A DNA stretch of 50,251 bases from a virus, in the IMG/VR virus record IMGVR_UViG_3300022208_000006, positions 1 through 50,251 of that record, one strand, 5' to 3'. Each line of letters begins with the position of its first letter. The stretch's first letter is position 1. This document shows, piece after piece, positions 1 to 50,251 of this stretch. The position numbers were made by a program, and so were the translations under genes. Under the pieces are notes generated by a model. It was not told the DNA's origin. It did no database searches and saw only the letters and a program-made list of their open reading frames with translations.

Positions 1-789
1 AATTTTGAGGTTCAGGATAATATAAACCTCTCATTCGGTAATGATGACGATATTTCTTTGGCATGGGTAACAGCCGATAGCGCCAATGGGATAGCTGCCA
101 CTTGGGTTTTAAGGGATGTGTCTGACGTTGCGAAATTTTGGTTCGACCCTGCCAATAATTCATTCAATGTTGCTGCTGTTACTGCTCCAAACTTCAACCT
201 GTACGATTCAGATTCAGCAACAGACGACACAAACCTTGTGGACATAAGAGCCGACCAGTACGCCGGTGGACTTGGGGCAGATTTCACGACCACGACTGAA
301 GATGCCGAATATTCCGATGTTGCCCTTTATTATGTCTCAAATGGAACCAAAACAGCAGCTTTAACGGTGGATGGTTCTGAGGGCAATATCAACAGCACCT
401 TGAATTTCCTAACCACAGGGCAGATTGGTGGCAGAATCGTACCAACCTCTGCGGGATCGGAAAGGGCTTTAACAACAGCAGAATGTGCCGGTGGAATGGT
501 ACTTGTTACTGCGGCGGTTGAGGTAAGGCTAATAGATTGTTCTGCAACTACACTCGGCGCAATGGTTATGGTGGTTCAGGCAGATGCTTCAGAGGTTGTT
601 CAAATCGCTGTAACGGACACAGATGACCATGTATTTCTTAATGGCACAGACCTTGGAGCAAATTTTGAAATTGACTCTCCTGGCGCAGCGGTTGAAGATG
701 ACTTTATTGTTATGATGTGTAGGGAAGCGAATGAATGGCACTCATATGGTAGAAGCGGAACGTGGGTTACAGGGGGTGCGGCTGATTAA
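1..789 (+). CDS. Tail fibre/adhesin-like protein, C-terminal part (5' end cut by window)
   Basis: The frame is open from base 1 and gives 262 residues; a TTG at 58 is only an internal codon and has no ribosome binding site. The protein is rich in Thr, Asp, Ala and Gly with short beta-strand-like repeats, as in phage fibres. It lies directly upstream of two more exported surface-type proteins and overlaps the next start (TAATG at 787). The open frame at 49730-50251 ends at a codon boundary, so on a circular molecule the two pieces would form one protein of about 436 residues with an N-terminal signal peptide. The fibre role is inferred from composition and position. Confidence 0.6.
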   Translation, partial: NFEVQDNINLSFGNDDDISLAWVTADSANGIAATWVLRDVSDVAKFWFDPANNSFNVAAVTAPNFNLYDSDSATDDTNLVDIRADQYAGGLGADFTTTTEDAEYSDVALYYVSNGTKTAALTVDGSEGNINSTLNFLTTGQIGGRIVPTSAGSERALTTAECAGGMVLVTAAVEVRLIDCSATTLGAMVMVVQADASEVVQIAVTDTDDHVFLNGTDLGANFEIDSPGAAVEDDFIVMMCREANEWHSYGRSGTWVTGGAAD

Positions 790-1571
790 TGAATAGACGA
801 AAATTCATAAAACAAGGTCTTTTGTGGATTCCTGTGATTTCTTGCAATCCCATTCTTGCGAAGATAGCAAAAGCGTGGAATACCTCTGTTGCTGGATGTT
901 CTACAATTGATTCTCCTGCTGGTTGTGGTGGAACATCAACATTTGTTGGCAACCCCGGCGACACGGAAACATTTGAGTATCAGGCGGCTGATTTCTGCTG
1001 TACGGAATTTACCGAGGTTGATGGTGGCGATCATATTATCAACACATACGATACTGCCCAAGTGAAGAACGGAACTCACGCCCTGTCAATCGCTTTAACA
1101 GGAGAAGATCAGGAAGACAATTATGTTCAAGCAGATCTGGGTTCAGCAGATGACGATTTCGTAACTGACTTTTGGTACTATCTCTTTGACGCCGCTGATT
1201 ATAACAGCACGTACATAAATTCTGGCACACTATCATCTGATCCAAGCGATGGCAGCGGTTGGGCAATCAGGCATGATCACCTTCAATCGTCATCTGCTGA
1301 TATATATGTAGCCACCACTATTAATAATGACACATCAATACCATTGACAACTAACGCATGGTATCGTTTAGAGGTTGATTACAACCGTAACGGTGGATCT
1401 ACTCTCAAAATTTATAATGCCTCTGATGTACTACTAGACACTCTTGATTTTACTGCACCAGATGGTGGAATTAGATATATCAATTTCGGGTGTATTTATT
1501 CTAACGCTAATGCAACAAACACTCAATACTATGACGATATACGGTACAAGTCTTCTGGAGGTGCATTTTAA
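789..1571 (+). CDS. Tat-exported lectin-like (LamG/concanavalin-fold type) protein
   Basis: 260 residues. The N-terminus has a twin-arginine motif (RRKFIKQ, residues 3-9), a short hydrophobic stretch and VISC at residues 16-19, which fits a lipobox. The remaining sequence has alternating strands and the Trp/Tyr pattern of laminin-G-like sugar-binding domains (DFWYY near 119, AWYRLEVDY near 185, YYDDIRY near the end). The start overlaps the preceding stop (TAATG). It is probably a carbohydrate-binding surface or tail protein. Tat export of a phage fibre-type protein is unusual; lipidation is only a possibility because the hydrophobic segment is short. Confidence 0.6.
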   Translation: MNRRKFIKQGLLWIPVISCNPILAKIAKAWNTSVAGCSTIDSPAGCGGTSTFVGNPGDTETFEYQAADFCCTEFTEVDGGDHIINTYDTAQVKNGTHALSIALTGEDQEDNYVQADLGSADDDFVTDFWYYLFDAADYNSTYINSGTLSSDPSDGSGWAIRHDHLQSSSADIYVATTINNDTSIPLTTNAWYRLEVDYNRNGGSTLKIYNASDVLLDTLDFTAPDGGIRYINFGCIYSNANATNTQYYDDIRYKSSGGAF

Positions 1572-1575
1572 GCGA

Positions 1576-3702
1576 ATGAGAAAACTACTATATATGTTAT
1601 TTTTCGTTTTCATAATTGGGGTTTCCTCTGCTTTAGCTGCTGACTACTATGTCAAGAATGGTGGTAACGATTCAGCAGATGGGCTGATAGGCAATGCGTG
1701 GGCAACCATAGCCCATGTCAACGATTGTGCAGAGGCAGGGGCATCTCCGCCTACAGGTTGTCCTGCCTATGGTTTTGATGATGGTGACACCATCAATTTA
1801 GAAAGGGGAAGCACATGGTCAAATGACGAAACTATCGGATATAATGGTTCTATCATCGATTGGGGTACGATTAACGGATTAACCATACAAGATTATGGAG
1901 CAGGTGCATTACCAAGATTGAATACCAACACCCAACAGGCAATAATGATAGCCGGGTCTGCCATATCGAATCTTACCATTAAGAATATTGACATCAGTGG
2001 TATGGATTGGACTTATGGGCATAATCCAAATTCTGCTCATATATGGATTGAGAATGTCATAGGGATAACTATTGACGGAATATATGCAGATGGTCATGTT
2101 GGGTCGTCTGTATATCCTTTGCACGAGGCTTTTATAAAAGTTAGTGAAACTGTACCAAATAGTGGGAATATAGAGATTAAGAACTGTACGTTAACGAATA
2201 ATTATCAGGACACATTTGCAAATTCAATCACTAGTTGGGGTTCACTGGATGCCGATGCTATAATTTTCTGGTTTGAGTCCAGTGGCGTTCCAAAAGTTGC
2301 GGGAACTGTAAGTGTTCACGATAATTCGACGATAAGTAATGTCTATTCCGATGGTATTCACATCGGTGGTATCCAGACCACGATGAACATTTATAATAAT
2401 ACTTTTTCTGGATTTGGTGAACAAGCAATAGATACAAAGAAATCAAGATATATCAATATTTACAACAATGATATCTCGCACAATGATTTCGGACTATCAC
2501 CTGGCGGTGGTGATCAAACTGGAACCGGCATTATGCTTGGATCGGACGCAGAGGACTGGCCCGGGTACTCGAACAGGGATATTACTGTACATGACAATTA
2601 TATCCATGATGACCAATACCGAGGCATTGCAGCAGGAGAAGGATATAACACAAAAATTTATAACAACTACTTTAAAGACTGTGGGAATGGAATCTGGACT
2701 AATTCCCCAAATGTTAAGGTCTATAATAATCTAATAAATCTCACCGGAACGGCAGGAAGACCTGCAGGCCCATATAAGTCAGCTATTTATGGTGGGTACA
2801 TATCTGGGGTACAAGATAATTTAATTTATAACAATACTATTTATATCAGTGGGGCGAGTTATCTATATGGAATATATTGGGAAGGTGCTTCTGGTCAATC
2901 GGGAAATGATATAAAGAATAATATTATTCAGATGACAAGTAGTTCAAGCGTTTATCCTCTTTATGTCCATGATCTCGATAGTTCAGATACTTTCCCGACA
3001 GTTTCCTATAATAATTACTATAATGCGAATCATTCTAATCGTGTGTCATGGGATGGTACAGTATATGATAACACAGAACAAGCCGATTGGAGAACGGCAG
3101 GACATACGGGGGCTTTATTTTCTGACCCGTTATTCGTGAATCCTGCAACACCAAATTTTTCTTTACAGGCTGGTTCCCCCGCAATAGGGGTTGGATTGTC
3201 AACCATCTGTGATGACGATGATTATAAAGACGGCATTTCACCATCTGATAGCGATTATACCGATGGATTCACCACAATAGATAGAAAGGAAACAGGTCAA
3301 TGCGACATGGGTGCGTTTGTTGCTGATACCACAGCACCTACCCATTCAGGAGCAGGGCCAAGTGGAACATTGTCATGCACAAGTGATGAACGGAATGTCA
3401 CGATGTATTGGACAACATCTGAAACTGCCAATTCCAGAATCGACACCTCTGATAAGGGAGACTATGACGATGCTACGGCTGATTCAGTAACCAATACCAA
3501 TTCCACATCTCACAACGATACCGAAAGTTTTGCTTGTGGGGGTACCTATAATCGCTATGTGTATTCTGAGGACATAGCTGGAAATGAAAGCACGTTATTG
3601 ACAATAACATTCACCATTGAATCAGGCGAACCACCTGCGCCCGATCCAGACGAGGGTTCTGCAAGTATATCAGGTGGTGGATGTAGCGGCGGAGGTATGT
3701 AA
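1576..3702 (+). CDS. Secreted right-handed beta-helix protein (tailspike/adhesin-like)
   Basis: 708 residues from ATG 1576, 4 nt after the previous stop; the longer upstream frame runs through the lectin gene and is not needed. Residues 1-22 form a Sec signal peptide (MRKLLYMLFFVFIIG, cleavage after SALAA). Next comes the YYVKNGGNDSADG motif that opens many pectate-lyase-like beta helices, then repeated N-N-x-I/Y turns (YNNTF, YNNDI, HDNYI, YNNYF, YNNLI, YNNTI) typical of parallel beta-helix rungs. The tail is Gly/Cys-rich (GGGCSGGG). It may bind or degrade host polysaccharide; catalytic residues cannot be assigned by eye. Confidence 0.7.
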   Translation: MRKLLYMLFFVFIIGVSSALAADYYVKNGGNDSADGLIGNAWATIAHVNDCAEAGASPPTGCPAYGFDDGDTINLERGSTWSNDETIGYNGSIIDWGTINGLTIQDYGAGALPRLNTNTQQAIMIAGSAISNLTIKNIDISGMDWTYGHNPNSAHIWIENVIGITIDGIYADGHVGSSVYPLHEAFIKVSETVPNSGNIEIKNCTLTNNYQDTFANSITSWGSLDADAIIFWFESSGVPKVAGTVSVHDNSTISNVYSDGIHIGGIQTTMNIYNNTFSGFGEQAIDTKKSRYINIYNNDISHNDFGLSPGGGDQTGTGIMLGSDAEDWPGYSNRDITVHDNYIHDDQYRGIAAGEGYNTKIYNNYFKDCGNGIWTNSPNVKVYNNLINLTGTAGRPAGPYKSAIYGGYISGVQDNLIYNNTIYISGASYLYGIYWEGASGQSGNDIKNNIIQMTSSSSVYPLYVHDLDSSDTFPTVSYNNYYNANHSNRVSWDGTVYDNTEQADWRTAGHTGALFSDPLFVNPATPNFSLQAGSPAIGVGLSTICDDDDYKDGISPSDSDYTDGFTTIDRKETGQCDMGAFVADTTAPTHSGAGPSGTLSCTSDERNVTMYWTTSETANSRIDTSDKGDYDDATADSVTNTNSTSHNDTESFACGGTYNRYVYSEDIAGNESTLLTITFTIESGEPPAPDPDEGSASISGGGCSGGGM

Positions 3703-3738
3703 GAAGCGGACTGACGCAAAGGCTCCCCCAATGCGCCA

Positions 3739-3787
3739 GCCCTAACCGAAAATCTAATAACGGTAGAAAATCGGCTTTTTTGTCTTT
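3739..3787 (+). terminator. Possible intrinsic terminator after the fibre genes
   Basis: AGCC pairs with the GGCT that precedes a run of six T residues, with an imperfect bulged stem between. The fold is weak; the T-run and the position between fibre and lysis genes are the main support. Confidence 0.3.
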
Positions 3788-3821
3788 AGACGATGGACTT
3801 GAGAAAATCAAGGGTAAAGAT

Positions 3822-3992
3822 ATGAACGGTATAGACAGGGACACATTTATTAAGGCTGACTCTGAAACACAACGGAAAATATTATTCGATATGTTTGAGT
3901 GTATTTGGAAGCGTATGGACAAGTTTGAAAAGCGTATATGGGGCTATATCTTGTTTACGGTAACTTTGCTCGGTGTGGTGGTAATAAAATGA
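3822..3992 (+). CDS. Small holin-like / XhlA-type membrane protein
   Basis: 56 residues from ATG 3822, preceded by AGGG; an in-frame TTG at 3780 has no binding site. An acidic/basic amphipathic N-terminal half (DMFECIWKRMDKFEKR) is followed by one C-terminal transmembrane segment (residues 37-55), the layout of XhlA/haemolysin-like phage lysis proteins. It sits 1 nt upstream of the peptidase gene, which supports a role in lysis: membrane permeabilisation or help in endolysin release. Similarity was judged by architecture only. Confidence 0.5.
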   Translation: MNGIDRDTFIKADSETQRKILFDMFECIWKRMDKFEKRIWGYILFTVTLLGVVVIK

Positions 3993-3993
3993 A

Positions 3994-4371
3994 ATGCAAT
4001 GCCAACGATGCCATGTCCAAACCTGTATTATACATATCAGCGACAAACATCTTTGTGAAAGTTGTCACATGGGAATACTAAACGAGAAACAATGGAGGTT
4101 TACTTATCTTACAGCACTATTAATATTGTACGCATTCGCCAAAGGTTACAAACTGCGCTACGATGCCGCTTACGCCACAACAGGTCACAAATTCAATTCC
4201 TTCCATTATAAACACCTAGCAGTTGACTTCTCATTGTTTGATGCAGAAGGAAACTATCTTGATAAAACCGAAGACCATACGTTCCTCGGAGAGTTTTGGG
4301 AGAGTCTTGACCCTGAATGCACATGGGGAGGAAGGTTTGAGGACGGAAACCACTACTCATACGGGGAATAA
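3994..4371 (+). CDS. Endolysin, M15 (VanY-like) peptidase with N-terminal Cys pairs
   Basis: 125 residues. The core, from about residue 26 (ILNEKQWRF), has the M15 layout: HYKHLAVD is the H-x6-D zinc motif (the usual Gly is His), and WGGRFEDGNHY holds the acidic residue and third ligand seen in T5-type L-alanyl-D-glutamate endopeptidases. This enzyme class cuts peptidoglycan cross-bridge peptides at the end of infection. Before the core lie CQRC and CESC, which look like a zinc knuckle. An alternative ATG at 4069 would start at the peptidase core. Neighbours are holin-type proteins on both sides. Confidence 0.7.
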   Translation: MQCQRCHVQTCIIHISDKHLCESCHMGILNEKQWRFTYLTALLILYAFAKGYKLRYDAAYATTGHKFNSFHYKHLAVDFSLFDAEGNYLDKTEDHTFLGEFWESLDPECTWGGRFEDGNHYSYGE

Positions 4372-4449
4372 ATATTTCCGATGGTGCTGTTTTCAATGGA
4401 AACGACCAACGGAACTTTGCGAACACACCGAAATTAGAGGGGTTATGAG

Positions 4450-4800
4450 ATGAAATGCCCAGAATGTAAAAAACCTATGAAATGGAAAGAAGGTTTGCTT
4501 TCTGAGTCTGGACATAGAGATATGTCTATTGGCAGATATTATTGTCCAAATTGCAAATTATGCAAAACTCCAGAGGAAAGTAAGGGAATAAGGAAGGGTA
4601 GAACTATGGCTCATTCTCTTGTTGGGGTTCGTGTTATGGATAAACAAATAACCAAACAAAGATGTGCTATACAAATAGGAATACTTAGAGAGCGTCAACA
4701 CTGCAAAACTTGTGGTAAACCACATTATAGTTCTAATAAAACTATTCCATGTTTATGCACAGATTGTGATTGTCTTTATTGTAGTACTGTAAAAAAATAA
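4450..4800 (+). CDS. Zinc-ribbon protein, function unknown
   Basis: 116 residues with a purine-rich binding site (GAGGGGTTATGAG) before ATG. Four Cys pairs or clusters are visible: CPEC, CPNC, CKTC and CTDCDCLYC, so at least two zinc-binding units are likely, with the basic linker KGIRKGRT between them. No family is recognised. It lies in the lysis module among other small Cys-rich genes. Confidence 0.6.
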   Translation: MKCPECKKPMKWKEGLLSESGHRDMSIGRYYCPNCKLCKTPEESKGIRKGRTMAHSLVGVRVMDKQITKQRCAIQIGILRERQHCKTCGKPHYSSNKTIPCLCTDCDCLYCSTVKK

Positions 4801-4821
4801 CCAAACCGTTGGAGAATTAAA

Positions 4822-5064
4822 ATGGCAAAAAAAGTAAGGGCAAAAATAACCGCAGGGAGGCCCATTATATTCGACTTCAATGTTGATGGTGAGATAATTC
4901 CCTACAATACGGTATGTCCTAACTGCGGTTCAGAGAACTTTGTCATCAGTTTAGACAAAACCCGAATCACCTGTAACAACACCGATTGCCTGTCGAGGAT
5001 ATTCAGGCGCAGACCCCTAAAGGAAACAGAGTCTGACCTTGACGGTATTAAGTGGATACTATGA
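4822..5064 (+). CDS. Small zinc-ribbon protein
   Basis: 80 residues after GGAGAATTAAA. A single ribbon is formed by CPNC (residues 32-35) and CNNTDC (near 51-56), preceded by a strand-rich N-terminus and followed by basic RRR. Function unknown; possibly nucleic-acid binding. Same orientation and close spacing to its neighbours. Confidence 0.55.
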   Translation: MAKKVRAKITAGRPIIFDFNVDGEIIPYNTVCPNCGSENFVISLDKTRITCNNTDCLSRIFRRRPLKETESDLDGIKWIL

Positions 5065-5073
5065 GGGGGGAGG

Positions 5074-5367
5074 ATGCCAACAACCGTATTGAGAGATATC
5101 GATAAATTAGAGAAAGAGGTCGAACGATTAAAACTTGAGATTTCTGGTGGGAGATTGGGTTTACGAAATGCGGAATCGACTTTTGGGGTGATTAAGTACG
5201 GCAAACCATCGGGCAAATTGATAGTGCCAGTTACAACGGATAGAAGTCCACCCGATATTGACGAAGAAAACTGGTTCTTTATGACAGGCACTTTATGGAA
5301 GAACCCACACATCCATACCGACAGGTGCGGTGTAAAATGCACGGGGTATAAACATGAAGACAAGTGA
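5074..5367 (+). CDS. Hypothetical protein with N-terminal coiled coil
   Basis: 97 residues with a strong binding site (GGGGGGAGG). The first 25 residues form a heptad-like helix (LRDIDKLEKEVERLKLEI), followed by a beta-rich region and a C-terminal His/Cys cluster (HIHTDRCGVKC). Not recognised. The end overlaps the next gene by 14 nt, indicating one transcript. Confidence 0.5.
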   Translation: MPTTVLRDIDKLEKEVERLKLEISGGRLGLRNAESTFGVIKYGKPSGKLIVPVTTDRSPPDIDEENWFFMTGTLWKNPHIHTDRCGVKCTGYKHEDK

Positions 5368-5764
5368 GGAAATGTTTCAGGACTTTCTTGAGATGTTGGA
5401 GAAGGATTCTGAAGATAAGTATGTGGGGTTTCTGTTTGAGTTTGTTCGGATGGTGCTTGAAGCGACAATGGACTTGGGAAAGAACGGATTCGCTCCTGTG
5501 ATGGGTGTTACCTTATATGCCAAGCATGACAACGGCAAAACCGAAATCGTATTTCGTCCGTATATGTCGGCCAACATGGAGATATACCAAATCCTAAAGT
5601 TGGGCGTGTTTTCTGAAAACCTAAAACAGGCAATAAACGAATACGGCAAAGAGGTATGGGGTATGACCCCGATTGATGAACGCAACGATGTTAGAGATCA
5701 GGTGATAGCGACTGATAACTTCAATATTAATTGGGGTCATCTTTTGAAGGGGGAAGAATCTTGA
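5354..5764 (+). CDS. Hypothetical protein
   Basis: 136 residues, starting inside the end of the preceding gene. The N-terminal third is acidic and helical; the middle looks alpha/beta. No motif is recognised. The stop is shared with the TTG start of the next gene. Confidence 0.5.
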   Translation: MKTSEEMFQDFLEMLEKDSEDKYVGFLFEFVRMVLEATMDLGKNGFAPVMGVTLYAKHDNGKTEIVFRPYMSANMEIYQILKLGVFSENLKQAINEYGKEVWGMTPIDERNDVRDQVIATDNFNINWGHLLKGEES

Positions 5765-5937
5765 ACGAATTAGACCACGAAACATTCTTCGTGCAATCCG
5801 TCCTACAGCTTGCCGATAAGTATGGCATAAAGGCTATTATTGATTACGAGAATCATAATGTAGATTTCCAGGGTGAATGTGATGAAATGGCACTTGCCCA
5901 AGAACTTGAGGAAATATTCGGAAAGTATGCGTGTTAG
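5761..5937 (+). CDS. Small acidic protein, TTG start
   Basis: 58 residues. TTG at 5761 is chosen because AAGGGGGAAG lies at the right distance and the codon overlaps the previous stop (TTGA); the longer frame from TTG 5731 has no such site. Highly acidic with one predicted strand-helix unit. Function unknown. Confidence 0.5.
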   Translation: MNELDHETFFVQSVLQLADKYGIKAIIDYENHNVDFQGECDEMALAQELEEIFGKYAC

Positions 5938-5946
5938 GAGGACTAA

Positions 5947-6384
5947 ATGGGATTTTGGGCTAAAGTAAAAGATTTTATATTTGGCGCACCGAAACTAATG
6001 ACCGATGTATTTGATAAAGACTCCGGCTTGCTTGTTAAGGCGGGTGGATTCATTGACGGACTATCTTATACAGACCAAGAAAAAGCAAAAGCATTTGCCG
6101 ACCTTGCAAAAGCCGTGTCAGACCATATTGCATCAACTCTGCCTGAATCAACCGAAAGAAGCGTTACCCGAAGGTCAATTGCTGTCCTGTGGATTAAGGT
6201 GCAACTTTGGCTGATACTTATGGTTGCGATTGTAATACCGTTTAATGTTAAACTCGCTGAATGGTATTTCAAATTAGCAACCTGTGAAGTTATGCTGTGG
6301 GGTACAGCTAGTATAATTATATTCTTTTTTGGCGCATACGCTTGGGGAGCGCATATTAAAAAGAACGGCGATACCCCAAAATAG
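5947..6384 (+). CDS. Holin, 3-TM GTA-type family candidate
   Basis: 145 residues after GTTAGGAGGAC. A soluble helical N-terminal half is followed by hydrophobic segments at about residues 80-97 and 113-133, with a third weaker one. The TERSVTRRSIAVLW lead-in to the first helix resembles the three-helix holins of the gene-transfer-agent/phage family. Such proteins form the inner-membrane lesion that lets the endolysin reach the wall. Position in the lysis module supports the call; the family is judged by layout. Confidence 0.55.
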   Translation: MGFWAKVKDFIFGAPKLMTDVFDKDSGLLVKAGGFIDGLSYTDQEKAKAFADLAKAVSDHIASTLPESTERSVTRRSIAVLWIKVQLWLILMVAIVIPFNVKLAEWYFKLATCEVMLWGTASIIIFFFGAYAWGAHIKKNGDTPK

Positions 6385-6408
6385 TGAACCTGTAACTTGT
6401 GAGGTGGT

Positions 6409-7197
6409 ATGGTAATAACGATTTTTCGTATCCCCTATAGGTATGGTCAATCGATTAATTTTAAGATCATATCAGACATTCATTTGGGTGCAAAAGCATG
6501 TGACAGAAAAGCATTTAAAAAATATTTAGAAGATTCAAATAAGAGTACGTACTTTATAGGGATTGGCGATTTATATGATTCTATTGTCGTTAAAGATAAG
6601 AGATACCAAAAATCAACGGACAGCACAGAAGGGGATGCTATAATAGATGAGCAAATAGATGAGGGCGAGGAATTTCTATACCCATACAAAAACAGGATAA
6701 TAGGTCTTGGAATGGGAAACCATGAAGACGATGTTCTTCGTATTGGGGGAACGGATATGATTAGCAGAACTTGCCGAAGATTAGAGACAAACCATCTTGG
6801 TTGGTCTGGTTTAATCAAACTCATATTAAGCGAAAACAAGAGCAGGACAAGAACGGTTACAATAAGATACCACCACGGTTGGGGTGCTGCCGCCAGAACA
6901 GAGGGGGGTTCATTAACAAAATATTCAAAAGACCGTAAAAATTGGGATGCAGATATTTTTCTTTATGGACATGACCATCATAGAATTGCAAAGGAATTAC
7001 CAAGATTAGGATTGGTAGGAAAAAAACTAATAGCAAAACCGCAACATATTTGTTTGTGTGGTACTTTTTTAAGGACATATCTTGAAGGTAAGGATGCTAC
7101 ATATGGCGAGAAAAAAGGATACGATCCTGTAGCTATCGGTTGTATGGATTTAATAATTAAACCAACAAAGAATTGGGTCAAGGTTAAGGTTCAATAA
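6409..7197 (+). CDS. Calcineurin-like metallophosphoesterase
   Basis: 262 residues with GAGGTGGT before ATG. All blocks of the fold are present: DIHLG (D-x-H), GDLYD (G-D-x-x-D), GNHE, a late HH (YHHGWG) and GHDHH. These residues hold the two catalytic metals of phosphoesterases acting on nucleic acid, nucleotides or proteins. The substrate cannot be read from sequence. It is odd that it sits in the lysis region rather than with replication genes. Confidence 0.85.
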   Translation: MVITIFRIPYRYGQSINFKIISDIHLGAKACDRKAFKKYLEDSNKSTYFIGIGDLYDSIVVKDKRYQKSTDSTEGDAIIDEQIDEGEEFLYPYKNRIIGLGMGNHEDDVLRIGGTDMISRTCRRLETNHLGWSGLIKLILSENKSRTRTVTIRYHHGWGAAARTEGGSLTKYSKDRKNWDADIFLYGHDHHRIAKELPRLGLVGKKLIAKPQHICLCGTFLRTYLEGKDATYGEKKGYDPVAIGCMDLIIKPTKNWVKVKVQ

Positions 7198-7204
7198 ATT
7201 TAAT

Positions 7205-7238
7205 GTTCACAAAAAATGAACGCACCCAAAAGGTGAAC
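7205..7238. repeat. Inverted repeat GTTCAC / GTGAAC upstream of 7243 gene
   Basis: GTTCAC (7205-7210) faces GTGAAC (7233-7238), with a further TGAAC at 7217-7221 that can pair with the first arm as a short A-rich-loop hairpin. It fills the gap between the phosphoesterase and the next gene and may be an operator or an mRNA hairpin close to the ribosome binding site (AGGTG). Confidence 0.4.
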
Positions 7239-7242
7239 AGGC

Positions 7243-7602
7243 ATGGTTAAAACTACAAAAAAAGATTTCGAGCTATTCAAAAAGGAGTGCCAGAAGTGGA
7301 TAGATATTGTGGGACTGAAGGATTGGCACTTTTGGTATGAACACGATGAAACAAATGAGAATTGTATTGCACAATATCTTGACGATGTTCAAGGCAGAAG
7401 TTGTGTAATTTATTTCACAACAGGATTGGATGACAAGCTCAGCAACCATGACATCAAATCAGGCGCATTCCATGAAATCGTTGAGTTGTATATGAAAGAT
7501 TTAAGAAAGATGGCATTAACAGCCCATAGTTATGCGATGGTGGATGAGGCAACTCATAGGGTGATTAGAATGCTCGAAAACGTATTGTTCCCAAAATATT
7601 AG
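7243..7602 (+). CDS. Degenerate metallopeptidase-like phage protein
   Basis: 119 residues. The order WHFWYEHDE, strands around VIYFTTG, then AFHEIVELYMKDL recalls small phage proteins with an HELxHL zinc-protease helix, but here the second His is Glu (HEIVEL), so metal binding and catalysis are doubtful. ATG has AGGTG upstream. A structural or inactive relative of that group is the best guess. Confidence 0.45.
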   Translation: MVKTTKKDFELFKKECQKWIDIVGLKDWHFWYEHDETNENCIAQYLDDVQGRSCVIYFTTGLDDKLSNHDIKSGAFHEIVELYMKDLRKMALTAHSYAMVDEATHRVIRMLENVLFPKY

Positions 7603-7645
7603 AATAGCGACAGTTTAATTGTCGTGATTGTCGGGGAAAGGAAAA

Positions 7646-7774
7646 ATGGAAGCATTATATCAATCATTTGTGTCAATACCGATAGAATTAGTTGGACACT
7701 TAGGCTTATTTCAGATGATTTTAATTGCCGGAGTTGTTATTTTTCGCCTGTGTCTGACGAAGCCGGAAAAGTAG
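7646..7774 (+). CDS. Small single-TM membrane protein
   Basis: 42 residues with a clear binding site (GGGGAAAGG). Residues about 14-36 are hydrophobic (ELVGHLGLFQMILIAG then VVIFRLCL) followed by a short basic tail (TKPEK). It is the last rightward gene of the lysis cluster and its 3' end overlaps that of the minus-strand gene at 7737-7961. It could be an accessory lysis protein. Confidence 0.5.
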   Translation: MEALYQSFVSIPIELVGHLGLFQMILIAGVVIFRLCLTKPEK

Positions 7775-7961
7775 GTTTTTTCCAGATTGCAAGATTATAT
7801 TTTTCATTTATTTTATATGACCAAATAGAAAATGGACAATGGTAGCCTATAATTTCAACAAACCATCCTTGAAGTTTATCCTCTTGTTTTTCTGGTAAAT
7901 GATGTGTTAATTCACAAATTTGATTTAATATAAAACATAAAAACGTCATAAAAATTTTCAT
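7737..7961 (-). CDS. Small protein with hydrophobic N-terminus
   Basis: 74 residues. On the minus strand GGGAGGTTTGGT precedes ATG, an excellent binding site. The first 15 residues (MKIFMTFLCFILNQI) resemble a signal peptide; the rest is polar with several Trp. Last gene of the leftward operon; its tail overlaps the convergent 7646-7774 gene by 38 nt. Not recognised. Confidence 0.5.
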   Translation of the reverse strand: MKIFMTFLCFILNQICELTHHLPEKQEDKLQGWFVEIIGYHCPFSIWSYKINEKYNLAIWKKPTFPASSDTGEK

Positions 7962-7977
7962 ACCAAACCTCCCATGT

Positions 7978-8172
7978 TTAGGATTTTAGTGCCATAATGA
8001 AACAAAATCCAGCCAAAAACAATGCGAAAACAATTTCAACATGGAAAACGATTGACTCATTTATATTCAATTGTATAGCTATGGTTTCCCAAATGAATTG
8101 TAATAAAATTAAACAAATAATTACAACCAAGAAAAATAACAAAGATGATATATAATCTCGTTGTGAATTCAT
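7978..8172 (-). CDS. Two-TM small membrane protein
   Basis: 64 residues with hydrophobic segments at about 10-28 and 41-61 (SLLFFLVVIICLILLQF; VEIVFALFLAGFCFIMAL) joined by a short polar loop. GGAAGA lies upstream of ATG. Function unknown; membrane location is clear. Confidence 0.55.
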   Translation of the reverse strand: MNSQRDYISSLLFFLVVIICLILLQFIWETIAIQLNINESIVFHVEIVFALFLAGFCFIMALKS

Positions 8173-8201
8173 AATTAATCTTCCATGTTTAAGGAATTAA
8201 A

Positions 8202-8366
8202 ATGTGTAGTTCTGAAAATCCTAATTGTAATAATTCTGGCTGTTCTTGTCATCAAACAACGGTCATTGAGAGTCTTCTTGACAGAGTGCTTGTTCTCGAA
8301 GGGCAAATCAAACTCATAGAACTTGGGAAACCCCCCGTCAATGCCGTGTCCACAAAAAGATTATGA
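8202..8366 (+). CDS. 54-residue Cys-rich/coiled-coil protein
   Basis: ATG 8202 has AAGGA at the right distance. The N-terminus holds five Cys in 15 residues (C2, C9, C14, C16 and His17 nearby) and is followed by a leucine-rich helix (VIESLLDRVLVLEGQIKLIE). It is a rightward gene inside a leftward block, with its start 29 nt from a divergent start, so it would need its own promoter, which is not seen. Confidence 0.4.
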   Translation: MCSSENPNCNNSGCSCHQTTVIESLLDRVLVLEGQIKLIELGKPPVNAVSTKRL

Positions 8367-8380
8367 GGGCATGAATTATG

Positions 8381-8779
8381 TCAGGATTGACATATTTCAG
8401 GATTCTCAAATCGGTTTCCAACGATTTCCACCGTGCAAAATTTCATGCCAATGTAATATTTTAATTCACAGGATTTCCCCAACATTGTTACGCAGTAGCA
8501 TCCGTCTTCAAAAAACACTTCTGACTTAACAGGGTTAGCACCACCCTCAATAGCAATAATATCTTTTTCGTAAATTTTTTTGTCGCTATCGTCCTTGAGG
8601 CCGATGTACTCACCCAAGGTTTCCGGTCTTATATTATACGCCCACGGTTGCCCCGCACGATTTGAAATATAATATCCTTTTGGCGGTTGGTGTCCTGTGG
8701 TCTTTCCTTGAGATATTGATAGAAGTCCATAATACCAATTACCATTTATATCCATTCCCTTAAACTCTATCTCTCGCAT
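8381..8779 (-). CDS. YopX family phage protein
   Basis: 132 residues after GGAGAAGAAAG. The YopX signature is clear: REIEFKG at the start, G-x-WYYG, then ETLGEYIGLKDD, SDKKIYEKDIIAIEGG. YopX proteins are common in temperate phages of Firmicutes and others; their molecular role is unknown. Near the end of the leftward early operon. Confidence 0.85.
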   Translation of the reverse strand: MREIEFKGMDINGNWYYGLLSISQGKTTGHQPPKGYYISNRAGQPWAYNIRPETLGEYIGLKDDSDKKIYEKDIIAIEGGANPVKSEVFFEDGCYCVTMLGKSCELKYYIGMKFCTVEIVGNRFENPEICQS

Positions 8780-8798
8780 CTTTCTTCTCCTTAATTGT

Positions 8799-8815
8799 CA
8801 CCACCCTATCAAACA
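8799..8815. repeat. 17-bp direct repeat, copy 1
   Basis: CACCACCCTATCAAACA, identical to 10797-10813. On the minus strand this copy lies in a tiny frame (ATG overlapping the preceding stop) that begins MFDRVV, the same residues as the end of the integrase gene. Confidence 0.7.
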
Positions 8816-8992
8816 TTATTCTGTTTTGAGTTTTATAATATGTAATAATGTTTTGCATTCTTTACATTCACATTCCTTTAAATGAAATTCATATATATCT
8901 TCACTTCCACATTCAGGGCAATAATCACTATCATATTTCCACACAGATAGACACGCATTACATTTTTGTTTATATCCGGTGCTTTCTCGCAT
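8816..8992 (-). CDS. Zinc-ribbon microprotein
   Basis: 58 residues from ATG 8992, chosen over GTG 9037 because AGGAT lies just upstream. Ligand pairs are CNAC, CPEC and a later CECKEC, enough for a ribbon. It overlaps the end of the upstream gene by 23 nt. Function unknown. Confidence 0.5.
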   Translation of the reverse strand: MRESTGYKQKCNACLSVWKYDSDYCPECGSEDIYEFHLKECECKECKTLLHIIKLKTE

Positions 8993-9197
8993 TTCTATCC
9001 TCATTTGTTTTAATAAAATGTTCGGATGATTCTTCACAAGCTAATATTTGCGAGCCTATTGGAGCAGGGTGTTCTTTTGTGACCCTACGAACCCACTCTC
9101 TAAAGTCGTTGTGAGACTCAAATTCCTCCATATCTACCTGTGCAATAAACTCATTTGGTTTATCTTTGAATTGCCAATGTAATTGTATTAATTTCAT
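8970..9197 (-). CDS. Hypothetical protein
   Basis: 75 residues with AAGGAGAGAG before ATG. Strand-helix arrangement (KLIQLHWQFKDK, FESHNDFREWVRRV) looks like a small alpha/beta fold. Not recognised; part of the leftward operon. Confidence 0.5.
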   Translation of the reverse strand: MKLIQLHWQFKDKPNEFIAQVDMEEFESHNDFREWVRRVTKEHPAPIGSQILACEESSEHFIKTNEDRNARKHRI

Positions 9198-9212
9198 ATT
9201 TTACTCTCTCCT

Positions 9213-9443
9213 TTATGTCAGGATTGACATTTCTCCATAGGTTTCTTGAAACATAATCTTTCTATATTTGGTCATATTTAATTTGGTGCTTAATATTTGT
9301 GGTTGATACTTCCCACTTCCACGGCTTTCATATTCAGCCGTTGCATTTATCTTGGCTTCAATTAGGGTATCATACACCCCCAGGAGATAAGAATGGCTTT
9401 CAGTGTCCCCGAAACGATACATCAGCACTACATATAAATCCAT
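9213..9443 (-). CDS. Hypothetical protein
   Basis: 76 residues with GAAGGAGGGA upstream of ATG. Pattern YVVLMYRFGDTESHSYLLGV then TLIEAKINATAEYESRG suggests a beta-hairpin plus helix of the kind seen in small phage proteins. No known function. Confidence 0.5.
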   Translation of the reverse strand: MDLYVVLMYRFGDTESHSYLLGVYDTLIEAKINATAEYESRGSGKYQPQILSTKLNMTKYRKIMFQETYGEMSILT

Positions 9444-9455
9444 GATGTCCCTCCT

Positions 9456-9647
9456 TCAATTAACAATCTTTCCCAATACCGATCTTATATACTCATATTC
9501 CCATGGCATAATTTCTATTTTTTCACAACAATTGTCACAAATTAAATAATATCTATCTTCTGGAAATGGAGTTTCACCTTGCCAATATTCCTCAACTTTA
9601 TGTGTAGCTACCATTTCTGTTTTGCATTGTTGACAGTTTGTTTCCAT
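9456..9647 (-). CDS. Zinc-ribbon microprotein
   Basis: 63 residues after GGAGGGGAAGGA. CQQC at residues 5-8 and CDNCC near 38-42 form a probable zinc site; the C-terminal half is helical and acidic. Unknown role, one of many such proteins here. Confidence 0.55.
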   Translation of the reverse strand: METNCQQCKTEMVATHKVEEYWQGETPFPEDRYYLICDNCCEKIEIMPWEYEYIRSVLGKIVN

Positions 9648-9704
9648 TCCTTCCCCTCCTTCTGGCAGATTCAGGCAATGTCCGATTACCTTAAGGTGTT
9701 AGTG

Positions 9705-9863
9705 CTAATCATCTGTCCAATAACTTAATTCATCATTGGCAGCATCTTCTGGATCAAACTCTTGGTCGTGTGGTATCCCTGCATTATATGTATCAACAGC
9801 AAAATCTGAGTCTAATCCACGCTTTATTAATTGTTTAATATATCGTTCTCTCCACGAATCCAT
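9705..9863 (-). CDS. Small acidic protein
   Basis: 52 residues from ATG 9863, chosen because CGGGAGGAAGGGAAG lies directly upstream; the longer frame to 9923 has no site. The helix DSWRERYIKQLIKRGLDS is followed by a very acidic tail. Unknown. Confidence 0.5.
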   Translation of the reverse strand: MDSWRERYIKQLIKRGLDSDFAVDTYNAGIPHDQEFDPEDAANDELSYWTDD

Positions 9864-9900
9864 CTTCCCTTCCTCCCGCAGTTCTTGGTTGAACACGATT

Positions 9901-10233
9901 TTAAGGCTTGTAACTATCTGCATTGGTTATTTCTTTTTTTGGAACAATCACATAACCGCAATCATTGAGTGCTTTGTGTAAAAATCCCATACCGCAATTT
10001 GATCCAAACCACTGAATAACCGTTGCAACAATTACAGCTTCACGTTGTGTAATTTTAAAAACAAACCTACGAATCCATCCATATTTATCAGTACTGATAA
10101 ACAGGTCTTGTAATTGACCAAATCCGTGATTGATCGCCTTCATGTTTGCATTCTCACTCTCCCAAAGATCAGCAAATGCCTTTTCTCTTGGGTTGTGTTT
10201 TAACCGCCGTCTGAATATTCCCTTATGTACCAT
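9901..10233 (-). CDS. Conserved-looking phage hypothetical protein
   Basis: 110 residues. The C-terminal part (REAVIVATVIQWFGSNCG, then GFLHKALNDCGY) resembles a recurring phage ORF motif of no known function. AAGGAGGT lies unusually close to ATG, so the true start is uncertain. First gene after a 150-nt gap on the upstream side. Confidence 0.5.
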   Translation of the reverse strand: MVHKGIFRRRLKHNPREKAFADLWESENANMKAINHGFGQLQDLFISTDKYGWIRRFVFKITQREAVIVATVIQWFGSNCGMGFLHKALNDCGYVIVPKKEITNADSYKP

Positions 10234-10384
10234 ACCTCCTTCCTTTCACGCAGAATCTCGCAGGAACTATTTTTGCGTAATTCTAACTAATTTATATTAT
10301 TACACATAACTACTTGTGGTCATTACATATTACAATGAGCAGATAAGAAATCTTAAAGAAAAATCAAATCGTTAATGCCTAAAA

Positions 10385-10786
10385 CTATTTGGCAGATTCT
10401 AGCAGAAATCCCATTCTGCAAAGTTGACAATCACATCTATTAGAATTTTTACAAACCCATTTTTTGTATTTCCGTTCCCACATTTTGCTGTAATACCTAT
10501 TCCAATAATCAGCCTTATTTTCTTCACTTCTTTCACATAATTTAAAAAACAAATTTGATACTGCTTTAAATGATTTAGCGAGTAAGGTACAGGCTATCTT
10601 ATTTCTATTTAATACTGTTACAGACCATACCTTATCAGATCCTACCCATGCTTGAGCAGACCAGAATGGATGTTTATCTTTTTCTATAAATTTACAATGG
10701 ACTCCTAATTTCTTTCGAGTTAAAGTCACATCCTCCCATCCCATTTCTTGGTCAATGGCATTTAATATATTATCGTCGTAATTCAT
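10385..10786 (-). CDS. Hypothetical protein with C-terminal Cys cluster
   Basis: 133 residues, start inside the end of the integrase gene with GGGGATAAGAG upstream. Basic, Trp-rich centre (YWNRYYSKMWERKYKKW) then CDCQLC near the end, a possible metal site. Function unknown; translationally coupled to the integrase. Confidence 0.5.
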   Translation of the reverse strand: MNYDDNILNAIDQEMGWEDVTLTRKKLGVHCKFIEKDKHPFWSAQAWVGSDKVWSVTVLNRNKIACTLLAKSFKAVSNLFFKLCERSEENKADYWNRYYSKMWERKYKKWVCKNSNRCDCQLCRMGFLLESAK

Positions 10787-11870
10787 CTCTTATCCCCACC
10801 ACCCTATCAAACACCCCCCGCTTTACCTCAACAACGGCATTCTCCCTATATTTCTCAAGAGTTTGAAGGCTGATGTCTGCCGCTACTGCAAGATCAGCAT
10901 CAGAAATACCATCCCTACGGGCTTGTGTAATTGATGAGTGTTTGAGTATGTTGTAAAGGTTTATGTCGGCTTCATTCGCTTTTTTCAGCGCCCTTTTCAG
11001 AATTGAGGTCATGGTCGATTTCGTGTAATGCTTGGTTTTGGTCTTTCCGTATGGGTTTACGAAATAAAACGGGCTGAATGACTTAGCCATTTGCTCCATA
11101 TAGGGCTTAAACGCCCTGGCGCATGGTACGGTATAGTCTTTTTCGGTCTTGGTATAGTCAACGAGTTTGGACAGGACAAAACCACGCTTAATAGACCATG
11201 TCCCATCCTCAAAATCGGACTTGTAAAGTGCCATTGCTTCACCTGGCCGGCGCATATGAAAATAGCACCACACGAAAATAGGCTGATGACATTTCGGCAT
11301 TGCATGAAACACGTTAAATGCTCGGTCAACCGGAAGCCACTTGATAGGCTTCTTTTGAATCTTGAAATCCGACTTCCTTGGAAACTCCGGCACGATTTCA
11401 ATCATCCGGCTACGCTTTGCCTGATGATATGCCGACTTTAAAACTGCGAGGACGGTCAGTTTTCCCATGCCTTTAATTGGCAACTGATTCGCAAATTCTA
11501 ACAATATCTGAAAATCAATCTCATGCAGGGCTATGTTTTTTTTATCAAACCAGGGGCGGATGTGGTTCCTAAGAAATCCTCTCCACGAATAATACGTGTT
11601 CGCAGATAGATTGGGTCGTTGTGACTCAAGAAAAGCATCAAGGAATCCCCCGACATCAGATTTTCTCTTTGACCATTTATTAATATTGAATATGCCTCTC
11701 CGCCAGTCTGAGTACATAGCCCCATGTATGGCATTAGCGTGATTCTGATGCCAAAAGTGGTTCCCATCTAAATCCCTCCATATCTTATAGGGTTTCTTGG
11801 TAAATTCGTCATACCAACTGATATACCATCTGCCTGTACCTTTGTCTTGACACACCTTTCCCTTTTCCAT
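10770..11870 (-). CDS. int: Tyrosine recombinase / phage integrase, divergent active site
   Basis: 366 residues from ATG 11870, chosen for AAGGAGGACTGG just upstream. The N-terminus resembles an arm-binding domain (GRWYISWYDEFTKKPYKIW), followed by a core-binding SAM-like domain and a catalytic domain. Arg I is in FHMRRPGEAMAL and the nucleophile is probably Tyr in QTLEKYREN. The usual HxLRH box reads YNILKHSS, so the first His and second Arg are replaced, and the later His is not evident. The fold is clear but activity is uncertain. Its role would be site-specific integration; no att core could be assigned. Confidence 0.75.
   Translation of the reverse strand: MEKGKVCQDKGTGRWYISWYDEFTKKPYKIWRDLDGNHFWHQNHANAIHGAMYSDWRRGIFNINKWSKRKSDVGGFLDAFLESQRPNLSANTYYSWRGFLRNHIRPWFDKKNIALHEIDFQILLEFANQLPIKGMGKLTVLAVLKSAYHQAKRSRMIEIVPEFPRKSDFKIQKKPIKWLPVDRAFNVFHAMPKCHQPIFVWCYFHMRRPGEAMALYKSDFEDGTWSIKRGFVLSKLVDYTKTEKDYTVPCARAFKPYMEQMAKSFSPFYFVNPYGKTKTKHYTKSTMTSILKRALKKANEADINLYNILKHSSITQARRDGISDADLAVAADISLQTLEKYRENAVVEVKRGVFDRVVGIRDELRR
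10797..10813. repeat. 17-bp direct repeat, copy 2
   Basis: Identical to 8799-8815. On the minus strand it encodes the FDRVV near the integrase C-terminus. Confidence 0.7.
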
Positions 11871-11908
11871 TTTCCAGTCCTCCTTTTGAGTAGGTTCAAA
11901 AGAAGTGC

Positions 11909-11936
11909 TGTATAATTTTTTTGGCAAGGGTGTCAA
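11909..11936 (-). promoter_or_regulatory. Candidate integrase promoter
   Basis: On the minus strand TTGACA (11936-11931), 16-bp spacer, TATACA (11914-11909), about 40 nt before the integrase ATG and within the gap after the upstream gene. A good -35 and a moderate -10. Confidence 0.45.
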
Positions 11937-11937
11937 A

Positions 11938-12477
11938 TTATTCCTTTATCTTTGGCGGTGCCATTGGCATTATTGCAGCTTTTAAACCATTTTTAACAAA
12001 AACAACGGGGTCTCTTTCCTTGCCGACATAACAATCAAAATAAAAACCAAATCTCAAAAGATCCCAAAGAAAACCATAATGTAAATGATTGTTCTCAAAT
12101 TTTCTCAAGATGTATGCAAATACATTTGAGCACTCAAAATCATAATCCGCCCAAACAAGAAATGGTTCGACATCAGCGGGAGTTAATATCTTTTCGATGG
12201 GCGGATAATCTCGATCAATATTTTCATTTCTTTTTAAAAAAATATGATCTGGAGAATCGAGAATGACACTATAATATCCATTTACATATCCACCATCCTT
12301 ACTTTTAAATGTGTGAATCCGTTTTCCGTCAGTGCAAATTAAAAAATTGTTTTCGATATACAAATGGATCACATGATATCTTTTTTCTCCAGAGCATTTT
12401 GATAATGCCGATATCAACCATCTAAAAACTTGAAAGTCTGGATGCTTTTTTTTGATGTCAATTATTTCAACTCCCAC
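11938..12477 (-). CDS. DNA sliding-clamp-like (DnaN-related) protein
   Basis: 179 residues, GTG start with GGGGGATTT upstream. ICTDGKRIHTF matches the TDGxRLH turn of bacterial beta clamps, IDRDYPPIEKIL matches their YP segment, and the C-terminus LKAAIMPMAPPK resembles the clamp's terminal MPMRL strand. It is about half a normal clamp (about 370 residues), so it may be a reduced phage clamp or a clamp-fold protein with another role. The call rests on these three motifs. Confidence 0.45.
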   Translation of the reverse strand: MGVEIIDIKKKHPDFQVFRWLISALSKCSGEKRYHVIHLYIENNFLICTDGKRIHTFKSKDGGYVNGYYSVILDSPDHIFLKRNENIDRDYPPIEKILTPADVEPFLVWADYDFECSNVFAYILRKFENNHLHYGFLWDLLRFGFYFDCYVGKERDPVVFVKNGLKAAIMPMAPPKIKE

Positions 12478-12490
12478 AAATCCCCCTTTC

Positions 12491-12521
12491 GCCCGGATAG
12501 GCTCCGGGCTAGCCTTTATCC
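12491..12521 (-). promoter_or_regulatory. Two mutually exclusive hairpins in the 12477-12528 gap
   Basis: GCCCGG (12491-12496) pairs with CCGGGC (12504-12509). Alternatively GGATAGGCT (12495-12503) pairs with AGCC plus TATCC (12511-12521, two bases bulged). Both lie in the leader of the clamp-like gene; no T-run follows, so it is not a classic terminator. Confidence 0.4.
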
Positions 12522-12527
12522 TGCCGA

Positions 12528-12995
12528 TTAAACAAAACTCAAATATTGATCTACAAGTTCGTTCATTCTTTCCGGTGTTATCTTGCCGCCATAAACATTC
12601 TTGATTAATAAATCCACCGTTTTTGAATACAAATCTCTAAAGGCTTGCTCATCCATTTTAGCAAACGATATGCTGTCCGCTTCGACCCGTGATGAACCAT
12701 CAAGCCGCACAACAACAGAATAAAAGCCGCATAGAATAGCAATATCCTTTCTAAACCTGTCGAAGTTTTTTTCTGGTTTCCCATATTTTGAATTTATTTC
12801 TCCCGGTTCCCAATTCTCAAAAGCGATATTTAAAAGAGCAAAATATTTCTTGTGTCTCCAAAGCTGTCGCCTGCGTTTCCAGGGAGCTTTTACATCGTCA
12901 CCGATTTTATTTTTCTTATCCCATTCTACTGCCAATTCATTTGAACAATAATATGTTTGGGGTTTTATCTTTGTTAAGATTATTAAATCCTTCAT
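12528..12995 (-). CDS. DUF1367-family phage protein
   Basis: 155 residues from ATG 12995, which overlaps the upstream stop (TAATG); a longer start at 13037 is less likely. The conserved stretch HKKYFALLNIAFENW, then FRKDIAILCGFY is typical of DUF1367, found among phage recombination/replication genes. Molecular role unknown. Confidence 0.65.
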   Translation of the reverse strand: MKDLIILTKIKPQTYYCSNELAVEWDKKNKIGDDVKAPWKRRRQLWRHKKYFALLNIAFENWEPGEINSKYGKPEKNFDRFRKDIAILCGFYSVVVRLDGSSRVEADSISFAKMDEQAFRDLYSKTVDLLIKNVYGGKITPERMNELVDQYLSFV

Positions 12996-13234
12996 TATAA
13001 GTTCCCACTCTCTATTAAAGCATGGCATTTCCAACACACAATCTCGCCATTTTCTTCCGAATCATCCCCACCAGCACCCTTTGACTTGATATGGTGGAAA
13101 TGCGTGGTTTCCGGTGGGGTGTATAAATTGCATCTTCCACATCTTTGGAACTGCTTATTCCACATCATTGTCTTGAGCTTGACGTATTCATCCCTGGTCA
13201 GCTTGATTCGCTTCTTTTTGGGGATTGGGTTCAT
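12995..13234 (-). CDS. Small HNH-type endonuclease
   Basis: 79 residues. CGRC and CWKC form the zinc frame and HFHHIKSKGAGGD with HALIE gives the beta-beta-alpha metal fold of compact HNH nucleases, which nick or cut DNA. Lysine-rich N-terminus (PKKKRIKLTRDEYVKLK). It has a weak binding site and sits between recombination-type genes, so a role in phage recombination is as likely as homing. Confidence 0.65.
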   Translation of the reverse strand: MNPIPKKKRIKLTRDEYVKLKTMMWNKQFQRCGRCNLYTPPETTHFHHIKSKGAGGDDSEENGEIVCWKCHALIESGNL

Positions 13235-13246
13235 TGCTTAATAGAT

Positions 13247-13498
13247 TTATTTCCTTGCTATACCGAAAAAATTATTATATTCAGCAAGTGGAGTCCATTC
13301 ATTATATCTGTTTATTTCTTCTTCTGTGAATGCTAATGATTCAGGATTTAGAATTAGATAAAAAGCGCCCAATATTTTAGCCATTTCTTGTTTTGTGTAA
13401 GGTTCTTTCTGGTGAAATGATTTACCATTTTTATCACAGAAAATTCCTCTATTTCCATCCGAACACCAATCAACAGTAATGAAATGCTTTTTCTTCAT
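13247..13498 (-). CDS. Conserved-looking phage hypothetical protein
   Basis: 83 residues after AAGGAGAAAGAA. HFITVDWCSDGNRGIFCD at the N-terminus and a final WTPLAEYNNFFGIA are patterns that recur in small phage proteins of unknown role. Its ATG overlaps the TGA of the 38-residue gene upstream. Confidence 0.55.
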   Translation of the reverse strand: MKKKHFITVDWCSDGNRGIFCDKNGKSFHQKEPYTKQEMAKILGAFYLILNPESLAFTEEEINRYNEWTPLAEYNNFFGIARK

Positions 13499-13611
13499 TT
13501 CTTTCTCCTTGGGCAGTCTCTACACCACACCCTAATCTTCCATGCCTCACGGCAGAAGGATTTGTAATATGAAACGGACTTGTCATGTAGGCATTTGTAG
13601 GCTCTTTTCAT
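13495..13611 (-). CDS. 38-residue basic Cys-rich protein
   Basis: The start overlaps the stop of the upstream gene (TAATG) and the stop overlaps the next start (ATGA), so it is locked into the operon on both sides. Four Cys (C7, C20, C30, C33) and ten or more Lys/Arg suggest a nucleic-acid-binding zinc microprotein. Confidence 0.5.
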   Translation of the reverse strand: MKRAYKCLHDKSVSYYKSFCREAWKIRVWCRDCPRRKK

Positions 13612-14204
13612 TATCTTGCCCACTCAGGTGGTTCACCAAGTGGAACACCGTCCGAAAATGTGTCAATAGGTTCGGGCATCTTTATCGGCTCTGTGTTTGG
13701 TTTGGGATTGCCGTTAATAATCTTCATCATTTTCATTCCGGTTCTCACCACGATTTCCGCAAGGTCTTCCACATTCATTTGCCCGTAATCCTGATTCAAT
13801 GGCATAGCGGCAACCATCAAATCCTTGGCGTATGACACATAGAAAGATATGTCTTTATTGCTGATCGTTGGCTGTGGGGCATCTGAGCGAGTCTGAGGGG
13901 GTTTTTTGTTGTTGCCCACCATTTCATTTATGGCTGATTCGGTTTGTTGCTTATCAAGAAACACTTCCTTGACGTTATAATTGGTAAATCCGTCCTTTGT
14001 CTTTTCTTCATACTTCATCATTTTAAGACGCATTCCCTTTGTCGGAATGAATGACGATTTTTCGGGCTTGAAATATGTAAAATACCTGTCATCTCCATTA
14101 ACTTTAAAGCTATAGAGATCCCAATGACCATAATCGTTGTCGCCCTCACTTTTTTTCTTTGCCCAACTAATCGTTACGTCTGGTAGAAATTCAAATTCTT
14201 CCAT
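13611..14204 (-). CDS. Hypothetical protein, partner of the adjacent nuclease
   Basis: 197 residues, start overlapping the nuclease stop (TAATG). The N-terminal ~90 residues alternate strands (VTISWAKKK, YFTYFKPEK, YNVKEVFL), compatible with an OB-type fold; a Pro-rich linker and a helical second half follow. Position beside a RecB-like nuclease suggests a recombination role such as ssDNA handling, but no family motif is seen. Confidence 0.45.
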   Translation of the reverse strand: MEEFEFLPDVTISWAKKKSEGDNDYGHWDLYSFKVNGDDRYFTYFKPEKSSFIPTKGMRLKMMKYEEKTKDGFTNYNVKEVFLDKQQTESAINEMVGNNKKPPQTRSDAPQPTISNKDISFYVSYAKDLMVAAMPLNQDYGQMNVEDLAEIVVRTGMKMMKIINGNPKPNTEPIKMPEPIDTFSDGVPLGEPPEWAR

Positions 14205-14944
14205 TATCCCCTCGCTTTCTTTGCTATTCTTGGATGCCGTTTAAAATATAAATCAGCCATTGCGTTAAATATGGACAGGTCTTGCTCGTATGTTTTGCTT
14301 GTGTCCTTCCAATCGGGAAGTCCTGTTTCCTTGTCGAGTCTGAGAATACCGCAACCTTGGATTGCTTCAGGAATAATATTGCTTCCTTCTGTTTTCGCCC
14401 ACCGATAAGCCGCAACCTGATACTTCATCTCTGGATAATGTGCCTTTGAAGACTTCCAATCTATGACATACAGCTTGTCATTAAAGTATCCGTAGAAATC
14501 AAGCGTACCCGCCCAATCGGCACCATAGACCGTCTGCTCTAATGATATGGGTTTGAGGTTGTGTTCATTCTCCCATTCATGGAACGCAAGAATTGCTTGT
14601 TGTGCTTCTTTACTTGAAATATGGCAAGCTGTTCCATTCATAAGATAGCGCTCAATATAATTATGAACCTCACTCCCAATATCTAATGCTTTCTGGCTGA
14701 CTTTGCGGAAGTTGAAACGGGCATCATTGAGTTGATTTTCATCGACTTCCCACAAAACTTTTTGCATTACTCCATTAACCCTATCCCATGTTGGTCTTCC
14801 ATTTTCTTTAATCCATTCACATACTTGATTTGCAGACCATTGCATAAGGGGTGCGCTTGAATCTGTACAATCGCTTATGATTTCAGTAACCGAGGGAATT
14901 ACCTTCTTGCCTTTTGGGTCGTCTTGTCTTGGGTATCGGGGCAT
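14204..14944 (-). CDS. PD-(D/E)XK (RecB/Cas4-like) nuclease
   Basis: 246 residues. Ordered motifs: IPSVTEII, GSEVHNYIERYL (His of motif I), EQTVYGADWAGTLDFYG (Asp of motif II), YVIDWKSSK (D-x-K catalytic core) and YQVAAYRWA (QxxxY motif). This is the arrangement of RecB-family exonucleases used for double-strand end processing. It starts at a TAATG overlap and is followed by its probable partner gene. Confidence 0.8.
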   Translation of the reverse strand: MPRYPRQDDPKGKKVIPSVTEIISDCTDSSAPLMQWSANQVCEWIKENGRPTWDRVNGVMQKVLWEVDENQLNDARFNFRKVSQKALDIGSEVHNYIERYLMNGTACHISSKEAQQAILAFHEWENEHNLKPISLEQTVYGADWAGTLDFYGYFNDKLYVIDWKSSKAHYPEMKYQVAAYRWAKTEGSNIIPEAIQGCGILRLDKETGLPDWKDTSKTYEQDLSIFNAMADLYFKRHPRIAKKARG

Positions 14945-15099
14945 TAGAAGGGTGTCTCCGAATCATCCAACAGAATCTCAATATGTGTGGTTGGATAGGT
15001 CTTGATGTCTGCCGTTACTGTTCCGTCAAGTTTAAGATCGTTCTTGACCCAAAACTTAATCGCCTTTTCCACGTCCTTTTGCTCTAATATAATTTTCAT
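14944..15099 (-). CDS. 51-residue phage protein
   Basis: ATG has AAAGGAGCGATAG upstream, and its TAA overlaps the nuclease start (TAATG). Sequence MKIILEQKDVEKAIKFWV then a strand (TVTADIKTY) is an alpha/beta miniprotein pattern. Unknown function; sits between a zinc microprotein and the nuclease. Confidence 0.55.
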   Translation of the reverse strand: MKIILEQKDVEKAIKFWVKNDLKLDGTVTADIKTYPTTHIEILLDDSETPF

Positions 15100-15230
15100 C
15101 TATCGCTCCTTTGATATTCTAAAAAGTCAATCTCGTATCCTGGGTCATGACAAACATCGCACAAGTACACCGTGCAGTTGTTTATGTTTCGTGGAGTTCC
15201 CTTGCGTTTGTCGCATTTCTCGCAGTACAT
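15096..15230 (-). CDS. 44-residue zinc-ribbon microprotein
   Basis: CEKC (residues 3-6) and CDVC (near 24-27), with a further Cys at 19, form a probable ribbon. Start and stop overlap both neighbours (TAATG and ATGA). GGGAG lies upstream of ATG. Function unknown. Confidence 0.55.
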   Translation of the reverse strand: MYCEKCDKRKGTPRNINNCTVYLCDVCHDPGYEIDFLEYQRSDR

Positions 15231-15496
15231 TACACACTCCCAAGACCTCGTGCGCCACTAGCATATTGTCGTAGTATTTCTGATGTTGCGGTTCTTATTG
15301 GTTCTTGCATATTATCCTCACGACATGACTGATAATCCTGTTCAATCTTTTCAGGATTATCCAGGTACGCCCTCAACAATTGAATGAGTTGGTCGGAATC
15401 TTTTATTGGTATTTTTACACAACCGACTTCGGCAAGAAAACATCCTGTTGGCTCCTGATTAATGATTATTCTTTTTACTTTTGATCTTTTAAACAT
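15230..15496 (-). CDS. Hypothetical protein
   Basis: 88 residues after GGGGGGAACA. Basic N-terminus and a helical middle (DSDQLIQLLRAYLDNPEKI). Not recognised. Confidence 0.45.
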   Translation of the reverse strand: MFKRSKVKRIIINQEPTGCFLAEVGCVKIPIKDSDQLIQLLRAYLDNPEKIEQDYQSCREDNMQEPIRTATSEILRQYASGARGLGSV

Positions 15497-15505
15497 TGTT
15501 CCCCC

Positions 15506-15586
15506 CTAAAACATAAAAGCAGTTAAAAACAAGCTCATGGCAAACACGCCGATATAAGCCACGAAATCAAAGATTGCGTCTATCAT
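15506..15586 (-). CDS. 26-residue membrane miniprotein
   Basis: ATG has AAGGAATAACCC upstream. After an acidic start (MIDAIFDF) almost all residues are hydrophobic (VAYIGVFAMSLFLTAFMF), one transmembrane helix. It fits between two genes without overlap. Phage membrane miniproteins of this size often modulate host envelope functions; the role here is unknown. Confidence 0.4.
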   Translation of the reverse strand: MIDAIFDFVAYIGVFAMSLFLTAFMF

Positions 15587-15589
15587 GGG

Positions 15590-15787
15590 TTATTCCTTAT
15601 CCGGCACATTTTCCACTTTGCCATATTTTTCAAGAAGTGGTTCAACCTCATCGTCTACGCTGTATCCCCTGTCAAGCAGTTCAACTGCGTTGTGGAGTTG
15701 TCCTTTTGCAAGCATCAACCCAATCGCACCATTTTTTTGAATGTTGTAATCCGCATTCATTAACGCTTCTAATATTGTTACTGACAT
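15590..15787 (-). CDS. Hypothetical protein
   Basis: 65 residues from ATG 15787, chosen for AAGGAGG six nt upstream; the frame continues to 15946 but that part lies in the structured non-coding stretch. Helical and acidic (VTILEALMNADYNI; AVELLDRGY). First gene after the putative RNA. Confidence 0.5.
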   Translation of the reverse strand: MSVTILEALMNADYNIQKNGAIGLMLAKGQLHNAVELLDRGYSVDDEVEPLLEKYGKVENVPDKE

Positions 15788-15799
15788 CCTCATCCTCCT

Positions 15800-16350
15800 T
15801 TTGGGTTGGGGGGCAGGATTGGAAGTTTTTCTATACCGATGATTCGGGTTCCTAAGCCGATTTATGGTTAATATTGCCCTGCCCCCGTTTTGGTGATTGG
15901 CGTGTGTGGATTTCAGATTGTGGACGGTATTATTTTCTTTAACCACACGGCACTCGGCTTTCGCTTAACGGCCCCGCCTACTCGTTTGACATTCCCCGAA
16001 ACCCTAACGAGTGATGGTTATTGTCGCATCTTTTTACACACGCCAAGCTTGTTCGTTTTGGGGCAGCCAAGCACCCTTCCACTTTCACCATTACTGGTTT
16101 ACTGACCTCACCCTTACGGCGATTCGCCACCGCCCGTCAGACTTCCTGCCCCAAATTTCAAAGAACGATTATGCTGAAATGTTTCCCTCCGACAACCCCT
16201 GCCAATTTTCCTATATAGCCATTGTGCCATGTTCAGGCGCTTGCATCATTTAGTGTCAAGCCGTTACAAGGGGTTAATGGCCTTGACCCTCGCCCTACCA
16301 ACTCCACCGTCTATGCGTATGGTTCAGTTTATGGGCGTTGGACTTCTCAA
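15800..16350 (-). ncRNA. Putative large structured non-coding RNA
   Basis: A 567-nt stretch (15788-16354) without a credible gene in a compact operon holds many long perfect inverted repeats: 11 bp (15897-15907 with 16036-16046), 10 bp (16057-16066 with 16146-16155), 9 bp (15809-15817 with 15878-15886), 7 bp (15980-15986 with 16006-16012) and 7 bp (16194-16200 with 16269-16275), with smaller nested stems (16102-16106/16136-16140; 16118-16121/16125-16128). On the minus strand ACCA and TGGT (16098-16087) enclose a GTAA GNRA tetraloop, and GAAA caps a short GC stem at 15957-15964; neither loop is GNRA on the plus strand. Size, branching and phage context recall the GOLLD/ROOL class of large phage RNAs, but no family signature is recognised. 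Confidence 0.6.
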
Positions 16351-16354
16351 TCTT

Positions 16355-16486
16355 CTATTCTCTCTCTCCAAAATCGCAACCATCATCTGGCATTGCTATT
16401 TCTTCTGGATCTAGATTATCAGGATGCAAACACCGATAATCCCAATCATCCCAAAATACACATTCTTCACAATTTATACTTTCCAT
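16355..16486 (-). CDS. 43-residue acidic Cys-rich protein
   Basis: ATG follows AAGGAGCGATAG, the same binding-site sequence used at 15099. Cys at 6, 9, 19 and 37 with many Asp/Glu (CEECVFWDDWDYRC) suggest a small zinc fold. Ends exactly where the structured stretch begins. Confidence 0.5.
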   Translation of the reverse strand: MESINCEECVFWDDWDYRCLHPDNLDPEEIAMPDDGCDFGERE

Positions 16487-16566
16487 CTATCGCTCCTTGA
16501 TTAATCCACATTGCTGTTATGTATCGCATATCCCGTATTCAGGATGGTTTTGCTTCCAAGCAACAT

Positions 16567-17049
16567 CTAGTAATAAATATTTCTATCATCCCATTCAACG
16601 ATGGTTCGTGATATGGCGATATCAAACATATTCCCCGGCATAGGAATACTGTTGAACAATTTCCATCTACCCTTCGGTAGCTCGACCATAAGAACTGCAT
16701 GGTCGCCTAACGGCATCCTGATAATCCGAATCCTAACGCCTTTTGGGTAGTTGAGTCTTTTGAGTGTTCCAAACATGAATGCCGAGATGTCCTCACAGTC
16801 TCCTTTAAAATCTTCGAGAAATTCCTGATAGGTCTTCCAGTAGTCGTCACAACAATCTTGTTCGTATTTTGCGAGTCTTAAACACGAACTCATAACGTCA
16901 TCTATCAGGGTTTCATTCCAACCTTCTTTTTGTATCTTTTTTTGCCAGAGTTCGATTTGCCACCGATAATCGACACCGGGATTTTCGGGTTGGAAAAACA
17001 CAGGGCAACAACTGGTCAGCAGTAGGATTATGATTGTTAGGGATTTCAT
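16567..17049 (-). CDS. Transglutaminase-like cysteine protease, lipoprotein
   Basis: 160 residues. Residues 1-14 form a lipoprotein signal with lipobox LTSC. The remainder has the transglutaminase/BTLCP layout: catalytic Cys in GDCEDISAF, His in LGDHAVLMVE, and Asn in LFNS. Such domains act as peptidases or amide-modifying enzymes. Being anchored outside the cytoplasmic membrane and expressed from the early leftward operon, it could alter the envelope or exclude other phages (inference). Its ATG overlaps the upstream TGA. Confidence 0.7.
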   Translation of the reverse strand: MKSLTIIILLLTSCCPVFFQPENPGVDYRWQIELWQKKIQKEGWNETLIDDVMSSCLRLAKYEQDCCDDYWKTYQEFLEDFKGDCEDISAFMFGTLKRLNYPKGVRIRIIRMPLGDHAVLMVELPKGRWKLFNSIPMPGNMFDIAISRTIVEWDDRNIYY

Positions 17050-17228
17050 GCGTCTATCCCATCAACCCACCAAACATGACCACATCGTTGGCATTTATAT
17101 TGATAATCTGTGAATGCTCCACAATTAGAATCCCACTCTCTATATTTAACCTTCATGCTTCCACATTGCCGACATCTTGTAGTCCTACAGATTTCACATT
17201 CAGAAAATTTTCCATCAGTGTCTCTCAT
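17046..17228 (-). CDS. Zinc-ribbon microprotein, first gene of leftward operon
   Basis: 60 residues from ATG 17228, chosen for AAGGAGCGTCA; the frame extends upstream through the promoter. Cys pairs CEIC, CRQC, CQRC plus a lone Cys give one or two zinc sites. First gene downstream of PL, the place of lambda's early leftward genes. Confidence 0.55.
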   Translation of the reverse strand: MRDTDGKFSECEICRTTRCRQCGSMKVKYREWDSNCGAFTDYQYKCQRCGHVWWVDGIDA

Positions 17229-17262
17229 TGACGCTCCTTGGTTGATTTTTTCATTTGTTCGT

Positions 17263-17295
17263 ATCCTACACTTTATAAATGTTCTTGTCAAGAAC
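17263..17295 (-). promoter_or_regulatory. PL/OL: leftward early promoter with operator
   Basis: The palindrome at 17281-17295 reads GTTCTTGACAAGAAC on the minus strand. It contains TTGACA (-35), followed by a 17-bp spacer and TAGGAT (-10, 17268-17263). Repressor binding would cover the -35 box. The same 15-mer recurs at 17605-17619 in the opposite orientation. Confidence 0.75.
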
Positions 17296-17342
17296 AAAAA
17301 AAGGGGATATCGAAAAAAATTATAAATGGCTAAAAATAGGGA

Positions 17343-17582
17343 TTAAAGTTTGGTAAGAATATCTAAAAGAAGTGAATCGGTTGAAACTTTGCGGGTTCGT
17401 TTGGGGCCGAGCTTGTTTAGGTTGTGAAGGATTGTCAAGAATTCATCTGCGGTCAGGGCAATCTGTCCGAGTTCTTTCCGAGTATAAACAGATCGCCCAA
17501 CATTTACCCATTTCGCCAAATCTTCTTGGTTGTATTTAAATTCTTTTCTTAATTCTTTAATGATTTCATGTGCTTTTTTCAC
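17343..17582 (-). CDS. CI-like repressor candidate (Xre-type HTH)
   Basis: 79 residues from GTG 17582, with GGAGGT upstream; the frame extends to 17663 but would run through the operator. An HTH of the lambda-repressor type spans about residues 5-55 (KELRKEFKYNQEDLAKW; VGRSVYTRKELG). It lies between the two operators and is read leftward, exactly as cI in lambda. It lacks a C-terminal oligomerisation or cleavage domain, so induction would not follow the RecA self-cleavage route. Confidence 0.65.
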   Translation of the reverse strand: MKKAHEIIKELRKEFKYNQEDLAKWVNVGRSVYTRKELGQIALTADEFLTILHNLNKLGPKRTRKVSTDSLLLDILTKL

Positions 17583-17604
17583 GAACAGTTTTACCTCCAC
17601 ATTT

Positions 17605-17637
17605 GTTCTTGACAAGAACTTATTATTTCTATATGAT
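17605..17637 (+). promoter_or_regulatory. PR/OR: rightward early promoter with operator
   Basis: The palindrome GTTCTTGACAAGAAC at 17605-17619 contains TTGACA (17609-17614); 17 bp later lies TATGAT (17632-17637). Transcription should start near 17644, the A of the next gene's ATG, and no Shine-Dalgarno sequence is present, so that message is probably leaderless. Confidence 0.8.
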
Positions 17638-17643
17638 TCGACT

Positions 17644-17832
17644 ATGAAAATTTCAGAATACATTAAGCGCCTTCGTAAAGAACTAAATCTTACGCAGGAT
17701 GAATTCGCTCAAAAAATCGGGCTTTCAAGGTCTGCTGTTGCAAAATATGAAAGCGAACAAATTTGGGGAACAATTCCCCCTGGCGATGTTTTAATAAAGA
17801 TTCAAAATCTTGAATTATCCCAAAAATCATAA
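17644..17832 (+). CDS. Cro-like repressor (Xre-type HTH)
   Basis: 62 residues, close to lambda Cro in size. The HTH is clear: LTQDEFAQKIGLSRSAV, then AKYESEQ. It is the first gene of the rightward transcript, divergent from the CI-like gene, with the operator between. ATG lies 7 nt after the -10 box and no ribosome binding site is visible. A 189-nt gap with a CCCCA/TGGGG inverted repeat follows. Confidence 0.7.
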   Translation: MKISEYIKRLRKELNLTQDEFAQKIGLSRSAVAKYESEQIWGTIPPGDVLIKIQNLELSQKS

Positions 17833-18021
17833 ATCGTGACAAAAATCAAGTGCCACAACGCAAAAAACTTCACAACCCCCATTCAAGACAAATTGGGGCT
17901 ATGCAATAGAACGATGGTATTATCACCTTTTCAATTCTAAACCGAAAACAAAGTTCTTTTTCGATACTAAATGAAACCCAAAAAATCGCATCATTTAATT
18001 TAATTTTATAGGTGACCATCT

Positions 18022-18219
18022 ATGTATTCCAATATTGATATTGAAGATCAAGATGAGAGATTGACTGTGGCGGTTCCTACGAGACTCAAGAAAGAATATC
18101 TAAAACTAAATCCAACCCATAAAGCAATTCTAAAAGACAAGATTTGGTCTGCATTAGAATCGGTAATCCGCGAGTCAAAATTTATTACTGGTATGTATGT
18201 TAAAAAACCCGACCTATAA
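18022..18219 (+). CDS. Ribbon-helix-helix-like small regulator
   Basis: 65 residues with AGGTGA before ATG. RLTVAVPTRLKKEYLKL followed by a helix (KDKIWSALESVIRES) fits a strand-helix-helix DNA-binding fold. Placed second in the early rightward operon, like cII of lambda by position only. Confidence 0.45.
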   Translation: MYSNIDIEDQDERLTVAVPTRLKKEYLKLNPTHKAILKDKIWSALESVIRESKFITGMYVKKPDL

Positions 18220-18226
18220 AAGTCAA

Positions 18227-18252
18227 GGTATATTGCGTATATTTCATATACC
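18227..18252. repeat. Inverted repeat GGTATAT / ATATACC
   Basis: Perfect 7-bp arms (18227-18233, 18246-18252) with a 12-nt loop in the gap before the methyltransferase. Could be an operator or weak attenuator; a TATAAT at 18287-18292 lies downstream without a good -35. Confidence 0.4.
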
Positions 18253-18321
18253 ACAATGTAATAACCATAAATGTGTAACAGAGTAATATAATTATCATAA
18301 TTTTGGGCAGAAATTTTCATA

Positions 18322-18915
18322 ATGGCATTGTTTAACCGGGACAAAATAATCTTAGATTTATGCGGTGGCACAGGCGCATGGTCTAAACCCTATAAGGATG
18401 CGGGGTATGATGTGAGGGTAATTACTTTGCCCGAAAATGATGTCTGTTTATACAAACCCCAATTTCGGGTTTATGGGATATTGGCTGCCCCGCCATGCAC
18501 TCATTTTTCTGGGAGCGGTGCTTTATATTGGGATGAAAAAGACAGGGATGGAAGAACACTCAAAGATTTAAACATAGTCGCTCATTGTTGCCGTATAATT
18601 TTAATGACAAAACCGCATTTTTGGTGCTTAGAAAATCCCGTTGGAAGATTAAAAAGGTGGATTGGTGAACCTGTAGCCAAATTTAATCCGTGCGATTATG
18701 GAGATGCCTTCACCAAAAAAACTTTATTATGGGGAAACTTCAATATTCCATTTAAAGACAAAAAGGTTCAACCTGTTGAAGTACCCTCACAAGATTATTC
18801 ATCACTTGATGTATTCTATGGAATTGAGAAACAGTATCATTCACCTGAAAAAGCAGCAATCAGGTCCATAACCCCACCCGGATTCGCCAAGGCATTCTTT
18901 GAAGCTAATCCATAA
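18322..18915 (+). CDS. C5-cytosine DNA methyltransferase-like protein, short form
   Basis: 197 residues. Motif I ILDLCGGTGAWSKPY, motif IV APPCTHFSGSG with the catalytic Cys, motif VI CLENPVGRL, and a motif VIII-like FTKKTLLWG are present in order. The usual length is above 300 residues, and the target-recognition region is missing or very short. It may protect phage DNA from restriction or be a reduced orphan enzyme. No strong ribosome binding site precedes ATG. Confidence 0.65.
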   Translation: MALFNRDKIILDLCGGTGAWSKPYKDAGYDVRVITLPENDVCLYKPQFRVYGILAAPPCTHFSGSGALYWDEKDRDGRTLKDLNIVAHCCRIILMTKPHFWCLENPVGRLKRWIGEPVAKFNPCDYGDAFTKKTLLWGNFNIPFKDKKVQPVEVPSQDYSSLDVFYGIEKQYHSPEKAAIRSITPPGFAKAFFEANP

Positions 18916-18926
18916 AGGAGGCAACC

Positions 18927-19097
18927 ATGAAAAAATACTGCCAAAGATGCGATGAGTGGCATGATAGTAGCACACTCTGTCCTAATTGGGAGAGTAAGGG
19001 ACAGGAGGGATACATGCCACACGCAGAGACACAACTGAGGATAAGCCCAGAGGAACGGATGAGATACAAAATGGGATTAATGGAGGCTACGAGATGA
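18927..19097 (+). CDS. 56-residue Cys/His-containing protein
   Basis: AAAGGAGG precedes ATG. CQRC, a His and a third Cys (TLCPNW) suggest a zinc site at the N-terminus; the C-terminal half is helical and charged. Stop overlaps the next ATG (ATGA). Confidence 0.5.
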   Translation: MKKYCQRCDEWHDSSTLCPNWESKGQEGYMPHAETQLRISPEERMRYKMGLMEATR

Positions 19098-19255
19098 CAC
19101 AAATCCAAGGCGAAGTTGACGCATATTTAAAGGCGAGGATAAACAACGCCCAGTTAAAAATAGACTATATGCTTATATGGTATGACGCTGAAGAAGTCAA
19201 ATCAGAAATATTGGAACTGATCCGGCAAAAGCAAGAACTGGTTGAGATGGTTTAA
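19094..19255 (+). CDS. 53-residue helical protein
   Basis: Start overlaps the upstream stop and its TAA overlaps the next ATG (TAATG). Sequence is almost wholly helical with heptad character (EVDAYLKARINNAQLKI; SEILELIRQKQELVEMV). Unknown; the position before the replication gene suggests an accessory role. Confidence 0.5.
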   Translation: MTQIQGEVDAYLKARINNAQLKIDYMLIWYDAEEVKSEILELIRQKQELVEMV

Positions 19256-20037
19256 TGGCTGAAACAAAGAAACAACCCGCCATTCCGATGATGATTGGGG
19301 ATTATTTCAAAGATCCGCTTTTAGGTCAAGCGTCATTGGTTTCAAGGGGTGTTTGGTACGAGGTTTTAATGTATATGTGGGAAGGTGACAGAAGGGGTGA
19401 AATTGTCACTACTCCGATTCGATTAATGGGTCTTGTTCGATGCCGGGATATTAATGAGATTTTACACTTCTTAAATGAGCTTGTTGAGATAGAGTTCGGA
19501 TATATAAAGTTTGAAAAGGAAATAAATTTTCCAGTGAGTTTGGAAAATTGTAACACAAAAGTAACGCTTAGAAACCGCAGAATGTACGCAGAGTATAAAG
19601 ATAGACAAAACACAAGGTTAAGGGTTCAAAAGTACCGTGAAAAACAGAGTGTAACGAAAAAGAAACGCAAATGTAACACCAAAGTAACGCCTTCTCTTTC
19701 AATTTCATCTTCAATTACAAAGAACAATATAGAGTATCCATCTTGGTTAGATTTGAAATTATGGAAGGAATATAAAAAATATCGAACAAAAATAAAAGCA
19801 CCACTTACAGACCATGCAGAGCAGTTATCACTAACCGCACTTAAAGAACAAATTGATGCCGGTTACAAACAGGCCGATGTGATAAACGCAACCATTCAAT
19901 CCGGCAAATGGAAATCCTTTTTCCCTCCTAAAAATAAAACCCCAACTGGACAATATAAACCACCAAAAGAAACACCAACACCTGACTATCTCATAGAGCT
20001 TGTTGGTAATATAGGTAAGAAAATAAAGGAGGTATGA
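19255..20037 (+). CDS. Replication initiator / helicase-loader-like protein
   Basis: 260 residues. The N-terminal ~90 residues (PMMIGDYFKDPLLGQASLVS, then RGVWYEVLMYMWE) have the winged-helix pattern of DUF1376/DnaD-type phage replication proteins. A charged linker follows, then a C-terminal domain ending in VINATIQSGKWKSFFPPK, the motif found near the end of phage replisome organisers. It would bind the origin and recruit host helicase. Coupled to the small gene upstream. Confidence 0.65.
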   Translation: MAETKKQPAIPMMIGDYFKDPLLGQASLVSRGVWYEVLMYMWEGDRRGEIVTTPIRLMGLVRCRDINEILHFLNELVEIEFGYIKFEKEINFPVSLENCNTKVTLRNRRMYAEYKDRQNTRLRVQKYREKQSVTKKKRKCNTKVTPSLSISSSITKNNIEYPSWLDLKLWKEYKKYRTKIKAPLTDHAEQLSLTALKEQIDAGYKQADVINATIQSGKWKSFFPPKNKTPTGQYKPPKETPTPDYLIELVGNIGKKIKEV

Positions 20038-20038
20038 C

Positions 20039-20227
20039 ATGACACCAAAAATGACAGCTGGGGATATAATTAAAGAATATTTTCCAAACGCATCCGATGA
20101 AGAATGTGAATTTATTCTTTGGGAACATACTGGATATCCTGAATTTTGGAATATCCCCGAAGATGGAAACACCCCGGAAGAATGTTTTAGGAAGCAATTG
20201 CAAAATTTTAAGGAGGGTAGAGCATGA
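20039..20227 (+). CDS. Small acidic protein
   Basis: 62 residues with AAGGAGGT upstream. Acidic, Trp/Phe-rich (EEYF-like helix, HTGYPEFWNIPED). Unrecognised. The end overlaps the next start (ATGA). Confidence 0.5.
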   Translation: MTPKMTAGDIIKEYFPNASDEECEFILWEHTGYPEFWNIPEDGNTPEECFRKQLQNFKEGRA

Positions 20228-20340
20228 CATCAGCACAAGCATTAATCGGTATGTTTTGGCTTCCGGCGTTAATTATTGCTGTTGTTGGGGTTATTGTAAT
20301 TTTTGACCTGTTGATTGATTATCTGATGAAAGAGAGATGA
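20224..20340 (+). CDS. 38-residue membrane protein
   Basis: Overlaps both neighbours by ATGA. Residues 9-31 form one transmembrane helix (GMFWLPALIIAVVGVIVIF) with a charged end (MKER). Unknown role within the replication operon. Confidence 0.5.
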   Translation: MTSAQALIGMFWLPALIIAVVGVIVIFDLLIDYLMKER

Positions 20341-20612
20341 TAATTGATCTACCAATACCACTTCCAACATGGAATCGATTATTGGCTATGCACCATTGGG
20401 AGAGAAAGAAATGCCGAGATTTAATTCACTTGTTTGTATTACTATCCATTCCTACCGAAAAAGGCTTGCAGACCCGGATGGAATATCAGCGAAAGCCGCA
20501 ATCGATGGACTTGTTAAGGCTGGAATACTTGCAAATGATACGACCAAACAAATCGAGGAAGTCAGATTTAAACAGACTAAAACAAAGGGTGAAGAAAAGA
20601 CGGAAATCATAA
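20337..20612 (+). CDS. RusA-like resolvase, N-terminal half in frame 3 (overlapping ORF)
   Basis: 91 residues, ATG overlapping the upstream TGA. The first 35 residues (LPIPLPTWNRLLAMHHW, then ERKKCRDLIHLFV) match the N-terminal strand and loop of RusA Holliday-junction resolvases. The remainder does not look like RusA and overlaps the other frame, which carries the catalytic half. Either a -1 frameshift joins the two frames, or one base has been lost, or both frames are separate genes. Confidence 0.5.
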   Translation: MIIDLPIPLPTWNRLLAMHHWERKKCRDLIHLFVLLSIPTEKGLQTRMEYQRKPQSMDLLRLEYLQMIRPNKSRKSDLNRLKQRVKKRRKS

Positions 20613-20641
20613 TTAAAGAGTGCCATAAAAAGGAAAGCTGA
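20369..20641 (+). CDS. RusA-like resolvase, catalytic half in frame 2
   Basis: 90 residues in the -1 frame relative to the 20337 gene. VCITIHSYRKRLADPDGISA, followed by KAAIDGLVKAGILANDT and a strand pair, matches the RusA core including the DPD acidic residues and the DGLxxAGxxxDD pattern. The ATG at 20369 has no ribosome binding site, so expression by coupling or frameshift from 20337 is likely. RusA enzymes cut Holliday junctions during phage recombination. Confidence 0.6.
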   Translation: MESIIGYAPLGEKEMPRFNSLVCITIHSYRKRLADPDGISAKAAIDGLVKAGILANDTTKQIEEVRFKQTKTKGEEKTEIIIKECHKKES

Positions 20642-21156
20642 TGGCTGTATGTGCCAATAGGGAATGCGATAACCCTGTTATAATAACAAGTAATCGAGGC
20701 ATGAAAAAGATATATTGTTGTGATCCATGTAGAGTCAAAGAGGATTCACTCAAACAGCGTGACAGAATCCGGGCAAAACGAGCATTGATTAAATATCCTG
20801 TTGTGGAGTGTGCTTTGGATGAGTGTAGTGTTAAGTTTGAAAAGAAGATTAAAAGTAAAATATATTGTTGCTATGAGCATAAAAAAATTGCCGAATGGAA
20901 AAGGGCTGACAAAAAGCGATTAAAGCAAAAACATAAAACAAAGGAGCAAAAAGAAAAAGCCCGAATATTTGCAACCCTTAATTGCTTGAACTTTCCATCC
21001 TGTTCAGATGAAATAAAAATAAATGCTCATTTTAAGTTTAGTTGCCACAACTGCAAAAACAAAGTGATTAAATTAAACGCCTTTCATCAAGAATTAGAGC
21101 CTGTCGCCCATAATACTGATGAATACCCGATATATTTGCCCAAAATTGGGACATAG
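20641..21156 (+). CDS. Zinc-finger protein, last gene of rightward early operon
   Basis: 171 residues, TGATG overlap at the start. Three Cys clusters: CANRECD with CCDPC, CALDEC with CCYEH, and CHNCKN, separated by a long basic stretch (KKRLKQKHKTKEQKEKA). Probably nucleic-acid binding. No family assigned. Followed directly by a terminator hairpin. Confidence 0.55.
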   Translation: MAVCANRECDNPVIITSNRGMKKIYCCDPCRVKEDSLKQRDRIRAKRALIKYPVVECALDECSVKFEKKIKSKIYCCYEHKKIAEWKRADKKRLKQKHKTKEQKEKARIFATLNCLNFPSCSDEIKINAHFKFSCHNCKNKVIKLNAFHQELEPVAHNTDEYPIYLPKIGT

Positions 21157-21158
21157 AA

Positions 21159-21186
21159 AAGCCCCCGGTGTAAATAGTGGGGGCTT
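21159..21186. terminator. Bidirectional terminator hairpin between convergent operons
   Basis: AAGCCCCC (21159-21166) pairs perfectly with GGGGGCTT (21179-21186), 12-nt loop. Read on the minus strand the stem is followed by TTTT, giving an intrinsic terminator for the leftward genes; the rightward side lacks a T-run. Confidence 0.7.
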
Positions 21187-21205
21187 GGTTGAGGTTTATT
21201 GTATC

Positions 21206-21382
21206 TTAATAGCGGTTTGACTCATCAGAAAGTTCGGCTTCTACTCTGTTGATTTTCTCTCGCTCACTCATTGACGCTGTGATCCCGAAACTAAGATACG
21301 AACCGCAATGTATATAAGCATTTGCGTTTGCGTCATACTCATAGACTTTTCCATAGGCATCATCAAATCTGTATTTTTCCAT
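21206..21382 (-). CDS. Small hypothetical protein
   Basis: 58 residues from ATG 21382, chosen for AAAGGAGGGAATAA. Tyr-rich strands (YRFDDAYGKVYEYD) and a helical C-terminus (SEREKINRVEAELS). Unknown. Confidence 0.5.
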   Translation of the reverse strand: MEKYRFDDAYGKVYEYDANANAYIHCGSYLSFGITASMSEREKINRVEAELSDESNRY

Positions 21383-21422
21383 TTTATTCCCTCCTTTCAT
21401 GCTTTTGACATGGGTTGGTGTG

Positions 21423-21686
21423 TTATGATTCGGCTTTTTGGATTGCTTCCTTGTATATATCAATTAAATATTTATCCATAATAATTGCATCATTTTCTTC
21501 ATTTTCATAATATGCCTCTGCACCCTCTATGATATCTTTTAATGTTTTCAACAAATCAGGTGCGGCGGCGATAAGCTTGGCATCTTCTTTGGTCAATTCA
21601 CTTTTAGCCAATCCTCTTAAAATACCATTTTCAGTTCTAATCATCCAACAATTTTGATAATCATCAATAAATGCTGTCCATTCCAT
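21423..21686 (-). CDS. Phage hypothetical protein with KLIAAAPDLL motif
   Basis: 87 residues after AAAGGAGGGAATT. The EDAKLIAAAPDLLKTLK segment recurs in many small phage proteins of unknown role; the N-terminal part is beta-rich. No function assigned. Confidence 0.55.
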   Translation of the reverse strand: MEWTAFIDDYQNCWMIRTENGILRGLAKSELTKEDAKLIAAAPDLLKTLKDIIEGAEAYYENEENDAIIMDKYLIDIYKEAIQKAES

Positions 21687-21698
21687 AATTCCCTCCTT

Positions 21699-21842
21699 TT
21701 ATTCCTTGTCCTCGTGTAAAAATTTATACAGGATCCAGTTTATCATACTAGACACACTCCGCTTATCCACCTGTGCCAAGTTTTGGATCTTGCGGAGAAT
21801 TTCTTCCTCTAAGGTTATCGTGATCTTTTTGGTTTTTGCCAT
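21699..21842 (-). CDS. Ribbon-helix-helix (Arc/CopG-like) DNA-binding protein
   Basis: 47 residues with GGAGGAAAAAT before ATG. KKITITLEEEILRKIQ gives the strand and first helix, DKRSVSSMINWILYKFL the turn and second helix, a textbook RHH dimer unit. Start overlaps the upstream stop (TAATG). Likely a regulator; a target could be the 9-bp inverted repeat at 22601-22624. Confidence 0.65.
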   Translation of the reverse strand: MAKTKKITITLEEEILRKIQNLAQVDKRSVSSMINWILYKFLHEDKE

Positions 21843-22273
21843 TATTTTTCCTCCAGTGTGTAAATGGTTTTATTTTTTGAACTATAAACATACCGCAATT
21901 TATAACCAACAGCTTCAAGAATGCGCTCCATTGATGAGAAACCACAAGCACCATCAAGGGAAACGCTCAACTTGTTTTTATCTATATTATGATATAATGT
22001 CATCCCATAAAAAGTATCAGTATCAGGGGTTTGATTTATCATTTTATAATTGCCGTTTTTTATTTCATAGACATTATTGGCACGATGTTTTAAAACGAGT
22101 AATCGGTTTTGGAATTCTTTTGTCATCCATTCGGCAAGGACTGTTCCTTCCATATCATAACCACCACCATTACAGGATGAAACCTTTTTGTCATTAATCC
22201 AAAGCGAACAGATATTATAGCCGTATGTGTCACGACCTCTTGATACTGTCCATTTAAATACTAATGTTTTCAT
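21842..22273 (-). CDS. Conserved-looking phage hypothetical protein
   Basis: 143 residues. FKWTVSRGRDTYGYNICSLW, the run GGGYDMEGTVLAEW and SLDGACGFSSMERIL are distinctive blocks that look like a conserved phage family of unknown role. Good start context after a Gly/Cys-rich leader region; coupled to the RHH gene downstream. Confidence 0.55.
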   Translation of the reverse strand: MKTLVFKWTVSRGRDTYGYNICSLWINDKKVSSCNGGGYDMEGTVLAEWMTKEFQNRLLVLKHRANNVYEIKNGNYKMINQTPDTDTFYGMTLYHNIDKNKLSVSLDGACGFSSMERILEAVGYKLRYVYSSKNKTIYTLEEK

Positions 22274-22305
22274 GGTGTGTCTCCTTCCCCGGTGTGTCCG
22301 GCGGG

Positions 22306-22488
22306 TTAAACTATAATTCTAAAATCCTTTACTATGTAATTCTTTGGGCATCTTATTGATGTGCAAAGATCCACCCAATCAACAAAACCCTTGCTTTCAG
22401 CGTATTTGCACAATGCGCCATAAGCCGTGACCGCTTTAAATATTCCCAATATAAAACCGTAATGCGTTTGAATTTGCCATTGCTTCAT
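22306..22488 (-). CDS. Small hypothetical protein, first gene of minus operon
   Basis: 60 residues from ATG 22488, chosen for AAGGAGAATGAA. Aromatic N-terminus (KQWQIQTHYGFILGIF). Unknown. About 60 nt downstream of the extended -10 promoter. Confidence 0.5.
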   Translation of the reverse strand: MKQWQIQTHYGFILGIFKAVTAYGALCKYAESKGFVDWVDLCTSIRCPKNYIVKDFRIIV

Positions 22489-22552
22489 TTCATTCTCCTT
22501 GTTGTTTGTTAATCTTACCCTAAAGAGATGCAATATCCATACCGATTCGTAT

Positions 22553-22561
22553 ATTATACCA
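22553..22561 (-). promoter_or_regulatory. Extended -10 promoter for the minus operon
   Basis: On the minus strand TGGTATAAT, an extended -10 with perfect TATAAT (22558-22553). No good -35 lies upstream, as is usual for this promoter type. Confidence 0.55.
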
Positions 22562-22600
22562 CAAATAGGTTGTAAATCATTGGAATATATGAGATATTAT

Positions 22601-22624
22601 TTTTACTCAATATAGTGAGTAAAA
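22601..22624. promoter_or_regulatory. 9-bp perfect inverted repeat, candidate operator
   Basis: TTTTACTCA (22601-22609) and TGAGTAAAA (22616-22624) with a 6-nt centre, in the 475-nt divergent region 22489-22963. That region is AT-rich and also holds three ATCATACA copies (near 22667, 22707 and 22797), which could be iterons. Confidence 0.5.
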
Positions 22625-22834
22625 TATATCAAGGGGTAAAAACGTTTTGTCAAGGGCAAAATCGTAGGGTATATCATACACAAAAACACAAAGTCAGGTG
22701 TAGGAAAATCATACAGGCAAGTGGGGTTTTACCTATCATTATGTAGATAAAATATTGATAACATTAAATAATCACAATTACAGAACATGAAGGGGTTATC
22801 ATACATCAATCATAAAATAGCATGGCACAAAACA

Positions 22835-22864
22835 TTGACTATACTATATGTTGTGGTGTATAAT
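22835..22864 (+). promoter_or_regulatory. Strong sigma70-type promoter for packaging/late genes
   Basis: TTGACT (22835-22840), 18-bp spacer, TATAAT (22859-22864). It precedes the Lar-like, terminase and virion genes, all read rightward. Confidence 0.7.
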
Positions 22865-22872
22865 ACGCCTGA

Positions 22873-22952
22873 CCCTGGGAACAGACAGAGTAACGAATTG
22901 AACACCATAAAAAATAATAAAAGCGATTGTCAGTCTCCGCCTGCATCCAGGG
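22873..22952 (+). promoter_or_regulatory. Structured leader of the late transcript
   Basis: CCCTGG (22873-22878) faces CCAGGG (22947-22952), with an inner AGAC/GTCT pair, enclosing an A-rich 45-nt loop. This would fold the 5' leader just before ATG 22964. Confidence 0.4.
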
Positions 22953-22963
22953 CTTAACTTATT

Positions 22964-23137
22964 ATGACCAAAGATAAAGACATATTAAAGCCGTGCCCGT
23001 TTTGCGGGGGGAAGGATATTGTAATAGTTCAAATAAGTACACATTGGTTTGCTGGGTGCAAGAATTGCCATTCGAATGTCACATCCAAACATACAACAAA
23101 AGAATCAGCAATCAAGGCATGGAACACAAGGGTATAA
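22964..23137 (+). CDS. Lar-like restriction-alleviation family protein
   Basis: 57 residues. PCPFCGGKD at the start, CKNC in the middle and ESAIKAWNTR at the end match the small zinc-binding Lar family, whose founding member lessens type I restriction. The start has little Shine-Dalgarno sequence. First gene after the strong rightward promoter. Confidence 0.65.
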   Translation: MTKDKDILKPCPFCGGKDIVIVQISTHWFAGCKNCHSNVTSKHTTKESAIKAWNTRV

Positions 23138-23224
23138 AGAACATATGGCTGAAAGCATGGATAAGAATATACGCCAAAATCTCCATGATGTTCATAAAAC
23201 GTATTTACAAACTTAAGCAAATAG

Positions 23225-23695
23225 ATGCCGAATAATCTACCAGTAGAAATTGATGACAAGGAAACAAAGTTTGCTTTAGCCTTGTTTGACAGCAAAACAG
23301 CAATCGAAGCCGGGAGAAAAGCAGGCTACTCAGATGTCACTCTAAAGAGTGGGTATATCTACAAAAAACTTCGTGATCCAAAATTCCAAGAAAAGCTAAA
23401 ATCCGTTGCTATCGCTAATGACTGGCAGGATGTTTCAAAAGCGTATCAGATCCAAGCCGCTGCCATTGATGCAGCCCAAGAGATTCAAACTACCAAAGAT
23501 GTAACCCCTCAAGACAAGATCCAAGCAGCAAGAGCCGTTAAAGATATCATCAAAGAAAAGAAACAATCAACTGGCATACTGAATGAACAGGTCTTGTATA
23601 AACCTAATTTAAACTTCATTGCCGTCAATGCCAGATCCTTAATGCTTGAATTGAATAACCCGGAACAAGTTCAGGAAGCCGAGGTCGTAGAATGA
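23225..23695 (+). CDS. Terminase small subunit
   Basis: 156 residues. ETKFALALFDSKTAIEAGRK, then AGYSDVTLKSGYIYKKL, is the HTH region of small terminases; a central oligomerisation helix and an acidic tail follow. It would recognise the packaging site and recruit the large subunit. The large subunit lies 2.7 kb downstream, separated by accessory genes. Weak binding site at ATG 23225. Confidence 0.7.
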   Translation: MPNNLPVEIDDKETKFALALFDSKTAIEAGRKAGYSDVTLKSGYIYKKLRDPKFQEKLKSVAIANDWQDVSKAYQIQAAAIDAAQEIQTTKDVTPQDKIQAARAVKDIIKEKKQSTGILNEQVLYKPNLNFIAVNARSLMLELNNPEQVQEAEVVE

Positions 23696-23898
23696 TTAAA
23701 TATCCGACAAGATGTAAAATAATTGATGTTACAGGTCAAGAATGGCATGGGTTTACAGCTAATACACCAGAACAAAGCAAACCTCATATTGGAAAAGAAG
23801 GTATAGCAAGACGTTCATGCCATGGTGTTACAATAACACTTGATGATGGAAGCATTATTCATGGATATGATTGCTGGTGGGAACCATTAAATGATTAA
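23692..23898 (+). CDS. Small hypothetical protein
   Basis: 68 residues, ATGA overlap with the small terminase. Beta-rich (GVTITLDDGSIIHGYDCWWE). It shares the MIKYP start with the next gene, hinting at duplication of the 5' end. Unknown function. Confidence 0.5.
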   Translation: MIKYPTRCKIIDVTGQEWHGFTANTPEQSKPHIGKEGIARRSCHGVTITLDDGSIIHGYDCWWEPLND

Positions 23899-24091
23899 AT
23901 ACCCAGAGGAAATACGCATGGATTATATCAATAGACAGCTTGTTCTTGCTAATGGCTCAACTATTACATTTACCGGCGGGAATACACCATTCCAAGGTTC
24001 TACTTGTGAATATGTATGGATGCCAATTGATGATATTGAGGAATTGAGTGATCTTGTCAACTGGATGCCAGAAGAGGCAAAGAATGAATGA
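23891..24091 (+). CDS. Small hypothetical protein
   Basis: 66 residues, overlapping both neighbours. Starts MIKYPEEIR; a strand-rich centre (TITFTGGNTPF) and an acidic end. Unknown. Confidence 0.5.
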   Translation: MIKYPEEIRMDYINRQLVLANGSTITFTGGNTPFQGSTCEYVWMPIDDIEELSDLVNWMPEEAKNE

Positions 24092-24272
24092 ATGTAAATG
24101 CCATTTCATTAAGATAGCAAGTAAATGCCTAAGATGCCAATGGGATGAGATTACCCTAAATGAGAGAATCTATGGGGTTATAACGGTATCTATTCCAAGT
24201 GTGGGAGATTTATCTAAACCATCGCAAACCCCAAACTGTATCACCAACCATGCCAAAGAGGACGATGCCTAA
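24084..24272 (+). CDS. Small zinc-binding protein
   Basis: 62 residues from ATG 24084 (GAGG upstream). CKCH and CLRC within the first 20 residues form a probable zinc site, WDEI follows. Unknown; followed by 260 nt of gene-free, palindrome-rich DNA. Confidence 0.45.
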   Translation: MNECKCHFIKIASKCLRCQWDEITLNERIYGVITVSIPSVGDLSKPSQTPNCITNHAKEDDA

Positions 24273-24274
24273 TG

Positions 24275-24393
24275 ATACCAAGTGCATACAATCTACCCGG
24301 TATGATACACTTATCATGTATCATTTGGTATGGTGCATAATGCATCAGGTATAACCCATTGATATTACATAGAGTTGACATAAGATATCTTAT
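24275..24393. repeat. Cluster of nested palindromes (gene-free)
   Basis: ATACCAA (24275-24281) pairs with TTGGTAT (24325-24331); inside lies ATGATAC (24302-24308) with GTATCAT (24318-24324). Next is TGCATAATGCA (24334-24344), then a perfect 14-bp palindrome ATAAGATATCTTAT (24380-24393) preceded by TTGAC. GTGCATA occurs twice (24282, 24333). This resembles an origin, packaging or operator region. Confidence 0.55.
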
Positions 24394-24453
24394 CAGCCAT
24401 GTGGAATATGTAACCAGATCGATTAGTTAAGGAACCCAGGAAAGAAACTCGAC

Positions 24454-24477
24454 GGGGGGGTGGTTGGGCTTGGGGGG
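24454..24477 (+). other. G-rich tract with quadruplex potential; possible cos/pac element
   Basis: Within 24 nt there are G runs of 7, 2, 3 and 6 bases separated by 1-3 nt, in otherwise AT-rich DNA. It lies 1.2 kb past the small terminase in gene-free DNA next to the palindromes, a plausible packaging-site location, though no cleavage site can be read. Confidence 0.4.
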
Positions 24478-24532
24478 CAAAGGTATATATCAAAACACGC
24501 TCACATTTTTTTGAATATTTTAAAGGGCATAT

Positions 24533-24802
24533 ATGAAAGCACCCAAGTGTCGTTTATGCGGGTCGAGTCATTGGTCTGGTGAGCCTCATAAATGGCTTGA
24601 AGCCGATATCACGAAGGAGTCCAAGCCGACAAAGCGTGTACACAACGCACCCAAAGAGTGTGTACACAGTCCTAAAGAGGTGTACACAATACGGGAAGTA
24701 AGTATCAGGCAATTCAGGTCTAAGATGGCGGCTGAATTAAAGGATCTTCCGTTCAATCTTGTAAGGAGCGGGAAGGTGGTAGCGGTTGTGAGGGAGAAAT
24801 GA
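24533..24802 (+). CDS. Zinc finger plus Phd/antitoxin-like domain protein
   Basis: 89 residues after AAAGGG. The N-terminal CRLCGSSHW with downstream His forms a zinc finger. The C-terminal part (IREVSIRQFRSKMAAELKDL, then LVRSGKVVAVVRE) has the pattern of Phd/YefM antitoxin DNA-binding domains. No toxin partner is seen next to it, so it may be an orphan regulator. Confidence 0.5.
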   Translation: MKAPKCRLCGSSHWSGEPHKWLEADITKESKPTKRVHNAPKECVHSPKEVYTIREVSIRQFRSKMAAELKDLPFNLVRSGKVVAVVREK

Positions 24803-24873
24803 TGCGGAATTTTTGGCGGGATTCTTTTCTTGTGTGGTCATCATGGGTTTTTACCGCCAATCTGGCGGGGTAA
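24799..24873 (+). CDS. 24-residue Trp-rich peptide ORF
   Basis: Starts at an ATGA overlap with AGGGAGAA upstream and reads MMRNFWRDSFLVWSSWVF with a short end. Good translational context but little else to test it; may be non-functional. Confidence 0.3.
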   Translation: MMRNFWRDSFLVWSSWVFTANLAG

Positions 24874-24916
24874 TTGGCGAGATTCAGCAATTAGGCAAGA
24901 AGGGGGGCAAGAAATA

Positions 24917-25372
24917 ATGGACACAAGTAAAGAATACATAGAGATGTGCCGAAAGGCGGTTGAGATTCAGGAGTTGTGGGAACCTAAAAAGGGTGATTTC
25001 TTTCTTCTAAATCCGTATGACCCATTACACAAAAGATTTGCAATTATGGTTCTTGGTTGCCATTGGGAAAAATGTCAGGGATGTTCGCATGAAATATCAG
25101 ATGAAAAATGTGTTTGGCTCCCCCGCCAAGACCAATTGCAGGAGATGGTTGATTGGGAAAGTCGTGGTGAGAATGGTACATTTTATCAGATAGAAGCCTT
25201 GAAGGATTGGGCTTCACGTGAAATAAATGACATGAAATATTCAAATTCAGATGAAGCATTTAATGATAAATATGATACATTTGAGAAAGTTTGGCTTGCC
25301 TTTGTCATGCACGAAAAGTACGGCAAGAAATGGAGTGGTGGGGAATGGATAATACCAGAGATAAATAAATGA
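24917..25372 (+). CDS. Phage hypothetical protein
   Basis: 151 residues from ATG 24917; a G6 run lies about 11 nt upstream. TSKEYIEMCRKAVEIQELW followed by PKKGDFF looks like a family seen in many phages with no assigned role. CQGC and a later Cys may bind metal. The C-terminus is helical with WSGGEWI. Confidence 0.5.
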   Translation: MDTSKEYIEMCRKAVEIQELWEPKKGDFFLLNPYDPLHKRFAIMVLGCHWEKCQGCSHEISDEKCVWLPRQDQLQEMVDWESRGENGTFYQIEALKDWASREINDMKYSNSDEAFNDKYDTFEKVWLAFVMHEKYGKKWSGGEWIIPEINK

Positions 25373-25503
25373 GAAAGGGACGAACGATATATCATTGTCA
25401 TGGCCGGAAGAAGGGCAAGAAGTTGCGGACATACGCAAGCGTGGCAAAGGCGAAGTCTGCTCACAGGGCTATAATGGCGAAGCGGAAAAGGCGCAAGAAA
25501 TGA
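25369..25503 (+). CDS. 44-residue very basic protein
   Basis: ATGA overlaps at both ends. 20 of 44 residues are Lys/Arg (GRKKGKKLRTYASVAKAKSA; KRKRRKK). Likely binds nucleic acid; small basic proteins of this sort occur near terminase genes. Role unknown. Confidence 0.5.
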   Translation: MRKGRTIYHCHGRKKGKKLRTYASVAKAKSAHRAIMAKRKRRKK

Positions 25504-25730
25504 TACCGTTTGAAATAATTCCAAAAGGCCGAACCAAAAAAGATGCTGAATGTTACAAATTTCTCAGATGGTGGATAAGAGAAAATAAAGATTTTGTGAA
25601 CAGCGAATTGCACGATATGATTTTAAACGCTATTTTGTATGGTGATAGTGTTCCGAGAATAAGTTGGGATATGGAGCATCAAATCAAAGAAGAAATGAAA
25701 AAGGGTAAGGTTTATGGTCATTTCTGTTAG
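25500..25730 (+). CDS. Hypothetical protein
   Basis: 76 residues from ATG 25500, overlapping the basic-protein stop; the longer frame from 25395 is out of context. Helical, Trp-rich (YKFLRWWIRENKDF). Unknown. Confidence 0.45.
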   Translation: MIPFEIIPKGRTKKDAECYKFLRWWIRENKDFVNSELHDMILNAILYGDSVPRISWDMEHQIKEEMKKGKVYGHFC

Positions 25731-25739
25731 GGGGGAGAT

Positions 25740-25937
25740 ATGAAAACTGGATATTATGTAATAACACCGTGGACTAAAAAATATATCGGTGAATTACCTA
25801 TGAGAGTTAAAGAATTGGGGCGTAGACTTCCTGGTGATATTTATATGCTTAAACAATGCTGTTTTATGAGAGATCCTCAATTCATATCTAAAACGTGCCT
25901 TATTGATGAATTTAGGGCAAAAAATGGGTTATCTTGA
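25740..25937 (+). CDS. Hypothetical protein
   Basis: 65 residues with AGGGGGGAGAT before ATG. Basic N-terminal half (TPWTKKYIGELPMRVKELG), two Cys in the second half. Unknown; overlaps the following gene by 14 nt. Confidence 0.45.
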   Translation: MKTGYYVITPWTKKYIGELPMRVKELGRRLPGDIYMLKQCCFMRDPQFISKTCLIDEFRAKNGLS

Positions 25938-26154
25938 CGGCTTAGACAAAGATTCATGCCCGTTCTGCCACAGGGCATTGAACGATTACGTATCGTCCGA
26001 GGCTTATGCCGGTAAATGGGTAAGCATAGACGTACCTGTAGACATTCTGATAGGGGAGTCGGTAGACGCAAAGGAGTTTCTTTACAGGGCGTGTAAGTAC
26101 TGGAACGAGAACGCTGAGGGGGGAGTTAAGTTTAACATAGACGTATTGAGATGA
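25924..26154 (+). CDS. Small CxxC protein
   Basis: 76 residues from ATG 25924 (AGGG upstream); 25903 is an alternative. CPFCH at residues 12-16 gives half a zinc site; a later Cys is single. Unknown function. Confidence 0.45.
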   Translation: MGYLDGLDKDSCPFCHRALNDYVSSEAYAGKWVSIDVPVDILIGESVDAKEFLYRACKYWNENAEGGVKFNIDVLR

Positions 26155-26327
26155 CATTCATTCTTAATTATAATTTTATACCTGAATGGGCATTTGAGGA
26201 TAATGATTATGATGAATTTGAAGAGACCTACCATTCAAGGGAATTTTCTTGGTGTCCAGAATCAGCAGGTGATGAATGTGTCCCATTATGTATAAAACAT
26301 AATGGTGTCTGGAAAAATACAATTTAA
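26151..26327 (+). CDS. 58-residue acidic protein
   Basis: ATGA overlap with the preceding gene. Strongly acidic first half (EWAFEDNDYDEFEETY), three Cys in the second half. Unknown; last gene before the terminator. Confidence 0.45.
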   Translation: MTFILNYNFIPEWAFEDNDYDEFEETYHSREFSWCPESAGDECVPLCIKHNGVWKNTI

Positions 26328-26376
26328 AATCTTGGGCTAACTCCGACTGATCCTCGGAGGATGGTTCTACCAAATT

Positions 26377-26428
26377 AAGAAGGGGCAAGTATGGTGTCCA
26401 TACCATCATATTTTGCCCCTTCTTTTTT
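26377..26428 (+). terminator. Strong intrinsic terminator upstream of the large terminase
   Basis: AAGAAGGGGCAA (26377-26388) pairs perfectly with TTGCCCCTTCTT (26413-26424); the loop itself contains a GTATGG/CCATAC hairpin. T residues follow to 26428. It is immediately upstream of the terminase start. Confidence 0.75.
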
Positions 26429-26441
26429 GCCCAAAAAGGCT

Positions 26442-28013
26442 ATGGAAGACACAAAAGAAATACCAAGAGACTGGATGCCGTTATTTGAATGGCGCAACCG
26501 TTTCTATCAGAAGCAGATAGACGCAATGAACGCCCTGAGAGATTTTTGGGAGGTCGTGTTTGTCGCCGGGAACGGTACGGGCAAGACTTTATGGCTGTAC
26601 TGGAACGGAATTTGTTTCGCATACGGCTGTCATCCCTACCAGATAGGCTTGAACAGCAAGGGAATACCGACCCCCCTGAAAATAAAAGTCCTGGTGAACG
26701 ATTTCGAGCATGGATACGGCAAGATATTCACGGAAACCTGCCTGATGCCCATAGACACGTTTGACGGCAAGACCATAAAGCCGCTTTTGGCGAAATCCAT
26801 GATTGAAACGTACCCAACTCGTGACAATCGAACCCTTATTCTTAAAAACGGCTCTACTTTCTTCTTCCAGACCTCGGAGCAGAAGAAAAAGCTTCATTCA
26901 GGCACGAACTTCGACATTCTATTGTGTGACGAGGAACCCGAATATCAGAAATATGACGAATCCGTAAGGGGCATGAGAACCGCCAAGGGCGGGGGAAGAA
27001 TTTTACACTCGTTTACCCCTCCGTTTGACGAGGAAACCAAGAATAAAGGTCCGACCTGGACGAAATTTCATCTTGTTGACCCGTTCGAGAGGGGTGAGGA
27101 CAAGGACGTTTATGTCGTAAAGGCCGCAATGCGTGAAAATCCGGCTATCACAGAGGACTATATCAGGAAATTCACCAAAAACAAGACCGAGGAACAGATA
27201 AATATACAGGTCTACGGCGAATACCCTAAATGGGGCAAGTTGATATTCCCTGATTTCGAGGATCGGATGTGGGAACCCGAAGAAATGTCCGGGCATTTAC
27301 TACCTGAAAGCTTTGAAGTTCCCTGGCGTGACCCTGACGTAAACTTCGAGATGTCCGTAGACTGGCACGGAAGCAAACCCGTGGCCGTAGTGTGGGCGTT
27401 TGAGTACATGACCGGCCCGAACAAGGGAGATATAGTCGTGTTTGACGAGATTTCCCCGAACGCTGGAAGGGGACTTACGATTTCGGGAGCTTCAACAGCG
27501 ATTCGTGAGATTGAAGGTTGGAGAAACATCAGAATTAAGAGATGGGGCGACCCGAAGATGAAGGACAAGGACAACGCCCTTATTACGGGTTTTAGTCCGT
27601 GGGACGAGTTCAGGCATTGCGGGATAAGACTTTCGGAAGGTTGGAACCGTGACCCGTATGTTGGATATTCCATCGTGAACGATTTTCTAAGGGGCAAGTC
27701 GAGGGGATACAAAGACCATCCGAGGCTTTTTGTAAGGGAGAACTGCAAGTCCGTAATTCACAACATGAAGAATCACTACAACGTGCCGAACAGTGACGGA
27801 ACCGCAAACCCCGACCCGCAGTTCTCGGACTACTGTGTGAACGTGAAGTACATACTTCAAAAGAAATCAAGAAAAGTAAAGAAGAACATGGACAGGGGCA
27901 GGTATTCGGACGGGAACGCCTACACGACCATAGGCGGACCTTTCGGCAGGTCTTATATCCGAAACCCCTTGGGGTACGGCACAAGACAGACAATCAACAA
28001 TTTGAGGTATTAA
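26442..28013 (+). CDS. terL: Terminase large subunit
   Basis: 523 residues from ATG 26442 (AAAAAGG upstream); an upstream ATG at 26391 lies within the terminator hairpin. Walker A is VAGNGTGKT (near 43), Walker B ILLCDEEPE (near 157). The C-terminal nuclease domain shows SVDWHGSKP and the later acidic WGDPKMKD. The enzyme translocates DNA into the prohead and cuts concatemers. The family is of the ATPase/RNase H-fold type; packaging mode cannot be told. Confidence 0.9.
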   Translation: MEDTKEIPRDWMPLFEWRNRFYQKQIDAMNALRDFWEVVFVAGNGTGKTLWLYWNGICFAYGCHPYQIGLNSKGIPTPLKIKVLVNDFEHGYGKIFTETCLMPIDTFDGKTIKPLLAKSMIETYPTRDNRTLILKNGSTFFFQTSEQKKKLHSGTNFDILLCDEEPEYQKYDESVRGMRTAKGGGRILHSFTPPFDEETKNKGPTWTKFHLVDPFERGEDKDVYVVKAAMRENPAITEDYIRKFTKNKTEEQINIQVYGEYPKWGKLIFPDFEDRMWEPEEMSGHLLPESFEVPWRDPDVNFEMSVDWHGSKPVAVVWAFEYMTGPNKGDIVVFDEISPNAGRGLTISGASTAIREIEGWRNIRIKRWGDPKMKDKDNALITGFSPWDEFRHCGIRLSEGWNRDPYVGYSIVNDFLRGKSRGYKDHPRLFVRENCKSVIHNMKNHYNVPNSDGTANPDPQFSDYCVNVKYILQKKSRKVKKNMDRGRYSDGNAYTTIGGPFGRSYIRNPLGYGTRQTINNLRY

Positions 28014-28322
28014 ATGAACTTAACATCAGTAGAAGTATCAGCAAAATCGGTCAAGAAAACAAACCAGAAGAATTTCGATATTACCATGACATTGACTGGA
28101 TACAACACAACCGGCGAGGGCGAAGAAACTATAGTGACAAAACTGTTCAGCATGGATTTTGTCGAATCGTACAACACAGACCAAGCGATTTCCGTTATCC
28201 GAATCGGATTTGCAACTCAGATGCAGGAATACATCGACAGATATAAAGCCGAGAACAACTACCTTAACCATCCGCAGGTATCCGCAAGCGTGGATGCAGT
28301 TCAGTCGGTATTAACCGTATAG
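28014..28322 (+). CDS. Hypothetical protein between terminase and fibre-like gene
   Basis: 102 residues, starting just after the terminase stop. Beta-rich N-terminal half (FDITMTLTGYNTT), helical C-terminal half (QMQEYIDRYKAEN). Possible small virion protein by position. Confidence 0.45.
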   Translation: MNLTSVEVSAKSVKKTNQKNFDITMTLTGYNTTGEGEETIVTKLFSMDFVESYNTDQAISVIRIGFATQMQEYIDRYKAENNYLNHPQVSASVDAVQSVLTV

Positions 28323-28329
28323 GAGAATC

Positions 28330-30039
28330 ATGTCAATAGAAGACCAAACTGGCTACACATACGACCAAGGCACAGGCTCTTTCGTGGACGATGCTTCATG
28401 GTTTTCGGGCGAGGCGTTGGGGAGTGAGCTTGTCACGAACGGCACTTTTGATGCCAACATAACAGGATGGACGAATGGTGGTGCGCCATATGCATGGGAT
28501 ACTTGGGAATGGGATGCTAGTGGGGCATTACATGTAGTTACTGACGGTTCAACTGAAGTTTATGGTGATTCTGGTGATGATATTGCCATTGTGTCTGGAA
28601 CTACATATAAATTATCAGTTCATGTCACCATTACATCTGGAACCCTGTCAAGAATTTTTCTGCGTCCTTCGGCTGGAGGTGGTGCAACTTATTGTACAAC
28701 AGGTAATATAACCACAACTGGAATATATACAAAATATTTTACTGGTAGTGTTACAGAAAATATAGTTGTAGAAATAGGTAATAATAATGGTGTAGCTGTA
28801 GATGCTTTAATAGACAACGTAAGTGTTAAAGCCGTCACCTCCCTCGCCACCCAATCCCTTTCCGGCAAAAAGCTAATCGCAAGTGACGACACATACACCG
28901 CAACAGGCTATATCGGGTCTGCTGAAGCGGGGGAAGCACTTGGTTCTGACCTGTTCGATGCGAATAAGGGGACGTTCACGGAAGCGGGTTTGCTTGGTGC
29001 AGAGGCAATCACGGCACAGAACGACAGGGATTTCAATACTGATATTGGGAATTGGGTTAAGGCTGGGTCTGATACTGGAACTCTTGCTTATGATACTACA
29101 AATCTTGGTTATACCGATGAACCTGATGCTGATGATGACCAAGCATTACTAACTGCTGTTGGAGATGGCAATCTTTTTGGGGCGATTCCACATACAAGCC
29201 TTGAAACTTTAACTGCAAATACCTTGTATAAAGTAACAGCATGGGCGGCTGTGCCTGCGGAAAATACATTAAAGCGTGTTACAATAGGTGCTCAGGGATC
29301 GACATTTAGTGGATCTATTAACAGTCTTCTGTGGTTAAGCGGGACAACTATTGCTGGCGATACATGGACGGAAGTAACTGAATATGTTTGGCTTGCCGCT
29401 GATGTAGAGGGTAATTTTGTTGTAGGTTTCGATGGCGACCCTTCTGCTGGCGACCTCCTTTATTTTTCTGACATCAGCATAAAACCCCTCACCCTATCAT
29501 GGGTTCCCTACGGCACGAACACGCTGTCCATTGATTCCAATGCGCTGAAGATTACTTATGTGGATAATGGGGGGGGAGCATCCTTACTTTTACAAGATTC
29601 TAAAGATTTAAGTTCCGATCTCACGGCAACTAAACAATATAAACTAACAGGACAGGCAAAAGTTAGTGCGGGAAATAATGTTAGTTTACGGTTTCATAAT
29701 GGCGATGCTTTAGAGGCGTCTTTTGCTGATATAACTAGTACATCATATATACCCTTTGAACATTATTTTGTCAAGGGTAGTGGAACCCCATATTTAAGAT
29801 TAGCAAATATGGGCGCAGGTGAAATCATATGGCTCGACTCCCTTGTACTCACAGAGGTCACAGCCGCAGATGCACAGGCGGTTACTATATATAAAGAGAG
29901 AGGACTTGCAACCGAGGGTTGGTTGGAAATAGAAGCGGGGTTCGATTATAACTCAATCACAGCATTTGATGTCTACAATGCAGGGGGGCAGAAAATGGCA
30001 AGCAATTTAAACCTATTATTTAACCCAAAACTTATGTGA
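28330..30039 (+). CDS. Multi-domain carbohydrate-binding (CBM4/9-like) virion protein
   Basis: 569 residues. Three jelly-roll-like units can be traced: about 30-165 (starting SELVTNGTFDANITGWT, ending IDNVSVK), 200-385 and 390-515. Each ends with the hydrophobic strand pattern of carbohydrate-binding modules. GEALGSEL and GEALGSDL mark repeated starts. A C-terminal 50-residue unit follows. It likely decorates the virion and binds glycans. Position between terminase and portal is unusual for a fibre. Confidence 0.55.
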   Translation: MSIEDQTGYTYDQGTGSFVDDASWFSGEALGSELVTNGTFDANITGWTNGGAPYAWDTWEWDASGALHVVTDGSTEVYGDSGDDIAIVSGTTYKLSVHVTITSGTLSRIFLRPSAGGGATYCTTGNITTTGIYTKYFTGSVTENIVVEIGNNNGVAVDALIDNVSVKAVTSLATQSLSGKKLIASDDTYTATGYIGSAEAGEALGSDLFDANKGTFTEAGLLGAEAITAQNDRDFNTDIGNWVKAGSDTGTLAYDTTNLGYTDEPDADDDQALLTAVGDGNLFGAIPHTSLETLTANTLYKVTAWAAVPAENTLKRVTIGAQGSTFSGSINSLLWLSGTTIAGDTWTEVTEYVWLAADVEGNFVVGFDGDPSAGDLLYFSDISIKPLTLSWVPYGTNTLSIDSNALKITYVDNGGGASLLLQDSKDLSSDLTATKQYKLTGQAKVSAGNNVSLRFHNGDALEASFADITSTSYIPFEHYFVKGSGTPYLRLANMGAGEIIWLDSLVLTEVTAADAQAVTIYKERGLATEGWLEIEAGFDYNSITAFDVYNAGGQKMASNLNLLFNPKLM

Positions 30040-30046
30040 GGAAATT

Positions 30047-30325
30047 ATGGCAACAGATTCAACCGGTTCTCCGGTAGAAGTGGGGAGCGCAATCAGTGCT
30101 TCCACAGCAATTATTACCGGTGTCCCCTATATTAAATTCATTCAGTGGTACAAACCCACAACTGTCGGTCATCTCTGCGCATTGCAGGATGGCGCAGGAA
30201 GAACGATTCTCAAGCTTTACTGCGAAGTCGCAAACGAGTCTATATGGGCGCCGATATGGGGGAAGTATAGAGATGTGTATTGTGACGATTTGGATTCGGG
30301 TACGTTATACATTTACGTAAGATAG
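30047..30325 (+). CDS. 92-residue virion-type protein, paralogue of 49465 gene
   Basis: Shares with the 49465 product a T-G-x-P start, an I-x-F-I/M-x-W core, D-G/GG-x-TI, and the closing GTLYI/VYV/HV strand. All-beta composition suggests a small trimeric or decoration unit. GAGGAAATT precedes ATG. Function unknown. Confidence 0.5.
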   Translation: MATDSTGSPVEVGSAISASTAIITGVPYIKFIQWYKPTTVGHLCALQDGAGRTILKLYCEVANESIWAPIWGKYRDVYCDDLDSGTLYIYVR

Positions 30326-30334
30326 GGGGTAGTA

Positions 30335-30658
30335 ATGCCGATTTTCATACATTGCGATATCTGCAAGCGTGTAATGGGGGAAACGGACGCAAACAGGCTC
30401 AAGAAGTTCCGCAAGCTTCACGGGGAACGATGTGAGGAATGCAAGAGAATTTACGAGCATATAGACGAGTTCACCAAAAGGCTGAAGAAAATTCAGGTCA
30501 GGAAAATGGAAGAACTGTTTGCCGAACTGAGACAGGATGTTGAAACCGAAATAAGAAGGGTTGTTGAATCTCCCCCTCCCCCGATAGGTGCTTTCAGGCG
30601 ATGTTTTAGATACCTGTTCGGGGAGAAACCCCAAGAGGCTGAAGAACAAGATGAATAA
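30335..30658 (+). CDS. Zinc-ribbon / coiled-coil protein
   Basis: 107 residues after GGGGGTAGTA. CDIC and CEEC form a zinc ribbon in the first 36 residues; a long charged helix (EFTKRLKKIQVRKMEELFAE) follows and the tail is acidic. It overlaps the portal start by 8 nt. Confidence 0.5.
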   Translation: MPIFIHCDICKRVMGETDANRLKKFRKLHGERCEECKRIYEHIDEFTKRLKKIQVRKMEELFAELRQDVETEIRRVVESPPPPIGAFRRCFRYLFGEKPQEAEEQDE

Positions 30659-32573
30659 AAGAGACGAAGATGCCTGCAAGCACTTCCTAAAAGCATACAA
30701 GCACCAGTGGGACTTAAACCAGACCGCAAGAGAAAGCTACGACAATGACATAGAATACTACACCGGCTACAGGAACGAAAACGACTATCCTTTAGCTTAT
30801 AACATGACGTTCCCCCAACTGCTTCCACGCATAATGACCATGCTATCCCGTATGCTTGAGCAGATATATCAGGGCGGGGCTTCCGATTTGGTAGGGGTAA
30901 GACCGAGAAAGAGGTCTGATGTCGAACGAGCGCCGAGAGTACAGGGGTTACTTAATTATCAGTTGGAAACCTTAAACGACATTGACTGTGCCGGTAGTTC
31001 GTACCTGTTTAACTTTCAATGGATGTGCAACGCTTTAAGTTGGGGAACCGGTATATCGAAGGTGTACTGGCGAAAAGAAGAACGCATTTCTCCGAAGAAA
31101 ATCCCGTACCCGGTTCCAGTTCGTGACAGGATGGGCAGGACTGTCGGCATTGATTGGAAGTCCATCACTCAACAAGCGCCCCAGATAGTCTATGACGCTC
31201 CATACGCAGAGGTTTTGCACAATAAACTGTTCGTACCTCATCCTCACTACAAGAACATACAGCAGATGCCTTTCGTGTTCTGTGTGTATCGCAGGTCTAT
31301 GGATTATCTTCATAAAAGAGCAAAGGAAGGAATCTATAAGAACATAAAGGAATTAGGCTGGTCTTCAAAGGCGGGCGTGTCTTCGGGTGTTCAGTATGCG
31401 GAAGACTCGATGGAGGCGTTTTCAAAATCGTTGGAGATAGAAAACTACATCGACATCGCAGAACTCGAAACCGACAGGATGGCTCCGAGGGTAGATGTTG
31501 TCGAGGGTTACGGAAAATACATATTCCCGGAGGACGAATCGGCTTATGAGGTTGGTAGTGGGGTTAAAATCAAGGGCAAAGAAAGCGAAGCGATTGTTCA
31601 CATCGGTAACTACAAGACGCTTCTTTCGATACAGAAGAACACATACGGGTACAAACCCTTTTTCAACATAGGGGCTTACAGGCATCCCGAACTGTTCTGG
31701 GACATGGGCATTATCCGTTTGGGCAAAGCGATACAGGAACAGTACGATACTTTGGCGAATACGAGATACCAGGGCGCATTGATGCAGGTCAACCCTATGC
31801 TTCTGATGGAGGCAGATGCAGACATACCGTTAGAGGCTATGATCTGGAAACCGTTCGGGTTTGTGCCGGGAGGTCTTGAGGGCGGGATTGAACAGATTAA
31901 GACATTGACCATCCCCGACAACTACGGTGCAACCTTTAGGGAGCAGGAAGAATTTTTCAAGTCCACGATAGAAGACATGACCGGCATGTACAGGTACAAC
32001 ATGGGGGCTACTCCTGTACGCCAGGAGAACGTAGGCACGATTCATTCCCTTCAGGCAATGGGTGAGTCAAGGATAAAGCTTTTATTGATGACAATGGACT
32101 ATCAGGGCTTCCAACCGCTTCTTAAATACATGATGCTTCTGAACACATGGCACTTACCCGATAATTTCGAGGCAAGGATAAGCGGCGGTCAAGCAGGTCA
32201 GGGGCCGCAGTTTGCCCCGTTATTCGCAGGGGACATACACCCCGACTACGACTTTACGGCAAGATACACGGCAATGGAACCTTCCCTTGGTCGTCACTAC
32301 AAGGCACAGCAGTTACTTCAGTTCTCACAGATTTGGGCGCAGAGTCCGTACTTACAGCAGTATGAATGGATGCGGTCTATCATGGAACTGTTCGACTTTG
32401 CAGACACGGATAAGTACCTGAAATCTCCGCAACAGGTTCAGCAGGAACAACAGCAGATGCTTCAGTCTCAAATTCAGATGAAAGCAATGGAGTTGCAGGG
32501 GGAAGACAAATTAGCGGCAAATCAGGCAAAGAGAGATTTAGAGAGGGACATAGCAAAGGCATTACTTAAATAA
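30651..32573 (+). CDS. Portal protein
   Basis: 640 residues from ATG 30651. Placed between terminase and scaffold/capsid genes; has the long alpha/beta build of portals with an N-terminal helical region, YIFPEDESAYEV-type wing strands, a central QEQYDTLANTRYQG helix (near 372), and a Gln-rich C-terminal barrel helix (QQVQQEQQQMLQSQIQMKAM). Portals form the dodecameric DNA gate. No short signature motif; call is by size, order and helix layout. Confidence 0.75.
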   Translation: MNKRDEDACKHFLKAYKHQWDLNQTARESYDNDIEYYTGYRNENDYPLAYNMTFPQLLPRIMTMLSRMLEQIYQGGASDLVGVRPRKRSDVERAPRVQGLLNYQLETLNDIDCAGSSYLFNFQWMCNALSWGTGISKVYWRKEERISPKKIPYPVPVRDRMGRTVGIDWKSITQQAPQIVYDAPYAEVLHNKLFVPHPHYKNIQQMPFVFCVYRRSMDYLHKRAKEGIYKNIKELGWSSKAGVSSGVQYAEDSMEAFSKSLEIENYIDIAELETDRMAPRVDVVEGYGKYIFPEDESAYEVGSGVKIKGKESEAIVHIGNYKTLLSIQKNTYGYKPFFNIGAYRHPELFWDMGIIRLGKAIQEQYDTLANTRYQGALMQVNPMLLMEADADIPLEAMIWKPFGFVPGGLEGGIEQIKTLTIPDNYGATFREQEEFFKSTIEDMTGMYRYNMGATPVRQENVGTIHSLQAMGESRIKLLLMTMDYQGFQPLLKYMMLLNTWHLPDNFEARISGGQAGQGPQFAPLFAGDIHPDYDFTARYTAMEPSLGRHYKAQQLLQFSQIWAQSPYLQQYEWMRSIMELFDFADTDKYLKSPQQVQQEQQQMLQSQIQMKAMELQGEDKLAANQAKRDLERDIAKALLK

Positions 32574-32582
32574 GGGGGAATG

Positions 32583-32855
32583 ATGAAACGATTCTTATTG
32601 TTTGAAGGTTACCATTATTATCCACAGGGCGGGTGGGGAGATTTTGTTAAAGATTTTGATACTTTTGAAGAAGCCAAACAGAATATTAATACAACTAATG
32701 ATTTATGGAATCAGATAGTAGATTTAGAAACAGGTGAGATTGAGGAAGTGTACGCTACGGAAAAAATGATTCCAATATCCGAAGAAGAAGGACGTAAACT
32801 TTGCAAGGAATTGATTGATAAGGGATATATTTCGTTTAGAAAAGAGGGGGAATGA
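32583..32855 (+). CDS. Small hypothetical protein
   Basis: 90 residues, second ATG of ATGATG behind AAGGGGGA. FEGYHYYPQGGWGDFVKDF then TFEEAKQNI resembles a small alpha/beta protein found across phages. First of three neighbouring genes with the same GAGGGGGAATGATG start, probably an exchangeable insert between portal and scaffold. Confidence 0.5.
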   Translation: MKRFLLFEGYHYYPQGGWGDFVKDFDTFEEAKQNINTTNDLWNQIVDLETGEIEEVYATEKMIPISEEEGRKLCKELIDKGYISFRKEGE

Positions 32856-33052
32856 TGGGAGAAAAACATAAATCAAAAATACCATACGATATCCTTGGTG
32901 AAATACTAAAAGCGTATGAATTTGGAAGAAAAGAAGATTTAGAATTATATTCTAATGATTATATCGCAAGTAGTAGTTTTACAAGACAACTTGAAATTTG
33001 GGCTAATTGGACAGATATATTTGAAATTAGAGACAAATTGAGGGGGGAATGA
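32855..33052 (+). CDS. Small hypothetical protein
   Basis: 65 residues; second ATG of ATGATG behind GAGGGGGA. Helical (YDILGEILKAYEFGRKEDL). Its coding region is more A/T-rich than portal and capsid genes, consistent with transfer. Confidence 0.45.
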   Translation: MGEKHKSKIPYDILGEILKAYEFGRKEDLELYSNDYIASSSFTRQLEIWANWTDIFEIRDKLRGE

Positions 33053-33414
33053 TGGAACAGACTCACGGCAGTTGGGGTAACAGAACAAGGATATTCAAAT
33101 GGGATGGAGGTCTTGTTACCTTTTTAGACCTTGTGCCAAACCAGAGATGCAGTTGGCATTTTCACAAGAGGACTTTCAATCAGTTCTATGTGATTCGGGG
33201 TGAGTTGGGTATTAAGACAGACAAGGGATATATTACAAAACTTACGAAAGGTCAGGCGTTTACGGTAGAACCTGAAGTCAAACATGAGTTTCAGACATAT
33301 GACGAACCAACGGAAGTAATTGAGATTGCATGGACTGAATATGATGTTGACGATATTTTTCGGCAGACATTGGGGGGAGCATTAACCGAATATGATAAAA
33401 AAGCTACTCACTAG
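33052..33414 (+). CDS. Cupin-fold protein
   Basis: 120 residues. CSWHFHKRTFNQFYVIRGEL gives the first cupin motif (G/H-x-H-x3-4-E type, here H-x-H with Gln in place of Glu). LTKGQAFTVEPEVKHEFQT gives the second. Cupins bind sugars or catalyse isomerisation and oxidation; a sugar-isomerase-like or sensory role is possible. An enzyme fold among head genes is unexpected. Confidence 0.7.
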   Translation: MEQTHGSWGNRTRIFKWDGGLVTFLDLVPNQRCSWHFHKRTFNQFYVIRGELGIKTDKGYITKLTKGQAFTVEPEVKHEFQTYDEPTEVIEIAWTEYDVDDIFRQTLGGALTEYDKKATH

Positions 33415-33736
33415 TATATCCGTTGACCTTTTTAAGACCGAGGACAGAACCGGCAACCTGATGAAGTACGCAAGGATGCGTGAACAACCCGGCTGGAAAG
33501 TTCATCAGATGTTGTTAGTAGCAATAGCAAATAAGATGTCAGAGCATATGCTGAGTGAACAGTTCGCAAAGCTAAGTGCTGAAGATATGAAGACCAATCA
33601 AAAGGCGTTCTATTTCACAAAGGAGATTATCGACTTTTTAATAGACCCATTGAAGGTCGCAAAACAACTTGCAAAGATAGCTTTGCATAACGAAAAGATG
33701 GGAGCAACCGTAGGGCAACCGAACCGGAAGTCATAA
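33392..33736 (+). CDS. Hypothetical protein upstream of scaffold
   Basis: 114 residues, overlapping the cupin gene by 23 nt; weak binding site. Helical and basic throughout. Possibly a head-assembly accessory protein by position; no motif recognised. Confidence 0.45.
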   Translation: MIKKLLTSISVDLFKTEDRTGNLMKYARMREQPGWKVHQMLLVAIANKMSEHMLSEQFAKLSAEDMKTNQKAFYFTKEIIDFLIDPLKVAKQLAKIALHNEKMGATVGQPNRKS

Positions 33737-33762
33737 GGGAGTGACCAAAAAAGGAGAGAAGC

Positions 33763-34518
33763 ATGGCAGAACAACCTACAGTGAAGGAACCCGCAGTGGA
33801 ACCGACACAAACACCTGAAAGTGCGTCAAGTGACATTCTTGCAAAACTAAAAGAATTGGAAATCAACGACCCGAAGAAACTTGAGAACATGGCAATTGCC
33901 TCATCTCAGGCAGGGAAGTTAGCCAACGACTTGGGATTGACACGGCAAGAATTGGCAGGAGTGAAAGAAGAACTTGCGAGAATTACGCAAAATTCGTCCC
34001 AACCCTATGACTTTAACCAAGAAATAGATGTTGGGAGTGTTGTACGCAAGGAAGCCAAAATAGCTTCAAAGGAAGCTATCACGGAATACATGAAGGAATT
34101 TCAGGAACAACAGACGAAAGCAACCGAGGCATATTATCAGGACATGGGCAAGATTCAGAATGATAGAAGATACGGGGTTTTGAAAGACCCGTTTGAAGAA
34201 CACATGAAAAGCCTTGACGTCCAGAATAAAATCAGGAGTGGTCGTACGACCATAACTGAGGAATACTCCAAGATAAGAGATGCCTATATTGACATTCTTG
34301 AAGAAAACCTTGACAAAATCGGGAAGACAACCCCGGTTAAATCTCCGCACTTGGAGACAGGTGATACACACATAGTTCCCATGCCAACCACGGATGAAGA
34401 CAAGAAAGATAAAATTAAAAACATAACAGATCCGGGTAAAGGCTGGAGTGGTACTAACGAAAATATACAGGAATTAGTAAAAACGTTTATGTCCGGCGAC
34501 CCGATCTTTAGGCGATAG
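33763..34518 (+). CDS. Scaffolding-like protein
   Basis: 251 residues immediately before the capsid gene. Disordered Pro/Glu/Thr N-terminus, long charged helical region (residues 25-190, e.g. LTRQELAGVKEELARITQ), and a basic/aromatic C-terminal tail. This composition and position fit a phage scaffold that guides capsid assembly and is then removed. Confidence 0.65.
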   Translation: MAEQPTVKEPAVEPTQTPESASSDILAKLKELEINDPKKLENMAIASSQAGKLANDLGLTRQELAGVKEELARITQNSSQPYDFNQEIDVGSVVRKEAKIASKEAITEYMKEFQEQQTKATEAYYQDMGKIQNDRRYGVLKDPFEEHMKSLDVQNKIRSGRTTITEEYSKIRDAYIDILEENLDKIGKTTPVKSPHLETGDTHIVPMPTTDEDKKDKIKNITDPGKGWSGTNENIQELVKTFMSGDPIFRR

Positions 34519-34529
34519 GAGAAAGATTA

Positions 34530-35717
34530 ATGGGCGTAGGTAATATGGTAATAGTGAGTGATGCTTACAGTACTCAGTCAATTACTGGGAGTACCAATAA
34601 GCGTGACGTATCCGATCTGCTCGACCTTTGGGCGCATCGTGATACTCCACTCTTAAACAGAATTAAATGGGCAAGTGAATCCGGTGGTCTTCAGAGAGAA
34701 TGGCTGTCGGAACATCTTGGCTTCGGTTACATTCAGACAAGCGGCACGATTGCAAGTGACGCCGGGAATTTTGTGCCGACAACTTCCGGTACTGGTCTTG
34801 CTACCACGGAAGTTATTAAGCAGGTGCAGGTCGGTTCGCTTCTGTATGCCCATGTGAGTGGCGATGCCGGTCATATGTGGGCAACGGTTGTGTCGGTTGC
34901 TTCGGCATCATGTCTGATTGAAATCAGCCAGCTTGTAGCTACCTCATCGGCAATTGCGGCAAGTACCAAGCTTTACATAGTTGGACATTTCGTGAACGAA
35001 GGTTCAGACCCGTTCCCTGACACTTCACGGACGAGAAACATCCTGTCCAACAACTTTGCGATTCTTCGCAAGGACATTAAAATTACGGGTTCTATGGCTG
35101 CAACGGATATGTACGCAGTCGGGAACGAACCTTCGCATCAGATGGCAATGAGGCTCTTGGAGATGCAGTTTGAGCGTGAGAGGTCTATCCTGTACTCTTA
35201 CACTGCGGCAAGGGATGCTTCACAGCAGGCACTTATGAACGGTGTCATGGGCTTCATTACCCAAAATAGTGTTACGGGTTCAAATATAGACACAACCACT
35301 ACAACATTGATCGAATCGACCTTTAATAATGTGGTTGCGGCATGTTGGGAGAACGGAGGTACTCCCAATGTTTTTGTGGGCAACGTAAAGCAGATGCGGT
35401 TGTTCACCGATTGGGACGATTCAAAGATTCGTACACGTCCTGATTCAAGGGTAGGCGGTCATTGGATTACTTCTTATCTCTCAGATACAGGTCTTGAGAT
35501 TGACCTTCTGCCGTTACGTCATGCACCGATGAACCTTGGGTTTGTGCTTGACACCAACCTTATGTCTCTTGTTCCGAAGAAGGGACGTAAACTGATAATC
35601 GAAAAAGCTGCCCCGGCAGCTACAGACTATGATCTGTGGATGCTCTTGAGTGAATACACCCTTGAACTACGCAAGTACGATATGGGCGCACACGGGATGT
35701 TCACGAAGCTTAGTTAG
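34530..35717 (+). CDS. Major capsid protein, SU10/DUF5309 type
   Basis: 395 residues, AGGAGAAAGATTA before ATG. The start (DAYSTQSITGSTNKRDVSDL), the RDTPLLNRI segment and the C-terminal YTLELRKYDMGAHGMFTKL are hallmarks of the DUF5309 family, which includes the SU10 podophage capsid protein. It is expected to have the HK97 fold. Followed by a terminator-like hairpin, usual after highly expressed capsid genes. Confidence 0.8.
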   Translation: MGVGNMVIVSDAYSTQSITGSTNKRDVSDLLDLWAHRDTPLLNRIKWASESGGLQREWLSEHLGFGYIQTSGTIASDAGNFVPTTSGTGLATTEVIKQVQVGSLLYAHVSGDAGHMWATVVSVASASCLIEISQLVATSSAIAASTKLYIVGHFVNEGSDPFPDTSRTRNILSNNFAILRKDIKITGSMAATDMYAVGNEPSHQMAMRLLEMQFERERSILYSYTAARDASQQALMNGVMGFITQNSVTGSNIDTTTTTLIESTFNNVVAACWENGGTPNVFVGNVKQMRLFTDWDDSKIRTRPDSRVGGHWITSYLSDTGLEIDLLPLRHAPMNLGFVLDTNLMSLVPKKGRKLIIEKAAPAATDYDLWMLLSEYTLELRKYDMGAHGMFTKLS

Positions 35718-35720
35718 TAT

Positions 35721-35745
35721 AACGGCCTTTGGGGGCGTTGTTTTT
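35721..35745 (+). terminator. Terminator-like hairpin after the capsid gene
   Basis: AACG(G)CC pairs with GGGCGTT (one bulge) over a short loop and is followed by GTTTTT. It probably ends a fraction of the capsid transcripts. Confidence 0.5.
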
Positions 35746-35782
35746 CCGGCCGGAACAGGGTGGTAGTACCCCCGCTACCACC
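35744..35782 (+). repeat. Tandem hairpins downstream of the capsid gene
   Basis: TTCCGGCCGGAA is a 12-bp perfect palindrome (35744-35755). GGTGGTAG (35759-35766) pairs with CTACCACC (35775-35782) over an 8-nt C-rich loop. Together with the terminator there are three stem structures in 62 nt, which may protect the capsid message. Confidence 0.55.
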
Positions 35783-35795
35783 CAAACTTAAAATA

Positions 35796-36119
35796 ATGCC
35801 AAACAAACGAACAATACAGAAGATTCTTGAGGCGAATAAAGAAAAAGGATTCGTCAAAAGAATATTAAATCCAGAAAAATATCCTACATTGCCATTGGGT
35901 GATGGGAGGTCTGGAACCCATTTAATGAGTTGGGGAAAAATAGATGATAAATATGTAGTATTCCCAACAATTTTATATGATGAAGGTGTTGGTTTAAGAA
36001 GATTTAGTCCTTCTGAAGCGTTGAGTCATGTAATGCAAACTGATAATTTCATAGAATTTAATACACCAGAAGAAGCTGACTGGTTTTCCAAAAATTATAA
36101 AAGAGTTTGGGGAAAATAG
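35796..36119 (+). CDS. Phage structural/ejection-associated domain protein
   Basis: 107 residues from ATG 35796. FVKRILNPEKYPTLPLGDGR, then STH-like GTHLMSWGKIDDKYVVFPTI and EEADWFSKNYKRVWGK, resembles a domain found in phage internal virion proteins, often fused to lysozymes, but here stand-alone. More A/T-rich than its neighbours. Stop overlaps the GTG of the next gene. Confidence 0.5.
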   Translation: MPNKRTIQKILEANKEKGFVKRILNPEKYPTLPLGDGRSGTHLMSWGKIDDKYVVFPTILYDEGVGLRRFSPSEALSHVMQTDNFIEFNTPEEADWFSKNYKRVWGK

Positions 36120-37351
36120 TGGAACAACCCACTTACGAACAGTGCATAAACGAATGTCCCAACCTTGAGAAAGTTGTGAGCAAGGATATGTGGAACTACG
36201 TCACGGGCTGTGACAGGTTCACACAATCCGCAATGCAGGAAAGGTGGGACAGGAACGCAAAGAAGAACTTAAAGAAAATATACCCGAAGCACAAATCCTT
36301 GACTCATGCTTTCCTTGGGTTCGGCAAGGACAAGGCATTGATAGGGGTTGGTGCGGGGCCGAGCTTGAACAATAACATAGATCATCTGGGTGAGATATAT
36401 AGATTCAACGCACAGTTTACCCTTAATAATCAACATTTTATAATCGCCGCATCGAATCATCAGTTCAAGCCGTTACTAAAGAAAGGCATATTCCCGCATT
36501 TCGTGTTTCTTACGGACGGTGGGGATCATATATACGACCAACTCTGTACCGATATTCCGAAATTGGGGCAGGCATCTGTTCTGGTAGCAACGATATTCGC
36601 AGACCATAAGACGGTAAGGGATTGGTGCGGTCAGGGCAGGAACGTATGCTTTACACTTCCCAGCTCTGACAACTACCAACAGATGTTCAAGGACATCATA
36701 GGAGAAAACCCAGAACCCTTAGTTGTGGGAAGTGGCGGGAACGTCCTGAACAATATGTTCGCAACCGGCATAAGGATACTTCATGCACGTTATTTTATGG
36801 CGCTTGGGAATGACCTTAGTTACCCGTATAACCCCGATATTGAGAAGCGAAGACAGATGTTCTATGCCGATGGGGATTATTCCGTAAACATAAAAAAGGG
36901 AGTGGACGAAGCAAAAGACAGGTATGTGTGGTTGGGGTTTAAGATGAGGGACAATCCCTTTGAGCCGGGGAAGAAAATAATAGACTTCGCTCCGGTTAGT
37001 ACGTCCAGGCAGATGTTTGTGTATAAGACCTGGGCGGAACTTCATGTAACCTCATGGGCATCATCAGCACCGAACGACCCGTTTATTTACTTCAACTGTT
37101 CCGAGAGTGGCATTGCGGGAGTGTTGGCGCACAATTACGACTCATACGAGTTACTTGAAGACCCTGACAACTGGTATCTCATAGATGAAGTCCTACCAAA
37201 GAGATGGAGAACGAGGTCTTTTTTACAAGCAGTGAATCAATTTTTGGAGGCTAATTTAATATGCAGAGAAAACATTGCAAGGGAGTCGAGTGTAATTCTT
37301 TCGCCGCACGGGATGGCTGGTGCAAGAAGTGTCGCCCAAAGCATAAGATAA
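36119..37351 (+). CDS. MptE-like / DUF115 protein (glycosyltransferase-type fold)
   Basis: 410 residues, GTG start behind TTGGGG, overlapping the previous TAG. ALIGVGAGPSLNNNIDHL (near 75) and IIAASNHQFKPLLKKGIFPH, then FVFLTDGGDHI, are the Rossmann-like blocks of the MptE-like/DUF115 family, whose members include a pterin pyrophosphokinase and Maf-type flagellin glycosylation proteins. A nucleotide-using role in glycan modification is inferred, given the sulfotransferase downstream. Its last 30 codons overlap another gene. Confidence 0.65.
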   Translation: MEQPTYEQCINECPNLEKVVSKDMWNYVTGCDRFTQSAMQERWDRNAKKNLKKIYPKHKSLTHAFLGFGKDKALIGVGAGPSLNNNIDHLGEIYRFNAQFTLNNQHFIIAASNHQFKPLLKKGIFPHFVFLTDGGDHIYDQLCTDIPKLGQASVLVATIFADHKTVRDWCGQGRNVCFTLPSSDNYQQMFKDIIGENPEPLVVGSGGNVLNNMFATGIRILHARYFMALGNDLSYPYNPDIEKRRQMFYADGDYSVNIKKGVDEAKDRYVWLGFKMRDNPFEPGKKIIDFAPVSTSRQMFVYKTWAELHVTSWASSAPNDPFIYFNCSESGIAGVLAHNYDSYELLEDPDNWYLIDEVLPKRWRTRSFLQAVNQFLEANLICRENIARESSVILSPHGMAGARSVAQSIR

Positions 37352-37476
37352 AGAAAAAGATGTGGCGAATACGAGACAGTTTTCATCCGACCACAAAGAT
37401 AGGCGGGAACGAGGCAAGGCCGCAGGAGTTCAAGTTCAGGAACGGAAGGTTCGGTATAGCCGAGAGGGGGAGATAA
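37261..37476 (+). CDS. Zinc-binding basic protein overlapping 3' end of DUF115 gene
   Basis: 71 residues. GGAGG lies 10 nt before ATG. HCKGVEC and WCKKCRPKHKIKKK give a four-ligand zinc site in a basic context. Starts 91 nt before the end of the upstream gene in another frame, a long overlap. Unknown role. Confidence 0.5.
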   Translation: MQRKHCKGVECNSFAARDGWCKKCRPKHKIKKKMWRIRDSFHPTTKIGGNEARPQEFKFRNGRFGIAERGR

Positions 37477-37676
37477 TGACCATAGGGATGCAATTTGAAG
37501 GAATCTGTATGATGTGCAGAAAGCCGATGCTTGTGCATACGGTTGGCATAGACGGAAAGCAACGCCCGTTCTGCCCTGAATGTCTTGAGTTGGTGGAAGC
37601 AAAGACAAAGATGGCTTTAGAGAAAAGGGGCAAGCAAATCAGGGGCAAGGAGATGAATTTCGGTAAGGCTAAATAA
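37476..37676 (+). CDS. Zinc-ribbon microprotein
   Basis: 66 residues from ATG 37476 (GAGGGGGAGATA; TAATG overlap). CMMC and CPEC form the ribbon, followed by a basic helix (LEKRGKQIRGKEMNF). Links the glycan-type enzyme to the sulfotransferase gene. Confidence 0.5.
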   Translation: MTIGMQFEGICMMCRKPMLVHTVGIDGKQRPFCPECLELVEAKTKMALEKRGKQIRGKEMNFGKAK

Positions 37677-38500
37677 TGGACACATGGCGGATCAGGTCAA
37701 CTCATGTGGGTGTTTACTTTTGGTATGAGTTAAAACACATCATAAGAGACATTGACCATGAATTAGACCTTACCATACTTCCGGGCATACATCGTTCAGG
37801 TACGTCAGTTATTTTTCAATGCTTACATGCGACTGACGGTTTTCAGGAGGAAAACCAATTAAATCTTATCGGTGATCCGCCAACGGAACATAGGCTATGG
37901 AGAATTGCTAATTATCGACTTGCAAAATATTTGGGTGCAACTGTACTCATGCCGGGTTCTGTTCGGGACAAATATATTAGTGATTTTCTTGTCGGCAAGG
38001 TTGACAACGACAAAGAACTGAAACCGGACATAAAGGAAGAAATGGACGAAATGGTTGGTATTTTAAAGTGGCAGAAGTTGAAACTAATAAAAGAACCCAC
38101 ATGCCAACTTTCGCTTCAGACTTGGATAAACAATTACGATTGTTTCAAGAACGCAAAATACATATGGACACGAAGAAACTACAGGGAAGTTGCAAAATCG
38201 TTAGTCCGGCTGAAAGTCGCAGACAGATTGCAGGACGGAAAAATGATACAGACCGGATACAGGGGGGTTCTGACGGTACAGAGGGCAGAGAAGTTATCAA
38301 GATATTGGGACAGTATTTTAGAGAAAATTATGCCGCAGGTCAACCATATAGAGGTTTGGCATCACGACCTTATAAACGACACGAAAAACACGTTTGACAG
38401 GATTTCGGAATTTGTTGGTGCAGAAGTAAACACGGAGGCGTTTGATTTAAAGAAAGTATGGGGGGATATTGAGGTTACAGAACCCAGAAGCGAGGATTGA
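37676..38500 (+). CDS. Sulfotransferase-like protein (PAPS-type P-loop)
   Basis: 274 residues, TAATG overlap at the start. LPGIHRSGTSVIFQCL matches the 5'-phosphosulfate-binding loop (RSGTS), and YIWTRRNYREVAKSL the 3'-phosphate-binding region with Arg and Ser. The remaining helices fit the sulfotransferase fold. It could move sulfate from PAPS to a glycan or protein. Neighbours are the DUF115 and radical SAM genes, so the three may act on one product. Confidence 0.7.
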   Translation: MDTWRIRSTHVGVYFWYELKHIIRDIDHELDLTILPGIHRSGTSVIFQCLHATDGFQEENQLNLIGDPPTEHRLWRIANYRLAKYLGATVLMPGSVRDKYISDFLVGKVDNDKELKPDIKEEMDEMVGILKWQKLKLIKEPTCQLSLQTWINNYDCFKNAKYIWTRRNYREVAKSLVRLKVADRLQDGKMIQTGYRGVLTVQRAEKLSRYWDSILEKIMPQVNHIEVWHHDLINDTKNTFDRISEFVGAEVNTEAFDLKKVWGDIEVTEPRSED

Positions 38501-39386
38501 GAATTGCTCGATTTGCAACGCAAATTGTATCATCTGCCCACGGGAGAAGATGACTCGTCCGAAGATGATAATGACCAACAAGCACTTTGCCCGTCTTGTG
38601 AATCAGGCAAAGGACTTGGGAACAGAGACAATCTCGATATTCGGATTCGGGGAACCCTTAATTGACAAGGACGTTGTGTGGAAGGTTCAGTACTGTTCTA
38701 CCCTTGGGCTTGACACTTTTATCACGACAAACGCTTCACTGCTTAACGTAGACATGGGATACGACCTGATAAGCGCAGGTCTGACACACATAAGGTTTTC
38801 ATGTCATGGAATTGAGAACAACTTTAACAAAGTACACAAAGGACTGAAATGGGATGCTGTAAGCAGGAACATAAGCAATTTCGTTGCAATGAACAGAATC
38901 AAGTTCAACAGCGCAACGATTGTGAGTGTGAGTGTCATACCGATGCACAGGGAGAGTGTGTACGAGATGCGTCAGTTCTGGGAGAAGAAGGTTGACTATC
39001 TTGAGATTTGGAAACCCCATAATTGGGGAGATGCTATGGATTATCGAAAGGGTGAGTCGGTCAAGCAGACTTGCTTTCGCCCTTTTACTGGTCCTCTACA
39101 AATCAACGCTGATGGTACTGTCATGGTATGTTGTTTTGATTTTGATGCCAGCATGGTTGTTGGTTGCACACATTCGCAATCATTGGAGGAAATCATCAAA
39201 GGTACATGGTTCAGGGACGTAAGGGACAGGCACAGAAGGAGAGACTTCAAAGGTCTGCCCTGCGAATCATGCGACCAGTTATATGAGTACGCAAAGGCCG
39301 AAAACCCTTTGCTTTATTCTAATAGAGACAAAGAACGTAAAATAGGCGTGACTTCATCCACGAAGTTCTGCCTGGAATGTAATTAG
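38469..39386 (+). CDS. Radical SAM/SPASM-domain enzyme
   Basis: 305 residues, TTG start behind GGGGGGATA. CNANCIIC is the CX3CX2C motif for the SAM-binding 4Fe-4S cluster; FGFGEPLID is the GGEP-like motif. The C-terminal part (CFRPF, VMVCCFDFD, CESC and a last CLEC) supplies Cys for auxiliary clusters of SPASM type. Such enzymes modify peptides or small molecules. It overlaps the sulfotransferase gene and directly precedes a Cys/Gly-rich virion-type protein. Confidence 0.8.
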   Translation: MRLQNPEARIENCSICNANCIICPREKMTRPKMIMTNKHFARLVNQAKDLGTETISIFGFGEPLIDKDVVWKVQYCSTLGLDTFITTNASLLNVDMGYDLISAGLTHIRFSCHGIENNFNKVHKGLKWDAVSRNISNFVAMNRIKFNSATIVSVSVIPMHRESVYEMRQFWEKKVDYLEIWKPHNWGDAMDYRKGESVKQTCFRPFTGPLQINADGTVMVCCFDFDASMVVGCTHSQSLEEIIKGTWFRDVRDRHRRRDFKGLPCESCDQLYEYAKAENPLLYSNRDKERKIGVTSSTKFCLECN

Positions 39387-39395
39387 GAGGATTAA

Positions 39396-40289
39396 ATGGC
39401 AAATACGATTGTTTTGGCAAACAGAAAAAACATGAGAAACGCTTGTATTTTTGGGTGTTTTCAGGGCGCAGACAAGTTGGCGTTTAGAGCGTCCACGAAT
39501 TATATTGGTTCAAGTGCGGCTTCTACACTTGATGTTGTAGCGGCTACTACAGTTGCAATAAGTGGTGAAATTACTGCGAATGGCAATATAACGACTTCGG
39601 GCGTTAAGAGACTTATCCTTGGCGCTGTAGCTTCTACCGGCGTAACGGATGGCTCTGTTATTAGAATGGGTACGTCTGCTTCCCCGTTGACTGACGACCA
39701 AGCTGGTGCGGGATTTGTGGTAGGCTACTTCGATTCCGGTGCAACAAGTGGTTGGCCTGCCGGAGCATTTTTCAGTACGAACGTCACGGGCGCAAGCGGT
39801 AGTTTTACCGCACTTCAAGGTGATGCTGTTTTAACTGCGGCAAAGCAGGTTGTCACGGGTGTTGAATGTTACATGCAGTTAAGTACCGGTGGCAGGGTTA
39901 CAGGTTCTTGCCGTGCTGTTCAAGGCACAGTTTATTTTAGCAATGAAAGCAAGGGTACTGGCGGTTGCTATGCTGGTGGCTGTTTCAGCATTAAGGGTGG
40001 TGGCTCAAGCTGTTCCTTATATGCCTCTCAACGCATAGCATGTATAGAACTCAAAAACGAAGGTACATATGCGAGTGGTTATGATTTTGAAGATTTGGTA
40101 AAAGGATATGCGATTTACATCAATGGTTTCACGGCGGCTTCAGGCACGGGAAGTATCCTTTCAAGTACTTCACCTTCTGAATTTGATCTCACCTCTGCGG
40201 CACTTGGTCTTCGGGTTGGTGTAGGTGCAGATAACGGTGGTGGTAGTGCATATTATATCCCGCTTATTCCTGCGGCAGACTGGAACTAA
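39396..40289 (+). CDS. Gly/Ser/Cys-rich virion-type protein
   Basis: 297 residues after TAGGAGGATTAA. Long Gly/Ala/Ser/Thr strands with eight Cys, clustered at CYAGGCFSIKGGGSSC (near 190-205) and CIFGC near the start. It has the look of a head-decoration or fibre protein and is followed by a hairpin. It could be a substrate of the radical SAM enzyme beside it (inference from proximity and Cys/Gly content). Confidence 0.5.
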   Translation: MANTIVLANRKNMRNACIFGCFQGADKLAFRASTNYIGSSAASTLDVVAATTVAISGEITANGNITTSGVKRLILGAVASTGVTDGSVIRMGTSASPLTDDQAGAGFVVGYFDSGATSGWPAGAFFSTNVTGASGSFTALQGDAVLTAAKQVVTGVECYMQLSTGGRVTGSCRAVQGTVYFSNESKGTGGCYAGGCFSIKGGGSSCSLYASQRIACIELKNEGTYASGYDFEDLVKGYAIYINGFTAASGTGSILSSTSPSEFDLTSAALGLRVGVGADNGGGSAYYIPLIPAADWN

Positions 40290-40304
40290 CATTTAACGGC
40301 TTTA

Positions 40305-40325
40305 GGGGTGTGCCGAAAACACCCC
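40305..40325 (+). terminator. Hairpin after the Cys-rich virion gene
   Basis: GGGGTGT (40305-40311) pairs with ACACCCC (40319-40325) over a 7-nt loop. No T-run follows, so termination would be partial. Confidence 0.45.
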
Positions 40326-40350
40326 ATAACTTTAAAAAGGGGGAAGAATT

Positions 40351-40665
40351 ATGAAATTAATGTTTACGGACAGAATGATGCTCATGGGGATTTTGCCTGC
40401 AACTGGTAGTTTTACCACACTAAAGATTGTGCGGAAGCTAAGAGAAGACCTTGCACCGTCCGAGAAAGAAATCAAGGAGATGAGTATTGTCGAAAAACCC
40501 GAAGACGGGCAGGTGTTGTGGAACTCCGATAAAGACTTGGGCAAGGACATCAAGATAGGCGAAATCGCAACTGAGATGATTAAAAAGAAGCTCAAGGAAA
40601 TGAACGACAAGGAAGAACTCACTCCTAACCATATGGGGATATACGAAATTTTTGTAGGTGACTAA
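40351..40665 (+). CDS. Hypothetical head-tail region protein
   Basis: 104 residues after AAGGGGGAAGAATT. Mostly helical and charged (IVRKLREDLAPSEKEIKEM; EMIKKKLKEMNDKEEL). By position it could be a head-completion or decoration-assembly protein. Its TAA overlaps the remnant ATG at 40665. Confidence 0.5.
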   Translation: MKLMFTDRMMLMGILPATGSFTTLKIVRKLREDLAPSEKEIKEMSIVEKPEDGQVLWNSDKDLGKDIKIGEIATEMIKKKLKEMNDKEELTPNHMGIYEIFVGD

Positions 40666-40712
40666 TGGCACTATCAACAACGTGGACTGAAGATGAAAAT
40701 ATGTTGGGATAA
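40665..40712 (+). pseudogene. Remnant 5' end of the adaptor gene
   Basis: Codes MALSTTWTED and five more residues before a stop. The intact adaptor gene at 41186 begins MALTTSWTEQ, and the DNA of the two starts matches closely. The remnant keeps the TAATG coupling to the gene before it, so it is probably the original start, cut off when the HNH gene was inserted. Confidence 0.6.
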
Positions 40713-41211
40713 TTTAGAAGGAGTAGGATTAACAAAGAAGGGTAATTTTTACAAAGAATATTATTACCCTTCTCGCAAAACACGCAAACCGATGTTTTAT
40801 GGCGATAAGTGTGCTTTTTGTGGAGAACCATATTTATCAGTAAAGAGGATGGCAAAAACTTGTTCTCTTACTTGTAGTGCCAAGAAAAGCAATCATGGTT
40901 ATAAATTAGAAAATCATCCAAATTGGAATAGCGAAGGAACCTATATTGATTCTATTGGTTATGTTGTCAATAGAAGTAAAAGGGGGAAAAATGGTCAGCA
41001 CATGCGGCAACATAGAGTTGTTGGGGAAAAAGTACTTGGTCGATTATTAAAACATGGTGAAGTTGTTCATCATATTAATGGCAATAAATCTGATAACAGA
41101 AATACAAATTTATTAATTTGCTCGAATTCCTATCATAGATGGCTCCATGATGAAATGAGTAGATTATATATGCAGGAGAAATTTAATGGCTCTCACCACG
41201 AGCTGGACTGA
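40693..41211 (+). CDS. HNH homing endonuclease
   Basis: 172 residues. A zinc site is formed by CAFC and CSLTC; the catalytic HNH stretch is HRVVGEKVLGRLLKHGEVVH, HINGNKSDNRNTNL and YHRWLH. The gene has no clear ribosome binding site at 40693 and is A/T-rich compared with neighbours, as expected of a mobile intruder. Both ends overlap the remnant and intact copies of the adaptor start, showing where it entered. Confidence 0.8.
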   Translation: MKICWDNLEGVGLTKKGNFYKEYYYPSRKTRKPMFYGDKCAFCGEPYLSVKRMAKTCSLTCSAKKSNHGYKLENHPNWNSEGTYIDSIGYVVNRSKRGKNGQHMRQHRVVGEKVLGRLLKHGEVVHHINGNKSDNRNTNLLICSNSYHRWLHDEMSRLYMQEKFNGSHHELD

Positions 41212-41890
41212 GCAGAGTGCGGTAGGGTTTAACCAAAGCACACTGGCAACAACCCAGAACTTAATAGACGAGGTTCAGACAAATATAAACCGTGGGACAC
41301 TCAGTACATCCACTAAACCTTCTACCGGTCAGGTCACCAATTGGCTGATTCGGGCAAAAGAAAGGCTAATGGAGTTGTACGGGTTTACATGGAAAAGGAA
41401 GTTTGTGTATGCGGATACCGCAGCAAGTACATACCGATACGCCCTGCCAAAAGATTTCGCAGGCGGCGGTACGGTGCTTAGAGACTTGACGCAGAACAAA
41501 CGCCTTGCATTTGCAAGTCCTGTTGTGTTCGACACGGCATATCCCGATGTTGCCGGAGACAGCAACGCAGTTCCCAATACATACACAATCAAGGATAGGG
41601 AACTCTGGCTAAACTGTCCGGCAGACGGGGTGTATCGGTTGGAGTTGGAGTATGACAGGTCTGGTGAAGACTCTGCCGCAGAAACATGGAGTTATATACC
41701 GGAAGTGCATCTATTTGAAATAGTAGACTATGCTTCCTTTAGGTCATTGATTGTGCTGAAGGAATACACCGCAGCCCAGGTTTACAAGGGAGAATGGGCA
41801 GAAAGCACCGGACACGGCAAAAAGGCTGATGGAAAGAAGAAGTGGGCGCAATTGAATTACATGATACCCAACTGGCATAATGTGAAATGA
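41186..41890 (+). CDS. Head-tail adaptor (tail-tubular-A-like) protein
   Basis: 234 residues. Helical N-terminus (NLIDEVQTNINRG) then GWVTNWLIRAKERLMEL-type helix (VTNWLIRAKERLMELYGF), a beta insert (YALPKDF) and a C-terminal helix. This is the arrangement of podovirus adaptors that join portal and nozzle. AGGAG precedes ATG, inside the HNH gene. Overlaps the nozzle gene by 4 nt. Confidence 0.6.
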   Translation: MALTTSWTEQSAVGFNQSTLATTQNLIDEVQTNINRGTLSTSTKPSTGQVTNWLIRAKERLMELYGFTWKRKFVYADTAASTYRYALPKDFAGGGTVLRDLTQNKRLAFASPVVFDTAYPDVAGDSNAVPNTYTIKDRELWLNCPADGVYRLELEYDRSGEDSAAETWSYIPEVHLFEIVDYASFRSLIVLKEYTAAQVYKGEWAESTGHGKKADGKKKWAQLNYMIPNWHNVK

Positions 41891-43470
41891 AATCTTTTCG
41901 GTTAATACCAATTTTAGGACGAAAGACCGATGTTCTACCTGACGACAGCACAATGCTGAAAATGGTGGAAACAACCACCGCTCTCAGTCACGATGCCGGT
42001 GGAAATAATTACAGCCTAAAAAGAAACAAGAATGCCTGTACCAAGTCTTTGGGCTTAACCGTGAAGTCCAGTGCTGCCAATGCCCAGGCAACTTTGTGCA
42101 TGGGTTTGTTTGAACTGTATGACGGAACCAACCGGAACTATTTTTTCTTTGACAACGGCAAGGTGTATAAGTTCGATAGTGGCTGGGAGCAGGACGAGGT
42201 TACAGTCGCCACACCGGTATTATTCGCAAATGACAGTGCAGACTTGTATTCTATTATCCGTGTGGGTGCTTACATAGTGTGGGCTGACAGGGCAGAACAC
42301 GAACCTCATAAATGGAAGCATGGAGATACGAACTCATCCACATTAATTGCAAGCGGAACTCATTATAAGTTTCGATATCTTGGATCGTTTCAGAGAAGGG
42401 TGATAGGGCTTTATTCGAATCAGACCAATGGGAACATAGACATAAGATGGTCAACTGATTGGCCTACAACTGCAATTACGTCCCTGAACTTCCCTGCAAC
42501 AAATCAGTTGTGGGTTCCGAATGACGACCCCATTACCGGCGGGGCAAGTCTGGGAAGGGATAAATTCTTTATATTCTGCGAGAACTCCATACAGCAACTT
42601 GTGTATTACCCGGATTATTCCACACCGTTCAGGGCATATACTGTAGTTCCAGATCAGGGTTCTGTGAATCATCATAGTATTGTCATGGCGAACGGGCAGT
42701 TGCATTTCTATAATGTCGATTTGGGTTTTTGTTCATACGGTGGCGGGAATGTTGTGACTCCGATTAGTGATGACATTCTTTCAGACCTAAGAACCATGAA
42801 CTCTATTTATCATCCGTTGATAGTTGGACACCATTTAGCAAAAAATAAGCAAATCATATGGACTGTCCCGCTTGATGCAAGTTCCTCATGTACCCATATA
42901 GTAATATACAACTATGATACAGGCCAATGGGAAATTGAGGATAAGGTTACAAGATGTTTTGATGAATGGAATTTATTCTCAACACAGACATGGACTACCC
43001 TTGAAAGTGCGGTTGGCGGTACGGGTCTTTGGTCTGACGCAGGCGCTAGCGCAACATGGGCAGACTACACTACCACAGGCAAGTTTCTCATGTACGCCCA
43101 CACAGACGGTCATGCTTATGCCAGTTCGAGTGAAGCAATTGCCGGTGTTGCCCTTGAAGGGTTTAGAGAAGAACCCGTCCTTTATTTTGGAAACAGGCGA
43201 AGATATGACGAATTAAAAGAAATTTGGTTTGACGTTGGAGAGAGCGGAGATTTTTCGATAGACGTTTTCCATCGTTCCGGTAATACGACAGGTCAATTGC
43301 GTGACAGTGGTTGGACATCCATAGGTTCTGTTTCATGCAACAGTGCAAACGAGTCAATGATTTATGTGCATGAAGACCCTGCCCGTTTACATCAGATAAA
43401 GTGGGGCGGTACAGGGAAGTTCGTGATTAGCGGTATCACGTTTAAGTACACGGAGAGTACAGAGATATGA
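41887..43470 (+). CDS. Tail nozzle/stabilisation protein, beta-propeller type
   Basis: 527 residues, ATGA overlap. Recurrent blade strands ending in aromatic pairs (RNYFFFDNGKVYKFDSG, LYSIIRVGAYIVWADR, KFFIFCENSIQQLVYY, HFYNVDLGFCSYGG) point to a propeller, as in tail-tubular-B or P22 gp10 nozzle proteins. It would cap the adaptor and hold packaged DNA. The order adaptor-nozzle fits a short-tailed virion. Confidence 0.65.
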   Translation: MKSFRLIPILGRKTDVLPDDSTMLKMVETTTALSHDAGGNNYSLKRNKNACTKSLGLTVKSSAANAQATLCMGLFELYDGTNRNYFFFDNGKVYKFDSGWEQDEVTVATPVLFANDSADLYSIIRVGAYIVWADRAEHEPHKWKHGDTNSSTLIASGTHYKFRYLGSFQRRVIGLYSNQTNGNIDIRWSTDWPTTAITSLNFPATNQLWVPNDDPITGGASLGRDKFFIFCENSIQQLVYYPDYSTPFRAYTVVPDQGSVNHHSIVMANGQLHFYNVDLGFCSYGGGNVVTPISDDILSDLRTMNSIYHPLIVGHHLAKNKQIIWTVPLDASSSCTHIVIYNYDTGQWEIEDKVTRCFDEWNLFSTQTWTTLESAVGGTGLWSDAGASATWADYTTTGKFLMYAHTDGHAYASSSEAIAGVALEGFREEPVLYFGNRRRYDELKEIWFDVGESGDFSIDVFHRSGNTTGQLRDSGWTSIGSVSCNSANESMIYVHEDPARLHQIKWGGTGKFVISGITFKYTESTEI

Positions 43471-43865
43471 ACCTAAACCCGCCACCGGAAACTGATGATG
43501 TAAAAGTTCTAAAAGAGTGGCTTGACGACCTGTACGAGTTTTTAAAATTACCGATGTTCCCTGCGGGTATTGTTGGGTTTGAGGAAACAATTACTGCCGA
43601 TGGTTCTACCCTTACAGCATATGGGGCATCAAAGTTGGACTCTACCGACAATGCGGTTGATTCGACCCTTGGCAGTGGCACTTATGTTGGACAGATAAAG
43701 ACCATAGTAATGACAGAAGCTTCAAATTCGAGCATTGTCACTATCACAAACCACCAGACTGAAGATGACGAGGAAGCTACATTCAATGCGATTGATGAAA
43801 CAGGGGTATTTGTGTGGTCGGGAACTGAATGGGTTACAGTATTTGCAACATGCACTTTTGTTTAA
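43467..43865 (+). CDS. Hypothetical virion protein
   Basis: 132 residues, ATGA overlap with the nozzle gene. Helical start (KVLKEWLDDLYEFLKLP) then beta-rich Thr/Ala region ending FVWSGTEWVTVFATC. May be a trimeric needle or fibre base; no family recognised. Confidence 0.45.
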   Translation: MNLNPPPETDDVKVLKEWLDDLYEFLKLPMFPAGIVGFEETITADGSTLTAYGASKLDSTDNAVDSTLGSGTYVGQIKTIVMTEASNSSIVTITNHQTEDDEEATFNAIDETGVFVWSGTEWVTVFATCTFV

Positions 43866-43875
43866 GGAGAGAAAT

Positions 43876-44826
43876 ATGAAGTATAGAAAATTAATAGGAC
43901 TTGGAATAATATTTGCCATGCTTGTTGTTCTTTGCGGGGCGACATGGAATGCCGATAAACCGGCAGTTGGAAACCAGATTTCAGCAGACATCCCGGACAT
44001 CGAGGAAAACTTTCAGGAACTTCACGATGTTATCACGGCAATTACAAACGGCACGTTAGGCACTACCACAGCAGCGAACTTCAAGGTGGATAATGTAACT
44101 ACACCTTTGATTTGGTTAAAGGACAGTAGGGCAACATTTGAATATTACGATGCCGATGAGATTTACATTCATGCGGGAGCATATCATCATATCGGAACCG
44201 TTTCTCAGATAGTATATTGGAGTTCAAAATTAACATCCGATATAGGTTCACCAAGTGCTTCTGATTGGTATTATTTTTATCTTGACGACAGTGCGATTGT
44301 AACCGCCGGTACAAATTTACTCACAGCCACCGAATTTGTATGGTCAAACACAGAACCCGCATGGAGCGAAACAAAACATGGTTGGTATAACGGATTAGAC
44401 AGATGTATATTTGCTGTTCGTACAAGTTCCTCCTCAAACATCGTTGCGTTTGATCATTTGGGAGATTTGGTTTTTTGGCGATCTGTCGGTGCATCTCTTA
44501 CAGAAACGAATATTAATACTACATGGACTGAAGTTGATCTATCAGCCAAGATCCCCGTATTTACAACAAGAGCCATTGCACATGCTCGGTTATATGTTAA
44601 AACGGCTGACGCTGAAGTTTGGGCTTTGTGGCAGCCGAACGATGGAACTAGTACAGGTAGTATAATAGCGGGGCTATCAAGAATTGGTACAGATCAAGTA
44701 ATGTGGGTTCCAAATTTTGAAATATACACAGACTCATCTCAAGTTCTTGAAGTAAAAATGAGTAGAGCAGGGGCTGACACGCTTTCTTTAAGTGTTGTTG
44801 GATGGTATTTGCCAATAGGAATGTAA
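43876..44826 (+). CDS. Exported fibre-like protein
   Basis: 316 residues from ATG 43876 (AAGGAGAGAAAT). Residues 1-22 are a signal peptide (MKYRKLIGLGIIFAMLVVLC); the mature part starts near GATWNADKP and has PAVGNQISADIPDIEENFQE, a helical trimerisation-like segment seen in fibre proteins, then a beta-rich body. Fourth fibre-type gene with an export signal in this genome. Confidence 0.55.
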   Translation: MKYRKLIGLGIIFAMLVVLCGATWNADKPAVGNQISADIPDIEENFQELHDVITAITNGTLGTTTAANFKVDNVTTPLIWLKDSRATFEYYDADEIYIHAGAYHHIGTVSQIVYWSSKLTSDIGSPSASDWYYFYLDDSAIVTAGTNLLTATEFVWSNTEPAWSETKHGWYNGLDRCIFAVRTSSSSNIVAFDHLGDLVFWRSVGASLTETNINTTWTEVDLSAKIPVFTTRAIAHARLYVKTADAEVWALWQPNDGTSTGSIIAGLSRIGTDQVMWVPNFEIYTDSSQVLEVKMSRAGADTLSLSVVGWYLPIGM

Positions 44827-44844
44827 AAAAGGGGGGGGGAAACT

Positions 44845-45324
44845 ATGATTCAAAAAATAACAAATCCTAACTATTTAGGGATAATAGCACCATTAATTAT
44901 GAGATTTCACAAACGGGTAAAGGAGTCTTCGGGACTATATGAGGGCATCAGGTACGAAACCTTATTTGCGTATCTCACAAAATTGATACAGATGGGATAT
45001 GGAAAGCCTGAAGACAGGGCAGAAGTATGGATTGCATATAACGAAGATAATATACCTGTAGGATTTGCAGCATGGCATGTCATGGACTTGCCTCATATCG
45101 GGACAGTATTTTGCCCATGCCTGTTCAATGATACCAGAAATCAACAGGCAATTAAAGAACTATACACAGAATTTATTCAATTCGGCAGAAGACATCGTGC
45201 GACTTTATATAGATATCATGCAGTAAACGAAAAAGTTGGAGAATATTTTAAAGGAATATTGGACAAGTTGGGGGTTGACACTAAAGAAACAGGGGCAAGG
45301 GAATATATAGGAAGGGAAAAATAA
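44845..45324 (+). CDS. GNAT-like acetyltransferase-fold protein
   Basis: 159 residues. AEVWIAYNEDNIPVGFAAW matches the central strands of GNAT proteins, and the helix after HIGTVFCPCLFND is where the CoA loop usually lies, but the Q/RxxGxG/A motif is not clear. It might be an inactive virion-associated domain. G-rich binding site (8 G) upstream. Confidence 0.45.
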   Translation: MIQKITNPNYLGIIAPLIMRFHKRVKESSGLYEGIRYETLFAYLTKLIQMGYGKPEDRAEVWIAYNEDNIPVGFAAWHVMDLPHIGTVFCPCLFNDTRNQQAIKELYTEFIQFGRRHRATLYRYHAVNEKVGEYFKGILDKLGVDTKETGAREYIGREK

Positions 45325-46028
45325 TGGGAGGCGTAACAGATTTTCTATTCGGAAGTGAATCCGAACAGGTAGGTACAGTGCAAAGTCCCGGTCAGACATG
45401 GTTGGAGAATTTATTGAAACCAATGATTCAACAGGCTGTTGGTGCAGGTATGGGTGGAACTCAACTGTATCCAACCGCATCTCTACCAACAACTCCAACT
45501 GCAATGGGTTATTCATTGCCAAATCCGTATGGCATACCACAGGCGCAGTATCAATCTCCTGCTGATTTTGCAGGCGGCTATACTGATGTCATAAATAAGA
45601 TGATGGAACCCTATGGTGATGCGCTTGGTGGTGCAATGACTGGATGGTCTGGTACTGGGAAGGAAGTATTGGGAGCCGCAATGGGTCGAATCGCTCCGAC
45701 AATTATGAGAGATTTCACCCAATATCAGTTGCCGTATCAGCAAATGGCGATGCTTGGCGCACAAGATGTATATGGTGCAGGAATAGGGCAGAACCAATTC
45801 TTTGCAAATGCACAGAACCAAATGGCGGCAATGGGATATGGTGGTGGTCTTCAGCAGATGGGCGCACAACAGCAAGCATATAGCACACCGTGGAATCTTA
45901 TGGGTATGTATTCAGGGTCTACCGGAAGTCCAATGGTTCAGCCAGGACAGCAAGGATTAGCTCAGACTATGGCTCCGTTTGCTGCAATGGGCGGAATGTC
46001 GGCACTTGGTTTACCGATGCCATTTTAG
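45324..46028 (+). CDS. Internal virion/ejection protein (Met/Gln/Gly-rich)
   Basis: 234 residues, TAATG overlap. Low-complexity Gly, Met, Gln, Ala and Pro throughout (QNQMAAMGYGGGLQQMGAQQ). This composition and its place before two large ejection-type proteins fit an internal protein released with the DNA. No enzyme motif. Confidence 0.5.
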   Translation: MGGVTDFLFGSESEQVGTVQSPGQTWLENLLKPMIQQAVGAGMGGTQLYPTASLPTTPTAMGYSLPNPYGIPQAQYQSPADFAGGYTDVINKMMEPYGDALGGAMTGWSGTGKEVLGAAMGRIAPTIMRDFTQYQLPYQQMAMLGAQDVYGAGIGQNQFFANAQNQMAAMGYGGGLQQMGAQQQAYSTPWNLMGMYSGSTGSPMVQPGQQGLAQTMAPFAAMGGMSALGLPMPF

Positions 46029-46037
46029 GAGGTTAAT

Positions 46038-46808
46038 ATGGGCGCACCAATAGTAATGCAACAACAAAAAAACCCTTTTGAAGCCATGCTTTTGCAATTA
46101 TACCTTGGCAAGATTGAGCATAACTATAAAATGGATCTGCTAAAGGAGCAGACCAAATTAACATTAGCAGAGGAAAAGCGTGAGGAACAAGCAGACATAC
46201 GTGAAGAAAAGCGCAAGGAACAAGCACGGATAGAAACCGAAAAGCGCAAAGAAATAGCTACAGCCAAAGAAAAGGGTTGGAGAGAACCGGGAAATATTCA
46301 AGACAAGGCAACCCGTATGTACGGCAAGACCAGAATGATTGGTGGTAGATTAATGTTTTATCCCGTAAAACCAACTACACCTAAAGGTTTTACTGCTGTA
46401 TGGGAAGATAACGAATGGAACATAAAAGCAACACCAACCGGAATTATCGAACAATACAACATGGCTGTAAAGCAAGGGTACAAGGGTTCTATCACTCAAT
46501 GGAAAAAGGAAGTCGCAAAGGCGGGAGCGCCGCAGATTTCTATCGGTGAAAAACAGAAACAAAAAGATGTCGCATATTTAAATAGTCCTAAATTTATAGC
46601 AGATGTCACTAAGGATGTTTCGCAATTAAATAAATTTGATTGGGATTTATGGGATCAGAACCAAAGAGACGTTGCCATAAAAAGGGAAGCGGATAAGAGG
46701 GTGAGAATAAATTATCCAAATGCACAATATGGAGTTCAGAACGGAAAAACTGGATGGTATGTCAAGGAAGGTGATCGGTACGAACTTGTAACTCCTTGGA
46801 GTAAATAA
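46038..46808 (+). CDS. Internal virion protein with coiled coil
   Basis: 256 residues after TAGGAGGTTAAT. Residues 30-80 form a long charged coiled coil with repeats (EEKREEQADIREEKRKEQAR), then a globular part ending YPNAQYGVQNGKTGWYVKEG. Likely ejection-associated; TAATG overlap with the next gene. Confidence 0.5.
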   Translation: MGAPIVMQQQKNPFEAMLLQLYLGKIEHNYKMDLLKEQTKLTLAEEKREEQADIREEKRKEQARIETEKRKEIATAKEKGWREPGNIQDKATRMYGKTRMIGGRLMFYPVKPTTPKGFTAVWEDNEWNIKATPTGIIEQYNMAVKQGYKGSITQWKKEVAKAGAPQISIGEKQKQKDVAYLNSPKFIADVTKDVSQLNKFDWDLWDQNQRDVAIKREADKRVRINYPNAQYGVQNGKTGWYVKEGDRYELVTPWSK

Positions 46809-49465
46809 TGGATTTCAAACCATTGCCATTAGAAGAATCTAAATTCAAATCACTACCACTGGATTCTGACCAACAGGATGGTGGTGGATTTAAACCCCTG
46901 CCTATAAAATCTCCGATAGAACCACCCGAACAGGAAACGCCATACATGGCAAAGCATCCGAATCTTTATGCTGCCGAGGAAACAGCCAAAGATTTGGCGA
47001 AAGATATTATTCCTTACGTTAAATATTTCGACCCCAAAGAACGTGAAGATTTTATGAAGCTGGACAAACAGCATCAGGTAAGAGCATTGCTGAAAGAGAA
47101 TTTATTTTCTCAGTTATTTTTAGTGCCTGGGAGTAAGGGATTTAAATACGGCATGGGAAAAGCGTCTGGTTGGTTTGCCAAGAACTTTCCCAAGACATCG
47201 AAGTTATTAACAAAACCAAGGATGGTATCTAAATTACAGCAGGAAGAATTAGCACTTGAAGCAACAAAGCAAACCCCTGAAGTCCAGAAAGTAATGGCGG
47301 CCTTAAAGGAAGCAAAGCCGTTAAGGAAAGAACAGGAGTTAATTTACACAAAGGAACGTACTGCACGATTAGCAAGAATAAAAAAGGTGGCGAAAGAAAC
47401 AACCGGGGAAGAAAGATATTATGCTAAACTCCACGAGTTGAAGGGTGAAATGCCGAAGGTTCAATTTGAATCTATAAGAGAATCAAAAATTCCACCATTA
47501 TCAGAAAGAACATTGCCAGCAATTAGAACTCCTAATGGTGTGGTTGTTGGAGAAGTCCACGGAGATGCTTATAACGGAGCAATAGAAAAATTCGGCAAAA
47601 ACCAGGTAGATAAATGGATGAAAGAAGGGAAAATTGAATCTGGACATAAATTTTCTAATGGAAAGTTTTATACTGATTCTGAAGTTAAAAATGCTTTTGG
47701 AACACATGAAACAGATGCACTCATAGATAAACTTAGTGAACCTATAAGACCAATACTTAATCAACAAGAGGTGAACACATTATTTAATACAATAGAATCA
47801 AGTACACTTAATGAGTGGGAAAAATTACCCACAGCACGTGGATTGGCAAAATTACTTGGAGAATTTGGAGGTCATGTTCCAACAGAAAACGAATTGGCAA
47901 AATTAAGTGAAGTTTTTGGGAACGAGTTTGTTAAAATAGCACTAGACAAACGAACCTTATTTATAAAATATAAAGAACTTGGGTTGCAAGTAGCAAATAT
48001 TCCAAGGGCAATTATGGCTTCGTTTGACTTCTCAGCACCATTAAGGCAGGGGGTGTTTTTAATAGGTAAACCAAAAGCGTTTTTTTCTTCTTTCTTTCGG
48101 TCATTTAAACCTTTCTTTAGTGAGAGGTCATATCAAGAACTCACCAAGGAAATATTTTCAAGGTCAACGGCTGAATTAATGCAGGAATCAGGATTGTCTC
48201 TTACACATCTTGGCAAGGGTTTAATCGGCAGGGAAGAAGTGTTCATGTCAAATCTTGCCGAAAGAATACCATTAGTGGGCAGAGGGGTTAGGGCATCAGA
48301 GAGGTCATATGTTTCATTTCTAAACAAACTACGAGCAGATGTCTTTGATGATTTTGTGAAGAAGGGAGTGAAGTTAGGAATAAAAGACCCTAGGTTTTTA
48401 AAGGATGCCGCAAGATTTATAAACACCGCTACAGGCAGGGGCGGGCTTGGGCCACTTGAACCTGCGGCAGTTCAGTTAAATACTTGGTTCTTTTCCCCAA
48501 GATTAATAGCTTCAAGATTAAACCTTGTCAATCCTGCCTTTTATATTGGTCTTGAACCTACGGTGAGAAAGGAAGCATTAAAGTCCTTGTTTACATTTGG
48601 TTCTACTGCCCTTGGTGTTGCCGGACTCGCAACGTATGGGGGTGCTGATATTGTGGTTGACCCACGAAGTGCCGACTTCCTGAAGATAAAATTCGGAAAT
48701 ACGAGGTATGATATCCTTGGCGGATTTCAGCAACCCATAAGACTAGCGGCACAACTTATAAGCGGCAAGGTGATTAGTTCTACCACAGGCAAAACAATGA
48801 CCCTTGGCGAAGGGTATAGGGGTTTAACAAGAACTGAAATCATATCAAGATATTTAGAATACAAACAAGCTCCTGTGGTTTCATTTGCGGTAGGCTTGTT
48901 AAGGGGCAAAACGTCTTTGGGGGAGAAGTTTGACCTACCAACAGAAGTTGCGAACAGGTTTATTCCGATGGTGGTTCAGGATATAAACGAGTTGTATAAA
49001 GAAAAGGGATTAGCAGGACTCCCAATGGCTGCGCCTGGAATTTTTGGAATTGGTGTTCAATCGTATGGTGGGGTTCAGAGTTTCGGACTGAACGGAAAGG
49101 ACTACCCGAAATTAAATAACGAGTTATTGCGATTAAAAACTTCGATGGGTTATCCAAGTACGGTAGCATTTGGAGAAGAACTAACAAACAAGGAATATAA
49201 AAATCTAAAACAAAAGACAGGCAAGGATGTTGCTGATTTCTTGAATAAACTTATCATTACTCCTGCGTATAAGGAAAGAAGCGATTTTCAAAAATTACGA
49301 TTAATTGAAAGCAGAATTGACTTAATAAAAGATAGAACCAAGAAAAAAATGTTTCCACAGAAAATGAAGAAATCAATGTATAAATCTCATCTGATAAAGG
49401 CAAGGGGATTAGATGACGAAGAAGCAGATAAGCAAGCTGAAGAATATTTAAAGAGGAACAACTAA
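46808..49465 (+). CDS. Large ejection-type virion protein (LPD38-like region)
   Basis: 885 residues. The N-terminus repeats F-K-x-LP (FKPLPLEESKFKSLPL; FKPLPIKS). The centre has LGLQVANIPRAIMASFDFSA followed by PLRQG, a segment found in large polyvalent internal proteins of phages (LPD38-like), and a later hydrophobic helix (TFGSTALGVAGLATYGG) that might enter the membrane. Probably part of the DNA-ejection channel. Residues about 220-330 are more A/T-rich and could be an inserted domain. Confidence 0.55.
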   Translation: MDFKPLPLEESKFKSLPLDSDQQDGGGFKPLPIKSPIEPPEQETPYMAKHPNLYAAEETAKDLAKDIIPYVKYFDPKEREDFMKLDKQHQVRALLKENLFSQLFLVPGSKGFKYGMGKASGWFAKNFPKTSKLLTKPRMVSKLQQEELALEATKQTPEVQKVMAALKEAKPLRKEQELIYTKERTARLARIKKVAKETTGEERYYAKLHELKGEMPKVQFESIRESKIPPLSERTLPAIRTPNGVVVGEVHGDAYNGAIEKFGKNQVDKWMKEGKIESGHKFSNGKFYTDSEVKNAFGTHETDALIDKLSEPIRPILNQQEVNTLFNTIESSTLNEWEKLPTARGLAKLLGEFGGHVPTENELAKLSEVFGNEFVKIALDKRTLFIKYKELGLQVANIPRAIMASFDFSAPLRQGVFLIGKPKAFFSSFFRSFKPFFSERSYQELTKEIFSRSTAELMQESGLSLTHLGKGLIGREEVFMSNLAERIPLVGRGVRASERSYVSFLNKLRADVFDDFVKKGVKLGIKDPRFLKDAARFINTATGRGGLGPLEPAAVQLNTWFFSPRLIASRLNLVNPAFYIGLEPTVRKEALKSLFTFGSTALGVAGLATYGGADIVVDPRSADFLKIKFGNTRYDILGGFQQPIRLAAQLISGKVISSTTGKTMTLGEGYRGLTRTEIISRYLEYKQAPVVSFAVGLLRGKTSLGEKFDLPTEVANRFIPMVVQDINELYKEKGLAGLPMAAPGIFGIGVQSYGGVQSFGLNGKDYPKLNNELLRLKTSMGYPSTVAFGEELTNKEYKNLKQKTGKDVADFLNKLIITPAYKERSDFQKLRLIESRIDLIKDRTKKKMFPQKMKKSMYKSHLIKARGLDDEEADKQAEEYLKRNN

Positions 49466-49740
49466 TGGCAAACAACACAACTGGAAATCCTTGGGTGCTG
49501 ACCGATGCGGCAAGCATAAAGACCACGCCCATAAAGATTGTATTCATGGAATGGATACCGAATGCGGAAGCTGACGACCTCACCATACTTGATGTTGGTG
49601 GGAATACCATATGGGACAAGGATGCACTTGGCGGAGGCACGGCGGCGACAGAAAGATTTGCACCTGGGAAAGCAGTCAAGAGAAACGGTTTTAATCTATC
49701 CGTAATAGACGGAGGCACATTATATGTCCATGTTGAATAG
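49465..49740 (+). CDS. 91-residue virion-type protein, paralogue of 30047 gene
   Basis: TAATG overlap with the ejection protein gene. Strands and closing motif GGTLYVHV match those of the 30047 product (GTLYIYV). Small all-beta protein, possibly a fibre base or decoration unit. Overlaps the next start by 11 nt. Confidence 0.5.
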   Translation: MANNTTGNPWVLTDAASIKTTPIKIVFMEWIPNAEADDLTILDVGGNTIWDKDALGGGTAATERFAPGKAVKRNGFNLSVIDGGTLYVHVE

Positions 49741-50251
49741 ATTTTTTTATGTAATTATCATCCTGGTACTGTTCGGTTTATACTGTGCGCCTGTAAATGC
49801 CAATAGGGTAGGGGTATGGATCGAGGAAGCAGATGGAGGTCCTACTGGATATGCGTTTAAAATTAAAGTTCCAAATGATGCGCTTACCCTCTCCGGCAGT
49901 GTCGCTACCATAGATTTTTCTGCTATATTCGCTACTCTTGCATCTCCGACCTTCACCGGAACTGTAACAATTCCTACACCATTTACTTTAGGGGCAACAT
50001 CAGTAACGACTACCGGGACACAACTTAATTATCTGAACGCCGCTACCGGAACAACAGGAACAACCTCTACAAATTTAGTATTCAGCACTTCTCCTACTCT
50101 TGTAGCACCTGTTCTTGGGACTATTGCATCTGGTGTTGGCACAGCTCTTACAGCGTTAAACGGAGAGAATATTCAAGACGATACCATTGATGATGATTCG
50201 ATTGATTGGAGCGATATCGGTCTTGACGATTTTACGGTTGTAACTATTTCT
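49730..50251 (+). CDS. Exported tail-fibre-like protein, N-terminal part (3' end cut by window)
   Basis: 174 residues to the window edge. Residues 1-25 form a Sec signal peptide (MLNRFFYVIIILVLFG, cleavage after VNA). The rest holds Thr/Gly-rich fibre repeats such as SPTFTGTVTIPTPFT, then TTGTQLNYLNAATGTTGT. The frame ends on a codon boundary and its composition continues at base 1, so the 1-789 frame is probably the same gene on a circular genome. Confidence 0.6.
   Translation, partial: MLNRFFYVIIILVLFGLYCAPVNANRVGVWIEEADGGPTGYAFKIKVPNDALTLSGSVATIDFSAIFATLASPTFTGTVTIPTPFTLGATSVTTTGTQLNYLNAATGTTGTTSTNLVFSTSPTLVAPVLGTIASGVGTALTALNGENIQDDTIDDDSIDWSDIGLDDFTVVTIS

Follow-up and report, generated by a model that had tools for sequence, protein, structure and literature searches.

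The early leftward operon of a tailed temperate phage holds a 567-nt stretch that is most likely a structured non-coding RNA encoded on the minus strand. This reading is based on stems that follow one another in series, an enrichment in GC, the lack of a coding signal and the position within the operon. The narrower proposal, that the region is an orphan multi-domain RNA carried within the early leftward transcript, we consider about evenly balanced. Operon direction, a GNRA loop and an A/G-rich composition lead us to infer that minus is the functional strand. To our knowledge, only few RNAs of such size have been found in phages, and the functions of two of them, GOLLD and ROOL, are still unknown.

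Genomic setting and coding potential

The window, which is the entire 50,251-base IMG/VR virus record, belongs to a tailed temperate phage whose genes include those for a terminase and a portal. The features discussed here are compiled in Table 1. A small HTH gene is flanked by two divergent promoter-like sites, each of which overlaps a perfect 15-bp palindrome, GTTCTTGNCAAGAAC; the two copies (17281-17295 and 17605-17619) are the sole perfect ones in the contig. Palindrome pair, divergent sites and HTH gene together form a textbook repressor/operator layout. By analogy to phage lambda, the leftward and rightward sites may correspond to pL and pR. The leftward operon contains the candidate RNA element at a distance of about 0.9 kb from the putative pL, on its downstream side. 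Transcription from this promoter would make the element a segment of the early leftward transcript, in which it may be retained or from which it may be cut out. No terminator was found between the putative pL and the element or at the position where the element ends. As the best rightward promoter-like match nearby is the putative pR, which is directed away from the element, a plus-strand transcript appears unlikely.

Table 1 Features of the phage early region and of the candidate RNA element
Feature	Position	Strand	Remarks
Integrase	10770-11936		
NinB-like protein	12528-13037		
Exonuclease	14204-14944		
Downstream ORF	15590-15787	-	65 aa, no known family
Candidate structured non-coding RNA region	15788-16354	-	RNA nt 1-567; gene-free, GC-enriched, serial inverted repeats
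Shine-Dalgarno GGAGG of the 65-aa ORF	15794-15798	-	predicted partner nt 187-195 (16168-16160)
Domain D	15809-15886	-	nt 469-546; 9-bp closing stem GGGGGCAGG/CCTGCCCCC
Alternative arm-swap pairing	15810-16152	-	GGGGCAGGA (16152-16144) with TCCTGCCCC (15818-15810)
Second arm-swap helix	16066-16060 with 15885-15879	-	CTGCCCC with GGGGCAG
Domain C	15897-16046	-	nt 309-458; 11-bp closing stem TTGGCGTGTGT/ACACACGCCAA; hairpin ACTCGTT/AACGAGT within
Domain B	16057-16155	-	nt 200-298; 10-bp closing stem TTTGGGGCAG/CTGCCCCAAA
5' part	16156-16354	-	RNA nt 1-199; helix AACCCCT/AGGGGTT (16275-16269 with 16200-16194)
Upstream ORF	16355-16486	-	43 aa, Cys-containing, no known family
Putative early leftward promoter pL	17263-17291	-	TTGACA-17-TAGGAT, overlaps palindrome GTTCTTGTCAAGAAC; consensus match only
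Small HTH protein	17343-17663		between the two promoter-like sites
Rightward promoter-like site, putative pR	17609-17637		

The first-pass annotation had described the element as 567 nt without a credible gene in a neighborhood where genes overlap or touch. The coordinates hold, and the stretch is bounded by the 43-aa and the 65-aa ORF; the statement about the neighborhood is true in part, but gaps of 80-130 nt are also present in the operon. In a codon-usage gene call, no other stretch of the contig left without a gene is as long as the element; 24092-24532 comes second. The open reading frames within the element yielded coding scores that are negative or near zero for most of the region; the best internal ORF, with 38 codons (16114-16230, minus strand), reached +4.1, compared to +7.6 to +15 in the short neighbors. 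Pfam and PHROG returned no credible match for the six plus-strand and three minus-strand ORFs of the element. A credible coding frame, which would have spoken against an RNA, was not found by scores, Pfam or PHROG. The GC content of the element (49.2%, contig mean 41.3%) falls within the top 2% of the sampled windows, and all other sampled windows reaching this value are situated in the late region.

Some further features of the contig deserve mention. The second long gene-free stretch, 24092-24532 (441 nt), has short inverted repeats too, ATGATACA/TGTATCAT being one example. A perfect 14-bp inverted repeat, GATTATCAGGATGC, has its arms (16414-16427 and 16713-16726) in the 43-aa ORF and in a 160-aa ORF upstream of the element. 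A gene for a radical SAM/SPASM enzyme (38469-39386), an uncommon find in a phage, lies in the virion structural cluster; most of the contigs with a related portal also have it (50-55% identity). Possible modification genes are also found among the structural genes (33049-38500): those for a cupin (33049-33414), an MptE-like protein (36107-37351) and a sulfotransferase (37676-38500), all with homologues in related contigs.

Stems and domain layout

The perfect inverted repeats of 11, 10, 9, 7 and 7 bp sit where they had been annotated; overall, the element has perfect repeats of 11, 10, 9 and 9 bp plus several of 7 bp. The three longest give three closed domains in series, separated by 10-nt linkers, and the RNA would fold into a 5' part and, after it, domains B, C and D, each closed by its stem. 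Within the 5' part, the AACCCCT/AGGGGTT helix is predicted with a pairing probability of 0.93-0.98 in six of its seven pairs. Domain B encloses CTGAC/GTCAG, GGCGGT/ATCGCC and a GNRA hairpin, ACCA-GTAA-TGGT. This GTAA tetraloop on its ACCA/TGGT stem is present on the minus strand (16098-16087), as is the annotated GAAA loop (C-GAAA-G at about 15963-15958). An internal duplication giving rise to domains B, C and D was hinted at by short direct repeats and was rejected as not significant.

We compared the repeats to dinucleotide-preserving shuffles of the element. Four inverted repeats of at least 9 bp were observed where 0.41 were expected (P = 0.001), a count that places the element in the top 2% of the contig windows. 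Three disjoint consecutive stems of at least 9 bp occurred in 0.07% of the shuffles (about 7 in 10,000) and in no other region of the contig. By shuffling, the helices thus exceed chance (P about 7e-4), with a statistic that was chosen after the repeats had been seen; other phage DNA, 834 kb in total, reaches the same number of serial stems in 1.1% of its windows, and many of those loci were picked up through chance matches to motifs and look rich in AT. Because of the post hoc choice and of these other phage windows, we take the domain architecture as suggestive rather than proven.

The motif GGGGCAG/CTGCCCC occurs twice in the element, and its copies alternate in orientation. As noted in the first-pass annotation, it is present in both domains: four of the ten copies in the contig lie within 343 bp. 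The annotation had proposed that the arms could swap, and pairing between domains B and D is indeed plausible in the folding model. Constrained to swapped arms, the RNA folds at -162.8 kcal/mol, and constrained to three separate domains at -159.2 kcal/mol, with an unconstrained optimum of -163.0 kcal/mol. In the ensemble, the stem of domain D has a probability of 0.54 and the swapped outer stem one of 0.46. The closing stem of domain B reaches 0.01 in the unconstrained model, so that the model does not favor the three-domain state. A swap between states 3.6 kcal/mol apart is thermodynamically plausible, but it is so far unproven and exists on paper only. Sequestration of the ribosome-binding site, considered as proof of a switch, was rejected: the GGAGG of the 65-aa ORF, which the 3' end of the element abuts, has a mean pairing of 0.80 and ranks fourth of 36 genes, which is unexceptional.

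Folding energy

The description of the region as highly folded did not find support in its minimum free energy (MFE). The minus strand has a z-score of +0.40, and 64 of 100 shuffles fold equally well; the plus strand is slightly better relative to its shuffles (z = -1.12), and the local folding energy in sliding 100-nt windows is ordinary. As a single control, we used a genuine 543-nt ROOL RNA from the Ligilactobacillus plasmid pMP118, identified with Rfam. In the same test, this RNA gave a z-score of -1.09 and was equaled by 16 of 100 shuffles; it has no perfect inverted repeat of at least 9 bp. A folding energy no better than that of shuffled sequence, named beforehand as an argument against the RNA, is formally what we observed, but the genuine ROOL behaves likewise. 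As this one control is also indistinguishable from background, the MFE test appears to have little power at such length.

Known RNA families and search for relatives

Membership of GOLLD or ROOL, one of two options left by the first-pass annotation, is unsupported by Rfam. In a scan of the element with the Rfam covariance models (cmscan), no family reached its gathering score; relaxing the search to E<=10 added just two matches, both at chance level and far under the cut-off. The ROOL model (RF03087, threshold 99.1 bits) did not match the element even at E<=10; the same library picks up ROOL in pMP118 at 130 bits. This ROOL is located on the Ligilactobacillus salivarius megaplasmid pMP118 (NC_007930.1, 178263-178805). 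ROOL RNAs are further characterized by their assembly into a homo-oligomeric cage. The GOLLD model (RF02032, 150 bits) gave no match either in the Rfam scans or in a dedicated search, the sensitivity of which is undemonstrated since the control genomes were also blank. No group I or group II intron family matched at gathering score or E<=10, and ARAGORN detected no tRNA in the contig.

Searches for relatives by blastn returned nothing, neither with the element against phage records, even at E<=10, nor with the element and its flanks against plasmid records. Searched in the same way, the ROOL control also drew a blank in this phage collection and, among plasmids, matched only its own genus; the negative blastn results therefore do not exclude a diverged family. 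These ROOL matches fall on 33 plasmid records of Ligilactobacillus, with no annotated feature beneath the matches listed. Scans for exact or degenerate motifs, run on IMG/VR and once on GTDB, gave either no match or, among those inspected, chance matches, and a covariance model of domain B matched only the window itself.

A portal-based search identified 14 related viral contigs (portal 47-71% identical) that have late and structural genes in common with the phage. They are devoid of the 7.6-26 kb region, save for one small ORF, and the element is absent from all 14. The portal search of GTDB returned nothing, and the exonuclease and the 160-aa neighbor protein have no relatives in IMG/VR. As no relatives are detectable, structure and function of the element cannot be proven from its sequence.

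Discussion

Our favored reading has to be weighed against explanations that draw on the same observations. The region may be a cis-regulatory leader of the 65-aa ORF, in which the B/D arm swap or a helix covering the GGAGG switches translation, or in which elongation of the pL transcript is affected as in RNA-based antitermination. This fits the end of the element right at a ribosome-binding site, where no terminator was found, the predicted pairing of most of the GGAGG and the similar probabilities of the B/D states (0.54 and 0.46, 3.6 kcal/mol apart). We nevertheless regard it as unlikely, given that the pairing of the ribosome site is unexceptional among the 36 genes, that 567 nt would be unusually long and that the downstream protein to be regulated belongs to no known family. 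There is also a small chance that the region has no RNA function at all. It would then be spacer, eroded sequence or a recent acquisition within an early module that varies, and its inverted repeats would lie toward the high end of what chance produces. Its ordinary folding energy, the other phage windows (about 1%) that match its serial-stem count and the absence of the early module from the portal-related viruses would agree with this, but the shuffling result (P about 7e-4), the GC enrichment and the repeated arm motif argue for more than spacer, 567 nt of which phages seldom keep in an early operon.

An element acting at the level of DNA is very improbable. The four alternating GGGGCAG/CTGCCCC copies could act in replication or recombination, for instance, as binding sites or as cruciform arms, and four of the ten contig copies of GGGGCAG do lie within 343 bp in alternating orientation. 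However, they are unevenly spaced, and the stem of domain C, the strongest with its 11 bp, is without the motif. The integrase lies at a distance of 4 kb, and the replication-like gene is part of the rightward operon. We can hardly envisage one or more very short peptides, such as the product of the 38-codon ORF, or a decayed gene: the coding score of this ORF is weakly positive, but it is lower than that of its short neighbors, no Pfam or PHROG match was obtained and the scores over most of the region are negative or close to zero.

This leaves a structured non-coding RNA on the minus strand as the most likely reading. Its function is the part about which we are most tentative. Size and many-domain layout favor a trans-acting, scaffold-like RNA, which would be akin in kind, not in family, to the large phage RNAs; a role in cis on the 65-aa ORF with its adjoining ribosome-binding site ranks next, as a possibility. 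The other option of the first-pass annotation, a new class of large ornate phage RNAs, is doubtful at best from what the sequence offers. Such a class would be unrelated to GOLLD, ROOL and OLE and expressed early instead of late, and its two interchangeable helix arms would let it alternate between a three-domain and a nested fold, or link copies of it into oligomers. If the element is real, the role of such RNAs would be easier to study on it, as an independent large RNA in a defined early operon with short genes and a putative promoter close by. If it is not, it calls for caution, as long inverted repeats in a gene-free gap are then weak evidence when relatives are lacking.

Among known systems, group I and group II introns are likewise long structured RNAs set between genes, but the element has no match to their catalytic core in Rfam. 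The put-type antiterminator RNAs of phage HK022 are about 70 nt long and close to the promoter. They resemble the element as RNA elements in an early leftward operon downstream of pL; the element, compared to them via Rfam only, is 567 nt long and about 0.9 kb away from the putative pL. With GOLLD it has in common that it is large, multi-domain and phage-encoded; it differs in lacking a model match and a nearby tRNA, and many members of GOLLD exceed 800 nt (PMC12286853). ROOL is often found near tRNA islands (PMC12286853), a setting absent from this phage, which has no tRNA; the element is also without a covariance-model match to it, and the ROOL example is without a perfect inverted repeat of at least 9 bp. 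The element nonetheless resembles ROOL in length (567 nt, compared to a model of 574 positions), in its phage or prophage origin, in its many stems and in an MFE not significantly below that of shuffled sequence, as in the UCC118 example (z = -1.09).
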